From an uncultured bacterium (GTDB lineage: Bacteria; Bacillota; Clostridia; Lachnospirales; Lachnospiraceae), in the NCBI GenBank assembly GCA_947063875.1, contig CAMSTY010000005.1, positions 27,281 through 91,280 of the forward strand: a stretch of 64,000 nt of DNA, written 5' to 3'. The number at the start of each line of letters is the position of its first letter. Position 1 is the first letter of the stretch. The notes under the pieces are model-generated. The model saw nothing but the letters and a program-made list of their open reading frames with translations, ran no database searches and was not told where the DNA came from. Below are positions 1 through 64,000 of this stretch, one piece after another. Made by a program: the position numbers and the translations under genes.

Positions 1-596
1 CGGTCCATAGTAGAATAATAAATTCGCAGGAAGTCTTCTAAATAAGCGCCGTTATTTTCGATAAGGATTTCAAGATTATATGTATTAGCCCTCTTGACAT
101 TTTTCCTGACCTTCTGCTTAAAATCCATCCACATAGCATCAAGCGGCATTTCCAACGACCTTACTACATTATGCATTCTTGTCTCTACATCTCCATCGTA
201 ATGCTTATAATAATCGGTAAAAAGTTCAAATCTCACAAACTCACAAACATAGCGGTTTCTCATGCAATAATCTGTATACTCATTATTCAGTTTTTTCCAA
301 TCGGAAACATTTCCCCAAAATCCTCCGTAACCATATGGTGTTATAAGATCATAATATTGGCCTTCTTTAATTTTTCCGCTTAATTTCTCATCCTGCGCCA
401 CATCACGTCTTAAAACTACATTGATCGCACGATCCGCACCACTTTCATATAGCAGAAGCAATGGCATGCCATTTTTGGGTTCTTCCTTCATAAATGCTTT
501 TGAGTATCCGGAAAGATAAAAAACATCATAATCAGGGAAAGACCTTACGATTTCATCCCACGCTTTAGCATTGTCTATAGCTATTTCCCGAATCAT
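1..596 (-). CDS. FemAB/GNAT-like N-acyltransferase, partial (runs off the left edge; absent from the ORF track)
   Basis: Manual minus-strand translation from ATG at 596..594 is open to base 1: MIREIAIDNAKAWDEIVRSFPDYDVFYLSGYSKAFMKEEPK...DAMWMDFKQKVRKNVKRANTYNLEILIENNGAYLEDFLRIYYSTMD; the 'KVRKNVKRA...' region resembles FemAB/GNAT acyltransferases; ATGA overlap with the upstream gene. Confidence 0.75.
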   Translation of the reverse strand, partial: MIREIAIDNAKAWDEIVRSFPDYDVFYLSGYSKAFMKEEPKNGMPLLLLYESGADRAINVVLRRDVAQDEKLSGKIKEGQYYDLITPYGYGGFWGNVSDWKKLNNEYTDYCMRNRYVCEFVRFELFTDYYKHYDGDVETRMHNVVRSLEMPLDAMWMDFKQKVRKNVKRANTYNLEILIENNGAYLEDFLRIYYSTMD

Positions 597-1330
597 GCTG
601 TCCTTCTACGCCCCCTTCTGCAAACATTTGCAGGAACGGTAAAGAACCGTATGTTTGTAATTATCTTATAGGAGAAATACCCCCCCCCGAATCTGGATTC
701 TGAAGCCTTATCTTTCAGCATTTTCTTAACAGGAACCCCTATATAGGTCCCTTCCTCCTCTATATCCTTTATGACTACTGCTCCGGCGCCAAGAGTGACA
801 TTGGAACAGATATTAACATTATTAGAAATGATCGCACCTGCGCCCACCCAGCTACAGCTTCCAATACATACGGTTCCAGACAAGTGCGCTCCTACCGATA
901 CATGGCAATAATCACCGACTGCACAATCGTGATCAATGGAACTGGAAGTGTTTACTATGCAGCCATTGCCAATTCTGGCTCCGGAATTGACTACAGTTCC
1001 GGCCATTACTACAGTCCCTTCGCCTATAACCGCATCCTCTGCAATCACAGCATTCGGATGAATCAAAATAGGAAAGTCTCTGCCCTGGTCTCTATTCATC
1101 AATCTCTTGCGGATATAAGCATTACCAACAGCGACAATGATTTTGCCTTGAAGACCTGCAGTCATCGTATCCGGACCCAGTACCGGATACCCGGCACATT
1201 CTTTCAATCCGGAATTGTTGTCCAGAAATACAATGTCCTCATAGCCATTCAGCTTTGCAATGTCAGCCACGACCCTCCCATGTCCGCTGGCGCCGATAAT
1301 AATAAGCCTGTTCAATCTGGTGTCCTCCAT
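593..1330 (-). CDS. NeuD/PglD-family sugar O/N-acetyltransferase (left-handed beta-helix hexapeptide repeats)
   Basis: N-term 'LIIIGASGHGRVVADIAKLNGY' and hexapeptide repeats 'VIGEGTVVMAGTVVNSGARIGNGCIVNTSSSIDHDCAVGDYCHVSVGAHLSGTVCIGSCSWVGAGA'. Confidence 0.88.
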   Translation of the reverse strand: MEDTRLNRLIIIGASGHGRVVADIAKLNGYEDIVFLDNNSGLKECAGYPVLGPDTMTAGLQGKIIVAVGNAYIRKRLMNRDQGRDFPILIHPNAVIAEDAVIGEGTVVMAGTVVNSGARIGNGCIVNTSSSIDHDCAVGDYCHVSVGAHLSGTVCIGSCSWVGAGAIISNNVNICSNVTLGAGAVVIKDIEEEGTYIGVPVKKMLKDKASESRFGGGYFSYKIITNIRFFTVPANVCRRGRRRTA

Positions 1331-1989
1331 TGCGCTTTTACCCCTTCTGGTGTTCCCATAAATTCCTCCATCGTTGACGACGTCTCGGAACTGATTCCTT
1401 CTCGTTTTATGACAGTTCGTATAGTATCCAGGGCAATCTTCACGTCATTGATAAAAGTAACATTCTTTGTATACCATACATCCATCGCAAACTTATCTTC
1501 CCAGGACACGCTATTTCTTCCATGTGCCTGTGCATATCCAGTTAGTCCCGGTCTCACATCATGCCTGTGATGTTGTTCTTCGTTATATCTGTCAAAGTAT
1601 CTTACCAGCAATGGTCTTGGGCCTATCAGGGACATGTCTCCTTTCAAGATGTTAAAAAACTCTGGGATTTCATCAATGCTGGTCCGGCGCAGCCATGATC
1701 CAAAAGATGTCAGTCTTACACTGTCTAGGAGAACTTCTCCCTTTTCATCCCTTTCATCTGTCATGGTTCTGAATTTATACAAACGAAAGATTCTTTCTTT
1801 GCCAGTTTTAAGGTCGATTTTCCCCAAACGATCCTGCTTGAACAATACCGGCGATCCTAGTTTTACCCTAACAAGTATTGCTATAATGACATACAGCCAA
1901 CAAAACAGTATCAGCACTAGCAAAGAGCATATGACATCAATCAGCCGTTTAAAGAAAAGAGCATATAAGCCTCTTTTTGCTTTTTCCAT
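1312..1989 (-). CDS. Undecaprenyl-phosphate sugar phosphotransferase, PglC/bacterial sugar transferase family
   Basis: FFKRLIDVICSLLVL..., 'SFGSWLRRTSIDEIPEFFNILKGDMSLIGPRPLLVRY', 'RHDVRPGLTGYAQAHGRNSVSWEDKFAMDVWY'; ATG at 1989 preferred over ORF start 2031. Confidence 0.92.
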   Translation of the reverse strand: MEKAKRGLYALFFKRLIDVICSLLVLILFCWLYVIIAILVRVKLGSPVLFKQDRLGKIDLKTGKERIFRLYKFRTMTDERDEKGEVLLDSVRLTSFGSWLRRTSIDEIPEFFNILKGDMSLIGPRPLLVRYFDRYNEEQHHRHDVRPGLTGYAQAHGRNSVSWEDKFAMDVWYTKNVTFINDVKIALDTIRTVIKREGISSETSSTMEEFMGTPEGVKAQWRTPD

Positions 1990-2005
1990 ACAATATAATC
2001 TCCAA

Positions 2006-2322
2006 TTATTCAATGCACACCTTGATGGCATCTATTACCACATCTTGCTGCCAAAGCACCCTCTTACTGTCACTTGGAAGACACAATCCTCTGCATTGTA
2101 TGGAAACGATTGCTTCCAGGATCTCCGACAGGCTGAACTTTCCTGTTTCTTTTATATGTCAGACATCCCATTCATCCCTGACCTGTTTGCAAATAACACT
2201 CAGATCTATGATCAGACGACTGGGCCAGAACTCACTATTCTCTACATCATACGGATTCATTTTCATCGGAAAATTTGTAGCATTCAGAAATTTTGCTTCA
2301 TCCTCAATGATGTTATCCCTCA
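2006..2322 (-). pseudogene. Decayed, internally deleted C-terminal remnant of a second DegT/DnrJ/EryC1 aminotransferase
   Basis: One minus-strand frame with one TGA reads ...TNFPMKMNPYDVENSEFWPSRLIIDLSVICKQVRDEWDV*HIKETGKFSLSEILEAIVSIQCRGLCLPSDSKRVLWQQDVVIDAIKVCIE*, collinear with LPLRMNPYEEGISRPNYWLSCILIDPDAMCETVRGE, PGKSCPDEILGAL and RGLCLPSDNKMTEEEQGLVIEVV in the adjacent intact gene. Confidence 0.85.
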
Positions 2323-3618
2323 CCCAAAACACCGCCTCACCACCTCGATCACCAGTCCCTGCTCCTCCTCTGTCATCTTATTATCCGACGGCAGGCACAA
2401 GCCCCGGTTAAAAATATCCGCCCCAGCATCCACCGCTCCCCCTTCTTCTATATAAGCGTTGCTCCTCCCTCTCCCGTTCCCTTCCCTTGTCACGAAGGCA
2501 TGGTTCCGGTAGATCGGCTGCATGTGCATCGGCTTCCAGATCGGGCGGCCTTCCATATGGAAAGCCGCCAGCGCCCCCAGGATCTCATCCGGGCAGCTTT
2601 TCCCGGGTTCCCCGACATACAGCGCCTGCCTCTCCCCCCGGACCGTTTCACACATGGCATCCGGATCGATCAGAATACAGCTCAGCCAGTAATTGGGTCT
2701 GCTGATCCCCTCCTCATACGGATTCATCCGCAGCGGCAGTCCCTTCAGCCCCTCGCGGTACCGTTCATAAACCCTCTTCTTTGCCTTGATATGTTCCTCC
2801 AGATGCCCCCACTGCCCCCTCACCACGCCGGCGATCACATTGCTCATCCGGTAGTTGTAGCCCAGTTCCTCATGCTGGTACCAGGGGGCATCCTCCCGGG
2901 ACTGGGTGGACCATTTCCTGGCCTTGTTCGCCTCCCTTTCCCCTTCCACCAGAAGCATCCCGCCACAGCTTCCGGTGATGATCTTGTTCCCGTTAAAGCT
3001 GATAATGGAATAGTCCCCAAAGGCGCCGGTCTGCTTCCCCTGGTAGGTCGCTCCAAGGCTCTCTGCCGCATCTTCAATCAGAAGCGCCTGATGCTGCCTG
3101 CACAGGGAACGGATTCCCTCCATCTTTCCCGGCGTCCCGTACAGATGGGCCACCACTACCAGTCGGACATCCGGATACCTCTCGAATGCAATGCGCAGCG
3201 CTTCGGGATCCATGTTCCAGGTCCCGCCCTCCGTATCAATAAAGACGGCCTCCCCGCCCTCATAGGCAACTGGGTTCACCGTGGCGTCAAACGTCATGTC
3301 CGTGCAGAAGACGCGTCGGCCTTCCAGCGTCCCATGCCCGACTCTTGGCTGGCCATACAGCCTTTCCCCGGCCAGCTTGACCGCCAGATGGAGCGCCGCC
3401 GTACCGGAGGAAAGGGCAACCGCATGCCTGACGCCGATATAGTTTTCTGCCAGCCGTTCCAGTTCATTGATATTTTCTCCTACCGTGCTCATCCAGTTCG
3501 TCCGGTAAGCCTCTGTGATATACTGCAGTTCCTCCCCATGCATGGTCGGGGAGGATAGCCACAGCTTCCTCTTCAGTGGTTCGATGCCTCGAAACCTTGG
3601 GTCGTTTCTGATCTCCAT
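2320..3618 (-). CDS. DegT/DnrJ/EryC1/StrS (PglE-like) PLP-dependent sugar aminotransferase
   Basis: 'VALSSGTAALHLAVKLAG', 'IEDAAESLGATYQGKQTGAFGDYSIISFNGNKIITGSCGGML', 'MSNVIAGVVRGQ'; RBS aggag before ATG. Confidence 0.92.
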   Translation of the reverse strand: MEIRNDPRFRGIEPLKRKLWLSSPTMHGEELQYITEAYRTNWMSTVGENINELERLAENYIGVRHAVALSSGTAALHLAVKLAGERLYGQPRVGHGTLEGRRVFCTDMTFDATVNPVAYEGGEAVFIDTEGGTWNMDPEALRIAFERYPDVRLVVVAHLYGTPGKMEGIRSLCRQHQALLIEDAAESLGATYQGKQTGAFGDYSIISFNGNKIITGSCGGMLLVEGEREANKARKWSTQSREDAPWYQHEELGYNYRMSNVIAGVVRGQWGHLEEHIKAKKRVYERYREGLKGLPLRMNPYEEGISRPNYWLSCILIDPDAMCETVRGERQALYVGEPGKSCPDEILGALAAFHMEGRPIWKPMHMQPIYRNHAFVTREGNGRGRSNAYIEEGGAVDAGADIFNRGLCLPSDNKMTEEEQGLVIEVVRRCFG

Positions 3619-3699
3619 AATCGGTTCTCCTGCTAAATCTTGGAAATTTTTCTAATTAAGCTTTTCTGACAATAAACTTTTTTAATGTTTTATACATAG

Positions 3700-3727
3700 A
3701 AAAAAGGAAGGGATTCCCTTCCCTTCC
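3700..3727 (-). terminator. Intrinsic terminator between loaP and the glycan operon (candidate LoaP antitermination target)
   Basis: Minus strand GGAAGGG-AAGGGAAT-CCCTTCC-TTTTTT: perfect 7-bp stem and T6 tract. Confidence 0.85.
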
Positions 3728-3744
3728 AAACACTCTTTTACTCT

Positions 3745-4251
3745 TCATACTCTCCTTACAACCTCCAACCCCACCGCCACTTCCTGCACCCGGCCAAACA
3801 TATGCATTTCCACCAGCGCTGTCCGTTTATGCCGGTCAACCTTGCGGATCACGGTCTCCAGGCCTTCCAACGGCCCTTCCAGTATCATCACCTGATCGCC
3901 TTCCATATATCCGGTAGACATCGCCACCAGGCGTTCTTCATTGAGCAGCTGCTCCAGTACCCGCAGATCCTCGTCGATAATCGAAGTCCATTTTTCTCCT
4001 GTTCCCAGAATCTTTGTCAATTCCGGCACCTGTTTAAGTTCCATATAAAATTTTTCAATCTTTTCCGTCTCCACAAATACATATCCAGGAAACAAAAGCG
4101 CCTGGACTATATGCCAGGCGCCTGCGTACTTCTTTTTCTGTTCATATCTTGGTAAAAAGCATTCTCCAAGGCTGGAGTCTGCCACATATTGGCGGATCAT
4201 GGAAACGGTCTCCCCCTCTCTTCCAGTCCGCACCTGCATAACATACCACAT
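3745..4251 (-). CDS. loaP: LoaP-type NusG-paralog transcription antiterminator
   Basis: MWYVMQVRTGREGETVSMIRQYV...LFPGYVFVETE...LGTGEKWTSIIDEDLRVLEQLL...GDQVMILEGPLEGLETVIRKVDRHKRTALVEMHMFGRVQEVAVGLEVV: NGN plus KOW; ATG at 4251 with GGAGGAACGTT RBS (ORF track start 4359 is too far upstream). Confidence 0.85.
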   Translation of the reverse strand: MWYVMQVRTGREGETVSMIRQYVADSSLGECFLPRYEQKKKYAGAWHIVQALLFPGYVFVETEKIEKFYMELKQVPELTKILGTGEKWTSIIDEDLRVLEQLLNEERLVAMSTGYMEGDQVMILEGPLEGLETVIRKVDRHKRTALVEMHMFGRVQEVAVGLEVVRRV

Positions 4252-4411
4252 AACGTTCCTCCAGTTTACAAACCGGGAACTGTGTCTGAAAATGGGTATG
4301 CTTCGCCATTCGCCACAAAAAAATGTCACGACAAGGCAAAACAATATAACCTCAAACACAGTTAAACGCGGCCACGCGACGATTTAACTTTGATTGATTT
4401 TATGATAATGC

Positions 4412-4427
4412 GTGCGCATCAGCGCAC
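4412..4427 (-). promoter_or_regulatory. Short GC hairpin in the loaP 5' leader
   Basis: GTGCGC-TGAT-GCGCAC perfect inverted repeat just downstream of the predicted promoter. Confidence 0.6.
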
Positions 4428-4433
4428 TTCCTC

Positions 4434-4461
4434 ATTATATCATACATTCCCGAAAAGTAAA
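4434..4461 (-). promoter_or_regulatory. Predicted sigma-A promoter for loaP
   Basis: Minus strand TTTACT-N16-TATAAT. Confidence 0.55.
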
Positions 4462-4786
4462 TAGACAAATTTTGGCCGGGGGACTTGCCGGGAAACTTGC
4501 GCCGGAAAATTTCAAACAAGAAACTTCAAAGGGCCGCCATATGGCCGCCCTCACTTCCTCTCATTCCAGATTCTTACTCAATTCCGCAAACAAAACCCAC
4601 AGCGAACGCTCTGGCATCCGGTTATCCAATGCTGCGTTTCCCAGTGCCCTGGCACATCCCATATGGGTAGTGAAATCCTTAACAGAACCAGCAACAGAAA
4701 ACCAGACACGGACTGCCTCAAATTTCCAATTATGATTACCGCTCCGTCTAAATATACTCCTGATACAATCCAACAAAACTTACTAT

Positions 4787-5317
4787 TTAATAAAACTTAC
4801 ATATTGGATTCTTGAAAAGCGAGACAGCAAAGTTTTCACAATATACCTTATAATCAGAATAGGCATTCTTCATTTGCTCACAGAATTTTTCCAGGTTATA
4901 CCCAGCCAGATTGTGAGCATTGTGTTTTTCTTCTCCATAAGGGAAAAGTGTACTGTCTAATATTCCTATTTTGGCAAGTCTATAGGAGCCAAACATCTGA
5001 TAATACATCATAGCAATGTTTCCTCCCATTGACCAGCCAAGCAGTGTTACATCATCTAATCCCAAATAATCAATCAATTCTTTCACATCTTCCGCCATTC
5101 TGGACAGATTCATGCCCTCTTCGCATTTTGTAGAATAGCCAAATCCTCTGAGATCCAAAATAATTACTCTATAATGCTTGCTTAACTCAGGAACATTTCG
5201 CTGAAAAAATTTTGAAGTACACAAAAAACCTGGAATTATAACAATAGGGGCCCCTTCACCATATACTTCAAAATATATGTTTTTGTTATCACTTGTCTTC
5301 AAAAAGCATCCTTCCAC
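4787..5317 (-). pseudogene. C-terminally truncated alpha/beta hydrolase
   Basis: 'GAPIVIIPGFLCTSKFFQ', 'VIILDLRGFGYSTK', nucleophile elbow 'LLGWSMGGNIAM'; ends at 176 aa (...KNPICKFY), before the usual C-terminal region with the catalytic His. Confidence 0.7.
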
Positions 5318-5602
5318 AATTTCAACTTCCTTCCTATAAGGTCCTCTTCTTAATTCATACGAGTAATAATTCGGCCGATTTCATATTTCCTCGCTGTAGC
5401 ATCATCGTATCAAAACCCTTTTGTCCTGTATATTTACTTTAGAAAATACCATTATAAATTTTAATTAATATAGCCGATATTTTCGGCATTTTCTCCAAAA
5501 ATATGCTATACTGTCACATATATACTGTGATTTTATACTTTTTTCAATTGTAAACCAATTTTTTCTACAAAATGAAACCCCAATAGAAGGAGAAGGGATG
5601 TT

Positions 5603-6493
5603 ATGAAAATTAGTCAACTGGAATATTTCTGTGCCGTAAGCCAATACCACAGTATCACTCAGGCCGCCCAGAAGCTTTATGTAACTCAGCCAGCCATTTC
5701 TAATGCCATCCGTGAATTGGAAAAAGAATTTTCTATCAATTTATTTACGTGATCTAAAAACCATTTGATCCTTACCAATGAGGGCGAACTATTTTATCAA
5801 AAAGCCAATGTCCTCCTGCAGTTTATACGGCAGACATCCTCTCAACTCTATGATCTTGGAAAACAGATCCTTCCTGTTAAAGTTGGAATTCCGCCCCTGT
5901 TAAGTACTCTGTTCTATCCAGAGATGTTACTTGCCTTTAAAAAAGAGTATCCGAATATTCCTATAGAACTCTTTGAATATGGATCTATCCGAGCGGCTGC
6001 TTTGGTTCAGGAAGATGAGCTGGATCTGGCTCTTGTTAATATGCACTTTTATGATATTGATAAAATGAATTCCTACCGAATCCTTGCCGACCACATTGTG
6101 TTATGTGTATCGCCAGAGCATCGCTTTGCGCAGATGAAAGAAATATCTATAGAAATGCTGAAAGACGAATCTCTTATCATGTACAATACGGATTCCGTTC
6201 AGAATACTACTCTTAGTGCACTTTTTGAGAGTATTGGCATTAAACCCAATATTATCATGCATGCCAGCCAGCTTTATACCATTAAAAAGTTTATATCTGA
6301 AAATCTGGGCGGAGCCTGTCTGTATTCCTCCATACTGCCTTCTTCCCCAGGTTTTATTAAAATTCCTATTATTCCCCTTATCTCACAGGATATCGGTCTT
6401 GTCTGGAAAAAGGGGAAATATATAAACAGCGGTGTAGAAAAGTTTATTTCTTTTACCAGAAAATATGCACAACAAAGATTTCCAGCCACGTAG
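5603..6493 (+). pseudogene. LysR-family regulator interrupted by one in-frame TGA (5750..5752)
   Basis: ATG 5603: MKISQLEYFCAVSQYHSITQAAQKLYVTQPAISNAIRELEKEFSINLFT*SKNHLILTNEGELFYQKAN... continues in frame to 6493; 'LFTR' is expected, so CGA->TGA. Confidence 0.85.
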
Positions 6494-6650
6494 AAAAGAG
6501 TTCTCTCATGCATCCCTGCGCAAACTGCAATTTTTTGATATATGCTTTCGGAGACAAAGATAAAATGCCATCCACCTGTTCCGCCTCCCCACTAAAATGA
6601 TTATGGAAATCCCGGGCGGAATTAAGAAACATCCAACAAAAAGCATAAAA

Positions 6651-6676
6651 AAGGACTCCTGTTTCCAGGAATCCCG
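6651..6676. terminator. Bidirectional intrinsic terminator-like hairpin
   Basis: aaaaaaGGACTCCTG-TTTC-CAGGAATCCcgttttt. Confidence 0.6.
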
Positions 6677-6723
6677 TTTTTACCATCCTATCCTATTCTG
6701 TTTGTTTTGGCTGCAGGCAGAGC

Positions 6724-7296
6724 CTAATTGGGGCCGGTTCCTTTTCCCATTCCCATCTCATGTAAGCCAGCCTTCCCCAGTTCATCCCTTGTTTCCTCTC
6801 CCCCAATCTCCACTCCTGAATACACGATCTTCTCCCGTTCCACAAACCGGTGTATTGCCGGGACACACGCCACTGCTGCCAGAAAAGCAATATCTAACGC
6901 CAGCGACGTCACCGTAACCACCCACCATAGATCTCCCCAAAAATTAAAGTAAAAAAGATTCGGAAGGCTTCTCACCAGCATCCGTCCAAGTTCCATACTC
7001 CGGAAAAGCAGAAATGCCCAGGCAATTTTCCACTCCTGCTGGATACACACCAGGTAAAATCCATAACAAACCAGCAGATTCACCGGCAGCAGCAATAACA
7101 TTCCTATGGACTCCACCTCCAGAATAATACTCACCCCATGCAGGAACATACGGCTGATCAGGATCAGACCCAGCCACATCCTAAGCCGCAGTTCCATATC
7201 TACAAATCCCGGATGGAGGCGTTCCATCGCCATCTTCCTCTCCGCCAGCTGTTCCTTCGACCAAGCCTTCCTTTTTTCCTGCCGATTCTTTGCCAT
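6724..7296 (-). CDS. Hypothetical multi-pass membrane protein
   Basis: 190 aa with several hydrophobic segments (MWLGLILISRMFLHGVSIILEV, IGMLLLLPVNLLVCYGFYLV). Confidence 0.6.
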   Translation of the reverse strand: MAKNRQEKRKAWSKEQLAERKMAMERLHPGFVDMELRLRMWLGLILISRMFLHGVSIILEVESIGMLLLLPVNLLVCYGFYLVCIQQEWKIAWAFLLFRSMELGRMLVRSLPNLFYFNFWGDLWWVVTVTSLALDIAFLAAVACVPAIHRFVEREKIVYSGVEIGGEETRDELGKAGLHEMGMGKGTGPN

Positions 7297-7333
7297 AATG
7301 TTCTCCCCTCTTTTTCCTCATCCTGTTTCCATT

Positions 7334-8563
7334 CTAAAATCCCATATCTCCCAGCTTTTTTACCAGCTGAATGTAAAACTCCAGCACCTTGAAATCCCGG
7401 TAATCTTCCCTTGTCAGATCAATCATATCGCCATGGGAGATTCCCCGCAGATAACGGTTTGTCACAACCCCCTGGAAATTCGTCCACTGTGCAGACTCCA
7501 CCGTCACCAGGCCGTCGTTAGGGGCATCCAGCACCTTTAAAATCCAATAGGGGACGCAGAGAAGCTTGCTGCTTAATCCGTGCTTCATCAGACTGGCATA
7601 GCTCTGATACCAGACTCCTTTTGCATCCGGATACCGCCGGTTAAACTCCGCGGCATAAGCACAGGAAAGCTGACGGCTTGCCACGTAGGCGTTTGGGTTT
7701 TTATCCCCCAGCATCCTGAAATATCGGTCAATCAGCCGGCAGACCATGTGGTACATCGGGTCCGGCAGCCGCATCAGGAACTCCACCAAAGCGGAACCCC
7801 GGTGCGGAGTGTTAATGGTAGTCAGAGTGGCCACACAGGGCGCCATTGACAGTCCGCTGACCAGATACCGGGAATCCAGCCCTCCCTTGGAATGGGCGAT
7901 GATATTCACCTTTTCTGCCCCGGTTTCTTTCTGGATCTCCCTGATTTTTTCCTGCAGAATCGCGGCATTGTCTTCCACGGTCCCCCAGGCCTCCTGATGC
8001 CCGTAAAAAACCCTGGCTCCGTTTCTTACCAGTTCCCTGGGAATCCGCCCCCAATAATTGAAATAATGAAAATCACGGAAGCCTACGCCGTGTACGAGCA
8101 AAAGCGGGTAGCGGGTCTGACAGATCTGATGCTCCACGCGCACATCATCGAGGCGAATTTTATGGACATTATGATCGATTTCCTGACATGCCAGTCCTCT
8201 TACATACCATGCCAGTCCATAATTAAGAAACGGCACCCATATCAGGCTCCAGACAATCAGCCGCTTCATAATGCGCAGCCTTTTGCAGATTAGGCAGAGC
8301 CAAAACAAAGAGAGGAACATTCCCAGATAACACAGAAGAAAAGCAGCAAGTGAGCCGATCGACGTCCAATGTCTCAAATACCCGAAAAAGTCCCGGAAAA
8401 CGCCAAATCGCCTCATCTGCGAGATCATCCAGATCCCCACAGGCGGCGTCAGTATCAGAAATATTGTCAGCGTTCCTGTCAGAAAACGCAGCAGATACAA
8501 ATGCAGCCGTCCGACCGCATCCATAGCCGCCCCCATGGCTGCATCCATTTTTTTCCGTTCCAT
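7334..8563 (-). CDS. Membrane-anchored alpha/beta-hydrolase (triacylglycerol lipase/esterase-like)
   Basis: 'PLLLVHGVGFRDF', 'VNIIAHSKGGLDSRYLVSGL', N-terminal TM segments. Confidence 0.8.
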   Translation of the reverse strand: MERKKMDAAMGAAMDAVGRLHLYLLRFLTGTLTIFLILTPPVGIWMISQMRRFGVFRDFFGYLRHWTSIGSLAAFLLCYLGMFLSLFWLCLICKRLRIMKRLIVWSLIWVPFLNYGLAWYVRGLACQEIDHNVHKIRLDDVRVEHQICQTRYPLLLVHGVGFRDFHYFNYWGRIPRELVRNGARVFYGHQEAWGTVEDNAAILQEKIREIQKETGAEKVNIIAHSKGGLDSRYLVSGLSMAPCVATLTTINTPHRGSALVEFLMRLPDPMYHMVCRLIDRYFRMLGDKNPNAYVASRQLSCAYAAEFNRRYPDAKGVWYQSYASLMKHGLSSKLLCVPYWILKVLDAPNDGLVTVESAQWTNFQGVVTNRYLRGISHGDMIDLTREDYRDFKVLEFYIQLVKKLGDMGF

Positions 8564-8622
8564 CGCTTGTACCTCCCTTTAGCGTTTCTTCCGACAAGCT
8601 TTATTTTCCCTTTTCCGATCCG

Positions 8623-8750
8623 CCATGCCTTTCACCCGCTCTTTCCTTTCACAGCCGTGCCCTTCACACTCTGTTTCCTTTCACAGTCATGCCTTTCACG
8701 CTCTGTTTTCTTTCACAGCCATGCCTTTCACCCGCTCTTTCCCTTCACCC
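8623..8750. repeat. Four degenerate direct repeats of a 32-bp unit
   Basis: Units start at 8623, 8655, 8687 and 8719: CCATGCCTTTCACCCGCTCTTTCCTTTCACAG / CCGTGCCCTTCACACTCTGTTTCCTTTCACAG / TCATGCCTTTCACGCTCTGTTTTCTTTCACAG / CCATGCCTTTCACCCGCTCTTTCCCTTCAC.. Confidence 0.9.
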
Positions 8751-9732
8751 TGATGGCAGGCCAGTCTGTTTGAGCAAACATCCTTTGAAACCCTTCCGGC
8801 ACCGGAGCCATAAAGCATTTCTGGCTTAAAGCGCCAAGCGGCTCTGGCATCCCGGGAAATTTCATCTGAAACGAATGAAGCATCTGGCTGCCAATCCCAT
8901 ACTTTCTTTTTACCTCCGCATTCGTTCCCGGATCTCCATACTTATAGTCCCCAGCAATCGGGTGTCCGATTGCTGCCAGATGCGCCCGGATCTGATGCGT
9001 CTTGCCGGTGATCAGCTTCACCCGCAAAAGAGTATATCCCCCCTGGTAATCCAAAGGCTCATATTCGGTAAATATCGCATCCCCTTTGGCGTCTTTTCCT
9101 TCTGTGCACAGTTGCACTGTCACCCGGTTCGTCCTCTCGTCCTTCACCAGCGTTCCCTGGATCTGATTTTGCCCTTTCACCTTTCCTCTCACTACACAAA
9201 GATAATATTTATGCAAGGAACGATCCTGCAGCACTGCCGATAAAAGCTGCAGTCCGGCCAAGGATTTCCCGGCGGCCACCAGTCCGCTGGTATTCCGGTC
9301 CAGGCGGTTGCAGACCGAAGGGCGGAAGCTGCGCAAATCCTCCTTCGTAAGCTGCCCCGAAGAAAGAAGGTAATCGATCACATATTCCACCAGTGATTCA
9401 TCCGTATCCTTTGCCTTCTGGGAAAGCATTCCCGCCGGCTTATTCACCAGCAGAACATGTTCGTCTTCATATATGATATCCAACGATTTTTTTGCCACCT
9501 GCTGCACTTTTATCTGAGAAAATTTCTCCACGGTTTCGTCCGCCAGAAACAGCCGGATCTGATCGCCCTCTTCCAGCTTTTCCGATCCGTCGCATTTTTG
9601 GCCGTTGAGAGTGATGTTCTTCTTGCGCATCATTTTATAGAGGAACCCTTTTGGGGCAAGATTTAAGTATTTTCCAAGCATCTTATCCAGACGCTGCCCG
9701 GCCTCGTTTTTGTTTACTTCGATTGTCTGCAT
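8728..9732 (-). CDS. RluA-family pseudouridine synthase (RluC/RluD-like, S4 domain)
   Basis: S4 domain start 'AGQRLDKMLGKYLNLAPKGFLYKMMRKKNITLNG', 'VCNRLDRNTSGLVAAGKS', 'TGKTHQIRAHLAAIGHPIAGDYKYG'. Confidence 0.92.
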   Translation of the reverse strand: MQTIEVNKNEAGQRLDKMLGKYLNLAPKGFLYKMMRKKNITLNGQKCDGSEKLEEGDQIRLFLADETVEKFSQIKVQQVAKKSLDIIYEDEHVLLVNKPAGMLSQKAKDTDESLVEYVIDYLLSSGQLTKEDLRSFRPSVCNRLDRNTSGLVAAGKSLAGLQLLSAVLQDRSLHKYYLCVVRGKVKGQNQIQGTLVKDERTNRVTVQLCTEGKDAKGDAIFTEYEPLDYQGGYTLLRVKLITGKTHQIRAHLAAIGHPIAGDYKYGDPGTNAEVKRKYGIGSQMLHSFQMKFPGMPEPLGALSQKCFMAPVPEGFQRMFAQTDWPAIRVKGKSG

Positions 9733-9777
9733 ATTCCGCCGTCATCCTCCCCGGTGTTATCCCCTTTTTCCCTTTTC

Positions 9778-10344
9778 TCACATTGAAAAACTCTTCAGCA
9801 GCGACGCCGCATACTCTGCAGTCCCGTCATCTGTGGCAAAATCCGCCGGCTTCAGGCTCTCCAGCCGCCGCCAAAAATTCTTTTCCTCGCAGATCAATTT
9901 TATCTTCTGCTCCAGCCGGTTGGCCAAAAGAAGTGCATTCAGCGACCTTTCCGCCTTTGCTATATCTAGTTTTTTCGCCGTACAGTACGCATAAATCCCC
10001 TGAGGATGAATGGCAATCACATCCACAGGTATCACATACTCTTTTGTCGTCAAAATCAGGTCATAGAGAATCAGGCAGGCAGCTTCATAGGGTTGCACCC
10101 TCTGATGAAATTCTTCCGGCGGCGTCCGGTAACGCCAGGAAACCAGAAGCGGGGACGCCATATTTGCCATTGGCAGCACGGTCAGAATCGCCATCACGGT
10201 CAGAATATTTTTCGCCGCCTGATTATCCGTCAGGAAACGGGCCAGCAGCTGGGCAAGGATCGCCGCTGCCAGAACCACCGTGATCATCAGACGCATTCGC
10301 CGGATGCTGTCCCGGTATCCATACCGTCCCTTATCTTTCTTCAT
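9778..10344 (-). CDS. Conserved hypothetical membrane protein
   Basis: MKKDKGRYGYRDSIRRMRLMITVVLAAAILAQLL...; two TM segments then a soluble C-terminal domain. Confidence 0.6.
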   Translation of the reverse strand: MKKDKGRYGYRDSIRRMRLMITVVLAAAILAQLLARFLTDNQAAKNILTVMAILTVLPMANMASPLLVSWRYRTPPEEFHQRVQPYEAACLILYDLILTTKEYVIPVDVIAIHPQGIYAYCTAKKLDIAKAERSLNALLLANRLEQKIKLICEEKNFWRRLESLKPADFATDDGTAEYAASLLKSFSM

Positions 10345-11110
10345 GGCCGCCGCCCCTCCTCTCCATCCACGCAAGGATCAGTCTGTGAGGGACCGCCTTG
10401 CACAAAACACGAAATCCTTTCATCGCCATCCCGTACACAGAAATCTCCTTCCCCATCATACTGTCCCTTAACGCCTTACGGACTACGGATTTCGGCTTGG
10501 CCATAAACTGCCTCTTATAAGAAGGCATCTGTCCACAGGTCTCAGCTGTCTCGAAAAATTCCGTTGCCACCGGGCCTGGGCAGACAGCCGTTACCACTAT
10601 ATTCCTCGGCTTCAGTTCCACGTTCAGTGCCCGGCTATAGCTGAGCACAAATGCCTTGGTCGCCGCATAAAGCGCAAACCCCGGCTGCGGAAGAAATCCG
10701 GCTGCGGAAGCAAACATCAGAATCCGGCTGTTTTTACTCATGTAAGGAAGCGTCAGATGTGTCAACGCGCACAGCGATTCACAATTGAGCCGCACCATGC
10801 CTGTCTCCTCCGGCAGGCCGGCTGTTCCTACATTGCCGATTTTTCCATATCCGGCGGCATTGACCAGTATCTTTACCTCCGGCTTTCTCTGCTGCAGTTC
10901 CCGGCGCAGCACATCCAAAGAACCCGCTTCGGCCAGATCCAGCAAAAAAATGCGCACAGGAACCGGAACTTCCCTGCGAAGCGCTTCCAGGCGGTCCTTC
11001 CTCCGGGCAGCCACCCAGATCTCAGCAAGCCCGCCAAACCGGTCCGCAATCTGGATTACTGCCTCCCGGCCCATTCCGGAGGACGCGCCAGTCACGATTG
11101 CAATTTTCAT
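10331..11110 (-). CDS. Short-chain dehydrogenase/reductase
   Basis: MKIAIVTGASSGMGREA, NAAG, YAATKAFVLSYSRALNVEL; ATG at 11110. Confidence 0.88.
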   Translation of the reverse strand: MKIAIVTGASSGMGREAVIQIADRFGGLAEIWVAARRKDRLEALRREVPVPVRIFLLDLAEAGSLDVLRRELQQRKPEVKILVNAAGYGKIGNVGTAGLPEETGMVRLNCESLCALTHLTLPYMSKNSRILMFASAAGFLPQPGFALYAATKAFVLSYSRALNVELKPRNIVVTAVCPGPVATEFFETAETCGQMPSYKRQFMAKPKSVVRKALRDSMMGKEISVYGMAMKGFRVLCKAVPHRLILAWMERRGGGHEER

Positions 11111-11115
11111 ATCTG

Positions 11116-13008
11116 TCACCTTTTTCCTTTCTTCTGATGGACACTGCGAATCGTCTTTTTTCTGCTTTTGGAAGGAGCCTTGGTTTCCCGGAGGCTTCTT
11201 TTTTCCGCCAGAGGACGAACCAGGCATTTTTTATCGTATCCAATCAGATCTGTCCGCCCGGCAAGCTTTAAAGCTTCCACCACCAGATCGTAATTTTTGG
11301 GGTCCCGGTACTGGATCAAAGCCCGCTGCATGGCTTTCTCATGCGGACTGACCGGCACATACACCTGTTGCATGGTGCGCGGGTCCAGCCCGGTATAGTA
11401 CATACAGGTGGATATCGTGGACGGCGTCGGATAAAAATCCTGCACCTGTTCCGGCATATAGCCAAGTTCCCGCAGATATTCTGCCAGTTCCACCGCTTCT
11501 TTCAGCGTGGAACCTGGATGGGACGACATCAGATAAGGGACCAGATACTGCTCTTTGCCCAGCTGTTCATTCATCCGCTCATATTCCCGGACAAATCTCC
11601 GGTACACGGCATTTTCCGGCTTTCCCATCCGTCCAAGCACGGCATCCGATACATGTTCCGGAGCCACCTTCAGCTGCCCGCTGACATGATACTTGCATAG
11701 CTCTCTCAAAAACGCCCGGCTCTTGTCCGCCAGCAAATAATCAAATCGGATTCCGGAACGGATAAATACCTTTTTCACCTTCGGCAAGGCCCGCAGCTTG
11801 CGCAAAAGCGCAATGTAGTCCTCATGGTCTGCCCTCAGGTTCCCGCACGGTTTGGGAAACAGGCACTGGCGGTTCGGACATGCCCCTTTTTCCTTCTGCT
11901 TTTCACAGGCCGGATGGCGAAAATTCGCCGTAGGCCCTCCCACATCGTGTATATAACCCTTAAAATCCGGTTCCTCAGTCAATTTTACCGCCTCCGCAAT
12001 CAGCGATTCATGGCTTCTTGCCTGAATAATACGGCCTTGATGAAAGGTCAGCGCACAAAAACTGCAGGCCCCGAAGCATCCCCGGTTGCTGATCAGGCTG
12101 AATTTGATTTCCTGCACTGCAGGCACCCCGCCTGCCGCTTCATACACCGGATGATAATTCCTCTGATAAGGAAGTGCATAGACCTCATCCATTTCCTCCT
12201 GTGACAGGGGTTTTGCCGGCGGGTTCTGCACCACATATTCCATATAGCCGCGGCTGCTGTAAGGCTCTGCCAGGCGCTTTCCTGTAAAGGGGTCCGTATT
12301 GCGGTATTGAATGCCGAAGCTGCGGGCATATTGGCTTTTGTCCCTTTTCATCTCCTCATAATCCGGCAGCAGTTCATAATCATAGACATTTTCCAGGCTC
12401 CGTGTCCGATAGACCGTCCCGTCCACAAACGTAATCATTTTCACGTCAATTCCGGCATCCAATGCCTCCGCAATCCCGAGGATAGAATGTTCCCCCATCC
12501 CATAGGACAGAATGTCTGCCTGGGAATCCAGCAGGATGGAACGTTTCAGCCGGTTTGACCAGTAATCATAATGTGCCAGGCGCCGCAGGCTGGCTTCTAT
12601 TCCGCCGATAATGACCGGGACATCCTTATACACCGAACGAATCCGGTTGCAGTAGACAATCGTGGCATAGTCCGGCCGTCTGCCCATCTTGCCGCCTGGC
12701 GTATACGAATCCTGGCGGCGGCGTTTCTTTGACACCGAATAGTGATTGACCATGGAATCCATATTGCCTGCTGATACCAGAAATCCCAGCCGCGGCCGGC
12801 CCAGAACCCGGAAGCTTTGTTCATCCCGCCAGTCTGGCTGGGCAATGATACCCACCCGGTATCCTCTCGCCTCCAGAAGCCGGCTGATAATGGCGGTGCC
12901 AAAAGAGGGATGATCCACATAGGCATCCCCTGTCACATAGACAAAATCGCACTGCTCCCAGCCTCTTTTTTTCATATCCTGCTGACATATCGGCAAAAAA
13001 TCATCCAT
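11116..13008 (-). CDS. YgiQ-family radical SAM protein
   Basis: '[20 protein letters not shown]' (CxxxCxxC), '[37 protein letters not shown]'; ATG at 13008. Confidence 0.92.
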
Positions 13009-13726
13009 TTCCGTCTCCTTTATCTGTCCTTTCCATCCAGTCCAGCAGCTGAAAATAGTCTTCAATATAATAATCTGCCAACTGCTTTTTCTCGCTTTGC
13101 ATACCGGCAGAAAAATCATCTTCTACTGCGCAAACCGTCATTTTGGCTGCCTTGCCCGCCAGAATCCCGGCCGGGACATCCTCAAAAACCATACATTGCT
13201 CTGGCCTCACACCCAGCCTCTGCGCCACATTCAGATAAATATCCGGCGCCGGTTTGCCGGCCGCCACCTCGCAGGCTGTTGCAATCACCTGAAAGAACGA
13301 CGTTATCCCAAGAGATTTCAGCACCACATCTACCATCTCTCTGCCATTGCTGGTTGCAATCCCCATAAAAATCCCTTTCTCTTTCAAAAATTCCAAAAAT
13401 TGCCGGACTCCTGCCTTCAGCGGCACTTGGCTGCGATATTTCTCAATGCTCATCTCGGTCCATGCCTGTTTGATCTTTTCAATACTGTCCGGGATTGCAA
13501 ACGTCTCCTTAAAATATACGGCTGTCTCGGAAAAGCTCATCCCCTCAATCTCTTTTTGCAGCAGCGGCGGACATTCATGGCCATATCTTCCCAGATACTC
13601 GATATCGATCGCCTTCCACATCCACATGGAATCTACCAGTGTGCCATCCAGATCAAAAATCACCGCCCGCTTATGTAAAAGTTCCTCCCTGATCCCCTGC
13701 CCGCTGTCTTCTGATTTTTTATCCAC
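13001..13726 (-). CDS. HAD-superfamily phosphatase (beta-phosphoglucomutase-like)
   Basis: '[16 protein letters not shown]', '[15 protein letters not shown]', '[19 protein letters not shown]'. Confidence 0.88.
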
Positions 13727-13744
13727 TGTCTCCCTTATCCTTCC

Positions 13745-14503
13745 TTAATCCGTTTTCTGATCCTGAAAGGCGCCTTCCTTCAAGCGCGCCAGTTCTTCCT
13801 GTGTCAGACGGCGGTATTCTCCCGGCAGCAACGTCTCATCCAAAACCAGCGGCCCCATCGAGAGACGCTTTAAATAAACCACCCGGCAACCCATCGCCTC
13901 AAACATCCTCTTTACCTGATGGTATTTCCCTTCCTGAATCGTCAACAGAATCCGAATCTCCTGCTCTCCCTCATTCTGGTATTCTTCATCTTTTAATAAT
14001 TCCAGCTTTGCCGGCTGCACCGGGGTCCCATCCTCCAGCATCATCCCAGCCGCCATCCGCTCCCTCGCGTCTTTTGGCAGCTGTCCTGCCACCCTGGCAA
14101 AATAGACCTTGTCCACATGCTTTCTGGGCGAAAGCAGACGATGTGCCAGTTCTCCGTCATTCGTCAGCAAAAGCAGTCCTTCCGTATCCACATCCAGCCG
14201 CCCCACCGGAAATAAGTCCCGCCGGTTCTCTCCATCCAGCAGATCCAGCACGGTCCGGTGATGCAGATCCTCCGTAGCCGATATCACCCCCTGGGGTTTG
14301 TAAAGCATAATATATTCCCACGTATGATACTGTACCGATTTGCCATCCAGCATTACCTGATCCCTATCCGGATCGATCTTTCTGTCCGTCTGTTTCTCAA
14401 TCTTTCCGTTCACCTGAATCCGCCCTTTTTTTGCCGCCTGGCGGATCTCAGAGCGGCTTCCTTTCCCCATATCTGCCAGAAAGCGGTCCAAACGTATGTT
14501 CAT
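13745..14503 (-). CDS. RsuA-family 16S rRNA pseudouridine synthase
   Basis: MNIRLDRFLADMGKGSRSEIRQAAKKGRIQVNG, 'LFPVGRLDVDTEGLLLLTNDGELAHRLLSPRKHVDKVYF'; ATG at 14503. Confidence 0.88.
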   Translation of the reverse strand: MNIRLDRFLADMGKGSRSEIRQAAKKGRIQVNGKIEKQTDRKIDPDRDQVMLDGKSVQYHTWEYIMLYKPQGVISATEDLHHRTVLDLLDGENRRDLFPVGRLDVDTEGLLLLTNDGELAHRLLSPRKHVDKVYFARVAGQLPKDARERMAAGMMLEDGTPVQPAKLELLKDEEYQNEGEQEIRILLTIQEGKYHQVKRMFEAMGCRVVYLKRLSMGPLVLDETLLPGEYRRLTQEELARLKEGAFQDQKTD

Positions 14504-14508
14504 CCCCA

Positions 14509-15963
14509 TTATTGCCACCGCCATCCCGGATAATATTTGTTCTTCAGGCCCTGGCCAAAAGCCTTGGCCCATCCCAATGGAAAACCGTCCACGCAAACCA
14601 GCACCCATCCATCATAGACCGCTTCTTCTTCACTCAGCAAAAGGCTTTCCCCTTTCAGATAACGAATCACCCGCTCATCTTCTCTCTTCATGGAAAATGT
14701 ATGGGCAAACTCGTCGGTTCCCATCGCCATGGCAGCTGCCTGCGACGGTTCAAAGCGCCCTTTTTTCACGCTGCCCAGCAAAAGTCCTGTCCGCAAATAC
14801 CGCAGCTGCCAGTTTGGATCAAAGCCTTCCGGCAGCAGGTACACTTGGTCCTCTTTTATCATCATCTTTCCCCGGTCAAATGGATGTCTCAAAAGTCCCT
14901 CCCACTTCAGGAAATCGCTGATATCGTCTAAAGACCTGACGTCGGCAGGCTCCCTCTTACGTTCTTTCTTTCTGTCATGATTTTTATATTTTGTCTGCCC
15001 TTCTCTCTTTTCTACAAGACTCTCTGCCGTCTTCTCTTCTGTTCCCTCTTCTGTCCTCTCTCCCGGCTTTCTGACGCTTTCCTCTCTTTTGCGGAACAAC
15101 GCTGCAAAATGCCCTTCCCCTTCTACCTTATGCGGAAACAGCCGGATCACCGGACTTTTGTCAAATCCGGCCGACGCCCCTTCCCAGAGGGTTATGGGAA
15201 GCAGTTCCATCTCCGGCATATTGGCAAGCGCCCATTCCACAATCCCTTCGTCCTCTTCCAGGGAAAACGTGCAGGTAGAATAGACCAGCTCCCCGCCAGG
15301 CTTTAGCATCCTGACTGCATAGCTTAAGATCTCCCTTTGCAGCGGCACATAATCCTGCGGCCCCTTTTTCTGCCAGCTTTTTATCAGTTCCGGCTCCTTT
15401 CGGAACATTCCTTCTCCCGAGCAGGGAGCATCCACCAAAATCTTATCAAAGGATTCGCCAAATATCTCTGCCAGCCTTCCCGGTTCCTCTGCTGTCACAC
15501 AGGCATTCGTAATCCCGGCCATCTCCAGGTTTTTCAAAAGCGCTTTTGCACGGGATGCGCTGACGTCGTTCGATACCAAAAGTCCCTTCCCTCTCATCTG
15601 CGCCCCCAGTTCGGTACTTTTCCCGCCGGGAGCCGCGCACAAATCCAGCACCCTTTGCCCCGGCTTCACATTCAATATTGCCGCAGGAGCCATGGCGCTC
15701 GGCTCCTGAACATAATAAAGCCCGGCGTAATAGTAAACATCCTTCGCCGGACGGCTGCCCTGCTCACAATAATATCCGTTCGGATTCCACAAAACCGGCC
15801 GGATCTCCCACGGAGAAATCTTCTCCCATTCCTCTGCCGTCAGTTTCGCCGGATTCATCCTAAGCCCCTGCGCAGGGACTCCCTCATAACTCTCCAGCCA
15901 TTGATCATACTCCTCACCCATCAGATCTCTCATCCGCGTCAAAAACAATTCCGGCAATCTCAT
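14509..15963 (-). CDS. RsmF/RsmB-type 16S rRNA (cytosine-C5)-methyltransferase, copy 1
   Basis: 'RVLDLCAAPGGKSTELGAQM', 'DKILVDAPCSGEGMFRK', 'LVYSTCTFSLEEDEGIVEW'. Confidence 0.9.
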   Translation of the reverse strand: MRLPELFLTRMRDLMGEEYDQWLESYEGVPAQGLRMNPAKLTAEEWEKISPWEIRPVLWNPNGYYCEQGSRPAKDVYYYAGLYYVQEPSAMAPAAILNVKPGQRVLDLCAAPGGKSTELGAQMRGKGLLVSNDVSASRAKALLKNLEMAGITNACVTAEEPGRLAEIFGESFDKILVDAPCSGEGMFRKEPELIKSWQKKGPQDYVPLQREILSYAVRMLKPGGELVYSTCTFSLEEDEGIVEWALANMPEMELLPITLWEGASAGFDKSPVIRLFPHKVEGEGHFAALFRKREESVRKPGERTEEGTEEKTAESLVEKREGQTKYKNHDRKKERKREPADVRSLDDISDFLKWEGLLRHPFDRGKMMIKEDQVYLLPEGFDPNWQLRYLRTGLLLGSVKKGRFEPSQAAAMAMGTDEFAHTFSMKREDERVIRYLKGESLLLSEEEAVYDGWVLVCVDGFPLGWAKAFGQGLKNKYYPGWRWQ

Positions 15964-16335
15964 CCGCTCACACCTTTTTGTTTCCTTCTTTTTGTCTTCC
16001 TTTGCTTTTGCAGTTGGTGTCATCATATCATAATTTCAACATATTTCATACCCCCTAAAATATTGATAAATTCAGCGTGCTTCCCATCCACCTTATACTG
16101 TACCATTCACCATATATCGGGGAACTGATAATATATCTTTTAATAATTCAACATAAGCCATTGGAATCCCTTTCTTTCTGCTTTCGCTGTACAGGAGATT
16201 TCTCATGATACCATAATTTTGCTCTAAAGAAAATCAACTCGGGAAAAAATAACAAAAACAGAAGCAATTCTTCCCTGATTATGGTATAATGGAAAAAATG
16301 ACAGGTTATCCAGATTTCATAAGGAGAATACATCT

Positions 16336-17409
16336 ATGACTCGATTTACAAAAAAACATATGGCTACCATTACTTTTTCCCTCATTTTGTCTTTCCTGCC
16401 TGCCCCTGCGCTGCCTCTTTCTTCCTGTGCCGTATATCCGCAGCTGGCCTTTGCCGCCTCTTCTACCCGCGGCAACACCTCGGGCAATCTTCAAAACGGC
16501 GGAGCAGCGGCAGAAGCTGACGGATGGATTTATTTTTATGAGAACGGCAACCTTTGCAAGGCCCGTCCAGGAGAAGACAGCCAGGTCCTCGTCGCTGACA
16601 TCAATTCCATTCTCCCCGATCCTTTTTGGGGCAGCATCAATATCGCAGACGGGCAGATCTTCTTCAAAACCCTTCATGGCTCGATCTACAAGGTCCCCCA
16701 GGAAGGCGGCGAGCCGGAATTATTTTTGCCGGCAAATATATCTTCCAGTTCTTTTGGCATCGGTGTCTGCGAGTTTATCATCTCCGGCGAGTGGCTCTAT
16801 TTTAACTATGAAACCACTACCGGAATGGAACGCACCAGCATCATCGCCCGGATTCATCCGGATGGAAGCGGCGGGGAGATTCTAAGGGACGGCCAGGATG
16901 CGGAAATGTACTGGCTCTTGGACGTAGACGATGATGTGATTTATTATTCCGGAATCCGCCACTCAGAGAACGTCTTTTACAACTATCAGATGCCCGCCTC
17001 CGGCGGACTCCCAAAACGCATAACCGATATTCCTTACACCCCGATCATACAGGTAATCAACGGATGGATCTACTACCGGGATTCCACCGATAGTTCCATC
17101 AAAAGAATCCGGCCTGACGGCAGCAATCTGCAGGTTATTCACAGCCATCCGGCTGCCATGAGTTTTAATGTGACGGCAGACGGAGAATGGATTTATTTTT
17201 CTTCTCTTGCACAGGCGGATGAAAACGCCGCCTACATGCGCGTAAAAACCGACGGCAGCAATCTGCAGTCCCTTGGCGAAGTCACAATGTACCATGCCTC
17301 GGTAGCCGGTGACCGGGTTGTCTCCCTTGTAAGCGGCAATATGCGCCTGATTCCTCAAAGTTCCGGCATCCCCAGGCTGGAAAAAGTAAGCGAAGGGTAT
17401 AGGAACTGA
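16336..17409 (+). CDS. Secreted DUF5050-like beta-propeller protein
   Basis: Signal peptide-like N-term and recurring 'DGWIYFYENGN', 'NGWIYYRDSTDSSIKRIRPDGSNLQ', 'DGEWIYFSSLAQADENAAYMRVKTDGSNLQ'. Confidence 0.75.
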   Translation: MTRFTKKHMATITFSLILSFLPAPALPLSSCAVYPQLAFAASSTRGNTSGNLQNGGAAAEADGWIYFYENGNLCKARPGEDSQVLVADINSILPDPFWGSINIADGQIFFKTLHGSIYKVPQEGGEPELFLPANISSSSFGIGVCEFIISGEWLYFNYETTTGMERTSIIARIHPDGSGGEILRDGQDAEMYWLLDVDDDVIYYSGIRHSENVFYNYQMPASGGLPKRITDIPYTPIIQVINGWIYYRDSTDSSIKRIRPDGSNLQVIHSHPAAMSFNVTADGEWIYFSSLAQADENAAYMRVKTDGSNLQSLGEVTMYHASVAGDRVVSLVSGNMRLIPQSSGIPRLEKVSEGYRN

Positions 17410-17519
17410 CGCATCGCTGATATTGCTGTTTCACAAACCGGAATGTATCTCTTCTCCGTTTCATACAATTAAGAAAAACAGGGGGATATTTTCCCCCTGG
17501 CTCCTAAAAGGAGAAGGTT

Positions 17520-18434
17520 ATGATCCTGTTCCTCCCGATTCTGTTGCTTGGCCTGCTTTTGGCCTTTCCTGCCCTCTCTGTCCGCGGCGCCCAGAACGGC
17601 CTGCTCCTGTGGTTTCATGTAGTGCTCCCGACTTTGGCCCCGTTTATCATCTGCACTCAGATGATCACGGCCCTGGGGGGAGCCAAGTGGATGATGCGTC
17701 CCTTCGGTCCTCTGCTGCGGCATCTGTTCCATCTGTCCCTGTCCGGTTCCTATATCCTATTATGCGGCCTCCTGTGCGGCTATCCGCTGGGGGCAAAAAT
17801 GTGCGCCGACTTCTGCCGGCAAAAAGCCATCAGCAAAAAAGAAGCCGCCTACCTGCTCGCCATATGCAACCATCCAAGCCCCATGTTCCTTTTGGGCTAT
17901 GTGCGGGCCCAGCTTCCCGCTCCTGCGCCTGCGGTCCTTCTGCTTACCTGCCTGTACCTGCCCATCCTGCCGCTCTCTCTCGCTGCCCGGCACTTTTATC
18001 ACATCGATTCCTGCAATGCAACCCCTGCCAAAAATACCACCCCGCACACGGCAGAAACATTCTCTCTGGAAAATGCCATCGCCGCCGCTTGTGAGACAAT
18101 GGTCATAATCGGCGGATATTTGATGCTTTTTTCCATTCTGGTGGTGTGGATACAGGAATTCCCTTTCTGTACACCTTTTGTCCGGGCACTTCTGACCGGA
18201 GCCGCTGAAATCACTACCGGAATCAACAGTCTTTGCTCTTTTTTCCATGACAAAAAAGCCCTGATGGCTGTCATCTGTGCCGTGGCCTTTGGGGGATTCT
18301 CCGGAATCTTCCAGACCAAAAGCGTAATCCAGGGCACCGGACTTTCCATCCGGCAATATACAGGCTGGAAACTGGCCCACGCCTTCCTCTCCTGCCTTAT
18401 TACAGCATCCCTTCTGTCAGTTCCTGCCCGTTAG
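17520..18434 (+). CDS. ylbJ: YlbJ-like sporulation integral membrane protein (nucleoside-recognition/gate domains)
   Basis: Polytopic protein with 'CGLLCGYPLGAKMCADFCRQKAISKKEAAYLLAICNHPSPMFLLGYV'. Confidence 0.75.
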   Translation: MILFLPILLLGLLLAFPALSVRGAQNGLLLWFHVVLPTLAPFIICTQMITALGGAKWMMRPFGPLLRHLFHLSLSGSYILLCGLLCGYPLGAKMCADFCRQKAISKKEAAYLLAICNHPSPMFLLGYVRAQLPAPAPAVLLLTCLYLPILPLSLAARHFYHIDSCNATPAKNTTPHTAETFSLENAIAAACETMVIIGGYLMLFSILVVWIQEFPFCTPFVRALLTGAAEITTGINSLCSFFHDKKALMAVICAVAFGGFSGIFQTKSVIQGTGLSIRQYTGWKLAHAFLSCLITASLLSVPAR

Positions 18435-18972
18435 AAACCCCCGGGGACAGTTCGTTGCGGTTTGCTGTTATAATCTCATAGGTTGACTGCATAGAAGCCA
18501 GATACTCCGCAAAACGCCCCTGTGCGCCCTCCATGGAATGCTCAATAATCGTCTGAAGGCTTTTGAGCATCTCATCCGTATAATTAATCGATCCCTGGCG
18601 GATGTTGTCCGCATCTGCCATCGCGCTGTCAATAATGGACTGCGCCTGTACCTGCGCCTCCTCCACAATCTCATTGGCACGGGCATATGCCTGCTGCATA
18701 ATCTCATGTTCATTCACCAGTTCGTTCGTCTGCTCTGTAGCCTGAGCCAGAATGGTATCTGCCTGCACTCGCGCTTCCGAAAGAATCGCATCCTGATTGC
18801 TGATAATCTTCTGATATTTCTTGATCTCATCCGGAATCCTCAGGCGCAGTTCCACCAGAAGTTCCTCCAACTCCTCCTTATTCACCTGTATCTTGGTATT
18901 AGACAACGGCGAAAACTTACAACTGTCAATATATTCTTCAATCTCACCGATCAACTGTTCGATTCTGCTCAT
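18400..18972 (-). CDS. Coiled-coil, V-type ATPase subunit H/DivIVA-like protein
   Basis: 'MSRIEQLIGEIEEYIDSCKFSPLSNTKIQVNKEELEELLVELRLRIPDEIKKYQKIISNQDAILSEARVQADTILAQA', heptad-rich; next to coaD. Confidence 0.7.
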   Translation of the reverse strand: MSRIEQLIGEIEEYIDSCKFSPLSNTKIQVNKEELEELLVELRLRIPDEIKKYQKIISNQDAILSEARVQADTILAQATEQTNELVNEHEIMQQAYARANEIVEEAQVQAQSIIDSAMADADNIRQGSINYTDEMLKSLQTIIEHSMEGAQGRFAEYLASMQSTYEIITANRNELSPGVSNGQELTEGML

Positions 18973-19045
18973 TCTTCCCTCTCCTTATTTCTGATCAATC
19001 CCCGGTTCCGGTTTTTAAGTTCTTCCCGGCTATTCCAAATGTTCT

Positions 19046-19540
19046 TCAACCGTTCTTTCTCTGGCTCTGTGACTTCTGTTTTACCATTTTTGCAATATCC
19101 GGGTACAAAAATGCCTCAAGATTCCCATCAAAAGATGCGATCTCCTTTACAATCGTAGAACTTACATAAGAATAATTCAAATTTGTAGTCAAAAAAATAG
19201 TATCAATATCCGGCGCCATCACTCTGTTGGTGTGCGCCATCTGCAACTCATACTCAAAATCCGTGATCGCGCGAAGTCCGCGGACAATCACATTCGCATG
19301 ACAATCATGAACAAAATCCACCAACAGACCGTTAAAAGCCCGTATCTCTACATTATCTAAATGTGATGTAACCTTCTCTAACATCTTAACACGTTCTTCA
19401 ACGGAAAACAACGGTGTTTTGGAACTATTCTGCAAAACACCGACCACTACCCGGTCCATCATACTGGCAGTCCGTTCTATGATATCCATATGTCCTAAGG
19501 TAACCGGATCAAAACTCCCCGGATAAACCGCTACCGTCAT
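19046..19540 (-). CDS. coaD: Pantetheine-phosphate adenylyltransferase
   Basis: [45 protein letters not shown]..., [20 protein letters not shown]. Confidence 0.97.
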
Positions 19541-20096
19541 TTTTTCTCTCCCGATATATAAAAATGTGTTTATTGCTTTTATAAGCCTTCTCTTTTTCCA
19601 TGAGAAACCCCATGGATTCCAGATACGAAAAATCCTCTTCCAGGCGCGCCTCCACGATCAGCATGCTCTCCCGCCGGATAAGGCCGGAATCAGCCAGGTA
19701 AGCCAGCGCCTTCTTCTCCAGCAGCATCCCGTAAGGCGGGTCCATGAAAATATAGTCAAAGCAATAGTTTCCTTCCAGCCTGCGCAGCGCCGTCAGGACG
19801 TCACACTGCATCACCTCTGCCTGCCCAGACAGACGCGTCGTCTGAAGATTCTCCCGGATACACTCCGCTGCGTCACGGCTCTGATCCACAAACACACTCC
19901 GCTTTGCTCCGCGGCTTAAAGCCTCGATTCCGATCCCGCCGCTGCCGGCAAACAAATCCAGAAAACAGCAGTCTGCCAGGTCATATTGCAGCATATTAAA
20001 AAGGGTCTCCTTGATCCGATCCGTGGTTGGCCTCGTATCCAGACCTTTTGGCGTCTTCAATGAAATCCTCTTTGCACTTCCGGCTATCACCCGCAT
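19509..20096 (-). CDS. rsmD: 16S rRNA (guanine966-N2)-methyltransferase
   Basis: [64 protein letters not shown]. Confidence 0.95.
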
Positions 20097-20254
20097 ATTC
20101 CTACTTCCTTTCTGGTTTCACGTACCATTATAGTATCAAATTTTCTGATGCACAAGCATAAATTATGAAACATCTGAAAATTTTGTTTCTTGTGGCTTCT
20201 TTTGGGATTTGTGTGCGTGGTGATCTTTTTTGGGGGTACGCAACCGTAAAAAAC

Positions 20255-20475
20255 ATCGCCGGGAGAGTCCGGGCCTGGCAAGGTTTGGCTCCCGTTTCGG
20301 GTCAGCTGTCTCTAAGGCCAAAAGATGGCAGTCACGGTCAGACATTCTTACGCAGCCGTGTCTTCGCACGTTGCTGCTACCTCAAAGGGGTCCGTACAAC
20401 TGCCGTCTTTTTGCCCTGGAAGCACTTGCCCCGGAAACGGGAGCCAGCCCCTGCCAACCCCTGGCCTGTTTTTTC
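20255..20475. repeat. ~220-nt imperfect long inverted repeat/hairpin, intergenic
   Basis: 13-bp exact core TGGCTCCCGTTTC (20286..20298) versus GAAACGGGAGCCA (20434..20446); flanking arms also pair imperfectly; symmetric apex GCAGCCGTG-TCTTCG-CACGTTGCTGC (20352..20377). Confidence 0.8.
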
Positions 20476-20582
20476 AATCCACTTTTCGTTCCATTTTTCA
20501 CCCATCCTTTACTATTTGAAAGTCTTGCGGTATAATAAAAACACTTAACAATTCACTCAATAACTAAGGAGGATTTCAGCTT

Positions 20583-21641
20583 ATGGGATGGAAAAAAGAG
20601 GTATTCGGCACTTTGGAGAACGGTGCGCAGGCAGACAAGTATACATTAACAAATGACAACGGCGTATCCGCCTCCTTTACGAATCTAGGCGGTATCTGGC
20701 TGTCCATGATCGTGCCGGACAAGAACGGAAAAATGGGGGATGTTCTTTTAGGCCGTGATACGGTAGAGCGCTGCCTGACATTGTCAGGACATTTAGGCGA
20801 GATTGTCGGACGTAATGCCAACCGGATCGGAAATTCCACGTTTTCTCTGAATGGAGTTACCTACGCTCTGGGAATCAACGATGCCGGCAGAAATAATCTG
20901 CACAGCGGGCCGGATTATTACCGTAACCGTCTGTGGGATGCACAGGTAGAGGAAAGCGGGGACAAAACCCGGCTTACCTTTTCCTTGTTCAGTCCGGACG
21001 GAGATCAGGGATATCCGGGAAATGCAAAGATTTCTGTGAGTTATACTCTGACTGGCGACAACAGCCTTCGTCTGGACTATCACATGACAGCCGATGCCGA
21101 TACGGTAGCCAACTTTACGAATCATGCTTATTTCAATCTGGCCGGTCACGAATCCGGAGAGGTTCTTGACCAGAAGGTCTGGATCGACGCAGACTATTTT
21201 ACTATTGCAGATAAAGATTCCATTCCTACCGGCGAACTGGCCCCGGTAGCGGGAACTCCTATGGACTTTAACCAGCTAAAAGCGATCGGACAAGATATTA
21301 ACGCAGATTATGAGCCGTTGATTTTTGGAAAAGGCTATGACCATAACTGGGTGTTAAAGCATCCAAAGGGAGAACTTGCGCTTTCCTTAAAAGCTGTGGA
21401 TGAAAAGAGCGGAAGGGTGATGGAAGTCTATACGGATTTGCCTGGTGTTCAGTTCTATAGCGGGAATATGCTCAACGGGATCGGCAAAGACGGCGTCGAA
21501 TATCGGGCGCGGCACGGCTATTGTTTTGAGACCCAGCATTATCCGGATGCTGTCAACAAGCCTCAGTTCCCTTCCCCGTTTTTAAAAGCCGGCGACGAAT
21601 ATAAAACGACAACTATTTATAAGTTTACTGTTGAAGGGTAA
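20583..21641 (+). CDS. galM: Aldose 1-epimerase (galactose mutarotase)
   Basis: 'GRNANRIGNSTFSLNGVTYAL', 'NNLHSGPDYYRNRLWDAQ', 'NFTNHAYFNLAGH', 'GVQFYSGNML'. Confidence 0.93.
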   Translation: MGWKKEVFGTLENGAQADKYTLTNDNGVSASFTNLGGIWLSMIVPDKNGKMGDVLLGRDTVERCLTLSGHLGEIVGRNANRIGNSTFSLNGVTYALGINDAGRNNLHSGPDYYRNRLWDAQVEESGDKTRLTFSLFSPDGDQGYPGNAKISVSYTLTGDNSLRLDYHMTADADTVANFTNHAYFNLAGHESGEVLDQKVWIDADYFTIADKDSIPTGELAPVAGTPMDFNQLKAIGQDINADYEPLIFGKGYDHNWVLKHPKGELALSLKAVDEKSGRVMEVYTDLPGVQFYSGNMLNGIGKDGVEYRARHGYCFETQHYPDAVNKPQFPSPFLKAGDEYKTTTIYKFTVEG

Positions 21642-21770
21642 TATAAGCCTTCAGAAGGTTTTCCAGCTATGCCTTTCCTTTTCTAATTTTTGACAAATTA
21701 CGTAGAAGCTTCTAGTGTATTATCTTTTCTGAGGCATATAATAAGAGCGTAACAAAAAACAAAAATGTCG

Positions 21771-21810
21771 TGAGGCAGAACTTTTCAAAAAGGCCTGCCT
21801 CAGGGCAGGC
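21771..21810 (+). promoter_or_regulatory. Two mutually exclusive hairpins in the SASP 5' UTR
   Basis: TGAGGCAG (21771..21778) pairs CTGCCTCA (21795..21802); overlapping GCCTGCC (21793..21799) pairs GGCAGGC (21804..21810). Confidence 0.5.
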
Positions 21811-21836
21811 AAAGAAGAAAAGGAGGGCCTGTATTA

Positions 21837-22042
21837 TGGCAAGCAAATCTTCTAACAGAGCTGAAGTACCGGAAGCAAAGGAAGCACTGGATCGTTTCAA
21901 AATGGAAGTGGCTCAGGAACTGGGTGTTCCGTTATCCAACGGTTACAACGGAAACCTGACCTCTGCCCAGAATGGTTCTGTGGGCGGCTATATGGTTAAG
22001 AAAATGATCGAAGCTCAGGAGAAGCAGATGGCCGGCAAGTAA
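21837..22042 (+). CDS. Alpha/beta-type small acid-soluble spore protein
   Basis: MASKSSNRAEVPEAKEALDRFKMEVAQELGVPLSNGYNGNLTSAQNGSVGGYMVKKMIEAQEKQMAGK; AGGAGG-type RBS. Confidence 0.95.
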
Positions 22043-22071
22043 ACGCTGACGCACTGAGCAACAAAAAAAGG

Positions 22072-22102
22072 GTCTCCTGGCGAAGGAATCTTCGTCAGGA
22101 GG
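22072..22102. terminator. Bidirectional intrinsic terminator between SASP and recG
   Basis: aaaaaaaGGGTCTCCTGGCGAAGGAATCTTCGTCAGGAGGCtttttt. Confidence 0.8.
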
Positions 22103-22110
22103 CTTTTTTC

Positions 22111-24171
22111 TTACAGATTCAGTTTTTCGTAACTTTTGCCAAGGTATGTTTCCAGCCGCTCTCTCAGCAGCTGATATTCTTCCCCTTCCAGAGCCGGGTC
22201 CTCATCCAAAATCCTGTTTACTTCCTCCGAGACGGTTTTTAAAATATTCGCGTCCGTGAAAATATCCGCCAGCTTAAATTCCATTTCCCCGCTCTGCCGC
22301 AAGCCGAATAGATCTCCCGGCCCCCTCAGCTTCAAATCCTCTGATGCAATATAAAATCCGTCATTGGAATGATTCAGGATATCCAGGCGTTTGCGTGTGT
22401 CTTCCTCCTTGGAACCATCTACCATGATGCAGTAGGACTGATATTTTCCCCGACCTACGCGCCCACGCAGCTGATGCAGCTGGGCCAGTCCGAAACGTTC
22501 CGCATTCTCGATCATCATCACGGTTGCATTCGGGACATTGACTCCTACCTCCACTACGGTAGTGGAAACCAATACTTGTATCTCTCCCGCAGCAAACCGT
22601 TCCATAACCCGATTCTTTTCTTTTCCCTTCATCTTTCCGTGAAGATATTCCACCGTGATCTCTGGCGGCAGCCTTTTTCTCAGCATTTTTGTATAATCGA
22701 GCACATTTTCTGCCTCAATCATCTCGCTCTCCTCCACCATCGGACAGATCACATATGCCTGCTGCCCTTCCGCCACCCTATTTTCGATAAAACGGTATGC
22801 CTGTTCCCGGTAGTTCGTATCCACCACACAGTTTTTAATCGGAAGACGGTCGGCAGGCATTTCATCAATAACGGAAATGTCCAGATCTCCATATAAAATA
22901 ATCGCCAGTGTCCGTGGAATAGGAGTCGCGCTCATAACCAGAATATGGGGGTGCTGTTCGCCCTTCCGGCCCAGCGCTTCCCGCTGCCCCACGCCAAAAC
23001 GGTGCTGTTCATCCGTAATCACCAAAGCCAGCTTATCATAAATCACCTTTTCCTGAATCAGTGCATGAGTTCCCACAATAATATCCGCCTCATGGCCGGC
23101 AATCTTTTCATAGGCAATCCGCTTCTCTTTTGCTGTCATGGACCCAGTTACCAACACCACCTGTTTCCCGATTCCGTGAGAGGAAAAAAGTTCTGTCATT
23201 GACTCATAATGCTGTTTTGCCAGCACCTCCGTCGGCGCCATCAATGCGCCCTGATATCCGTGATATACAGCCTGCAAAAGAGCCAGTATGGCAATGATCG
23301 TCTTGCCGGAGCCGACATCCCCTTGAATCAGCCGGTTCATCACCAGTCCGCTTGCCAGATCCTTCTCCACCTCTTCCAACACCTTTTTCTGAGCGCCGGT
23401 CAGGTCATAAGGCAGTTCCTGCTGCAGACGGATCACCTCTTCTGCCTTTCCCATGGGATAGGGACTTGCCGTATCCTGCCGTTTTTCCTTCAGCCTTCTC
23501 ACCGCCAGCAGAAAAAAAAGAAATTCATCAAACACCAGACGTTTGCGGGCCGCCAGCATTTCCTGCTGGTCCGAGGGAAAATGGATATGTTCCATGGCAT
23601 AATTATACTCTGCCAGTTCGTATTTTTTCCGCAGCTTTAGCGGCAGATATTCCCGTTCCAGCTGCCTCTGCTCCAGCGCCTGCGCCACTGCCCTGACAAT
23701 CGCCTTGTTCCCCAGCCCCCGCGTCTGTCCGTAGATCGGCTGTAAAGAATGAAGCTTCTCCTCATAAGCTTCCCGGGTATAGATCTCCGGCTGTTCCATA
23801 GACAAACGGTTGCCTTTTTTTACCACCCGGCCCCGAAAAAAAAGTATCCGCCCCATCTGCAGCGTTGTTCTCAGATACGGCATATTAAACCAGGTAAGCT
23901 GCAGATGTCCCGTCAGGTCTTTTACATCAGTCACCACTACCTGCATATTCTGAAACCGGCGCACGGAAGCTGTCTTTATCAGCTGGCCACAGACCGTACA
24001 GATCCCGCCTTCCTTTACCTGCCCGATGGCAACGGGCGGCTCATAGGCGTCATAAGCCCTTGGATAATCATGAAGCAAATCTTCCACGGTCTCCACACCC
24101 AGGCGCTTGAAAAGGGCCCCTGTTTTTTCTCCAATTCCCTTTAAACTTGTCACTGGTTCCTGGTTCATCAT
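22111..24171 (-). CDS. recG: ATP-dependent DNA helicase RecG
   Basis: 'LIQGDVGSGKTIIAILALLQAVYHGYQGALMAPTEVLA', 'VITDEQHRFGVGQREALGRKG', 'LAQLHQLRGRVGRG'. Confidence 0.97.
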   Translation of the reverse strand: MMNQEPVTSLKGIGEKTGALFKRLGVETVEDLLHDYPRAYDAYEPPVAIGQVKEGGICTVCGQLIKTASVRRFQNMQVVVTDVKDLTGHLQLTWFNMPYLRTTLQMGRILFFRGRVVKKGNRLSMEQPEIYTREAYEEKLHSLQPIYGQTRGLGNKAIVRAVAQALEQRQLEREYLPLKLRKKYELAEYNYAMEHIHFPSDQQEMLAARKRLVFDEFLFFLLAVRRLKEKRQDTASPYPMGKAEEVIRLQQELPYDLTGAQKKVLEEVEKDLASGLVMNRLIQGDVGSGKTIIAILALLQAVYHGYQGALMAPTEVLAKQHYESMTELFSSHGIGKQVVLVTGSMTAKEKRIAYEKIAGHEADIIVGTHALIQEKVIYDKLALVITDEQHRFGVGQREALGRKGEQHPHILVMSATPIPRTLAIILYGDLDISVIDEMPADRLPIKNCVVDTNYREQAYRFIENRVAEGQQAYVICPMVEESEMIEAENVLDYTKMLRKRLPPEITVEYLHGKMKGKEKNRVMERFAAGEIQVLVSTTVVEVGVNVPNATVMMIENAERFGLAQLHQLRGRVGRGKYQSYCIMVDGSKEEDTRKRLDILNHSNDGFYIASEDLKLRGPGDLFGLRQSGEMEFKLADIFTDANILKTVSEEVNRILDEDPALEGEEYQLLRERLETYLGKSYEKLNL

Positions 24172-24276
24172 CTTCTCCTTCATGCTCATACATCCAAAAT
24201 CCGGCAAAACGCATCACCGGCACATTTTGCCAAATGCTGAATCAAAGCGTGCCAAAGCACGCAAGAAACAAAAACC

Positions 24277-24298
24277 GCACCAGCGATGGCGCCGGTGC
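24277..24298 (-). terminator. Predicted terminator downstream of the DAK2-domain gene
   Basis: Minus strand GCACCGGCG-CCAT-CGCTGGTGC-GGTTTTTG (one mismatch). Confidence 0.55.
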
Positions 24299-24369
24299 AG
24301 TCATATCATTTTCTGTTTTTCTTCCTGATTCCGGGCCGGTTCTTTTCCCGGCCATTGTCCGTCATCCTT

Positions 24370-26097
24370 TTACTCAACGGATATCAGATAGTAATAAATC
24401 GGCTGGCCGCCATTGTGCAGTTCTGCCTCGCAGTCCGGACATGCCTTGCGGACCTTGGCATACAATGCTTCTGCCTCTTCCGGTCTGACATCGCTGCCAT
24501 AGTAGATGCTGATCAGTTCCGAATCTTTATCCACCATGGCTTTTATGGTGTCAAGCGCAGTCTTCCCGATACTGCTGCCTACCGCCAGCATTCCGTGATC
24601 GCCGATTCCCATGATATCGCCTGCATGAATCTCCATGCCGTCAATCTGGGTGCTGCGCACGGCATAGGTAATCTGTCCGGTCTTGATGCGGTCCATCTCC
24701 TCCAGCATGGCAGCAAGATTCTCCTCCGGAGACAGTTCCGGAATAAAATTGATCAGCGCCGTGATTCCCTGGGGCACTGTCTTGGAGGGCACCACAATAA
24801 TCTGCTTATCCTCCACCAGATATTTTGCCTGCTCTGCCGCAAGAATAATATTCTTATTGTTCGGCAAAATAAAAACCCGATCCGCGTTGACCTGGTCAAT
24901 CGCAATAAGCATATCCTCGGTGCTGGGGTTCATGGTCTGTCCGCCTTCAATCAGATAATCTGCACCGATTCCGCGGAATATCTCTCCCATTCCCTCTCCG
25001 ACAGACACCGCAATAAAACCATAAGGCTTTCTCGGTCCCTGGTTTGCCGTGGTATTATCCATCTTTGCCAGTCTTTCCTCTTTTTGTTCCCTTGCCAGCC
25101 TTTCCGAATTCTGAATCAGCCGTTCCTGATGCTCCTCCCGCATGTTGTCAATCTTTATTCTGGAGAGCGAGCCAAAACCCAACGCTCTCTGAATCGCAAG
25201 TCCCGGGTCGTTGGTATGCACGTGGACCTTCACGACGTCATCGTCGGAGACCACTACCAGCGAATCGCCGATCGATTCCAGGTAAGACTTAAAGCCTCGC
25301 TCAATCTCTTCGTCATACCTCTCTTCCACGTTGATAATAAATTCCGTACAATAGCCGTAACGAATATCCGAAGTGTCCAGTTCCGACACATCCACGCTGC
25401 CCCGGCCAGCTGCGCCGATATCAGAAAAGGAGGGTTCATCGGGTTCCTGCGCTGTCTCCTTTGCCGGCCAGTCAACCGCTTGTCCAAGCAAGCCTTCCAT
25501 GGCGCCCTTCATCACCTGCATCAGGCCCTGACCGCCGGAATCCACCACTCCCGCCTGTTTCAGCACCGGCAGCATCTCTGGTGTCTGGCTCAATACCAGG
25601 TCGCCATAGGCGATAACCTCTCTGGCAAATTCTTCCACATCCTTCGTCTTTTCCGCTATCTCCACGGCCTTATCTGCCATTCCCTTTGCAACCGTAAGGA
25701 TCGTACCTTCTTTCGGCTTCATAACTGCCTTATAGGCTGTCTCCGTGGCACGCACAAAAGCGCCGGACAACGCCTGCACATCTACAGTCTCCCGCGTCTT
25801 GATCTCCTTGGTAAATCCACGGAACAGCTGAGATAAAATGACTCCGGAATTTCCTCTCGCTCCCCGCAAAGAACCAGAGGAAATCGCCCTGGCAAGCGTC
25901 TCCATCGTCGGATTTTCAATCGCCGCCACCTCTTTGGCTGCTGCCATGATGGTCATTGTCATATTTGTCCCCGTATCCCCGTCCGGAACCGGAAATACAT
26001 TCAGTTCGTTAATCCACTCCTTTTTTGCTTCCAATCCCTGAGCGCCCGCCAAAAACGCCTGCTTCATCAGCGGGGCGTCGATTTCTCGTATATTCAC
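24370..26097 (-). CDS. DAK2/DegV-like phosphatase domain protein (YloV family)
   Basis: 'LNVFPVPDGDTGTNMTMTIMAA', 'GARGNSGVILSQLFRGF', 'VFILPNNKNIILAAEQA'. Confidence 0.92.
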   Translation of the reverse strand: MNIREIDAPLMKQAFLAGAQGLEAKKEWINELNVFPVPDGDTGTNMTMTIMAAAKEVAAIENPTMETLARAISSGSLRGARGNSGVILSQLFRGFTKEIKTRETVDVQALSGAFVRATETAYKAVMKPKEGTILTVAKGMADKAVEIAEKTKDVEEFAREVIAYGDLVLSQTPEMLPVLKQAGVVDSGGQGLMQVMKGAMEGLLGQAVDWPAKETAQEPDEPSFSDIGAAGRGSVDVSELDTSDIRYGYCTEFIINVEERYDEEIERGFKSYLESIGDSLVVVSDDDVVKVHVHTNDPGLAIQRALGFGSLSRIKIDNMREEHQERLIQNSERLAREQKEERLAKMDNTTANQGPRKPYGFIAVSVGEGMGEIFRGIGADYLIEGGQTMNPSTEDMLIAIDQVNADRVFILPNNKNIILAAEQAKYLVEDKQIIVVPSKTVPQGITALINFIPELSPEENLAAMLEEMDRIKTGQITYAVRSTQIDGMEIHAGDIMGIGDHGMLAVGSSIGKTALDTIKAMVDKDSELISIYYGSDVRPEEAEALYAKVRKACPDCEAELHNGGQPIYYYLISVE

Positions 26098-26110
26098 CGG
26101 TAGGTCCTCC

Positions 26111-26467
26111 TTAATCTATCACTCGTACACCTTCTACATAGATATTGATACTGTCCACATCCATGCCGGTGAATTCTTCTACTTTGTACTTTACATTGGC
26201 CATCAGATTATCTGCCACGGCGCAGATACTGACGCCGTAAGCTACAATCACATGAAATTCCAGACTGATATGGCTGTCCTCCACCTTCACATGAATCCCC
26301 TTGGTCAGGCTCTCTCTTTTTAGAAGCTTTACCAGCCCGTCCTTCATGCTGACTGCCGCCATACCGACAATTCCGAAACATTCCACTGCTGTCATTCCCG
26401 CATATAATGCAATCACTTCGGAACTGATCCGGATCTCGCCCAACTTATTATTTATGCGTCCCTTCAT
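26111..26467 (-). CDS. Asp23/Gls24-family protein
   Basis: MKGRINNKLGEIRISSEVIALYAGMTAVECFGIVGMA...VEDSHISLEFHVIVAYGVSICAVADNLMANVKYKVEEFTGMDVDSINIYVEGVRVI; ATG at 26467 with GGAGGGG RBS. Confidence 0.93.
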   Translation of the reverse strand: MKGRINNKLGEIRISSEVIALYAGMTAVECFGIVGMAAVSMKDGLVKLLKRESLTKGIHVKVEDSHISLEFHVIVAYGVSICAVADNLMANVKYKVEEFTGMDVDSINIYVEGVRVID

Positions 26468-26559
26468 GAAACCCCTCCATTCGAGTTTGCTTATTATTTT
26501 CATTATACCATTTTTCACGAAAACCACAACTGGATTTTTTTTTAAAAGGAACCAGTAAA

Positions 26560-26584
26560 AAAAGCCAGCCGCAACCGGCTGACT
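26560..26584 (-). terminator. Terminator of the amino-acid ABC transporter operon
   Basis: Minus strand GTCAGCCG-GTTG-CGGCTGGC-TTTTTTT. Confidence 0.75.
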
Positions 26585-26605
26585 TTTCAAAATTCTCCAA
26601 TCCGC

Positions 26606-27340
26606 TTAAAGCACCTTATTCAAAAAACTGATGGTCCGTTCCTCTTTCGGATTCCCAAACACTTCTTCCGGCGTTCCTTCCTCAACAATATAGCCATCAT
26701 CCATAAAAATCACCCGGTCTGCCACCTCTCTGGCAAACCCCATCTCATGAGTTACCACTACCATCGTCATACCGTCCGCTGCCAGCTGCTTCATAACTTC
26801 CAGCACCTCACCCACCATCTCCGGATCTAAGGCGCTGGTTGGTTCGTCGAAAAGCATGATATCCGGATTCATCGCCAACGCCCGGGCAATGGCAACCCGC
26901 TGCTTCTGGCCGCCGGACAGCTGCCCCGGATAAGCATCGGCTTTATCCGCAAGTCCTACCCGTTCCAGAAGTTCCAATGCTTTATCGGAGGCGGCCGCCT
27001 TTTCCATCTTTTTCAATTCTACTGGCGCCAGGGTAATATTCTCCCGCACTGTCAGATGCGGAAACAGGTTGAAATGCTGGAATACCATTCCGATATTCTC
27101 CCGCACCCGGTTAATGTTGATATTGGGATCAGAAATGGGATGTCCGTCCACATTTACCTCTCCCGCCGTAATTTTCTCCAGACGGTTCAGGCAGCGCAGG
27201 AACGTACTCTTTCCTGATCCGGAAGGCCCGATCAGGCAAACCACCTCGCCTTCCTCCACTTCAAGGCTGATCTTCTTTAGCACTTCAAGCTGGCCAAAAT
27301 TTTTCTTCAGGTTTTTTACCAGGATTTTTTTATTTTCCAT
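26606..27340 (-). CDS. Polar amino-acid ABC transporter ATP-binding protein (GlnQ-like)
   Basis: Walker [16 protein letters not shown], signature [34 protein letters not shown]. Confidence 0.95.
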
Positions 27341-28010
27341 AGGACACCTTCCTCTCTACCAGCAAAGCAATCTTGGAAAGAGCCGTACATACCACCAGAT
27401 AAAACGCGGCCACTACCAGCCAGATTGCCATCACCCTCGAGGCCGAATTGGCGGCGATAATCTTGCCATTCTGGGTCAGTTCCCGAATGCCGATCACGGA
27501 AATCAGGGAGGTATCCTTCATGGAAATGATGAACTGATTGATGATGGACGGCAGCATGGTGCGAAACGCCTGCGGCAGGATCACTTTGCTCATCGCCTTG
27601 CTGTAGGGAAGTCCCAAGCTGCGCGCGGCCTCCATCTGGCCCTTGTCAACCGCCTCAATTCCGCCGCGGATAATCTCCGCCATATAAGCGCCGGCGTTCA
27701 GGCTCAGCGTGACTGCCCCTGCCGTAAAATTGCCGCCGATATTGCTCCAGGAAAAACCGTAGGGGCGCAGCACCTGGCTCAAGCCATAAAATATGATCAT
27801 CACCTGCACCATCAGAGGCGTTCCCCGGATGATGTCAATATAAAGATTGGCAATCATCTTAAGCGGCGTAACTCCCGACACCTTAAACAGTCCGAAAATC
27901 ACTCCCAGGACCGTCGCGCAAATCAACGAAATCGCAGTCAGTTTCACCGTCTCTCCCAACGCTATGCAGAAAGAGGGAAAATATTGTACAAGCACCTCAA
28001 CAAAAGCCAT
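27330..28010 (-). CDS. Amino-acid ABC transporter permease
   Basis: '[21 protein letters not shown]', '[45 protein letters not shown]'. Confidence 0.95.
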
Positions 28011-28037
28011 TTCACCATCACCTTTTTTCTAAGTCAT

Positions 28038-28901
28038 TTATTTGGAAATATAGGTATCCAAAATCTCATCGTACTTGCCGCTGTCCTTCATATTTTTAAG
28101 GCCGGCGTCAAACTTCTCCAAAAGTTCCGCGTTCTGTCCTTTCAAAACCGCAAAACCATAGGAGTTGCCATGTTCCATTTCCAAGGGCATTTTAAATGCC
28201 GTACCGCGGGAAATCTCATAGCCGAGCACCGGATAATCCTCAAAGCAGGCTACGGAATTGCCAGCCAGGACGTCCTGGTACATGCTGGAAGAATCCTCAA
28301 ACTGCATAATGGTAAATCCATACTGATCTGCGATGGATTCTGCAAAGGTGCAGCCTTCGGTGCCGATCTTGGCGGCAACCGTCTTCCCTTCCAAGTCCTC
28401 ATAAGACGCAATGTCGGAATCCGCATTTACCGCCATACCCACGCCGGAATCATAGTACGGCTCAGAAAAATCGTACTTTTCTTTCCTCGCGTCCGTGATG
28501 GACATCCCGGCAATCACCGCGTCATACTCTCCGGCTTCCAGGCCAGTTGTCGCGGCAGAAAAGCCTGCCACTACCAATTCATACTCAAATCCCTGGTCCT
28601 CGGCAATCGCTTTCAGCAAATCCAGGTCGATGCCAACCATCTCACCCTTATCGTTCTCAAACTCAAAGGGGGCAAACGTGGTATCCGTCGCAATCTTATA
28701 TACTTTATCCGCGGCCTCATCGCCTGCCGCTTCTCCCTCTGCTTTTTCAGCGTCGGCCGCCGTGGTATCTTCGGCATCGGCAGCAGCCGTATCCGCAGCT
28801 GTTGTGGCAGCAGTCGTGTCTGCGGCGCCGCTGCCTCCGCACGCGCCCAAGGATACCGCCATCAAAGCAGCCATCGTCAGTGCAATCACTCTCTTTTTCA
28901 T
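28038..28901 (-). CDS. Amino-acid ABC transporter substrate-binding lipoprotein
   Basis: Lipobox 'VSLGACGG', Ala/Asp/Thr-rich linker, 'YKIATDTTFAPFEFENDKGEMVGIDLDLLKAIAEDQGFEYE'. Confidence 0.95.
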   Translation of the reverse strand: MKKRVIALTMAALMAVSLGACGGSGAADTTAATTAADTAAADAEDTTAADAEKAEGEAAGDEAADKVYKIATDTTFAPFEFENDKGEMVGIDLDLLKAIAEDQGFEYELVVAGFSAATTGLEAGEYDAVIAGMSITDARKEKYDFSEPYYDSGVGMAVNADSDIASYEDLEGKTVAAKIGTEGCTFAESIADQYGFTIMQFEDSSSMYQDVLAGNSVACFEDYPVLGYEISRGTAFKMPLEMEHGNSYGFAVLKGQNAELLEKFDAGLKNMKDSGKYDEILDTYISK

Positions 28902-28940
28902 AATTTTTCCTCCTCATCAATAAAAGATTCCTAACAAAAA

Positions 28941-28966
28941 GGACAACGCAAATAAAAGCGATGTCC
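28941..28966 (-). terminator. Leader terminator (candidate attenuator) before the substrate-binding protein gene
   Basis: Minus strand GGACATCGC-TTTTATTT-GCGTTGTCC-TTTTTG (one mismatch), between promoter and ATG. Confidence 0.6.
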
Positions 28967-29001
28967 CCCTTGACCACTGGCTCGCATAAGCCATGGTAGT
29001 G

Positions 29002-29030
29002 ATTTTAACATAACTCTTAATCAAAGTCAA
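29002..29030 (-). promoter_or_regulatory. Predicted sigma-A promoter of the ABC transporter operon
   Basis: Minus strand TTGACT-N17-TAAAAT. Confidence 0.65.
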
Positions 29031-29049
29031 GTAATTGTTTCTAATACAA

Positions 29050-30417
29050 TCAAATGGTTGTGATTGCCTCCCGCACATTTTTTACTCCGTACAGTCGGAT
29101 TCCTTCTGCCTTTTTGATTTTTTCGAGGCACACCTGAGGCAGAATGCAGGCCTCGAATCCCAGTTTGGCGGCCTCTCTCACCCTCTGTTCCGCCATTGAG
29201 ACGGCCCGCACCTCTCCGGACAGTCCCACTTCGCCGAAGATTATACACTTTGGGTTCACCGGCCGGTCCTTAAGGCTGGAAACAAGCGCCAGAACAATCG
29301 CGAGATCAAGCGCCGGCTCGTTCATCCTCACACCGCCGGCGATATTGACATAGGCATCGTAGCGGGACATTTCATAATGGCAGCGTTTTTCCAGCACCGC
29401 CATCAGAAGGTTCACCCGGTTATAATCGGTGCCTGCGGCAGTCCTCCTGGCCATACCGAAATTCGTCTGGGCCACCAGGGCCTGCACCTCCAAAAGAATC
29501 GGCCGTGTCCCTTCGATCGAACATGCCACCACGGCGCCGGAAGCCTCCTGCGGCCTTCCGCTCAGCAGGTATTCCGAAGGATTTTCCACTTCCACCAGCC
29601 CCTGTTCCTGCATCTCAAAAACGCCGATTTCATTCGTGGAGCCGAAACGATTCTTGACCCCCCGCAAAATCCTATACGAAGCATTCCGTTCTCCCTCAAA
29701 ATACAGTACGGTATCTACCATATGCTCCAGCACTCTGGGGCCTGCCACCACGCCTTCCTTTGTCACATGCCCTACAATAAATACCGAAATCCCCATCCCT
29801 TTTGCGATCTGCAGCAAAATATTGGTGGATTCCCTCACCTGGCTGACGCTGCCTGGCGCCGAGGACACATCATCCCGATACATCGTCTGAATGGAATCGA
29901 TAATTACCACTTCCGGCTTTGTCTCCCGGATAGCCCCCTCGATATCATCCAGATTCGTCTCACATAAGAACAACAGCTCCCCGCTGATTTCTCCGATGCG
30001 GTTCGCCCGCAGCTTGATTTGCTTCAAGGACTCTTCACCGGAAATATATAAAATTTTGTGTCCCGCGGCTGCCAGATTCCGGCAAACCTGTAAAAGGATG
30101 GTGGATTTGCCAATTCCCGGATCACCCCCAACGAGAACCAGGGAGCCGGCTACAATGCCGCTCCCCAGTACTCTGTCAAGTTCCCGATATCCGGTGGATA
30201 TCCGGTCCTGTTCTTTGATTGAAACCTCGGAAAGCTTCACCGGTTTTGCTGCCTGTCTTGCCGCCCCTGGCACAATGCGCCGCGAACTTTCCTTTTTTGC
30301 CACCGGCTCCTCTACCATCGTATTCCACGCCCGGCAGGCCGGACACTGGCCTGTCCATTTTGCAGATTCATATCCGCATTCCTTACAGAAAAACGCGGTG
30401 GTCTTCGCCTTCGCCAT
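29050..30417 (-). CDS. radA: DNA repair protein RadA/Sms
   Basis: Zinc finger CKECGYESAKWTGQCPAC, Walker A GGDPGIGKSTILLQ, KNRFG motif. Confidence 0.97.
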   Translation of the reverse strand: MAKAKTTAFFCKECGYESAKWTGQCPACRAWNTMVEEPVAKKESSRRIVPGAARQAAKPVKLSEVSIKEQDRISTGYRELDRVLGSGIVAGSLVLVGGDPGIGKSTILLQVCRNLAAAGHKILYISGEESLKQIKLRANRIGEISGELLFLCETNLDDIEGAIRETKPEVVIIDSIQTMYRDDVSSAPGSVSQVRESTNILLQIAKGMGISVFIVGHVTKEGVVAGPRVLEHMVDTVLYFEGERNASYRILRGVKNRFGSTNEIGVFEMQEQGLVEVENPSEYLLSGRPQEASGAVVACSIEGTRPILLEVQALVAQTNFGMARRTAAGTDYNRVNLLMAVLEKRCHYEMSRYDAYVNIAGGVRMNEPALDLAIVLALVSSLKDRPVNPKCIIFGEVGLSGEVRAVSMAEQRVREAAKLGFEACILPQVCLEKIKKAEGIRLYGVKNVREAITTI

Positions 30418-30433
30418 ATGTACGCTTATCCTC

Positions 30434-30847
30434 CTAGCGTTTCACCACTTTTACATGGCTTCCTACGCCTTCATTCAGTTCTACGCTTACCACCAGCTTA
30501 CCGCTCATATTGGTCTTCATGCCTCCGACTGCCATGTCATCCACATAGACCTCATAGTCGCTGTCATCCTCCAGCTGAAGAGTGATCCTGGCATCCTTAT
30601 CCCCTTCCACCATGAACTTCACGCCGTCATTCGTCACCATAAAATGCTCCACCGCCGTTCCCGGCACCGATTCATAGACGAACATTCCGTTGCGTTCCAG
30701 TTTGGTAATCTCATAAAAGGTCTTAATCTTATAGGAATCTCCGTCATGCTCGAAATCCTGGAGTTTTGATTTTGTCGATAATTTATAGTTGCCAAAACTG
30801 ATGGTCCCGTCTGCTTCCGAACGAATTAAAGATTCAACTACTGGCAT
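30434..30847 (-). CDS. Conserved hypothetical protein between clpC and radA
   Basis: 137 aa, RBS caggaggg; no domain recognised. Confidence 0.7.
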   Translation of the reverse strand: MPVVESLIRSEADGTISFGNYKLSTKSKLQDFEHDGDSYKIKTFYEITKLERNGMFVYESVPGTAVEHFMVTNDGVKFMVEGDKDARITLQLEDDSDYEVYVDDMAVGGMKTNMSGKLVVSVELNEGVGSHVKVVKR

Positions 30848-30883
30848 GTCTGTTACCCTCCTGTAAATATGGTGTTGAAATAT

Positions 30884-30920
30884 GGGGCATACTCACCCCT
30901 TTACACTATGAGTATACCCC
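30884..30920 (-). other. 12-bp stem hairpin downstream of clpC
   Basis: Minus strand GGGGTATACTCA-N13-TGAGTATGCCCC (one U-G pair), no T-tract. Confidence 0.6.
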
Positions 30921-30936
30921 AACCGGCAAAAAAACG

Positions 30937-33396
30937 CTAGTTATTTATCAATTCCTTTTTAAAAAATTTCAATCCGTCCCCATCCACGCCGACGGACACC
31001 TGCTCCCCTTCCTGGACCGTACCATCCAGGATCGCTTCCGCCAGTTTGTCCTCCAGATAGTTCTGGATTGCACGGCGCAGCGGACGGGCGCCATACTTCT
31101 CATCATACCCTTTTTCCACCAGAAACGCCTTCGCTTCATCCTCCACAAAAAGACGCAGGTTCATCTGGCGCGCCGTGCGGCCTTCAATGCTGCGCAGCAT
31201 AATCGATACAATCTGTTTCATATGCTCCTGGTTGAGTGGATGGAACACCATGATCTCGTCAATCCGGTTTAAAAACTCTGGTTTAAACAGCCGTTTCACC
31301 TCTTCCATCACCCGGCTTTTCATCAATTTATAACGTTCCTCTTCATTATCTGAGGAGGTAAATCCCAGACGCTTAGGGGATATGATGCTCTCTGCCCCTG
31401 CATTGGAAGTCATGATCAGAATAGTGTTCTTAAAATCTATTTTCCGTCCCTGTGCGTCTGTGATATGCCCGTCATCCAGCACCTGAAGCAAAATGTTGAA
31501 TACATCGGGATGGGCTTTCTCAATCTCATCAAAAAGAATCACGGAATAAGGATTGCGCCTTACTTTTTCGCTCAACTGCCCGCCCTCATCATAGCCGACA
31601 TATCCTGGCGGGGAACCGATCATGCGGGAGACGCTGTGCTTTTCCATATATTCGGACATATCAACCCGGATCAGTGCATTCTCCGTACCAAACATTGCCT
31701 CCGCCAGAGTCTTGCACAGTTCTGTCTTTCCCACTCCGGTGGGCCCCAAAAAGAGGAAGGAACCGATCGGCCGCCTGGGGTCCTTAAGGCCGACCCGGCC
31801 TCTCCGGATTGCCTTGGAGACGGCAGTCACTGCGTCTTCCTGGCCGACTACCCTCTCATGGAGGATACCCTCCAGCCTTTTTAAGCGTTCTGACTCTCCC
31901 TCCTCCAGCTTGCGTACCGGAATTTTGGTCCAGCCAGATACCACATCCGCCACCTGGCCCTCATCCACCACCAATTTTCGGGAATTCTTCTCCTTCTGCC
32001 ATTTGGCCCGCACCTTCTCGATCTTCTCGCGCTTCTTTTCCTGTTTGCGCTTGAGATCGCCGGCCTTCTCATAAGCTTCCGCCTTGATGGCAGCCTCCTT
32101 CTGCTGCTCCAATGTCTCAATATCCTGTTCCAGCTCCTTGATCTCTGACGGCTCGACATAAGTAGTCAGCCGTACCTTCGAGGATGCCTCGTCAATCAGG
32201 TCTATGGCTTTATCCGGCAGAAACCGGTCATTGATATAGCGGGCAGAAAGCCTCACCGCCGCTATCAGCGCATCGTCCGTAATCGTCACCTTATGATGTT
32301 CCTCGTAGCGGGGCCTGAGCCCTTTTAAAATACCGACGGACTCTTCTTCCCCCGGCTCCTCCACGGTCACCGGCTGGAAGCGCCTCTCCAGAGCCGCATC
32401 TTTTTCGATATATTTGCGGTATTCATCGATGGTGGTGGCGCCGATCAGCTGAATCTCCCCCCGTGCAAGAGAAGGTTTCAGGATATTGGAAGCGTCAATC
32501 GCTCCCTCCGCCCCTCCGGCCCCGATGATCGTATGAATCTCATCGATGAACAGAAGGACTTCCCCATCCTCCTTTACCTCTGCCAGGACCCGCTTGATCC
32601 GTTCCTCAAATTCTCCGCGATATTTTGACCCGGCTACCATACCGGACAGATCCAGTGTCAGTACCCGCTTACGGGCAATGATCTCAGGGATGTCCCCGGA
32701 AGCAATCATCTGGGCCAGTCCTTCCACCACGGCAGTCTTTCCGACCCCCGGCTCACCGATCAGGCAGGGGTTGTTCTTGGTGCGGCGGCTTAGGATCTGG
32801 ATCACCCGACGGATCTCCTGCTCCCGGCCAATAACCGGATCAAGCTTCCCCTCCCTGGCCAGTGCAGTCAGGTCTCTGCTGTAATTATTCAGCGTAGGCG
32901 TATTCACTTTTCCGCGTGTTGTGCGCCCTGGCTGAAGTTCATCCCGGTTCGCCGGTGCATCCTCGCCCATAGCCGACAAAATCTCTATATATAGTTTCTG
33001 AACGCTCACTCCTATCGTATTCAAAAGCCGGGCCGCCACGCAGTCGCTCTCCCGGATAATAGCGATCAGCAGATGCTCCGTCCCGATCAGCGGAGCCTTA
33101 AAGCGCACGGCCTCCCGGTAGCTGTTTTCCAGCACACGCCGGGCACTGGGCGTATAGGTATTCCTCTCCGCCAGGCCAACCGGCTGATTGGGGGAAATCA
33201 GCTGACTGACCAGTTCAATCACCTTGTCCGCATCCACACCGCAGTCGGTCAGTACTTTTGCCGCCACACCGCTTCCCTCCTGCAAAAGGCCGATCAGCAG
33301 ATGTTCCGTCCCCACATAACTGTGTTCCAGCTGCTGTGCCGCATCCACGGCTAAACTGATTGCCTCTTTCGCCTGTTCCGTAAATCTGTCTATCAT
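30937..33396 (-). CDS. clpC: ATP-dependent Clp protease ATPase subunit ClpC
   Basis: Clp_N '[38 protein letters not shown]', two AAA+ modules ([35 protein letters not shown]), UVR motif. Confidence 0.96.
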
Positions 33397-33439
33397 TGCC
33401 AATTTACATCCTCCTGGTCTGTTTTTCGTTCTTTCATAT

Positions 33440-34474
33440 TTAAAGTAGCTCCGGAAGTTCGCTTCGGATATAGGTCGCCCTGGCCTCATCCAGTTCCTCT
33501 TTGCCAAGGGGCCGTTCGGAGGCTTTCTGCAGATTCGCCGGCTGGATTCCCAGCATCATACGATAGACGGCGCAATCTTCCCTGGTCTTAAGGATTCCGT
33601 CTGCAATCCCTGACATCATCTGCGACAGAAAAATCATCGCGTCTTTGGCGCTCATCCGCCTGGCATATTTCAGCACCCCGTAAGACTTATAAGCTTCATC
33701 CGTATACTCCAGCCGGTGTTTTTCCAGCGTCATCCTGCGCACCTGTTTTTCCTGTGCCAGCAGCTGTAAGGCTACCCGGTTCACCAGATCCAGAATCTCT
33801 TTCTCCGTAAGTCCCAGTGTCTTTTGGTTGGAAACTTCATATAACGCTCCGTAATTCTCACTGCCTTCTCCGTATACCCCACGGACAGAAGCTCCAAAAC
33901 GTCCCATCTCCGCCACCAGGCCGTTAAACTTTTTTCCCATGGAAAGAGTAGGCAGATGCAGTACCGCAGAAGCCCTCATGCCGGTTCCCACATTGGTGGG
34001 AAACGAAGTCAGGTATCCATATTTTTTATCAAAGGCATAGGGAAAACGTGCATTGATATAGTCATCCATCTGATCGCATCGCGTCCATAACTCCCCCAGA
34101 TGAAGCCCTGGCGAAAGCATCTGAATGCGGATATGATCCGTGCCGTTAAGCACAATTGCGGTATCCTCCTCCTCCGACAGGATCAACCCTGTCGGCGTCT
34201 TTTGGGAAGCAATGGTAGAATTAAACACCCTGCGCTCCTGCAGAGACTTCTTTTCCAGTTCCCCCAATTCTCCCAGATCGTAATACTTGTAATGCTTTCC
34301 GTCCAGAGACCCCAGATTCTGCAAGCCAAGTTCCAGACGGCGAAGCATCTCCAGACTCTCCTTTTGCTGCAGCCTGGAAGGAAACGCATACTGATTCCAG
34401 TTTCGGACCAGGCGCACCCGGCTGCTGATAATGCCGGGGCGTTTCCGATCCACACATTCAAACCATTTTAACAT
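33440..34474 (-). CDS. mcsB: Protein arginine kinase McsB
   Basis: 'GIISSRVRLVRNWNQYAFPSRL', 'LTSFPTNVGTGMRASAVLHLPTLSM'. Confidence 0.95.
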   Translation of the reverse strand: MLKWFECVDRKRPGIISSRVRLVRNWNQYAFPSRLQQKESLEMLRRLELGLQNLGSLDGKHYKYYDLGELGELEKKSLQERRVFNSTIASQKTPTGLILSEEEDTAIVLNGTDHIRIQMLSPGLHLGELWTRCDQMDDYINARFPYAFDKKYGYLTSFPTNVGTGMRASAVLHLPTLSMGKKFNGLVAEMGRFGASVRGVYGEGSENYGALYEVSNQKTLGLTEKEILDLVNRVALQLLAQEKQVRRMTLEKHRLEYTDEAYKSYGVLKYARRMSAKDAMIFLSQMMSGIADGILKTREDCAVYRMMLGIQPANLQKASERPLGKEELDEARATYIRSELPELL

Positions 34475-35049
34475 TTTCTGATTCCCTCTCTCAGTTCTCT
34501 GATCTTATCCCGGCACTGTGCGGCAACCTCGTATTCCTCTCTGGCAAGAGCCTCATGAAGCCGTGCATCCAGTATCCGAATCTGCTCCTCTGCATCCAGT
34601 TCTCCGCCCGGGATCTCATTTCCCGCACCGGACACGTCTTCTACGGAAAGAGAATTCCCTTCCTCCTGATAATGATAGCGTGGCTGCTTCCCCTTATGGG
34701 TATCGCTGCCTTGCAGCTGCTTGATATTCTCTCCAATTAAAAGATCAAATACTCCATAACATTCCGGACAGCCGAAACGGCTGTTCTTAATGAATTCCTC
34801 ATACGTCGTCTTACAGGACGGACAGATTACCTGGTGGGCTTTTCTCTGTTCCTCCTGTTCCTCTCCGATCCCCAACAGGCCGGAAAGCAGCTTTCCAAGC
34901 GGAAACTCGCTGTCAAACATAGCCGCATAAGGTCCAAAATCCATCTCCTTGGCACACTGGGCACAGAAATGGTGCTCTGTCTTCACCCCATTGATCACCT
35001 CTGTATACTGGATATTTGCCTCTCTGATCTTACAGCGTTCACATAACAT
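34468..35049 (-). CDS. mcsA: McsA (CxxC zinc-binding, UVR-domain activator)
   Basis: MLCERCKIREANIQYTEVINGVKTEHHFCAQCAKE, CPSCKTTYEEF, UVR 'LHEALAREEYEVAAQCRDKIRELR'. Confidence 0.93.
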   Translation of the reverse strand: MLCERCKIREANIQYTEVINGVKTEHHFCAQCAKEMDFGPYAAMFDSEFPLGKLLSGLLGIGEEQEEQRKAHQVICPSCKTTYEEFIKNSRFGCPECYGVFDLLIGENIKQLQGSDTHKGKQPRYHYQEEGNSLSVEDVSGAGNEIPGGELDAEEQIRILDARLHEALAREEYEVAAQCRDKIRELREGIRKC

Positions 35050-35064
35050 AATCGTCCTCCATTG

Positions 35065-35439
35065 CTATTTCCCAGTATAATAATTGTAGATTTCATCAAC
35101 CAGTCCATGAACTTCCTGGCGACTGATCCGTCTGCAGATAGAACGGGCCAGGATCACCGCCAAGTCCTCCCGCAATTCCTCCATCGCGCGAAGCTTATCT
35201 GCGTCAAGGGCAATCACTGCGCCTTTTCTTCGGTCCAGCTTGATAAATCCTTCCTGCTTTAATACAGCATATGCTTTATTAACCGTGTGCATGTTAATCC
35301 CAATATTATCTGCCAGCTGCCGGACCGAGGGCAGAGAATCCCCCTCCCGAATCCTTTCCGCCGCAATTCCGATAATGATCTGATTTCGGAGCTGTATGTA
35401 TATCGCCTCATTGCTCTCAAAATCAATCGTTAAAACCAT
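35065..35439 (-). CDS. GntR-family (YtrA-like) transcriptional regulator
   Basis: 'IDFESNEAIYIQLRNQIIIGIAAERIREGDSLPSVRQLADNIGINMHTVNKAYAVLKQEGFIKLDRRKGAVIA'. Confidence 0.9.
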   Translation of the reverse strand: MVLTIDFESNEAIYIQLRNQIIIGIAAERIREGDSLPSVRQLADNIGINMHTVNKAYAVLKQEGFIKLDRRKGAVIALDADKLRAMEELREDLAVILARSICRRISRQEVHGLVDEIYNYYTGK

Positions 35440-35526
35440 ATCCTCACCGTCTTTCGTTATTCTGACCAGACAAAAGCTGCCTTACCGCAGCCTCTGTATC
35501 CATCATCCTGTCAATATGTTATAACG

Positions 35527-35555
35527 ATTATAGAACAAGAAAGCGGCGAAGTCAA
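35527..35555 (-). promoter_or_regulatory. Strong sigma-A promoter for the gntR-mcsA-mcsB-clpC operon
   Basis: Minus strand TTGACT-N17-TATAAT; -10 lies in the palindrome TATAACGATTATA (35520..35532). Confidence 0.75.
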
Positions 35556-35567
35556 TACGCCGCTTTC
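35539..35567 (-). terminator. Terminator of the cohesin-domain gene
   Basis: Minus strand GAAAGCGGCG-TATTGACTT-CGCCGCTTTC-TTGTTCT; 10-bp perfect stem. Confidence 0.7.
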
Positions 35568-35580
35568 AAATACCATTTTC

Positions 35581-37167
35581 TTACTCATCCAAATCAAAAA
35601 ACTCAAAATCATCCGTTTCCGGGGCGCCGGCCGGTTCCTCCATGGTAGCCGCCTCGCGCGCAAGACTTGCCGCAATCGTCTTTTCCATGTCCTCCGCCGA
35701 TACCTGAGAGGAACGTCCCTGAGAAGTCCTCTGCGTCGGATAATCCGGCTCCCGGGCCGGCCTTCTCTCCCGCTTCTTCTCTGAATCTCTGCCGGAATGT
35801 TCCGATCGATAATCTTCAGGCTCTTCCTCCGCCGGTTCCGGCTGATAGGCCTCTATCGGGAACTCATCCTCAAAGTCTTCCTCATCCTCCTCAAACTCTT
35901 CTTCCCCGCGCATATAGCGTTCTTCCTTCGACATCCGTTTTCCTGCCGTCCGGGAACCCGGACTGTTTTCCCGGCGGGAAGCCGGCTCATAACTCCGGCT
36001 GCGTCTGGATGAAATCAGCAGGATCAACAGGATCAGCAGCAGGACAAGCAGCGCTCCGCCGCCGCCGATGGCAATCCACTTCAGCAGATTATAGTCATCC
36101 ACCAGTTCGTTGTACTTTTCTCCTACTTCCAGAAGTTCCGGATCTACCTTGGCCCCATCGTCAAAATATCTCTGCAAAGTCTTGTCCTTGCGGTCAAAAC
36201 GGTAGAAATTCTGTTCTCCGTTTTCATTCACGCCATAGAAGACGCAATATTCCGGATCGTTCTCCGCTTCCGGCACCCATCCGGTCACTTTTGCCGAACC
36301 TATGGTAATCTCACTCTCTTTCAGGCCCTCCGGCGCCGCCACACCCGCAGGAAGACTGATGATCTGCACCTTTTTCGCCTGAGAAGTCAGTTCTGCAAGC
36401 ACTTCCGGCGCCGCTTCCGGAATGGTGGCTTCCCCGCCGTTCTCTCCGCCCTCCACCTTATTGACAACAATCGTGTAGGCCTTTACGGTAGTTCCGTCAG
36501 CCGCCGTCACCCGGCAAACCACGGTATTCTCTCCCTCCTGCAGTCCGCTGTCCCCCTCCAGGGCCACGGTAGCGCCCTCATTATTTGGCACAGCGCTGAC
36601 TGCAAGGTTTTCCGTGTCCAGTCCCACGGTAGCCGTATAATTCTCCGTACCAGGAGTGAAGGCCGGCTCTAAGGTCCCCGGAGATATCTGGAGCGACTGC
36701 AGAGTCGCATCCTCTGACGATGTCTCCAACCCTTGTATTGTGATGGAAGAGGAACCTGTCTTCACTTCCGCCAGCGCCTGGCCGTTATTGTCATAGCCTT
36801 CCCAGTCGCTCACCGTAATGGAGGCCGTACCGGAACGCAGCGCCTTAAACTTCATCTCCGTGACGACTTCGGTTTTTCCTGAAGCTCCCCGGATCACCAG
36901 TTTCCCGGTTCCGCCGCTGACGTTATCGCTTCCGCTGATATACTCCAGCATACTGGCATCATAATCCAGAGTCACTTTTGTATCTCCCAGCAGCTGCCCG
37001 TCCGTGGACGTAAACTTCATAGTCACACTGACTTCCTGCCCTACCTGAGACGACGGGTCCGAAAATGCAATCCTCGCACTCGCCGCAAAACTCTGGAATG
37101 TCATCGCCGCTGTCAGCAACACTGCCACCAGCAGTCTGCCGATGAATTGTCCCTTCTGTCTGTTCAT
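35581..37167 (-). CDS. Secreted, membrane-anchored cohesin-like plus cadherin-like beta-sandwich protein with a long acidic cytoplasmic tail
   Basis: Cohesin-like 'ARIAFSDPSSQVGQEVSVTMKFTSTDGQLLGDTKVTLDYDASMLEY', PF12733-like 'LQSLQISPGTLEPAFTPGTENYTATVG', TM 'WIAIGGGGALLVLLLILLILL', acidic tail. Confidence 0.8.
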   Translation of the reverse strand: MNRQKGQFIGRLLVAVLLTAAMTFQSFAASARIAFSDPSSQVGQEVSVTMKFTSTDGQLLGDTKVTLDYDASMLEYISGSDNVSGGTGKLVIRGASGKTEVVTEMKFKALRSGTASITVSDWEGYDNNGQALAEVKTGSSSITIQGLETSSEDATLQSLQISPGTLEPAFTPGTENYTATVGLDTENLAVSAVPNNEGATVALEGDSGLQEGENTVVCRVTAADGTTVKAYTIVVNKVEGGENGGEATIPEAAPEVLAELTSQAKKVQIISLPAGVAAPEGLKESEITIGSAKVTGWVPEAENDPEYCVFYGVNENGEQNFYRFDRKDKTLQRYFDDGAKVDPELLEVGEKYNELVDDYNLLKWIAIGGGGALLVLLLILLILLISSRRSRSYEPASRRENSPGSRTAGKRMSKEERYMRGEEEFEEDEEDFEDEFPIEAYQPEPAEEEPEDYRSEHSGRDSEKKRERRPAREPDYPTQRTSQGRSSQVSAEDMEKTIAASLAREAATMEEPAGAPETDDFEFFDLDE

Positions 37168-37225
37168 AATCTCTCCTGACTCTCTATTCTGTGTTATATT
37201 TCATTCAGCCGCAACTTCCATATCT

Positions 37226-39475
37226 TTATGGGCTGATAATGATCACATTGCTTCCTCCCGGTGTCGGAGCGCCACCTGCAGGACCGCCTCCCGGTCCGCT
37301 TCCCCCTGGCGCGGCAATCACGCCTGACTGGCCGCCGTTTCCTGCCGGGTTGCTCCCGCCCGCCGGATTGCCGCCGACGCTTCCATTATAGGTAGAACCT
37401 CCGCCCTGACGGACCAGATGAATCACATATTCCCTTTCATTGCCATTTTGCGCCCGCACCCGTACCCGGATATCGTTTGTTCCCGAGGCAATCTGGAAAT
37501 TCCCCGTACCGCTGATCACCGCCGTACTGTCAAGTGCGCTGGCATAGACGGACACCGTGCTTACTGAACTGTCAACAATCAGGTTATACGAGTAGGTATC
37601 CCTGTTAAACGTAGGCGTCAGAGAAAATCCCTCTACTCCCAGTCCCCCCAGCTTATTGTTCGGACTTCCGTCCCCGGTCGGCTTTGCACAGGGAGTATCC
37701 GGCATCCCGCTGTATACCGGAATCTTAAAACGCAGCGGCAATGTCTTGAGTTTGGCCGAATAACTCTCTGCAAAAATCGAACCCTCGGAAGCAGCGCCGT
37801 CCACATTCGTCATATACTGATGTTTGTATAGATTATTGCCCTGAACATTATACTTTTTCAAATAGAAAGTATCCTGCCCTGCACGGACATAATTCTCCCC
37901 ATAGAACTGGGCTCCGCCAATAATCGCTTTCTCCGGAGTATTCCAGGGTCTTCCATAGGAACCGGACTGAGAGGCGTACCACAATCCCCGTTCCACAGCC
38001 CCCATTCCATCTGCCGCATATGCCCCGACATTAAAGTAATTATAATACCCGGGATAAGAAGCATTATTCCCCTTAATCGAATTCCCCCGTCCATCTGATC
38101 CCTGTTCCTGTATAATCATGGCCGTCAGGACATAGGGGTTCACCCCGGAAACCTGAGCCGCCTGCATGATTACATCCACATAAGAAACGCTTCCTACAGC
38201 AGTTGACTGGCCGGAATTTCCTCCTGGTGAGACGGTTCCCGCAGAAGAAGAACCTCCTCCCGGTGAAGCCGCTCCCGCAGAGGAAGAGCCTCCTCCCGGG
38301 GTCACAGTCGGCGAAGCAGAAACGCCGCTTTGGGAACCGCCCCCTGGTGATGGGGATGTCCCCCCCGAAGACGTGCCGCCTGGAGAAACCACTCCTGAAG
38401 ATGTGCCGCCCGGGGACGGGGATGTGCCGCCTGAACCGCCCTGGCCGGGTTTTACTCCTACCCTCACGGAGGTCGCCACCTTGGGTGCATCATGTCTGCT
38501 GACAGAAGCCGACGGACTCCGCAGCTGTACATTCTGATCGCCAGAAGGCCTGCTGCCTCCACTTCCGCCGGACACTCCAGGACCTGCGCTGCTGCCGGAT
38601 GTCCCCGGTGATACTACCACACCGGAAGAACTGCCCGAAGAAGAGCCGCCCGGCCCGTAAGAAGAACTGGTTGAGCCGCCTTGGGAACCGCCCGTCCCGC
38701 CGGTCCAGGTGCCTCCTCCGGTAGTAGTGCCGTCAAGAAAAGTACCCTTTACCAGAGCCTGCAGCCCTTCTCTTGTCTGTGTGGAGGCATCGTAGCTGTG
38801 ATTCATAAATTGAAACACATATACATCATCCAAAAAATTCCTTGGGTCCATATAATATCGGATAATCTCCTCAGAGGCAGCCACCCAGCTGCTTCCGTCA
38901 AACCCGGTCCAGGTGCCATTGTCCCAGTTGTAAGCGCCGTCCGCCGTGGATTTGTGAGAAGAGATACTGCTCTTATGAATCAGGCTGCGGGGAATGATAC
39001 TCTCATTCTGAATCACCGTATTCCAGTCCAGGCCTGTCCGGTGCGCCTCAAACACCCAATTCGGATACTGCGCATGCAGCTGCCGCAAAGCAGGCTTATA
39101 ACTTTCCGGAAACCCCTGATTTGTCAGATAGGACTCAAAATTAGCATCCTGGCTATAGGCAACCGGAAAACGGAGATAGGTATGTAATACATAACCGGTG
39201 CCGCTGCTGGTACGGATCTGATACCACAATTTCCCGTCACTGCCATTCACCTCATTGATCACCGTAACGGAAGTCCCTTTCGACAAACTGGTCACCCGGG
39301 AATAGGATGTGCCCGGGCCGCTGCGCACATTCAAAGAAGAGGCATTAACCGTAGCCTGCCGCTCCGTATATGCGTAAACCCGATTAAACGGAACTGGCAC
39401 GGCAAAAGACAGCCGTCCTCCCAGAGCCAATGTCAGCAAAACCGCTACCCATCTTTTCCATCTTTGTCGTTTCAT
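37226..39475 (-). CDS. Secreted SH3b - glucosaminidase - cadherin-like beta-sandwich cell-wall hydrolase with a Gly/Ser/Pro-rich insert
   Basis: SH3b 'ATVNASSLNVRSGPGTSYSRVTSLSKGTSVTVI', glucosaminidase-like 'VNPYVLTAMIIQEQGSDGRGNSIKG', PF12733-like C-term. Confidence 0.85.
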   Translation of the reverse strand: MKRQRWKRWVAVLLTLALGGRLSFAVPVPFNRVYAYTERQATVNASSLNVRSGPGTSYSRVTSLSKGTSVTVINEVNGSDGKLWYQIRTSSGTGYVLHTYLRFPVAYSQDANFESYLTNQGFPESYKPALRQLHAQYPNWVFEAHRTGLDWNTVIQNESIIPRSLIHKSSISSHKSTADGAYNWDNGTWTGFDGSSWVAASEEIIRYYMDPRNFLDDVYVFQFMNHSYDASTQTREGLQALVKGTFLDGTTTGGGTWTGGTGGSQGGSTSSSYGPGGSSSGSSSGVVVSPGTSGSSAGPGVSGGSGGSRPSGDQNVQLRSPSASVSRHDAPKVATSVRVGVKPGQGGSGGTSPSPGGTSSGVVSPGGTSSGGTSPSPGGGSQSGVSASPTVTPGGGSSSAGAASPGGGSSSAGTVSPGGNSGQSTAVGSVSYVDVIMQAAQVSGVNPYVLTAMIIQEQGSDGRGNSIKGNNASYPGYYNYFNVGAYAADGMGAVERGLWYASQSGSYGRPWNTPEKAIIGGAQFYGENYVRAGQDTFYLKKYNVQGNNLYKHQYMTNVDGAASEGSIFAESYSAKLKTLPLRFKIPVYSGMPDTPCAKPTGDGSPNNKLGGLGVEGFSLTPTFNRDTYSYNLIVDSSVSTVSVYASALDSTAVISGTGNFQIASGTNDIRVRVRAQNGNEREYVIHLVRQGGGSTYNGSVGGNPAGGSNPAGNGGQSGVIAAPGGSGPGGGPAGGAPTPGGSNVIIISP

Positions 39476-39515
39476 CTATATTCTCCAATATTCTTCCTTT
39501 TATAACACATGCTCT

Positions 39516-39545
39516 ATTATAATGACAAAAGATAGGGTATGTCAA
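39516..39545 (-). promoter_or_regulatory. Predicted sigma-A promoter of the glucosaminidase gene
   Basis: Minus strand TTGACA-N18-TATAAT. Confidence 0.65.
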
Positions 39546-39603
39546 CAAAATCCATAAAAGTTCACACTTTTGGAACAATTCGTAAGAAATCCTTAAAAAG
39601 GAA

Positions 39604-39631
39604 ACAGGATCTGCACTCTCACAGATCCTGT
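39604..39631 (-). terminator. Terminator of the decarboxylase operon
   Basis: Minus strand ACAGGATCTG-TGAGAGTG-CAGATCCTGT-TTCCTTTTT; 10-bp perfect stem. Confidence 0.85.
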
Positions 39632-39647
39632 CCTGCTTTCCGTTGTT

Positions 39648-41057
39648 TTACACGGGATATGCCTTGTTTTCCGTATCTGCCACAGCAGCATCCACCTTAG
39701 TCTGCTGTGCCTCTCTGTACTTGAAGAACTCCTCTGCTACCTTCGGGAACAAAGCATAGGAAAGAACATCCTCATCCTGCTGTTTCCAGCGGGCGCACTC
39801 TTTCTCGAACTGAGGTAGCTGCGGCGGAATCAGGTCTGCCGGACGGCAGGTGATCGGAGTCTCGTCGCCGATAATCTTCTTCTGAACTTCCGGATTGAAG
39901 GGTTTTACCGTCTGTCCGAACTCGCCCAGCATAATCTTCTTGGACTCCTTGGGCACCAGCTTATAACGCTCGCCTGCAATAACATTCATTACGGCCTGGG
40001 TACCCACGATCTGAGAAGAAGGGGTAACCAGCGGCGGCTCACCGAAGTCTTTTCTTACCCGCGGAATCTCCTCCAGCACCTCACGGTATTTGTCTTCCTT
40101 GCCGGCCTCTTTCAGCTGGGACACCAGGTTGGACAACATGCCGCCCGGCACCTGATACTGCAGAGTCTTGATGTTGACGCCCAGCACCTTCGGATTCAGG
40201 AGGCCGCTCTTTAACACCTCCTCGCGGATCGGTGTGAAGTAGTCTGCAATCTCCGCCAGTTTTTCCTGATTCAGCCCCGTATCATAGGGAGTGCCCCGGA
40301 AAGTCTCCACCATCACTTCCGTAGCCGGCTGGCTGGTTCCCAGCGCCAGCGGGGACATGGCGGTATCGATGATGTCACAGCCGGACTCCACTGCCTTTAA
40401 GTAGGTCATGGAAGCCACACCGGATGTATAGTGAGTATGCAGATCGATCGGCAGTGCGGTGGACTCCTTCAGGGCAGCCACCAGCTCCTGAGCCGCATAA
40501 GGGGTCAGCAGACCAGCCATATCCTTGATACAGATGGAATCCGCTCCCATGTCCTCAATCCTCTTGGCAATATCCTTCCAGTAATCCATGGTATAGGCAT
40601 CACCCAGAGTATAGCACAATGCGATCTGCGCATGTGCCTTTTCCTTGTTTGCCGCGCTGACTGCGGTCTGCAGATTGCGCAGGTCATTGAGACAGTCGAA
40701 AATACGGATGATGTCAATGCCATTGGCCACGGACTTCTGTACGAAATATTCCACCACGTCATCTGCATAATGGTTGTAACCCAGAATATTCTGGCCGCGG
40801 AACAGCATCTGAAGCTTGGTATTCTTAAAACCTGCCTTCAGTTTTCTTAAACGCTCCCATGGGTCTTCTTTCAGGAAACGAAGGGAAGCGTCAAAGGTAG
40901 CGCCGCCCCAGCACTCTACTGCATAATAGCCGATCTGATCCATCTTGTCGATGATGGGCAGCATCTGCTCGGTACTCATCCTGGTTGCGATTAAGGACTG
41001 GTGGGCGTCACGGAGGACCGTCTCCACAATCTTAACCGGCTTTTTCTCTATTGCCAT
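39648..41057 (-). CDS. oadA: Oxaloacetate decarboxylase alpha/pyruvate carboxylase subunit B-type carboxyltransferase (no biotin domain)
   Basis: 'VKIVETVLRDAHQSLIATRMSTEQMLPI', 'CWGGATFDASLRFLKEDPWERLR', 'DLHTHYTSGVASMTYLKAVESG'. Confidence 0.93.
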   Translation of the reverse strand: MAIEKKPVKIVETVLRDAHQSLIATRMSTEQMLPIIDKMDQIGYYAVECWGGATFDASLRFLKEDPWERLRKLKAGFKNTKLQMLFRGQNILGYNHYADDVVEYFVQKSVANGIDIIRIFDCLNDLRNLQTAVSAANKEKAHAQIALCYTLGDAYTMDYWKDIAKRIEDMGADSICIKDMAGLLTPYAAQELVAALKESTALPIDLHTHYTSGVASMTYLKAVESGCDIIDTAMSPLALGTSQPATEVMVETFRGTPYDTGLNQEKLAEIADYFTPIREEVLKSGLLNPKVLGVNIKTLQYQVPGGMLSNLVSQLKEAGKEDKYREVLEEIPRVRKDFGEPPLVTPSSQIVGTQAVMNVIAGERYKLVPKESKKIMLGEFGQTVKPFNPEVQKKIIGDETPITCRPADLIPPQLPQFEKECARWKQQDEDVLSYALFPKVAEEFFKYREAQQTKVDAAVADTENKAYPV

Positions 41058-41091
41058 TTTATTTCCCTCCTAATCATTATCAACACGGAAT

Positions 41092-42240
41092 TTACACGCC
41101 AAAGATCGCCATGAACGTACCGGCCGCCACGGCAGTGCCGATAACGCCAGCCACATTGGGGCCCATGGCATGCATCAGCAGGAAGTTGGTGGGATCTGCC
41201 TCTGCACCCACCTTCTGGGACACCCGGGCTGCCATCGGCACTGCAGACACGCCTGCGGAACCAATCAGCGGGTTCACCTTGCCTCCCGTCAGCTTACACA
41301 TAATCTTGCCAAAGAACACCCCGGCAGTCGTACCGAAAGCAAATGCAATCAGGCCAAGCGCCACGATCTGCAAGGTCGTTATCTTCAAAAATGCCTCTGC
41401 GCTGGTGCTTGCGCCTACGGAAGTGCCCAGCAGGATAACTACGATGTACATCATGGCATTGCTGGCCGTCTCCTGCAGCTGCTTTACCACGCCAGACTCC
41501 CTGAACAGGTTGCCCAGCATCAGCATGCCTACCAGCGGAGCCGTGGTCGGCAGGATCAGGCATACTACGATCGTAACAATGATGGGGAACAGGATCTTCT
41601 CCAATTTGGATACCGGACGCAGCTGTTCCATCCTGATCTTGCGCTCTGCCTCGGAAGTCATCAGCTTCATGATCGGAGGCTGGATGATCGGCACAAGAGC
41701 CATGTAAGAATAAGCAGCCACTGCAATCGGTCCCATGAACTCCGTCTGTCCCAGCTTACCGGCCAGGAAGATGGAAGTCGGGCCATCCGCACCGCCGATA
41801 ATGGAAATAGCGGCGGCCGCCTTGTCGTTGAATCCCATGAAAATAGCCATAAAATAAGCAGCGTAAATACCAAACTGTGCGGCAGCTCCCAAAAGAAAAC
41901 TCTTGGGATTTGCAATCAGCGGACCGAAATCCGTCATCGCACCCACACCCATGAAAATCAGAGACGGCAGGATACTCCATTCATCCAGCAGGAAAAAGTA
42001 ATGAAGCAGGCCGCCCACACCATTAGACATATCTTCAGGCCGTGCCATAATATCCGGATAGATATTGACAAGCAGCATACCAAATGCAATCGGAACCAGC
42101 AGAAGCGGTTCAAACCCGTATTTGATCGCCAGCATCAGAAACACCAGAGCCACACCGATCATCAGGAAATTGCCAAAGGTAAGATTGCAAAATGCTGTCT
42201 GCTGAAGAAGATTAGACATTGTTGTTGCAATATAATCCAT
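41092..42240 (-). CDS. oadB: Na+-translocating decarboxylase beta subunit
   Basis: 'IMARPEDMSNGVGGLLHYF', 'AAAISIIGGADGPTSIFLAGKL', 'NPLIGSAGVSAVPMAARVSQKVG'. Confidence 0.96.
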   Translation of the reverse strand: MDYIATTMSNLLQQTAFCNLTFGNFLMIGVALVFLMLAIKYGFEPLLLVPIAFGMLLVNIYPDIMARPEDMSNGVGGLLHYFFLLDEWSILPSLIFMGVGAMTDFGPLIANPKSFLLGAAAQFGIYAAYFMAIFMGFNDKAAAAISIIGGADGPTSIFLAGKLGQTEFMGPIAVAAYSYMALVPIIQPPIMKLMTSEAERKIRMEQLRPVSKLEKILFPIIVTIVVCLILPTTAPLVGMLMLGNLFRESGVVKQLQETASNAMMYIVVILLGTSVGASTSAEAFLKITTLQIVALGLIAFAFGTTAGVFFGKIMCKLTGGKVNPLIGSAGVSAVPMAARVSQKVGAEADPTNFLLMHAMGPNVAGVIGTAVAAGTFMAIFGV

Positions 42241-42273
42241 TTTTATCCCTCCATAGTGGAATTTCTCAGCAGA

Positions 42274-42645
42274 TTAGTTCATGGTAGCAAGGGTTGCACC
42301 TGGCTCTACGGAATCTCCGACCGCCGCATTAATGCTGGCAATTGTTCCATCCTGGGGAGCTACGATATCATTCTCCATCTTCATGGCCTCAAGAACCATG
42401 ATCACATCGCCCTTCTTCACGGCCTGTCCGCCCGTAGCCTTCACCGCCAGGATCTTGCCCGGCATGGGAGCCGTCACGGCCACAGAACCCTGTGCCCCTG
42501 CCGGAGCCGCCGCCTTCGGAGCTGCCTTGGGCGCCGACGCTCTCGGGGCCGCCTTCGGCGCTGCTGCCGGCGCTCCCGTGGATGCACCCTCTTCTACCGT
42601 CACTTCATAAACGTTGCCATTGACTGTAATTGTATAATTCTTCAT
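42274..42645 (-). CDS. Biotin carrier (gamma/delta) subunit of the decarboxylase
   Basis: Biotinylation motif 'VLEAMKMENDI' after an Ala/Pro-rich linker. Confidence 0.95.
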   Translation of the reverse strand: MKNYTITVNGNVYEVTVEEGASTGAPAAAPKAAPRASAPKAAPKAAAPAGAQGSVAVTAPMPGKILAVKATGGQAVKKGDVIMVLEAMKMENDIVAPQDGTIASINAAVGDSVEPGATLATMN

Positions 42646-42675
42646 ATCCAGAATCCTCCTGTTCTTCTATATGGT

Positions 42676-43455
42676 TTATGCCCTTTTCCACTTTGCTCCC
42701 GGCACACGCTTAATCGAACGCACTACCAGGCCATCTGCGGAAGTATTGTCAAAAGCTGCGATTGCCGCAGTAATCACCGCTACCAGTTCCAGGTCATCGG
42801 TCAGATCCTCTTCCACCACCGCTGCCGGCGCCGGAGCCGCTGCGGGCGCCGGAACTGCTGCGGGCGCCGATACCTTCGCCCTGTTTTCAAAATTGTTGAT
42901 AAACTTAAAGCAGCTGATAATCAAGGAAATGAAAATCAGCACCAAAAATACGGTACCCATACCCATCAATGTATTCATGCCGGCCTTTTCCAGCTTCTCG
43001 ACGGTGCTGTATTCCGGCGTGAAGGAAAAAGATGTCGGGACCGGTATCCCGTCAGCGCCGTCCTCATAAAATGCCTTGAACTCCACCCTGCGGTTCGCAA
43101 AACTGGCGTTCACAATACACTCATAGCCGCCGTCCTCTGTCAGATCCGCCTCGCTGGAAATCACTTCCACAAAGTCACCGGTATCTTTCATAACACTTTT
43201 CCTGGATGAGAACAAACCTGCCATCACCAGGTCTTTCTCCTTGATTGCCGATGCTTCTGCCTCCTCGATCTTTTCAGCCGGAATCTCAACGCACAATTCC
43301 AGGAATCCCTCAGTCAAATCGCAGATCGCCTTTGCCTGCTGCTCTTCCAGCTTCTCCGTCTCTGCCTCCGCCGCAGAACACGCCGACAAGGCAAACAGGG
43401 CAAACGCCATGAATACCATTAACCATAATCGTTTCCTAATCTGTTTCATATACAC
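42676..43455 (-). CDS. OadG-family small membrane subunit, extended
   Basis: 'MGMGTVFLVLIFISLIISCFKFINNFENRAKVSAPAAVPAPAAAPAPAAVVEEDLTDDLELVAVITAAIAAFDNTSADGLVVRSIKRVP'; lipoprotein-like N-term 'FALSACSAAE'. Confidence 0.88.
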   Translation of the reverse strand: MYMKQIRKRLWLMVFMAFALFALSACSAAEAETEKLEEQQAKAICDLTEGFLELCVEIPAEKIEEAEASAIKEKDLVMAGLFSSRKSVMKDTGDFVEVISSEADLTEDGGYECIVNASFANRRVEFKAFYEDGADGIPVPTSFSFTPEYSTVEKLEKAGMNTLMGMGTVFLVLIFISLIISCFKFINNFENRAKVSAPAAVPAPAAAPAPAAVVEEDLTDDLELVAVITAAIAAFDNTSADGLVVRSIKRVPGAKWKRA

Positions 43456-43466
43456 GTCACCTCATT

Positions 43467-44921
43467 CTAGACCGTTCCGTGTTTTCTGTCCGGTCGGTCC
43501 TCTCTCTTGGTAAACAGCATCTCAAATGCAGCAATCACACGTTTTCTGGTATCACATGCCTCAATAATGTCGTCCACATACCCCCTTCTGGCAGCCGCCT
43601 GCGCGCTGGACTGCAGATCACGGTACAGAGTCGCTTTCTCATTAATCAAAGCCAGGCTGTCATCGGCCTTGGCCAGTTCATCGGCATACATAATCTTCGC
43701 GGCTGCCGTCGGGTCCATCATACCGATCGAGGCATCCGGCCATGCGTAGACTATATCCGCACCGATGGACTTGCTGTTCATGGTCAGGTAAGCGGTGCCA
43801 TAAGCCTCGCCTACAATCACGGATACTTTGGGAACGCTGGCATTGGCAAATGCAAAAGTCAGGCGCCCCGCAGTCTTTGCAATCTTGCGTTCCGTACATT
43901 TGCTGGCCTTATAACCCTTTACGTTCACCAGCGTCAGAATCGGAATATTGAATGCGTCGCAGAAGGAAACAAACTTCTCCGCCTTCTCGCAGCCGTGGGA
44001 AGTAAGGACTGCCTCATACTCGGCGTCCTTTACGCCGTTCTCCCCGTAAAGTTCCGTGCGGTTGGCCACGCAGCCGATCGTGCTGCCGTTCAGGCGGATA
44101 AAACCGGTCACCATGGACGGGTCATACGCTTTCTTTACCTCCAGGAAAAATCCGTTGTCCGAAATCTGCTGCAACGCGATATCTGTAGCCCCTGCGCAGT
44201 TCTCCAGACTGGCGCAGACGCGGTTCAAATCATCTTCACACTCGCTGTAGGATATATCGTCCTCATTATTTGCCGGAAGAATCGTAATCAGGGTGCGGAT
44301 CTGATCCAGAAGCGCCGCCTCATCCCCGACAAAATCCACCAGGCCGGTATCCCCGCTCTGGAAACCCGCGCTCGAAGTGTCGCATTTCTCAATACGGTTG
44401 CCCTCAAGGGCATTGGGAGAATTGACAAAAAGTTTTGCTTTCTTTTCTTCCATGAAAATGAAATCCGCCATTGCGGAAGATACGGCCATTCCGCCTCCGC
44501 AGGTGCCGAACACGGCTGCAATCTGAGGAATCACGCCGGAAGCCATCGCCTGGCTTAAATACATCTGGCCAAAACCGTTCAGCGCATCGGTTGCTTCCTG
44601 AAGACGCAGGCCCGCGCAGTCGATCAGCCCGATCACCGGCGCCCCCATCTTCATCGCCATGGAATAAATGTTAGAAATTTTCTTTGCATGCATCTCACCC
44701 AGGGAACCTCCCAGTACGGAAGCATCCTGACTGTACACATACACAAGGCCCCCGTCGATGGTCCCGTAACCGGTGACCACACCATCTGCAGGAGTTTCCT
44801 TGTCAGCCATGTTGAAATCGGTCGCTCTTGCAGTAATGTAAGAACCCACTTCAACAAAACTGTTCTCATCAAGCAGTGCGTTGATTCTGCTACTTGCTGA
44901 CGTTTGTGCTGAATTACTCAT
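43467..44921 (-). CDS. Acyl-CoA carboxylase-type carboxyltransferase (MmdA-like alpha subunit)
   Basis: 'PADGVVTGYGTIDGGLVYVYSQDASVLGGSLGEMHAKKISNIYSMAM', 'FGTCGGGMAVSSAMADFIFM', 'AYLTMNSKSIGADIVYAWPDASIGMMDPTAAAKIMY'; ATG at 44921. Confidence 0.92.
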   Translation of the reverse strand: MSNSAQTSASSRINALLDENSFVEVGSYITARATDFNMADKETPADGVVTGYGTIDGGLVYVYSQDASVLGGSLGEMHAKKISNIYSMAMKMGAPVIGLIDCAGLRLQEATDALNGFGQMYLSQAMASGVIPQIAAVFGTCGGGMAVSSAMADFIFMEEKKAKLFVNSPNALEGNRIEKCDTSSAGFQSGDTGLVDFVGDEAALLDQIRTLITILPANNEDDISYSECEDDLNRVCASLENCAGATDIALQQISDNGFFLEVKKAYDPSMVTGFIRLNGSTIGCVANRTELYGENGVKDAEYEAVLTSHGCEKAEKFVSFCDAFNIPILTLVNVKGYKASKCTERKIAKTAGRLTFAFANASVPKVSVIVGEAYGTAYLTMNSKSIGADIVYAWPDASIGMMDPTAAAKIMYADELAKADDSLALINEKATLYRDLQSSAQAAARRGYVDDIIEACDTRKRVIAAFEMLFTKREDRPDRKHGTV

Positions 44922-44963
44922 TTTGCAATCCTCCATTTTAAAATATTGACGGCATTGTCTGTA

Positions 44964-44981
44964 TTGTTAAACTTTTGACAA
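44964..44981. promoter_or_regulatory. Rex-like redox operator upstream of the decarboxylase operon
   Basis: TTGTTAA-ACTT-TTGACAA: 1 mismatch to TTGTTAANNNNTTAACAA. Confidence 0.55.
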
Positions 44982-45012
44982 TGTGCCGTATAGTAACTCC
45001 AAATTTCTGCCG

Positions 45013-45040
45013 ATTATAATTGTATAATTTTATTGGACAA
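45013..45040 (-). promoter_or_regulatory. Predicted promoter of the decarboxylase operon
   Basis: Minus strand TTGTCC-N16-TATAAT. Confidence 0.5.
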
Positions 45041-45093
45041 AATTCAAGCTGTTTTTGCACTTTTTTCAAAAACCGGCAAATTTTTCTCTTTCC

Positions 45094-46428
45094 TTATCTC
45101 GTGTCCGGCAAAAACAGCTGCCAGACCTGTTTTGCACAATACCAAAAGTCCCGGCGTTCGACACCATGATCCGCATAAAGCGGATAGCTGCGGATTGTCC
45201 TGCCATCCAAAAGATACGAGATATGTCCGATCATTTCTCCCTCTTCCACCGGCGCCTTCAGGCTGTCCGGAAGTTGTGCGCGCATTTCCAAAGACTCCTC
45301 ATCTGCCAGCAAAAGCTTTAAGTGCCTCTCATTTTCCTCCAGTCTGACCACAGGCTTTACGGCCGCCTCTCCGGTCCCTTCTGTCACCCCTTCTGCCACG
45401 GGCAGCTCTTTTAGATCCGGTTCCACACAGACTTCACGGTAATGAAACCTTTTTTTCCCATAGCCAAACAGTTCCCGGGCATCTTCCCACTTGTAGGTTT
45501 TATGCGGCGGCCAGCCGCTGCCAAGCAATGCCAGCACATAGGTCCTGCCGTCATCTTCCAACGCTGCCACATAAGAATAGCCCGCCCCGCCGGTAAATCC
45601 CGTCTTCCCGCTCAGCAACCCCTCCATTGTGGACAATAGCGCATTATGGTTGACACAGGAAAACGATCGTTTTCCCTCCACATCCGTGAACGCGTAATTG
45701 GCTGTGCGGGTAATTTCCAAAAACTCCTCCCGCCTGGGCGACTCCCGGATGCAGTAACGCATCAGGAAGGCCAAATCCCTGGCCGTCGTGCCATGCGTAT
45801 ATTCCTGCCCGTCCGGCGCCGTGTAGGTCCGGTCAAGGCCGTTCGGCGTCAGAAAGCAGGTATCATAGCATCCCAGATCCCTGGCTTTTTGATTCATCAT
45901 CTCTGAAAACCCCTCCACGCTGCCGCCGATTTGTTCGGCAATCATGACGGCCGTATCGTTATGAGATTCCAGCATCAGGGAATACAGCAGGTCCTTCAGA
46001 TAAAACCGTGTCCCTTTCCTGGCGCCCAGATGAACCTTGGGCTGGGAAGCCGCGGTTTCCGACACCGTGCAGACATCGGAAAAACTTCCGTTCTCCAGGG
46101 CCAGAATACAAGTCATGATCTTTGTGGTACTGGCCATCGGGCGAAACACATCCCCTTCTTTCTCATAAAGGACCCTCCCGGTATCCCCATCCATCAAAAC
46201 CGCTGACAGGGCATGAAGGTTCAAGGACTCCTCTGACTGCTTTTTTCCCGAAGCTGCTGTTGAGATTATTCCCACATTTGCGCTTTCTGATTCCCTGGAT
46301 ACCTGTACACGCGGCACTTTGGAATATTCTTTCTCTGCCATGTCCGGGACCGCTTTTACGCTCCCCCAAAAAGCAAAGCCGATGGTGATTCCCACCATCA
46401 GCCCATATACCCGGTTCGTTTTCACCAT
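45094..46428 (-). CDS. D-alanyl-D-alanine carboxypeptidase (DacF/PBP5-like)
   Basis: SxxK 'RPMASTTKIMTCILAL', SxN 'SHNDTAVMIAE', KTG 'GLLSGKTGFTGGAGYS'. Confidence 0.93.
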   Translation of the reverse strand: MVKTNRVYGLMVGITIGFAFWGSVKAVPDMAEKEYSKVPRVQVSRESESANVGIISTAASGKKQSEESLNLHALSAVLMDGDTGRVLYEKEGDVFRPMASTTKIMTCILALENGSFSDVCTVSETAASQPKVHLGARKGTRFYLKDLLYSLMLESHNDTAVMIAEQIGGSVEGFSEMMNQKARDLGCYDTCFLTPNGLDRTYTAPDGQEYTHGTTARDLAFLMRYCIRESPRREEFLEITRTANYAFTDVEGKRSFSCVNHNALLSTMEGLLSGKTGFTGGAGYSYVAALEDDGRTYVLALLGSGWPPHKTYKWEDARELFGYGKKRFHYREVCVEPDLKELPVAEGVTEGTGEAAVKPVVRLEENERHLKLLLADEESLEMRAQLPDSLKAPVEEGEMIGHISYLLDGRTIRSYPLYADHGVERRDFWYCAKQVWQLFLPDTR

Positions 46429-46562
46429 TGTCCTACTCCTGCATATGATTACTCTATCCTATTCCGCCGGAAATATAAATATTCCATGTCCCAAATCCAT
46501 GGCAAAAGGAGAAAAAATATGTTATAATAGGTGATAATCCTTCAGGAAAGGAATCGGTTTTT

Positions 46563-47843
46563 ATGGAACGTAAAAGACTGATCTTTCATATCGATGTCAA
46601 TTCTGCATTCTTAAGCTGGGAATCCGTATACCGGCTGCGGCAAGACCCGCATGCGCTGGATCTGCGCACAATCCCTTCTGCTGTCGGCGGCGACGCCAAA
46701 TCGCGGCACGGAGTTGTGCTGGCAAAGTCCACTCCCGCAAAGAAATTCGGCGTGGTTACCGGGGAACCCCTGGTTCATGCCCTGCGCAAATGTCCGGAAC
46801 TTATGGTCGTTCCCGTCCGTTTTGACCTTTATCAGGAATGCTCACAAAGGCTGATCCGCCTTCTGGAAAGCTACACTCCCACCATCGAAAAATTCAGCAT
46901 TGACGAAGCTTTTCTTGACATGACAGAAACCATTCACCTCTTCGGTGATCCTCAAACAACTGCAGACCGAATCCGCGCACGCATCCGGGAAGAGTTGCAG
47001 TTTACGGTCAACATCGGCATCTCTTCCTGCAAACTCCTGGCCAAAATGGCTTCGGATTTTGAAAAGCCGGACAAAACCCACACCCTGTTTCCGGAAGAAA
47101 TGCCAGATAAGATGTGGCCCCTTCCTTTGCGGGATTTGTTTTTCGTGGGGCGTTCCGCTGCCGACAAGATGAGGCGGATCGGATTGTATACCATCGGCGA
47201 TGTCGCCCGGTGCGACGCAGCGGTTTTAAGGACGCATCTGGGTGATAAATACGGCTCCATGATCCATCGCTATGCCAACGGCATCGATGAGGACCCTGTG
47301 GCCGACCGGGAAGCCGCCAACAAAGGATATGGCAACAGCATCACGCTTCCCCGGGATGTGGCTGATTACGATACCGCCTGTCAGGTGCTGCTGGCGCTGA
47401 GCGAAACCGTCGGCGCCCGCCTCAGAGAAGACCACATCCGATGCAGCTGCATCTGCGTGGAACTGAAAAACTGGCAGTTCGCCACCCAGTCCCATCAGCT
47501 TACCCTGGACACCCCTACCGACTCCACCAGTGTACTGTACCAAAACGCCTGCCGCCTTCTGAGGGAATTCTGGGATCTGACTCCGGTCCGCTTAATCGGC
47601 CTGCGTACCAGCCGGCTGGCAAAGAATTCCTATGAACAAATGAGTCTGTTTGAAAACCGACAGACTCAAAAAATGAAAGAGCTGGAAAAAGCGGTTGACA
47701 AAATCAGAGGAAAATACGGGGTTGACAGCATCAAGCGTGCCAGCTTTCTGAAAGAAAACACCCTGGTAGACCATGCTGTCAGCAAAAAAAAGCATCTCAC
47801 TTCCTGCCAGCAGCAGAGGTATTCGGAGGATAAGCATTCATGA
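46563..47843 (+). CDS. dinB: Y-family DNA polymerase IV
   Basis: 'LIFHIDVNSAFLSWESVYRL', 'EKFSIDEAFLDMT', 'VNIGISSCKLLAKMASDFEKPDKTHT'. Confidence 0.93.
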   Translation: MERKRLIFHIDVNSAFLSWESVYRLRQDPHALDLRTIPSAVGGDAKSRHGVVLAKSTPAKKFGVVTGEPLVHALRKCPELMVVPVRFDLYQECSQRLIRLLESYTPTIEKFSIDEAFLDMTETIHLFGDPQTTADRIRARIREELQFTVNIGISSCKLLAKMASDFEKPDKTHTLFPEEMPDKMWPLPLRDLFFVGRSAADKMRRIGLYTIGDVARCDAAVLRTHLGDKYGSMIHRYANGIDEDPVADREAANKGYGNSITLPRDVADYDTACQVLLALSETVGARLREDHIRCSCICVELKNWQFATQSHQLTLDTPTDSTSVLYQNACRLLREFWDLTPVRLIGLRTSRLAKNSYEQMSLFENRQTQKMKELEKAVDKIRGKYGVDSIKRASFLKENTLVDHAVSKKKHLTSCQQQRYSEDKHS

Positions 47844-49336
47844 CACAAAAGAATTTCACGAACAGCCAGATTATCAACGGTATTGCACTGGGGGGTTCCC
47901 TGTTTTTTCTCGTCTCTGCCTTTACCGCTTCCATCTATACCGGAGAATGGGGCAAGGTATTCCTCAACTGGTACCAGATCATGATTACCCCCTGCCCGCT
48001 TGTAACCGACTATTTTGAGATCGGCGGCCTGGCCAGCGCCATGCTCAACGCCGGCGCCTGCGGCCTGGCCTGTTCCCTGTTTATGCTGTTCCTGAAGGGG
48101 GATTCTCAAGCCAACACCCTGGCAGGATATTTCCTGGTGGTGGCACACTGTTTTTATGGCCTCAATTTTCTCAATATGTGGCCTTGTTTTCTGGCGCCCT
48201 TTTTATATTTGCATCAAAAAAAGCTGAACTTCAAGGGCAACCTGCATATCTGCATGTTTGCCACTTCCTTCAGCCCTTTTATCAGCGAACTTCTGCTCCG
48301 TTATACCCAGCGCGGCAGTTTTATCTTCGGGCGGCTGCAGCTGAATGCCTCCGGCCTCCTGCTGGCGTTTCTTTTCAGCCTGATGCTTGGATTTGTCATC
48401 CCTGCCATCCTCCCCGGCGCACACGCCTGGCATAAAGGCTACAACCTCTATAACGGCGGCCTGGCATTCGGATTGTTCGGGTTTTTCCTGTTTAACTTTT
48501 TTTTCCGTACCATGGGGCTCTCCCCGCACCAGACGATTTCTCACATCAACCCTATCTATGAATCCTTTGGCCGCTCTTACCGGCTGTATGCCAATTTATT
48601 TTTTCTTGCTATTTTTGCCGTCTGCCTTCTGGCCGGCTATCTTTTAAACGGCAAAAGTTTTCATGGGTATCGGCAGCTGATGAAGGATACCGGACATGCG
48701 AGCAATTTTTCCGAAAAATATGGGATGCCTGTCTGCCTGATCAATATCGGCTGCCACGGAACCCTGTTTTTGCTCTATCTCAATCTGACCATTTTCTTTA
48801 CGGAAGGCGTGGGTTTCACCGGCCCTACGATCGGGGTCGTAATCGCATCCTTAACCTTTACCGCCATGGGGCAGCACCCCAAAAACGTATGGCCTATCCT
48901 CTTAGGCTATCAGATTCTCTATATTGTCACCAGCTTCCTCTGCTATACCGACGGCAGGCAGCTGGCCTGGTCTTTATCCACCCAGGGTTATATCAACGGG
49001 GTTGCCTTTGCCACCGGATTGTGCCCGATCGTGGGGCGCTACGGCATCCGTGCCGGCATTGTGGCCGGTTTTATGTGCGCCTCCATGTGTACGGCAACCA
49101 GCGCCCTCCACGGCGGCTTTGTCCTTTACAACGGGGGGCTCACCACCGGCATCACCGCCCTTATCCTGCTTCCCATCCTGGAACATTACCAGCCCCATGC
49201 CCGCCAGGAGATCAAATCGCAGGCCTCCAATTTTCGGACTATGATCGCTCTGGTAGACGATCTTTCGCAGGAAGTCCGCCATGCCCACGATGAGATCAGT
49301 TATGGCAGCTATGACGGCTTCGACGACCCGTACTGA
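47840..49336 (+). CDS. DUF1576-like polytopic membrane protein
   Basis: 498 aa, many TM segments; 'HKGYNLYNGGLAFGLFGFFLFNFFFRTMGL', 'ALHGGFVLYNGGLTTGITALILLPILEHY'; ATGA overlap with dinB. Confidence 0.75.
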   Translation: MTQKNFTNSQIINGIALGGSLFFLVSAFTASIYTGEWGKVFLNWYQIMITPCPLVTDYFEIGGLASAMLNAGACGLACSLFMLFLKGDSQANTLAGYFLVVAHCFYGLNFLNMWPCFLAPFLYLHQKKLNFKGNLHICMFATSFSPFISELLLRYTQRGSFIFGRLQLNASGLLLAFLFSLMLGFVIPAILPGAHAWHKGYNLYNGGLAFGLFGFFLFNFFFRTMGLSPHQTISHINPIYESFGRSYRLYANLFFLAIFAVCLLAGYLLNGKSFHGYRQLMKDTGHASNFSEKYGMPVCLINIGCHGTLFLLYLNLTIFFTEGVGFTGPTIGVVIASLTFTAMGQHPKNVWPILLGYQILYIVTSFLCYTDGRQLAWSLSTQGYINGVAFATGLCPIVGRYGIRAGIVAGFMCASMCTATSALHGGFVLYNGGLTTGITALILLPILEHYQPHARQEIKSQASNFRTMIALVDDLSQEVRHAHDEISYGSYDGFDDPY

Positions 49337-50790
49337 ATCCTCAGGCCCTTGGGATAATGATTTTTTACCACATTCCCGGCCTGCTTCCCCCAGCCTATGG
49401 GATAAGGGCCCACGCATACCAAAACCCATCCTTTTCCTTCCTCATGGGTGACCAATGTTCCTCCTGAGAGATATTCCCGTGCCTGCTCTTTGTCCGCATC
49501 CAGGCAAAGAACCCTTTTTACCTGGTGTGCAGCCAGTGCAAGAGCCAGCGCATGGGACGGTTCAAACCGGTTCTTTTTGATGGTTCCCAGATGCAGGCCC
49601 GGCCGGATTACCCGGAGTCCGTCAAGATCCGGCATCTCTTTTGGCATCCGATAAACCTGTTCCCCAAATGCCACAAGCCGGTCCTCATCGAATGCCATCT
49701 CCTCTCTTTTTATCCGGAAAGCTTCTTCCGGAGAAAGAAGTTCCTCAAAAAATTCTGACAAAAGCTTTCTCCCTGCCTTATCTTTCCAGCTACTGCGCCC
49801 GTTCTTCTTTGTCTTTCTTTTCTCTGTTTCTGCCCTGTCCGTCTCTTTCTGCTTTTCCAGCAGCGCCAGAAAATGTCCCTCTCCCTCCGCCAGATGCGGC
49901 CAGATCCGAAACGTGTCCGCAATCTGCGGACAGTCCCCGCCGCTCCACTCCGCCCGGCCTGCCGACAGTCCCGAAAGCCTGTGCCCTTGTTTCTGCTTCA
50001 CCACCGAAAATTCCGGATGATTCCCTACAAACCTTCGGATCTGCATTTCATTTTCTTCCGGTGAAAACGTACAGGTGGAATAAATCAGCCTTCCTCCCGG
50101 CCTCAGCATCTTAGCGGCATTTTCCAGAATCGCCTGCTGCCTGGCCGCACACAAATGCACGTTTTCCACGCTCCATTCCTCTCTTGCTTCCAGGTCTTTA
50201 CGGAACATCCCTTCCCCGGAACAGGGGGCGTCAACCACGATTTTATCGAAAAATTCCGGAAACGCCTCCGCAAGATAAGCGGAATCCTCATTCGTCACCA
50301 CCGCATTGGCAACCCCCATCCGCTCCATATTCCGCGACAGGATTTTGGCGCGGCCGGGATGAATCTCATTGCTGACCAAAAACCCCTTTCCCGCCAGCCT
50401 CGATGCAATGTGGCTGCTTTTCCCGCCAGGCGCCGCACACAGATCCAGCACTCGTTCCCCCGGCTGCGGATTCAGCAAGGAAACCACCGCCATTGCGCTC
50501 GGCTCCTGAATATAGTAAACCCCTGCCTCATGAAACGGATGGAGTCCCGGGCGCGCCGTCTTACAATAGTAAAATCCCTCTTTGCACCACGGCACCGGGC
50601 GCAGTCCGAACCTGTCCTGATTCTGCTGATACCATTCATCCGTCTTTGCCTTTATGGTATTGAGACGAAGGCCCAACGACCGCTCCTTCCCGTAGCTTTT
50701 CATAAAATCCGGATACTCTTTTGCCAGCAGACGTTCCATTTTCCGGGCAAACTCTGCCGGCAGGCTTGCAAAGATCTGATCGGTCTCCAT
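49309..50790 (-). CDS. RsmF/RsmB-type rRNA (cytosine-C5)-methyltransferase, copy 2
   Basis: 'RVLDLCAAPGGKSSHIASRLAGKGFLVSNEIHPGRAKILSRN', 'DKIVVDAPCSGEGMFRKDLEA', 'LIYSTCTFSPEENEMQIRRF'; ATG at 50790. Confidence 0.9.
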   Translation of the reverse strand: METDQIFASLPAEFARKMERLLAKEYPDFMKSYGKERSLGLRLNTIKAKTDEWYQQNQDRFGLRPVPWCKEGFYYCKTARPGLHPFHEAGVYYIQEPSAMAVVSLLNPQPGERVLDLCAAPGGKSSHIASRLAGKGFLVSNEIHPGRAKILSRNMERMGVANAVVTNEDSAYLAEAFPEFFDKIVVDAPCSGEGMFRKDLEAREEWSVENVHLCAARQQAILENAAKMLRPGGRLIYSTCTFSPEENEMQIRRFVGNHPEFSVVKQKQGHRLSGLSAGRAEWSGGDCPQIADTFRIWPHLAEGEGHFLALLEKQKETDRAETEKRKTKKNGRSSWKDKAGRKLLSEFFEELLSPEEAFRIKREEMAFDEDRLVAFGEQVYRMPKEMPDLDGLRVIRPGLHLGTIKKNRFEPSHALALALAAHQVKRVLCLDADKEQAREYLSGGTLVTHEEGKGWVLVCVGPYPIGWGKQAGNVVKNHYPKGLRIQYGSSKPS

Positions 50791-50892
50791 CCCCTGTTCC
50801 TCCTTTTTCTCATTCCACAGCCGGCATTCCTGCCTCTTCGTCCGGCACCGTGCGGCCCTGGCACATTTTGCCGGATGCTCCATTAATATGAA

Positions 50893-50925
50893 AAAGCCAC
50901 GCATCCCGACGGACCCGTGGCTCAT
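50893..50925 (-). terminator. Terminator of the Lys/Ala-rich protein gene
   Basis: Minus strand GAGCCACG...CGTGGCTTTTT. Confidence 0.75.
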
Positions 50926-50930
50926 TCATG

Positions 50931-51332
50931 TTACTGGAACAACTCGATCTTATTATCGCCCTGAGAGTCGTCGCCGTTCACCACATAGTAAGCGGCCTTC
51001 TCTTCCGGCTTAATGTATACCTCGACAGTTTTGATCTCCACACCTTTGTTCTTTGACTTGTATGCCTTGATGGCGGCTGCAACAACATCATTCGCCACAA
51101 CCTCATCCATGCCATACTGGATCACTACGGACTGCTTCGGCTCTGCCTTCTTCGCTGCCGGCTTCTTTACCTCAGCTTTTGCCTCAGTCTTTGTCTCAAC
51201 CTTCTTCTCCACTTTTTTCGCAGTTCCTTCTGCCGGGGCCTTGACATCCGACTTACGTCCTCTGGTCTTTTTTTCTACCGGTGCAGCAGCAGTCTCTGTC
51301 ACAGTTACTGCCCTCTTATTTACCTCTGTCAT
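50931..51332 (-). CDS. Small protein with Lys/Ala-rich basic N-terminus (DUF6465-like)
   Basis: MTEVNKRAVTVTETAAAPVEKKTRGRKSDVKAPAEGTAKKVEKKVETKTEAKAEVKKPAAKKAEPKQSVVIQYGMDEVVANDVVAAAIKAYKSKNKGVEIKTVEVYIKPEEKAAYYVVNG; ATG at 51332 with aggagg RBS. Confidence 0.75.
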   Translation of the reverse strand: MTEVNKRAVTVTETAAAPVEKKTRGRKSDVKAPAEGTAKKVEKKVETKTEAKAEVKKPAAKKAEPKQSVVIQYGMDEVVANDVVAAAIKAYKSKNKGVEIKTVEVYIKPEEKAAYYVVNGDDSQGDNKIELFQ

Positions 51333-51456
51333 TTTTTCCTCCTCATTCCTTTCGGAAACGATATCTCTATCCGATATCTTTTTCATTTCATAATTATGTC
51401 ATTCCCTGCTGCTTTATGGCATTATAAATCTATTTGCTTCGTTTGTCAATCAATTT

Positions 51457-51762
51457 TCAAATCACAAGTTCCGCCAGAAAAACCGCAACGCAGGCTCCGA
51501 TGGAAACCCGGAACAGATTCCCGTCCGCCCAGGCAATTACTGCCGCCGCCGCCAGGCCTGCAAGGCCCGACCAGAACGATGCCGTCGCGGACAGGATCGC
51601 AGGAAACGTCATCACTGACAGACTCACATAAGGCACATAAAATAAAAACGAGCGGATAAAGGGACTGCGGATTTCTTTTTGCAGCAAAGCTAACGGCAGG
51701 GCACGCACCAGATAGATCGTCACCGCCATTACCAGCAATCCCAGGTTCGTATCAGGCTGCAT
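51457..51762 (-). CDS. AzlD-type branched-chain amino-acid exporter small subunit
   Basis: 'VTIYLVRALPLALLQKEIRSPFIRSFLFYVPYVSLSVMTFPAIL'; coupled to AzlC. Confidence 0.9.
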   Translation of the reverse strand: MQPDTNLGLLVMAVTIYLVRALPLALLQKEIRSPFIRSFLFYVPYVSLSVMTFPAILSATASFWSGLAGLAAAAVIAWADGNLFRVSIGACVAVFLAELVI

Positions 51763-52534
51763 CTTTCGGTTCCTCCTTTTCTTCCAATACCGGGAACAGG
51801 ATCGCCGCCGCCCCTGACACCAGAATCGTCAATATTATGATCTGAAAACCCGATGATATCTTTTGCAGGCCGGGAAGCCTGGTAAAAAGAGCGCTCGCTG
51901 CCATTGACACGACCACCACCCCGGCAATAATCCGGCTCTTTTTGGCCGGCGGTATCACAATCGCCAGAAACATCCCATACAGAGCCACCCCCATCGCGCT
52001 CATGGCCCTGGCTGGCAGGATCATGCCCAGCAGCGCCCCCATCACGGTCCCCAGCACCCATCCCGGAGCCGCCGTCGCCGCCGCCCCGTACATATAGCAA
52101 GGATGCAGTCTCCCTTCCACGCCCATGGATACGGCAAAAATCTCATCCGTCACTCCGTAAGCCATCAGCAGCCGGTGAAAAAAAGGCTTGTCCCTCATAA
52201 CTTTCTGAGAAAGCGCGCCGGACATCAAAAGATAGCGCAGATTCACCACGATCTCGGTTACAATCATCTCCAGATATCCCGCATTCGACGCCAATGCCCC
52301 AAATCCTGCAAACTGGCCGGCGCTGGCCAGCATTGTCGCTGACATAAATCCTGCCTGCGCCGCATTTAATCCTGTCTTTCGCGCTGCGATTCCCAGAGTA
52401 AACGCCACGGCAAAATACCCCATTCCAATGGGGACCCCTGCTTTCATCCCCTGCAGAAACCAGGCTTTTCCCGAAAGGGCCGTCCGCTGCGGCTTCTCTT
52501 TCCATTCTTCCATATCCTTCACTCTTTCCTCCAT
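51752..52534 (-). CDS. AzlC-family branched-chain amino-acid exporter large subunit
   Basis: 'GMKAGVPIGMGYFAVAFTLGIAARKTGLNAAQAGFMSATMLASAGQFAGFGAL'. Confidence 0.93.
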   Translation of the reverse strand: MEERVKDMEEWKEKPQRTALSGKAWFLQGMKAGVPIGMGYFAVAFTLGIAARKTGLNAAQAGFMSATMLASAGQFAGFGALASNAGYLEMIVTEIVVNLRYLLMSGALSQKVMRDKPFFHRLLMAYGVTDEIFAVSMGVEGRLHPCYMYGAAATAAPGWVLGTVMGALLGMILPARAMSAMGVALYGMFLAIVIPPAKKSRIIAGVVVVSMAASALFTRLPGLQKISSGFQIIILTILVSGAAAILFPVLEEKEEPKDAA

Positions 52535-52609
52535 CCGTACTTATCTTCTGCATGCGACCAAACAGTAACATCATACTCGCAACTTTTCCCGAAGTCAACA
52601 GCAAAACTT

Positions 52610-52638
52610 TTGACATTGTCCCGATTTTATATTATAAT
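52610..52638 (+). promoter_or_regulatory. Predicted promoter of the LysR gene
   Basis: TTGACA-N17-TATAAT. Confidence 0.7.
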
Positions 52639-52690
52639 AAATATTGTTTTATCCCGGAAACAACCGCATGAGAAAGTACAGGCTTCCATT

Positions 52691-53617
52691 ATGACAAAAA
52701 AAGAACTGATCTATGTAAAAACCGTAGCTGACGAAAAAAGCATTTCCCGGGCTGCCCGGAAGCTTTTCATGGCACAGCCATCTTTAAGCCAGTCCATCCA
52801 GCGCATCGAGGAGGGGCTTGGCACATCTCTTTTTAACCGCACTACCAGCGGCCTGACACTCACCTTTGCCGGGGAACGCTATTACCACATGGCCTCTCAG
52901 ATTCTCAAGATGTATGAGGATTTTGAACTGGAAATCAGCGACATCAACAATCTGCGTACCGGGCGTATCCATTTCGGAATCACCAATCATTTGGGGACCC
53001 TGGCTCTTGCAAGGGTCCTGCCCGAATACCGGCAGCTCTGCCCTTACATCGAACTCTGTATCCATGAAGAAAATACCACCCTTTTGGAACAGATGATTCT
53101 GCGCGGCGAGTTGGATTTTGCCATCCTGCATGCTCCCAAGGAGATTTCCCAGCCGCAGATCCATTATGACATCATGAAAAAAGATCCCTTTGTGATTGCC
53201 ATCCATCCTCAGCATGAGCTCATCCAAAAGGCTGTCCAAATCCCCGGATACCCCTATCCGGTCCTGGATATCAGGCTGTTAAAGCAAGAGCCATTCCTTA
53301 TGCTGCACAAAGAACAGCGAATCCGGCAGATCACGGATACTGTCCTTACCAAGGCCAAAATCTCCGATCCCAAGATCGCCCTGACACTGCGCAATTATGA
53401 AACAGCGCTGCTCCTGGCCGCAAGAGGGCTTGGCGTGACGATGATCCCGCTGCAATATTTCCAGATGGCCTCCTATGAATTCTGCCCGGCCCTGCTGTGT
53501 ATTGACGAAAAATATGACGCCAGCTGGAACATGTGCATCGCCAGTTTGCAGAATGGTTTCCTTTCCAAAGCGGATCAGCTTTTTATCCGTCTTGTAAAGG
53601 AGAAATTTGATACATAA
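52691..53617 (+). CDS. LysR-family transcriptional regulator
   Basis: MTKKELIYVKTVADEKSISRAARKLFMAQPSLSQSIQRIEEGLGTSLFNRTTSGLTLTFAG; ATG at 52691, since the ORF-track TTG start lies in the promoter. Confidence 0.92.
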   Translation: MTKKELIYVKTVADEKSISRAARKLFMAQPSLSQSIQRIEEGLGTSLFNRTTSGLTLTFAGERYYHMASQILKMYEDFELEISDINNLRTGRIHFGITNHLGTLALARVLPEYRQLCPYIELCIHEENTTLLEQMILRGELDFAILHAPKEISQPQIHYDIMKKDPFVIAIHPQHELIQKAVQIPGYPYPVLDIRLLKQEPFLMLHKEQRIRQITDTVLTKAKISDPKIALTLRNYETALLLAARGLGVTMIPLQYFQMASYEFCPALLCIDEKYDASWNMCIASLQNGFLSKADQLFIRLVKEKFDT

Positions 53618-53642
53618 CCCAAATAAACGGAGGAAAAATATC

Positions 53643-54665
53643 ATGAAAGCAGTACAGATTGCAAATCCACACGAATTAAGAATCATCGAGATAGAAAAAC
53701 CTTCCCCGGATTCCCACAGCAACGTTCTGGTCCGCATGACTGCTGCCGGCATCTGCGGTTCCGACGGAACGATCTACCATGGAACAAACGCCATTGTCAC
53801 ATACCCGCGGATCATCGGACATGAGATGGTCGGCATTGTGGAAGAAACCGGCCCCACCGTCAGGAACTTAAAACCCGGCGACCGGGTTATCATCAATCAG
53901 GTTGTCAGCTGCGGGCGCTGTTATCCCTGCAGGAACGGACGCGGCAATGTCTGCGATGACCTGAAGGTAAGGGGCGTCCACATCGACGGCGGCTTTCGGG
54001 AATATATCGCTGTCCCGGAGGCAGACTGCTGCCTTTTGCCCGCCTCCCTCTCCGACTGCGATGCCGTCATGATCGAGCCGGCCACCATCGCTATCCAGGC
54101 CTGCGCCCGGGCACAGCTGGCCAGGGATGACATGCTTCTGATCCTTGGCTACGGCGCATTGGGAAGTTCCATCTTAAGAATCGCCAGGCTGATGTGCGAC
54201 CATATCATCGTCGCCTGCCGGACAGACCAAAAGCTGGAAGACGCCCGCCGAAACGGGGCGCGTCACACCATCAATGTCCGCAAAGAAAATCTCGAAGAAA
54301 AGGTCAGGCAATACACCGGCGGACACGGTGCCACCGTATCCATCGATGCCGCCAACGCAGGGGATTCCCTGCTCTCGCTTTTGAGGGCAACCGGCAATGC
54401 CGGACGCGTGATGGTCATGGGACTCGCCGCCACCACCGCGCAGATCAGTCCGTTTCTGATTACCGCAAAGGAACTTGACGTGCGCGGTTCCCGTCTGCAG
54501 AATCAGATGTTTGGCGCCGCAATCGAACTGGTCCGTGACGGAAAACTGGACTTAAACGGCAGCGTTTCTCATACTTTCCCCCTGACAAAGGCCCAGGAAG
54601 CTTTTGATCTCATCGACAGCCATGATCCATCTGTCCGCAAAGTAGTACTGACTTTTGACTTTTAA
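53643..54665 (+). CDS. Zinc-dependent alcohol/sorbitol dehydrogenase family protein
   Basis: 'GICGSDGTIYHGTN', 'IIGHEMVGIVEETG', 'SCGRCYPCRNGRGNVCDDLKVRG'. Confidence 0.92.
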   Translation: MKAVQIANPHELRIIEIEKPSPDSHSNVLVRMTAAGICGSDGTIYHGTNAIVTYPRIIGHEMVGIVEETGPTVRNLKPGDRVIINQVVSCGRCYPCRNGRGNVCDDLKVRGVHIDGGFREYIAVPEADCCLLPASLSDCDAVMIEPATIAIQACARAQLARDDMLLILGYGALGSSILRIARLMCDHIIVACRTDQKLEDARRNGARHTINVRKENLEEKVRQYTGGHGATVSIDAANAGDSLLSLLRATGNAGRVMVMGLAATTAQISPFLITAKELDVRGSRLQNQMFGAAIELVRDGKLDLNGSVSHTFPLTKAQEAFDLIDSHDPSVRKVVLTFDF

Positions 54666-54687
54666 AATACAGCAAAAGGAAACGCAT

Positions 54688-56055
54688 ATGACAAACAGCA
54701 AACAAAAACTGATAAAAGGCGCCCCCGGACGTTCCCTGTTCTTTTTTGCCCTCCCCATGATCCTGGGCAATCTGTTTCAGCAATTTTATAATATGGCAGA
54801 TTCCGTGATCGTCGGACGCTGTGTCGGGCAGAATGCCCTGGCGGCAGTCGGCGCCTCCTACTCTTTTACCAATGTTTTCATCATGATTGCCATCGGCGGC
54901 GGAATCGGGGCCTCCGTGCTGACCAGCCAATATCTGGGCGCTGGAAAATATCGGGAAATGAAGACTTCCATCTGCACTTTCCTGATCGCTTTTGCCGTAC
55001 TCAGCACTCGGCTGGCCCTCTTCGGCTTATCCTGTAACCCGCAGATTATGTCCGCCCTCGGCACCCCGGAAATCGTATATGAGGATGCCGTATTATACCT
55101 GCAGATTTACTTTTTAGGGCTTCCGTTTATGTTCATGTACAATGTGCTGGCCGCGAATTTTAATGCCCTTGGCAAATCCTGGATTCCCTTGGTCCTTTTG
55201 TTCTTCTCCTCCGTGCTGAATATCTACCTGGACCTTCTGATGGTGATTCGGTTCGGCATGGGAGTGGACGGAGTGGCCATCGCCACGGTTATCGCTCAGG
55301 GCGTTTCCGCCATGGTCTCATTCCTGATCCTGATGTTTCTGCTCCGCAGCTACCCCACGCAGGAAAAGCCATCCCTGTTTGAGATGTCCATGCTTTTTCG
55401 CGGCATCATGATTGCCATACCATCGATCATACAGCAGTCTATTGTCAGCATCGGCATGCTGCTGACCCAGTCTTCCGTCAACTGGTTCGGCACTCCTGCC
55501 CTGGCTGGCTATACCGCCGGCATGCGTCTGGAATCCATTGCCATCGTACCTATGATCGCTACTGGTAACGCCGTGTCCACTTTCACCGCACAAAACCTGG
55601 GCGCCGGGCAGCCCCAGAGGGTGCGGCAAGGGTACCGGATCTCATATGCTATCATTGCCGTCTTCGCCCTCCTGCTGTGTGCGGTCTGCCAGTTTTTCTA
55701 CCGGCCGATCCTGTCCGCTTTTATGGATACCAGCACCTCGATTGTCGCCTACCAGACCGGCGCCGCCTACCTGCGCTTCATCGGCTGGTTTTTCTGCCTG
55801 ATCGGCTTTAAGGCCACCACAGACGGCGTGCTGAGAGGCTCCGGGGATGTCGTGGTCTATATGATCGCCAATCTGCTAAATTTAAGCATACGTGTGGCCG
55901 TGGCAAGGATCTTTTCTCCTGTCTTCGGTATTCAGATGATCTGGTACGCCGTGCCGCTGGGATGGGGCGTCAATTATCTGATTTCCTTCTGCTGGTACCG
56001 GACCGGGCACTGGATGCAAAAATCACTGGTAGAAACATCCGGCCAGGCAAAATAA
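54688..56055 (+). CDS. MATE-family efflux transporter
   Basis: 'IKGAPGRSLFFFALPMILGNLFQQFYNMADSVIVGRCVGQNALAAVGASYSFTNVF'. Confidence 0.95.
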   Translation: MTNSKQKLIKGAPGRSLFFFALPMILGNLFQQFYNMADSVIVGRCVGQNALAAVGASYSFTNVFIMIAIGGGIGASVLTSQYLGAGKYREMKTSICTFLIAFAVLSTRLALFGLSCNPQIMSALGTPEIVYEDAVLYLQIYFLGLPFMFMYNVLAANFNALGKSWIPLVLLFFSSVLNIYLDLLMVIRFGMGVDGVAIATVIAQGVSAMVSFLILMFLLRSYPTQEKPSLFEMSMLFRGIMIAIPSIIQQSIVSIGMLLTQSSVNWFGTPALAGYTAGMRLESIAIVPMIATGNAVSTFTAQNLGAGQPQRVRQGYRISYAIIAVFALLLCAVCQFFYRPILSAFMDTSTSIVAYQTGAAYLRFIGWFFCLIGFKATTDGVLRGSGDVVVYMIANLLNLSIRVAVARIFSPVFGIQMIWYAVPLGWGVNYLISFCWYRTGHWMQKSLVETSGQAK

Positions 56056-56058
56056 AAT

Positions 56059-56092
56059 CCGCCAGGTGACTTTTAAGAGTCACCCGGCGGGT
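56059..56092. terminator. Bidirectional terminator between MATE and asd genes
   Basis: CCGCCAGGTGAC-TTTTAAGA-GTCACCCGGCGG flanked by A/T tracts. Confidence 0.8.
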
Positions 56093-56094
56093 TC

Positions 56095-57180
56095 TTATTT
56101 TGCCTGAATATATCCCTGTGCCTTTAACAATTCCGCGCAAAGCACTGCTCCGCCCGCCGCTCCCCGCAACGTATTGTGAGACAGGCCTACGAATTTGTAG
56201 TCGTATACGGTGTCTTCCCGCAAACGGCCCACGGAAATCCCCATTCCACGCTCGAAGTCCACATCCTGCGTAATCTGCGGCCGGTTATCCTCCTCCAGAT
56301 ACTGAATAAACTGCTTCGGCGCACTGGGAAGCGCCAGTTCCTGCGGCAAACCCTTAAAATTCACCATCCGCTCAATCAGCTGTTCCTTTGTGGGCTGCTT
56401 ACGGAACTTTACAAATACCGCGGCCGTATGTCCGTTTAAAACCGGTATACGGATACACTGGCAGGTAATCACCGGCTCCTGGGCCTTAACGATTGCTCCG
56501 TCCTCAATCTTTCCCCACAGGCGCAGCGGCTCCTGCTCGCTCTTTTCCTCCTCGCCGCCGATATAGGGAATCACATTCCCGACCATCTCCGGCCAGTCCT
56601 GAAAGGTCTTTCCTGCCCCGGAAATCGCCTGATAAGTGGTAGCCACTACCTCATACGGCTCAAACTCTTTCCAGGCCGTCAGCACCGGCGCATAACTCTG
56701 GATGGAACAATTCGGCTTCACAGCGATAAAACCTCTCTTTGTGCCCAGCCTCTTTTTCTGAAATCCAATCACTTCAAAATGCTCCGGATTGATCTCCGGA
56801 ATAACCATCGGCACATCCGGCGTCCAGCGGTGGGCGCTGTTGTTGGATACTACAGGAACCTCTGCCTTCGCATAAGCCTCTTCAATCGCGCGGATCTCAT
56901 CCTTACTCATGTCCACAGCGCTGAATACCATATCCACCCCGGCAGAAACTGCTTCCACCTCATTGACGTTCATCACCACCAGCTTCCTGACCGCCTCCGG
57001 CATGGGAGTCTCCATCTTCCAGCGGCCTTCCACCGCTTCCTCATAGGTCTTCCCGGCTGAACGAGGACTGGCAGCCACCGCTGTCACTTCAAACCAGGGA
57101 TGATTCTCCAAAAGCGTGATAAATCTCTGGCCTACCATCCCGGTAGCGCCCAGCACGCCCGCCCGCAGCTTCTTCTCCAT
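56095..57180 (-). CDS. asd: Aspartate-semialdehyde dehydrogenase
   Basis: 'LRAGVLGATGMVGQRFITLLENHPWFEVTAVAASPRSAGKTY', 'VKPNCSIQSYAPVLTA'. Confidence 0.95.
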   Translation of the reverse strand: MEKKLRAGVLGATGMVGQRFITLLENHPWFEVTAVAASPRSAGKTYEEAVEGRWKMETPMPEAVRKLVVMNVNEVEAVSAGVDMVFSAVDMSKDEIRAIEEAYAKAEVPVVSNNSAHRWTPDVPMVIPEINPEHFEVIGFQKKRLGTKRGFIAVKPNCSIQSYAPVLTAWKEFEPYEVVATTYQAISGAGKTFQDWPEMVGNVIPYIGGEEEKSEQEPLRLWGKIEDGAIVKAQEPVITCQCIRIPVLNGHTAAVFVKFRKQPTKEQLIERMVNFKGLPQELALPSAPKQFIQYLEEDNRPQITQDVDFERGMGISVGRLREDTVYDYKFVGLSHNTLRGAAGGAVLCAELLKAQGYIQAK

Positions 57181-57317
57181 AATGTCTCTCTCCTCATCGT
57201 ATATTCTGAAACTGATAACTTCCTTATCCTATCTCAAATCAACAAAAAAATCAATACTTATTCGCAGGAAAAATACATTTGTCCGTGTACTGCGGGCTTT
57301 TATCAAAAATCGTTTTT

Positions 57318-59552
57318 TCAGGCGCGCACCTTGCTCCCTTTTCCGTCGCGTCTGCCCATCTTCAACCGGTTTAAGTGCACTTCTTTCTTTTTGTAAAGGA
57401 TCACCGGCTGTTCTCCCGGAAAACAGACCTGTTCCAGATATTCATTCTCCGCCAGCTTCATTCCCCGCACCCCGCGGGAATTCTTCTTCATCTCCGGAAT
57501 CTCTTCCATCGCAAAACGCAGGAATATACCGTCGCTGGTCTGCAATACTACTTCCGTCTCATCTCCCGCCGGACGCACCATCACCAGTTCATCCCCTTCC
57601 TGAAGCTTCGTGGAAGCCACTGTGCGGTTGTTGGTGACAAACTCTTCCGCCGGCACCAGCTTCACCAAAGCCAGCTTCGTGGCAAACAATAACCGCTGTC
57701 CGGCCATCGCCTCCTGGCTGCTCATCCAGACTATATTTTCTTTTCCTCCGTCAAATTTGCTCACATTATCCAAAGGCGTGCCCTTATCCCGCAACTTGCC
57801 GGAAGGAATATCCATAAGCTTTACCTGATGCAGGTTCCCCTTATCCGTAAATACGCACAGCTTATCCGTATTCATGCAGGAAATCACATGCTTGAATTCT
57901 CCGTCCACAGTCTCCTTGTTCCGCTCATAAACATTTTTATCCAGAACCTTGCAGTACCCGAATTTGTCCATGACAAACACTACCTCCTGGACTTCCATCG
58001 GCGCCTCCTCATAGACGGCCTCCTTTCCGTCCTCAAGCTGTGTCCGTCTGGGAAGGGCAAACTCCTTTTTGATGTTTTCCAGGTCTTCCTGAATCACCCG
58101 GTTCATGCTCTCACGGTTCTTTAAAATCTTCTGGTATTCGTCAATCCGCTTCAGGCACTCCTTGTACTCTTTCTGAAGCGCAAGGATCTCCAGGCCGATC
58201 AGTTTGTACAGACGCATCTCCAGGATCGCCGCCGCCTGTTTTTCCGTAAACCGCAGCTGTCTGGCCTCCTCCTCAAATCCAGGGTTGCGAAAACGGATGC
58301 GGGAGACATCTCCATTCATCAGGCATGCCTTGGCATCCTTCAGATTCTGCGCTCCCCGCAAAATGGCAATAATCAGGTCGATCACATCGCAGGCCTTGAT
58401 CAGGCCTTCCCGGATCTCCTTTTTCTCCAGTTCCTTATCCAGCAGGGTCTGATATTTCTTTGTAGTGTTCTCATACTGGAACTCCAGATAATTCTTTAGA
58501 ATCCCCCGCAGGCTCAGTGTCTCCGGCCGCCCTCTGACAATCGCCAGCATATTGACTCCGAAAGTATCCTCCAGCTTGGTCTTCTTATATAAGATGTTCT
58601 TAATCTTCTCCACATCCGCATCCCGCCGAAGTTCCAGCACAATGCGGATTCCTTCCTTGCTCGACTGATTGGAGATATCCACCACATCCGTCAGCTTCCG
58701 GCTCTCCACCAGTTCCGCCACATCCACCAAAAACTTATTGATCCCGGCGCCGATCATCGTATACGGGATCTCACTGATAATCAGTTTGTCCTTGTCACTG
58801 CGCCGGCGGCCCAGTTCCACCTCCAGCTTCCCCCGCAGCTTGATCTTTCCCACGCCGGTCTCATAGATCTCCGCCAATCCGCTTTTGTTGGCAATGATCC
58901 CTCCGGTAGGAAAATCCGGCCCCGGAAGATACTCCATCATCTCCTGTGTCGTCATCTGCGGATTGTCAATATAGGCCCGCACCAAATCCACAACCTCTCC
59001 CAGATTGTGCGGCGGAATGCTGGTGCTCATACCTACGGCAATCCCTTCCGACCCGTTGATCAAAAGATTCGGCACCCGCACCGGCAGTACCTCCGGCTCC
59101 TTTTCCGACTCGTCGTAGTTGGAGACAAAGTTCACCGTCTTGTCCAGATCCTTTAAATAAACCTCTTCCGCGAACTTTTTCAGCCGTGCTTCCGTATAAC
59201 GCATGGCGGCCGCACCATCGCCCTCAATCGAGCCGAAGTTGCCATGGCCGTCTACCAGCGCCATGCCCTTCTTGAAATCCTGGGAGAGGACCACCAGGGT
59301 CTCATAGATGGAACTGTCCCCGTGAGGATGATATTTACCCATGGTATCGCCCACGATACGGGCAGACTTCCGATGCGGCTTGTCATGTCCCAGCCGCAGT
59401 TCGCTCATATCATAGAGCACTCTCCGCTGCACCGGCTTTAACCCGTCTCTGGCATCCGGAATCGCCCGTGCCGTGATCACGCTCATGGAATAGTTCAGAT
59501 AGCTGCGCTGCATCTCCTCCGAAAATTCCGTTGTCAAAATTTTCTCTGCCAT
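57318..59552 (-). CDS. parC: DNA topoisomerase IV subunit A (ParC-like)
   Basis: 'YSMSVITARAIPDARDGLKPVQRRVLYDM', 'KYHPHGDSSIYETLV', 'EGDGAAAMRYTEARL'; follows parE-like gene. Confidence 0.82.
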   Translation of the reverse strand: MAEKILTTEFSEEMQRSYLNYSMSVITARAIPDARDGLKPVQRRVLYDMSELRLGHDKPHRKSARIVGDTMGKYHPHGDSSIYETLVVLSQDFKKGMALVDGHGNFGSIEGDGAAAMRYTEARLKKFAEEVYLKDLDKTVNFVSNYDESEKEPEVLPVRVPNLLINGSEGIAVGMSTSIPPHNLGEVVDLVRAYIDNPQMTTQEMMEYLPGPDFPTGGIIANKSGLAEIYETGVGKIKLRGKLEVELGRRRSDKDKLIISEIPYTMIGAGINKFLVDVAELVESRKLTDVVDISNQSSKEGIRIVLELRRDADVEKIKNILYKKTKLEDTFGVNMLAIVRGRPETLSLRGILKNYLEFQYENTTKKYQTLLDKELEKKEIREGLIKACDVIDLIIAILRGAQNLKDAKACLMNGDVSRIRFRNPGFEEEARQLRFTEKQAAAILEMRLYKLIGLEILALQKEYKECLKRIDEYQKILKNRESMNRVIQEDLENIKKEFALPRRTQLEDGKEAVYEEAPMEVQEVVFVMDKFGYCKVLDKNVYERNKETVDGEFKHVISCMNTDKLCVFTDKGNLHQVKLMDIPSGKLRDKGTPLDNVSKFDGGKENIVWMSSQEAMAGQRLLFATKLALVKLVPAEEFVTNNRTVASTKLQEGDELVMVRPAGDETEVVLQTSDGIFLRFAMEEIPEMKKNSRGVRGMKLAENEYLEQVCFPGEQPVILYKKKEVHLNRLKMGRRDGKGSKVRA

Positions 59553-59628
59553 ATATTTTCATCCCTGCCCTTGATATCATTTTTCTTTACTTTTGCTTCC
59601 GTGCACGGCCTGCATGATCGGCGCAACC

Positions 59629-61548
59629 CTACGCATCAATCTCAGCCTCATCCGCATGGTCATGGATAAACTTCCTGCGCGGCGAAACCTCGCTGCCCAT
59701 CAGCATCTCCGTCACCTCTGACGCCAGACGCGCATCCTCGATCTCCACACGCTTCAATACCCGCCGTTCCGGGTCAAGCGTAGTCTCCCAAAGCTGTTCC
59801 GGGTCCATCTCGCCAAGTCCCTTATACCGCTGCAGCCGGAACTCTCCCTTATGGCTTTTGCGGTACCGCTCCAGTTCCTTGTCATCATATAAATACTGCT
59901 CCTGCCCCCGGCTGGGAATCACCTTATAAAGCGGCGGCATGGCAATAAATACATGTCCGTTATAGATCAGATCCGGCATAAACCGATACAGAAACGTCAG
60001 CAGCAGCGTGTCGATATGGCTTCCGTCCACATCTGCATCCGTCATCAGGATAATCTTGTGATACCGCAGCTTTGCCAGGTCAAAATCATTCCCATATCCC
60101 TCGGAAAACCCGCATCCGAAGGCGTTGATCATCGTCTTAATTTCCGCGTTGGCAAGCACCTTATCCATGGATGCCTTCTCGACGTTAAGGATCTTGCCAC
60201 GAATCGGCAGGATCGCCTGATACATCCGGTTGCGGGCCGTCTTGGCCGACCCGCCGGCAGAGTCTCCCTCTACGATAAAAATCTCACATTTCTCCGCATC
60301 CCGGCTCTCACAGTTGGCCAGCTTGCCGTTGCTGTCAAAGGAAAATTTCGATTTGGTCAGCATATTGGTGCGGGCTTTCTCCTCCGCCTTGCGGATCTTC
60401 GCCGACTTCTCCGCACAGGCGATAATCCCCTTCAGTACCTCCACATTGCGGTCAAAATAATGCTGCAAAAGGTCCCCGCTGACGGCAAACACTGCTTTGG
60501 TCGCATCCGCGCTGGCCAGCTTCGTCTTCGTCTGCCCTTCAAAAATCGGGTCCGGATGTTTCACCGCCACGATCGCCGTCATCCCGTTCCTGGTATCCGC
60601 TCCGGTAAAATTCGGCTCCTTTTCCTTTAATATCCCCAGTTCCCGGGCATAGGAATTGATCATCTGGGTAAAGCGGGTCTTGAATCCCACCAGATGAGTC
60701 CCGCCCTCCTGCGTAAATATATTGTTGCAGAATCCCAGGATATTCTCCTCAAAGGTATCCACAAACTGAATGGCAAGCTCCACCTCAATCCCTTCCTGCT
60801 TATCCTTCACATAGATGGGGTCATGGATGGCATTCTTGCCGCTGTTGATCTCCCTGACATAAGCCACAAGTCCCTCCGGCTCGTGAAACAGGACCGTCTC
60901 CTCCTCCCCCTGCCGCCGGTTCTCATAAGAGATGGTCAGTCCGGGATTCAGATATGCCGTCTCATGCAGACGGCTTTTCAGCCAGTCTGCCTTAAAACGG
61001 GTCCGCTCAAAGATCTCCCCGTCCGGCAGAAAATTAATCTCCGTCCCCGTCTGCTTCGTCTTCCCTAAAACCGGCAGAAGTCCGTTTTTAAGTTCCACCA
61101 CCGGCAGCCCTCTCTCATACGCGTCGTGGTGAATCTGGCCTCCCCGGTAAATCCGGATATCCATGTGAGCCGACAGGGCATTCACCACCGAAGAACCGAC
61201 TCCGTGCAGCCCCCCGCTGGTCTTATAAGCTTCATTGTCAAATTTGCCGCCGGCATGCAGGGTGGAAAACACAATCCTTGCCGCCGAGACCCCCTTCTTG
61301 TGCATCTCTACCGGAATGCCGCGGCCGCTGTCCTTTACCGTACAGGAGCCGTCTGCCTCCAGAATAACCTGAACGCTGTCACAATATCCTGCCAGATGTT
61401 CGTCCACCGCATTATCTACGATCTCATAAATCAGATGATTCAGGCCTTTGGTTCCGACTCCTCCTATGTACATACCTGGCCGCTTCCGGACTGCCTCCAG
61501 TCCTTCCAGAACCGTAATGCTGTCCGCATTGTACTGCGTCTTAGCCAT
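59629..61548 (-). CDS. parE: DNA topoisomerase IV subunit B (ParE-like)
   Basis: MAKTQYNADSITVLEGLEAVRKRPGMYIGGVGTKGLNHLIYEIVDNAVDEHLAGYCD, TOPRIM 'IFIVEGDSAGGSAKTARNR'; ATG at 61548. Confidence 0.85.
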   Translation of the reverse strand: MAKTQYNADSITVLEGLEAVRKRPGMYIGGVGTKGLNHLIYEIVDNAVDEHLAGYCDSVQVILEADGSCTVKDSGRGIPVEMHKKGVSAARIVFSTLHAGGKFDNEAYKTSGGLHGVGSSVVNALSAHMDIRIYRGGQIHHDAYERGLPVVELKNGLLPVLGKTKQTGTEINFLPDGEIFERTRFKADWLKSRLHETAYLNPGLTISYENRRQGEEETVLFHEPEGLVAYVREINSGKNAIHDPIYVKDKQEGIEVELAIQFVDTFEENILGFCNNIFTQEGGTHLVGFKTRFTQMINSYARELGILKEKEPNFTGADTRNGMTAIVAVKHPDPIFEGQTKTKLASADATKAVFAVSGDLLQHYFDRNVEVLKGIIACAEKSAKIRKAEEKARTNMLTKSKFSFDSNGKLANCESRDAEKCEIFIVEGDSAGGSAKTARNRMYQAILPIRGKILNVEKASMDKVLANAEIKTMINAFGCGFSEGYGNDFDLAKLRYHKIILMTDADVDGSHIDTLLLTFLYRFMPDLIYNGHVFIAMPPLYKVIPSRGQEQYLYDDKELERYRKSHKGEFRLQRYKGLGEMDPEQLWETTLDPERRVLKRVEIEDARLASEVTEMLMGSEVSPRRKFIHDHADEAEIDA

Positions 61549-61602
61549 GGTACACCTCCTTATCTGATTGCCTTCCGCTATCCCCGGAAGACGCATGTTC
61601 CC

Positions 61603-61632
61603 ATTATACACAAAAAGAGGGGCAAAAAGCAA
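61603..61632 (-). promoter_or_regulatory. Predicted parEC promoter
   Basis: Minus strand TTGCTT-N18-TATAAT. Confidence 0.55.
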
Positions 61633-61641
61633 GCAGTTTAT

Positions 61642-61655
61642 CGAACTTACTTTCG
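61642..61655. promoter_or_regulatory. LexA (DinR)-like box upstream of parE
   Basis: CGAACTTACTTTCG: 1 mismatch to CGAACNNNNGTTCG. Confidence 0.45.
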
Positions 61656-61845
61656 ATTCCTTGCTTCCAATTTGCCCCGTGGACAGCAATCTGGCTGCCG
61701 TCCCTGCCCCGCCCCAGGATTCCCTCACCTCTCCCGGGGCCGCCTCATCCTGCCCCTTTGCCATGGCAGTCTGTCCGGCCTCTGCAAACTCATGAGTATT
61801 CGTCACGGCAGCAATGACCGTTGCCGGATGGCGCAGGGTGTGGAA

Positions 61846-63327
61846 TTACTTCATGAGTTCATTTTCTCCCTGCCCTGCATCAAGCTGGTCAAATGCCCCA
61901 AGATTCTTTGACACGCATTTAAAGGCTTTCACAAAATCGCTGATGCTTGTAATTGTGGCTGTATTGGTCTTTTCATCATAGACAACCCAGGTGCCGTTTG
62001 CGTTGAGTGCATCCATATAGTCGATGACCGTTTCATAGATTCCGGAAACCGTAATGCCATTTGCACTTTCTGTACGGAATATATCATCCTGATATCCATA
62101 AGGAACCTCTCCATCCATTCTCCGAGATTCTTTACCGCCGTCTTTCATGCCTTCTGGTCTGCCAAGTCCGCCGAAATCGCCGTCTCCATCTGGTCCTGCA
62201 AAATCACCGTTTCTTCCGGGTCCGCCAATTCTGCCCATTTCGCCGGGACCTCCGTCATTTCCTCTGGAGGCAGATGAATCATATGGGAATTTTGTATCCA
62301 AAAGGAAATTATTCAAAGACTCTTCAATGACGCCAACCATGTAATCATAATAGCTGCCTGCCTGATAGATGCCATCTTCTGATTCTTCAAGAGTCATAAC
62401 GTTTCCGTTTTCGTCTTTTATTCTCGCCTGATTGACATAATCAGCAAAAGAAGCAGCCATCGCATCAGAAATCGCCTGTTCCTCATCGGAAAGTCCGCTT
62501 CTTGTTACGCCCATCATCCACTCATAAGCTTCATCCGCACTGTCCAGGTTGGTGATCGGACACCAGGCCATCGAACCGTAAACAGCGTCGCTGACACCTT
62601 GTACCGCACCGATTTGTTCCAGATAAGGATCATAAAGTACGCTGTCGCCGGTTGCGCCGACAAGAGCAGACTGCGCGCCGCCGCCGCTCATGCCAAATAC
62701 AAACAGCCTCTCCGTATCTCCGGGAATAATATCATCTACATACCGCAGATAGCGGATCGCAGCCTTGATATCCGTAACACCGGCAGGCGCACCTGCGTCT
62801 CTTCCACGGCACCCTGCATGGACATATACGATACCGGACTCCATGTACTCTGTCAGACTCGTATAGGCTGTTAATGCTGCCTGCGCCGAATACCCCGGTG
62901 TTTCAATCGGCATGACAATCGGCGCCGTTTCAGCCGTATAGCCATTCACGATTGCATCTAAATCTATCTCGCAAGTATAGGTTCCGTCACCGTTGTCTGT
63001 TCCCGAAAAATAGTTGCCCGGCACAAATATTGCCAAATTTTCATAAGTCGCGTCCGCCGGGTCTTCACAATACAATATGCCCATTTGATAATAGACATGA
63101 TCGTCTGATTGATACATCCATTTTGACATATCTATCTTTTCTAAATTTGTAACGATACTTCCGGAAAGATCCGTTTCATCCTGCACAATGCCTTCTGTCT
63201 GCGTTTCTGACTCCACTCCTGCTTGTGTATCTTTCGTTGTTCCAGCGTCATCAGTTGACGATGCTCCACAGGCTGTCAACTGGCAGAACAGCAGTGCAGC
63301 CAATCCCGCTGCCGTCATTTTTTTCCA
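61846..63327 (-). CDS. Tannase subtype B-like secreted lipoprotein, apparently truncated at the C-terminus
   Basis: Lipobox 'LFCQLTACGASS', 'CRGRDAGAPAGVTDIKAAIRYLRY', 'FVFGMSGGGAQSALVGATGDS'; stops at '...FDQLDAGQGENELMK'; first Met before the signal peptide taken as MWKKMTAAGLAALLFC. Confidence 0.7.
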   Translation of the reverse strand, partial: WKKMTAAGLAALLFCQLTACGASSTDDAGTTKDTQAGVESETQTEGIVQDETDLSGSIVTNLEKIDMSKWMYQSDDHVYYQMGILYCEDPADATYENLAIFVPGNYFSGTDNGDGTYTCEIDLDAIVNGYTAETAPIVMPIETPGYSAQAALTAYTSLTEYMESGIVYVHAGCRGRDAGAPAGVTDIKAAIRYLRYVDDIIPGDTERLFVFGMSGGGAQSALVGATGDSVLYDPYLEQIGAVQGVSDAVYGSMAWCPITNLDSADEAYEWMMGVTRSGLSDEEQAISDAMAASFADYVNQARIKDENGNVMTLEESEDGIYQAGSYYDYMVGVIEESLNNFLLDTKFPYDSSASRGNDGGPGEMGRIGGPGRNGDFAGPDGDGDFGGLGRPEGMKDGGKESRRMDGEVPYGYQDDIFRTESANGITVSGIYETVIDYMDALNANGTWVVYDEKTNTATITSISDFVKAFKCVSKNLGAFDQLDAGQGENELMK

Positions 63328-63604
63328 CATATGTTTATTCCTCCATTCTATTGTTTTGGAGCGTTTTATTATGCGAACTGCCATCCGCAGCAGATATGTG
63401 ATACTGCAACCCACAGTTTACTGCCTCTTTTAAATTGACGTTAAGCAAATCACAAAGACACAAGCTACTTCATCAAACCAGCTAAAATATTATCAAAAAT
63501 GGCCTAAAAAGTCACCTTTTATCCTTTATTTTTATAATTTGGGTAATACTCAAGTTAAGTAGTTTCAGACGGTTTTATACGGCATCTTACGGTTTGTTCA
63601 AAAA

Positions 63605-63736
63605 CACGCAAAAAAACCCCAACATGCCTTGTGTTCTCCAATAAATCGGAAATTCACGTGGCTTTTGGGGCCTTTTTCATATCATGTTAAATTTTCAGGT
63701 TTTAAAGGTTACATTTTCATCTGCCTCGCTAACTTT
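63605..63736 (-). ncRNA. Candidate ~130-nt small RNA (promoter to terminator, no convincing ORF)
   Basis: Minus-strand promoter TTGATT-N17-TACAAT (63743..63771), TSS near 63736, ends at the 63617..63670 hairpin plus T7. Confidence 0.4.
63617..63670. terminator. Multi-helix terminator-like hairpin
   Basis: Minus strand CCCCAA-aa-GCC-ac-GTG-aatt-TCC...GGA-gaa-CAC-aa-GGC-atg-TTGGGG-TTTTTTT. Confidence 0.65.
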
Positions 63737-63823
63737 TGGAGCATTGTATCCGGGAAGCCGCAAAAAATCAAGGTTTTTCGGCTTTTGCAAATATTGTTTC
63801 CATGTTGCTACACAATTTTCAAA

Positions 63824-63896
63824 AGCTCCCGGCCGGACTCGAACCGGCGACCCACGCATTACGAATGCGTTGCGCTACCAACTGCGCTACGGAAGC
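63824..63896 (-). tRNA. tRNA-Thr(CGT)
   Basis: GCTTCCGTAGCGCAGTTGGTAGCGCAACGCATTCGTAATGCGTGGGTCGCCGGTTCGAGTCCGGCCGGGAGCT; anticodon loop TTCGTAA, cloverleaf stems intact. Confidence 0.93.
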
Positions 63897-63916
63897 AGCT
63901 GTAAAGAAAATGTATA

Positions 63917-63945
63917 AAAATGCTTTGGACAATGTCCAAAGCATT
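63917..63945 (-). terminator. Terminator downstream of tRNA-Glu
   Basis: Minus strand AAAATGCTTTGGACATTGTCCAAAGCATTTTT. Confidence 0.8.
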
Positions 63946-63948
63946 TTA

Positions 63949-64000
63949 TGACCTCACCGGGAATCGAACCCGGGTTTACGCCGTGAGAGGGCGTCGTCTT
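63949..64000 (-). tRNA. tRNA-Glu(CTC), partial (runs off the right edge)
   Basis: ACGCC-CTCTCAC-GGCGT anticodon arm and CCGGG-TTCGATT-CCCGG T-arm. Confidence 0.82.

Follow-up and report, generated by a model that had tools for sequence, protein, structure and literature searches.

What recruits a LoaP-type antiterminator to a long operon of which its own gene is the first, and which terminators would it have to override there? The locus considered here lies in the window (the whole 64,000-nucleotide stretch of Lachnospiraceae DNA that was analyzed). The original prediction for it was a LoaP-like gene with its own promoter, a leader hairpin (4427..4412) as a candidate determinant of antitermination and, in the gap before the next gene, an intrinsic terminator (3727..3706) that gates the glycan genes. 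The elements named are real, and all of them belong to the minus strand, which is a correction to the original description.

The antiterminator assignment is borne out by family scores: the loaP product reaches 181.2 bits against the NCBIfam model for LoaP (NF033641; cut-off, 125), whereas the rival models NusG (78.4 bits), UpxY (62.6 bits; cut-off, 100) and RfaH (TIGR01955, 56.8 bits; cut-off, 144.5) each stay below their own cut-offs. Among Pfam domains, NusG is above its cut-off and KOW slightly under. As in other LoaP systems, the gene is adjacent to a long biosynthetic operon. Large ORFs on the same strand extend from 31.5 kb down to 1.9 kb of the contig (~29 kb, with 280 bases at contig positions 27001..27280 unread), encoding, after loaP, an aminotransferase, a sugar transferase, a NeuD-like acetyltransferase, nucleotide-sugar dehydrogenases, epimerases, a flippase and an MBOAT protein. 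Based on this gene content, the ~29 kb run headed by loaP is a large surface-glycan operon. The aminotransferase (2320..3618) has TIGR04181 as its best NCBIfam match, yet under the cut-off. A run of nine C at 680..688 (G9 in the coding orientation) falls in the 3'-terminal part of the NeuD-like ORF (593..1330), just past the matched domain, and is a possible slippage site or assembly error. Coordinates of the features are given in Table 1.

Table 1. Features of the loaP locus in the window, in order of decreasing position.
Feature	Position	Strand	Basis or remark
Promoter TTTACT-N16-TATAAT, extended TG	-35, 4461..4456; -10, 4439..4434	minus	consensus scan, 10/12
Perfect hairpin GTGCGC-TGAT-GCGCAC	4427..4412	minus	at the expected 5' end of the transcript
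Whole leader per covariance model R1	4394..4286	minus	82.2 bits, E 1.1e-18
E1 hairpin, GUUAAA-U-CGU-C-GC-GUG-GC-CGCG-UUUAAC	4388..4361	minus	proposed LoaP recognition hairpin; identical in close orthologues
Linker block GAGGUUAUAU, family consensus GGUCAUA	4353..4344	minus	alignment A4; invariant in close orthologues
P2 hairpin, right before E2	4334..4310	minus	proposed pause hairpin; hairpin score, arm swaps
E2, TGGCGAAGC-AUACCC	4308..4294	minus	proposed ops-like pause/loading site; A4 alignment, distant leaders
loaP, 168 aa	ATG 4251, stop end 3745	minus	Shine-Dalgarno GGAGG from 4262
Weaker terminator-like hairpin then UUUUU, inside loaP	4182..4159	minus	-9.4 kcal/mol
Terminator-like hairpin GCGCCUGGCAUAUAGUCCAGGCGC then UUUUGUUU, inside loaP	4121..4098	minus	-15.4 kcal/mol
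Intergenic terminator-like hairpin GGAAGGGAAGGGAAUCCCUUCC + U6	3727..3706; T6, 3705..3700	minus	GGAAGGGAAGGGAATCCCTTCC stem-loop
LegC-like DegT/DnrJ aminotransferase, first glycan gene of the operon	2320..3618	minus	Pfam PF01041, 243 bits
Bacterial sugar transferase (priming glycosyl-phosphate transferase)	1312..2031	minus	Pfam PF02397, 195.7 bits
NeuD/PglB-type sugar O-acetyltransferase	593..1330	minus	NCBIfam TIGR03570, 220.7 bits, above cut-off

The promoter that had been claimed for loaP was found at 4461..4434; it is kept in the 91%-identical orthologue and partly in an 81% one. The 4427..4412 hairpin, for which a search upstream of homologous loaP genes had been proposed, matched only copies from its own genome among 306 loci and no other fetched genome, and comparison of the leaders shows it to be absent from the 91% and 81% orthologue loci. 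Being confined to one genome, it was rejected as a LoaP recognition element. The gap after loaP does hold the anticipated terminator-like hairpin (-15.3 kcal/mol, z -2.6 versus shuffles, followed by T6), but this terminator is missing after loaP in the 91% and 81% relatives, and only 8 of 72 loci have one between loaP and the next gene, so that a general gate at this place is not upheld. The 3727..3706 hairpin is missing from close relatives whose leader and loaP are the same, and hence cannot be the gate that defines such operons. Over the ~3.9 kb downstream of 72 loaP genes, terminators are more numerous on the sense than on the antisense strand (64 vs. 33), in line with operons that are laden with terminators. 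The broader expectation, a loaP gene at the head of a glycan operon with intrinsic terminators downstream, is supported by the family score, gene content and folds.

A leader RNA hairpin retains its probable role, at 4388..4361 (E1) rather than at the unconserved 4427..4412. E1 is within a conserved part of the leader (4394..4286) that had been overlooked in the original prediction, as had the hairpin inside loaP (4121..4098). Relative to the 91% and 81% orthologue loci, ~130 nt of the window leader are near-identical, above the conservation of the coding sequence, while the flanks diverge (own-clade conservation is based on four close genomes), and the leader itself folds with a z of -3.8. 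In an alignment of 39 leaders (A4), gathered by the presence of GGCGAAGC, the E1 core is fixed as UCGUCGC-NNN-G(C/U)CGCG and the outer stem varies with compensation (UUAAA/UUUAA, UCAAA/UUUGA, CGGAA/UUCCG). Across 64 leaders, 95.3% of the E1 cells are paired versus 81.1% in shuffles, seven pairs have both partners changed, and covariation scores 0.434 (0.149 ± 0.012 in shuffles); in an independent alignment of 39 leaders, 96% of cells pair versus 84.5% when shuffled. A C-G pair of the core has become U-A in three leaders. Loops are UUCG in 10 of 39 leaders, with UUUG, AUUG and CUUG among the others and GUGG in the window genome. Judged by covariation, the E1 hairpin is under strong structural selection, and the 64-leader analysis makes it the predicted counterpart of the RNA hairpin that LoaP systems have in the leader of the target operon.

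The distance from E1 to E2 is conserved (50-70 nt, median 58). Immediately before E2, P2 has a hairpin score of 16.2 compared with 9.9 ± 2.8 in shuffles; its sequences are variable, each pairs better with its own arm (11.8) than after 3' arms are swapped among sequences (7.5 ± 0.5), and the 3' arm ends 2 nt before GGCGAAGC in most leaders. GGCGAAGC is present in 39 of 39 rows of A4 (the selection criterion) and TGGCGAAGC in 38 of 39. As the set was collected with GGCGAAGC, conservation is to be judged on leaders found otherwise: E2 is present in most model-found and distant leaders, and its variants (GGCGGAGC, AGCGTAGC, GGTGAAGC) are nearly all GNA between GC and GC, or a wobble form thereof. 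TGGCGAAGC alone is not rare (0.76 expected per 64 kb), and its weight is a matter of context and conservation, not of rarity. The flank of E2 in A4 has T/C at +2 in 34 of 39 rows and A/G at +3 in 34 of 39; the base of P2 is ~12 nt ahead of a pyrimidine (34/39) followed by a purine (34/39), with a G ten positions upstream. This layout fits a consensus pause reinforced by a hairpin.

Other pairings within the leader were set aside. Pseudoknot pairing of the GGUCAUA block with the tail that follows E2 showed a weak excess (8.67 vs. 8.01 ± 0.27, reached by 3 of 300 swaps) and is not claimed. E1 and E2 (GCUUCGCC with GGCGAAGC) are complementary where the loop is UUCG, and this pairing has no covariation support because E1 loops vary whereas E2 is constant. 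A possible terminator hairpin in the E2 tail, judged by eye, was dropped for its A-C mismatches in most sequences.

Used as a DNA-only query against 397 genomes of the family, the leader landed beside LoaP genes of other genera, mostly with 43-46% protein identity, and we judge it functional because a DNA search independently recovered it next to LoaP genes. Covariance model R1, whose E-values are rough, has the window leader as its only strong match in 91 kb of contig and in the whole genome. Of 80 named loaP loci the model hits 52, with almost every hit in the orientation of loaP, and it also hits 35 of the 397 genomes. At E < 1e-6 there are 27 family matches, ~21 of them upstream of loaP and three cut by contig ends. 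Matches at two loci (L148, L152) stand before a LegC-like aminotransferase with no loaP between, and one further match has no recognized gene after it. At L160 and L211 the leader runs straight into glycan genes with no adjacent loaP, and at four Ruminococcaceae loci (L075, L080, L081, L083) it follows closely on loaP and is succeeded by a sugar-transferase-like gene. Its distance to the start codon ranges from 30 to 400 nt. Since it can be placed after loaP, or before glycan genes without adjacent loaP, the leader looks like a cis target that tracks the glycan operon and not the translation of loaP, as would be expected of a LoaP target site.

In Clostridium ljungdahlii, two operons of the leader-loaP-glycan type are separated by 28 kb. 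Kandleria vitulina, which is outside the Lachnospiraceae, carries three leaders, and all of them precede a LoaP gene or a fragment of one. On contig C8 of K. vitulina, two near-identical leaders (L202, L206) lie 1.2 kb from each other; the first leads into a broken loaP frame, and behind the second loaP is intact and glycan genes follow. Two leader matches at one distant locus, L032 (3574-3693 and 6874-6991), precede AAA-ATPase-like genes, not glycan genes, and one of them is opposite to the loaP strand. No such leader is directly upstream of the Thermoanaerobacter-type loaP genes, whose product we take to be the crystallized LoaP (8f5g). Two pattern matches in viruses, with no loaP or glycan genes nearby, were read as chance, and the search for LoaP on plasmids returned only distant NusG paralogues (<60% identity).

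The Rfam scan of the window gave tRNAs only, with no family at threshold in the leader. At relaxed thresholds, RAGATH-28 (RF03052) aligns over its full length and on the right strand to the window leader (15.7 bits) and also to the leaders at four further loci (22 to 27.5 bits); its Rfam gathering score of 45.3 is reached by no LoaP leader aligned (best, 27.5 bits). Both RNAs have the same order of hairpin, ..CAUA.. linker, hairpin and 3'-end GAUGGCGAAGC, but the E1 sequence of LoaP leaders is unlike that of RAGATH-28. The only true member found (L210:1501-1586, 54.4 bits) has GGCGTAGC where LoaP leaders have GGCGAAGC, and the gene that it immediately precedes is phage terminase-like, not loaP. 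RAGATH-28 RNAs of this kind may be phage antitermination leaders; no function for RAGATH-28 was found in the searchable literature. A RAGATH-like pattern occurs in 26 viral stretches, none of which reached the Rfam threshold where tested. From these comparisons we take RAGATH-28 to be distantly related or analogous to the LoaP leader rather than a member of the same family. Near another LoaP-type leader there is a Clostridiales-1 RNA (RF01699, 79.2 bits; L146:1-141), cut by the contig end.

Intrinsic terminators after the recruitment hairpin, a further feature of LoaP systems, are predicted by sequence and fold at 4121..4098 and 3727..3706. In four orthologues the 4121..4098 hairpin is invariant save for one loop base. 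It falls within a run of 20 codons (4152..4093) that shows no synonymous variation in a gene where 93 of 168 codons vary (reached in 0 of 20,000 permutations). When synonymous codons were shuffled 1000 times, an equally stable hairpin with a U-tract arose in 5 cases. At the weaker site (4182..4159), a hairpin is also present in two 81% orthologues and is not called in the 91% one. Within loaP genes generally, 38 sense and 23 antisense terminators were counted, with 22.4 expected from codon shuffles. Given this modest excess, the claim of a terminator inside loaP is restricted to the window clade; farther from this clade, loaP genes have different hairpins at the place of 4121..4098, and not all have one. 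The suppressed synonymous variation suggests autocatalytic control.

The sequence itself establishes the LoaP gene, its operon, terminator-like hairpins and a leader with conservation, covariation and gene context. We consider it likely that together they form a control module in which LoaP is captured at E1, loaded at E2 and carried through the downstream terminators, making expression of the glycan operon autocatalytic. RNA polymerase would start from the promoter at 4434..4461 and transcribe E1 (4388..4361), which would be bound by LoaP, itself the product of the operon's first gene. At P2 and GGCGAAGC (E2) the polymerase would pause and be held while LoaP docks, possibly via a mini-hairpin, GCGAAGC, formed by the non-template strand, in the way that RfaH docks at ops. 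The modified polymerase would then ignore the two terminators in loaP (chiefly 4121..4098), the one at 3727..3706 and probably more in the operon. Expression would be autocatalytic because one obstacle is within loaP itself: if 4121..4098 terminates, LoaP would be required to complete its own mRNA, a positive feedback that is potentially all-or-none. Several observations count against this reading. The E1 loop in the window is GUG(G), not UNCG; the residues matching E40 and R41, which B. velezensis LoaP needs for binding the dfn hairpin, appear as K and K in an approximate alignment through 8f5g; and the Thermoanaerobacter-type loaP genes without the leader, the modest general excess of terminators in loaP genes and the two L032 matches point the same way.

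Several other readings of these data have to be weighed. Recruitment of LoaP by the 4427..4412 hairpin, with the 3727..3706 terminator gating loaP against the glycan genes, has both hairpins in place and a terminator that is sound by sequence; this arrangement can hardly be right, as the first hairpin is in no other fetched genome, close orthologues are without both and the conserved, covarying hairpin of this leader is a different one. The leader might instead be a structured 5' UTR for translation or stability of the loaP mRNA, or be bound by a factor other than LoaP, which would agree with its good fold and with its place in many genomes, a short way ahead of the loaP Shine-Dalgarno. Leaders that come after loaP, or before glycan genes without adjacent loaP, and the wide range of distances to the start codon make this quite improbable.

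It is unlikely, in our judgement, that E2 acts as a non-template DNA element and is the main, ops-like recruitment signal, with E1 just tuning the response or serving another factor. E2 is conserved more widely than the E1 sequence, GGCGAAGC(A)T resembles ops GGCGGTAGCGT, and the G at -10, Y at -1 and R at +1 match the consensus pause. GNA loops (GCGNAGC, as in GCGAAGC) and GNNA loops (GCGGTAGC) belong to one class of very stable DNA mini-hairpins (PMC4686876), and RfaH recruitment needs an ops hairpin with a C3:G8 pair (PMC5995543). The structure of E1 is nonetheless strongly selected, purified B. velezensis LoaP bound leader ssDNAs weakly and nonspecifically (PMC12691694), and an 18-nt E2 ssDNA folded with standard parameters, which may miss special loops, forms no stable hairpin. 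For the hairpin inside loaP, we give real but lesser credence to the view that it arises incidentally from constraint on the protein there, or from recombination among close relatives, and does not terminate. The hairpin encodes a conserved stretch before FPGYVF, and distant loaP genes have other, non-universal hairpins at the same place; the 20 synonymous-invariant codons in so variable a gene, and a stability reached in just 0.5% of codon shuffles, argue against this view.

Capture of LoaP at E1 and loading at E2, the reading we prefer, resembles in outline the LoaP system of B. velezensis, in which a leader RNA hairpin is essential, a downstream pause helps and NusA is antagonized at terminators; this sole studied LoaP system gives no sequence rule for the pause (PMC12691694). 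The window and LoaP/dfn have in common LoaP, a leader hairpin, a pause (proposed here) 3' of the hairpin and later intrinsic terminators, some within genes (PMC12691694). By analogy, E1 probably fits the leader-hairpin role and P2-E2 the pause role. Unlike in dfn, loaP is here the first gene of the target operon, the target is glycan and not polyketide, and no terminator is called between the leader and loaP, one being inside loaP instead. The pause candidate also differs, combining a hairpin with a near-invariant GGCGAAGC at fixed spacing, and E1 has UCGUCGC-NNN-GYCGCG where the dfn-type hairpin is generally UNCG-looped. Part of E1 may already have been shown in earlier LoaP papers.

With RfaH/ops (Enterobacteria, JUMPStart; PMC5995543) the locus shares a NusG paralogue at surface-polysaccharide operons, a leader element GGCG..AGC.T, consensus-pause features and a possible non-template mini-hairpin. 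The published ops sequence is GGCGGTAGCGTG (PMC5995543). Its GGCGGTAGCNT is not in the window leader, which reads GGCGAAGCAT, analogous and not identical. The GNA loop of E2 is one nucleotide shorter than the GNNA of ops; E2 is preceded by an RNA hairpin at ~12 nt whereas ops is a class II backtracking pause; the window leader has the extra upstream hairpin E1; and the protein of the locus scores as LoaP and misses the RfaH cut-off. The likeness of E2 to ops is a structural analogy, not a demonstrated homology. UpxY (Bacteroidales capsules, invertible promoters; PMC12118408) is likewise a NusG paralogue encoded by the first gene of a capsule operon, but belongs to a different NusG subfamily, for which the window protein falls short of the cut-off, and the window promoter, unlike UpxY promoters, showed no sign of invertibility. 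EAR, in Bacillales biofilm/capsule operons (cited in PMC12691694), is likewise a leader RNA tied to antitermination of polysaccharide operons in Gram-positives, and the Rfam scan brought no family above threshold in the window leader.

With the leader, LoaP recruitment gains a rule at the sequence level, along with a covariance model and numerous natural replicates, and the leader predicts LoaP-controlled glycan operons in gut Clostridia, including those without adjacent loaP. It also suggests that a single system can draw on both an RNA hairpin and an ops-like site for recruitment and offers a candidate role for the orphan RNA motif RAGATH-28, while the hairpin inside loaP proposes a simple positive-feedback switch for surface glycans. 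A wider generalization is tentative, and as a whole rather doubtful: that Clostridia use a two-step LoaP signal, with capture at E1 and, ~58 nt on, a hairpin-reinforced pause at which the non-template strand forms a GCGNAGC mini-hairpin recognized in the manner of ops, that RAGATH-28 and phage leaders are of the same class, and that the operon of the window clade is autocatalytic via the conserved terminator inside loaP. No description of a two-step LoaP loading signal was found in the accessible literature.

Elsewhere in the window's own genome there are three tandem loaP pairs (contigs C2, C54 and C85), with inverted repeats (19-48 nt) flanking a sigma-70-like promoter upstream of the first loaP (L006:1283-1465, L005:2110-2318, L003:1-171). 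By eye, one of these promoters points towards loaP and two point away, which suggests that they are invertible and phase-variable. The second loaP of two pairs (L003:758-869, L002:1366-1492) has a weak leader match with the same linker and E2 and a different E1 (AAUCGCUGAAGCAUUGGCACAGGGRUUU); such paralogue-specific hairpins could keep several LoaPs apart.
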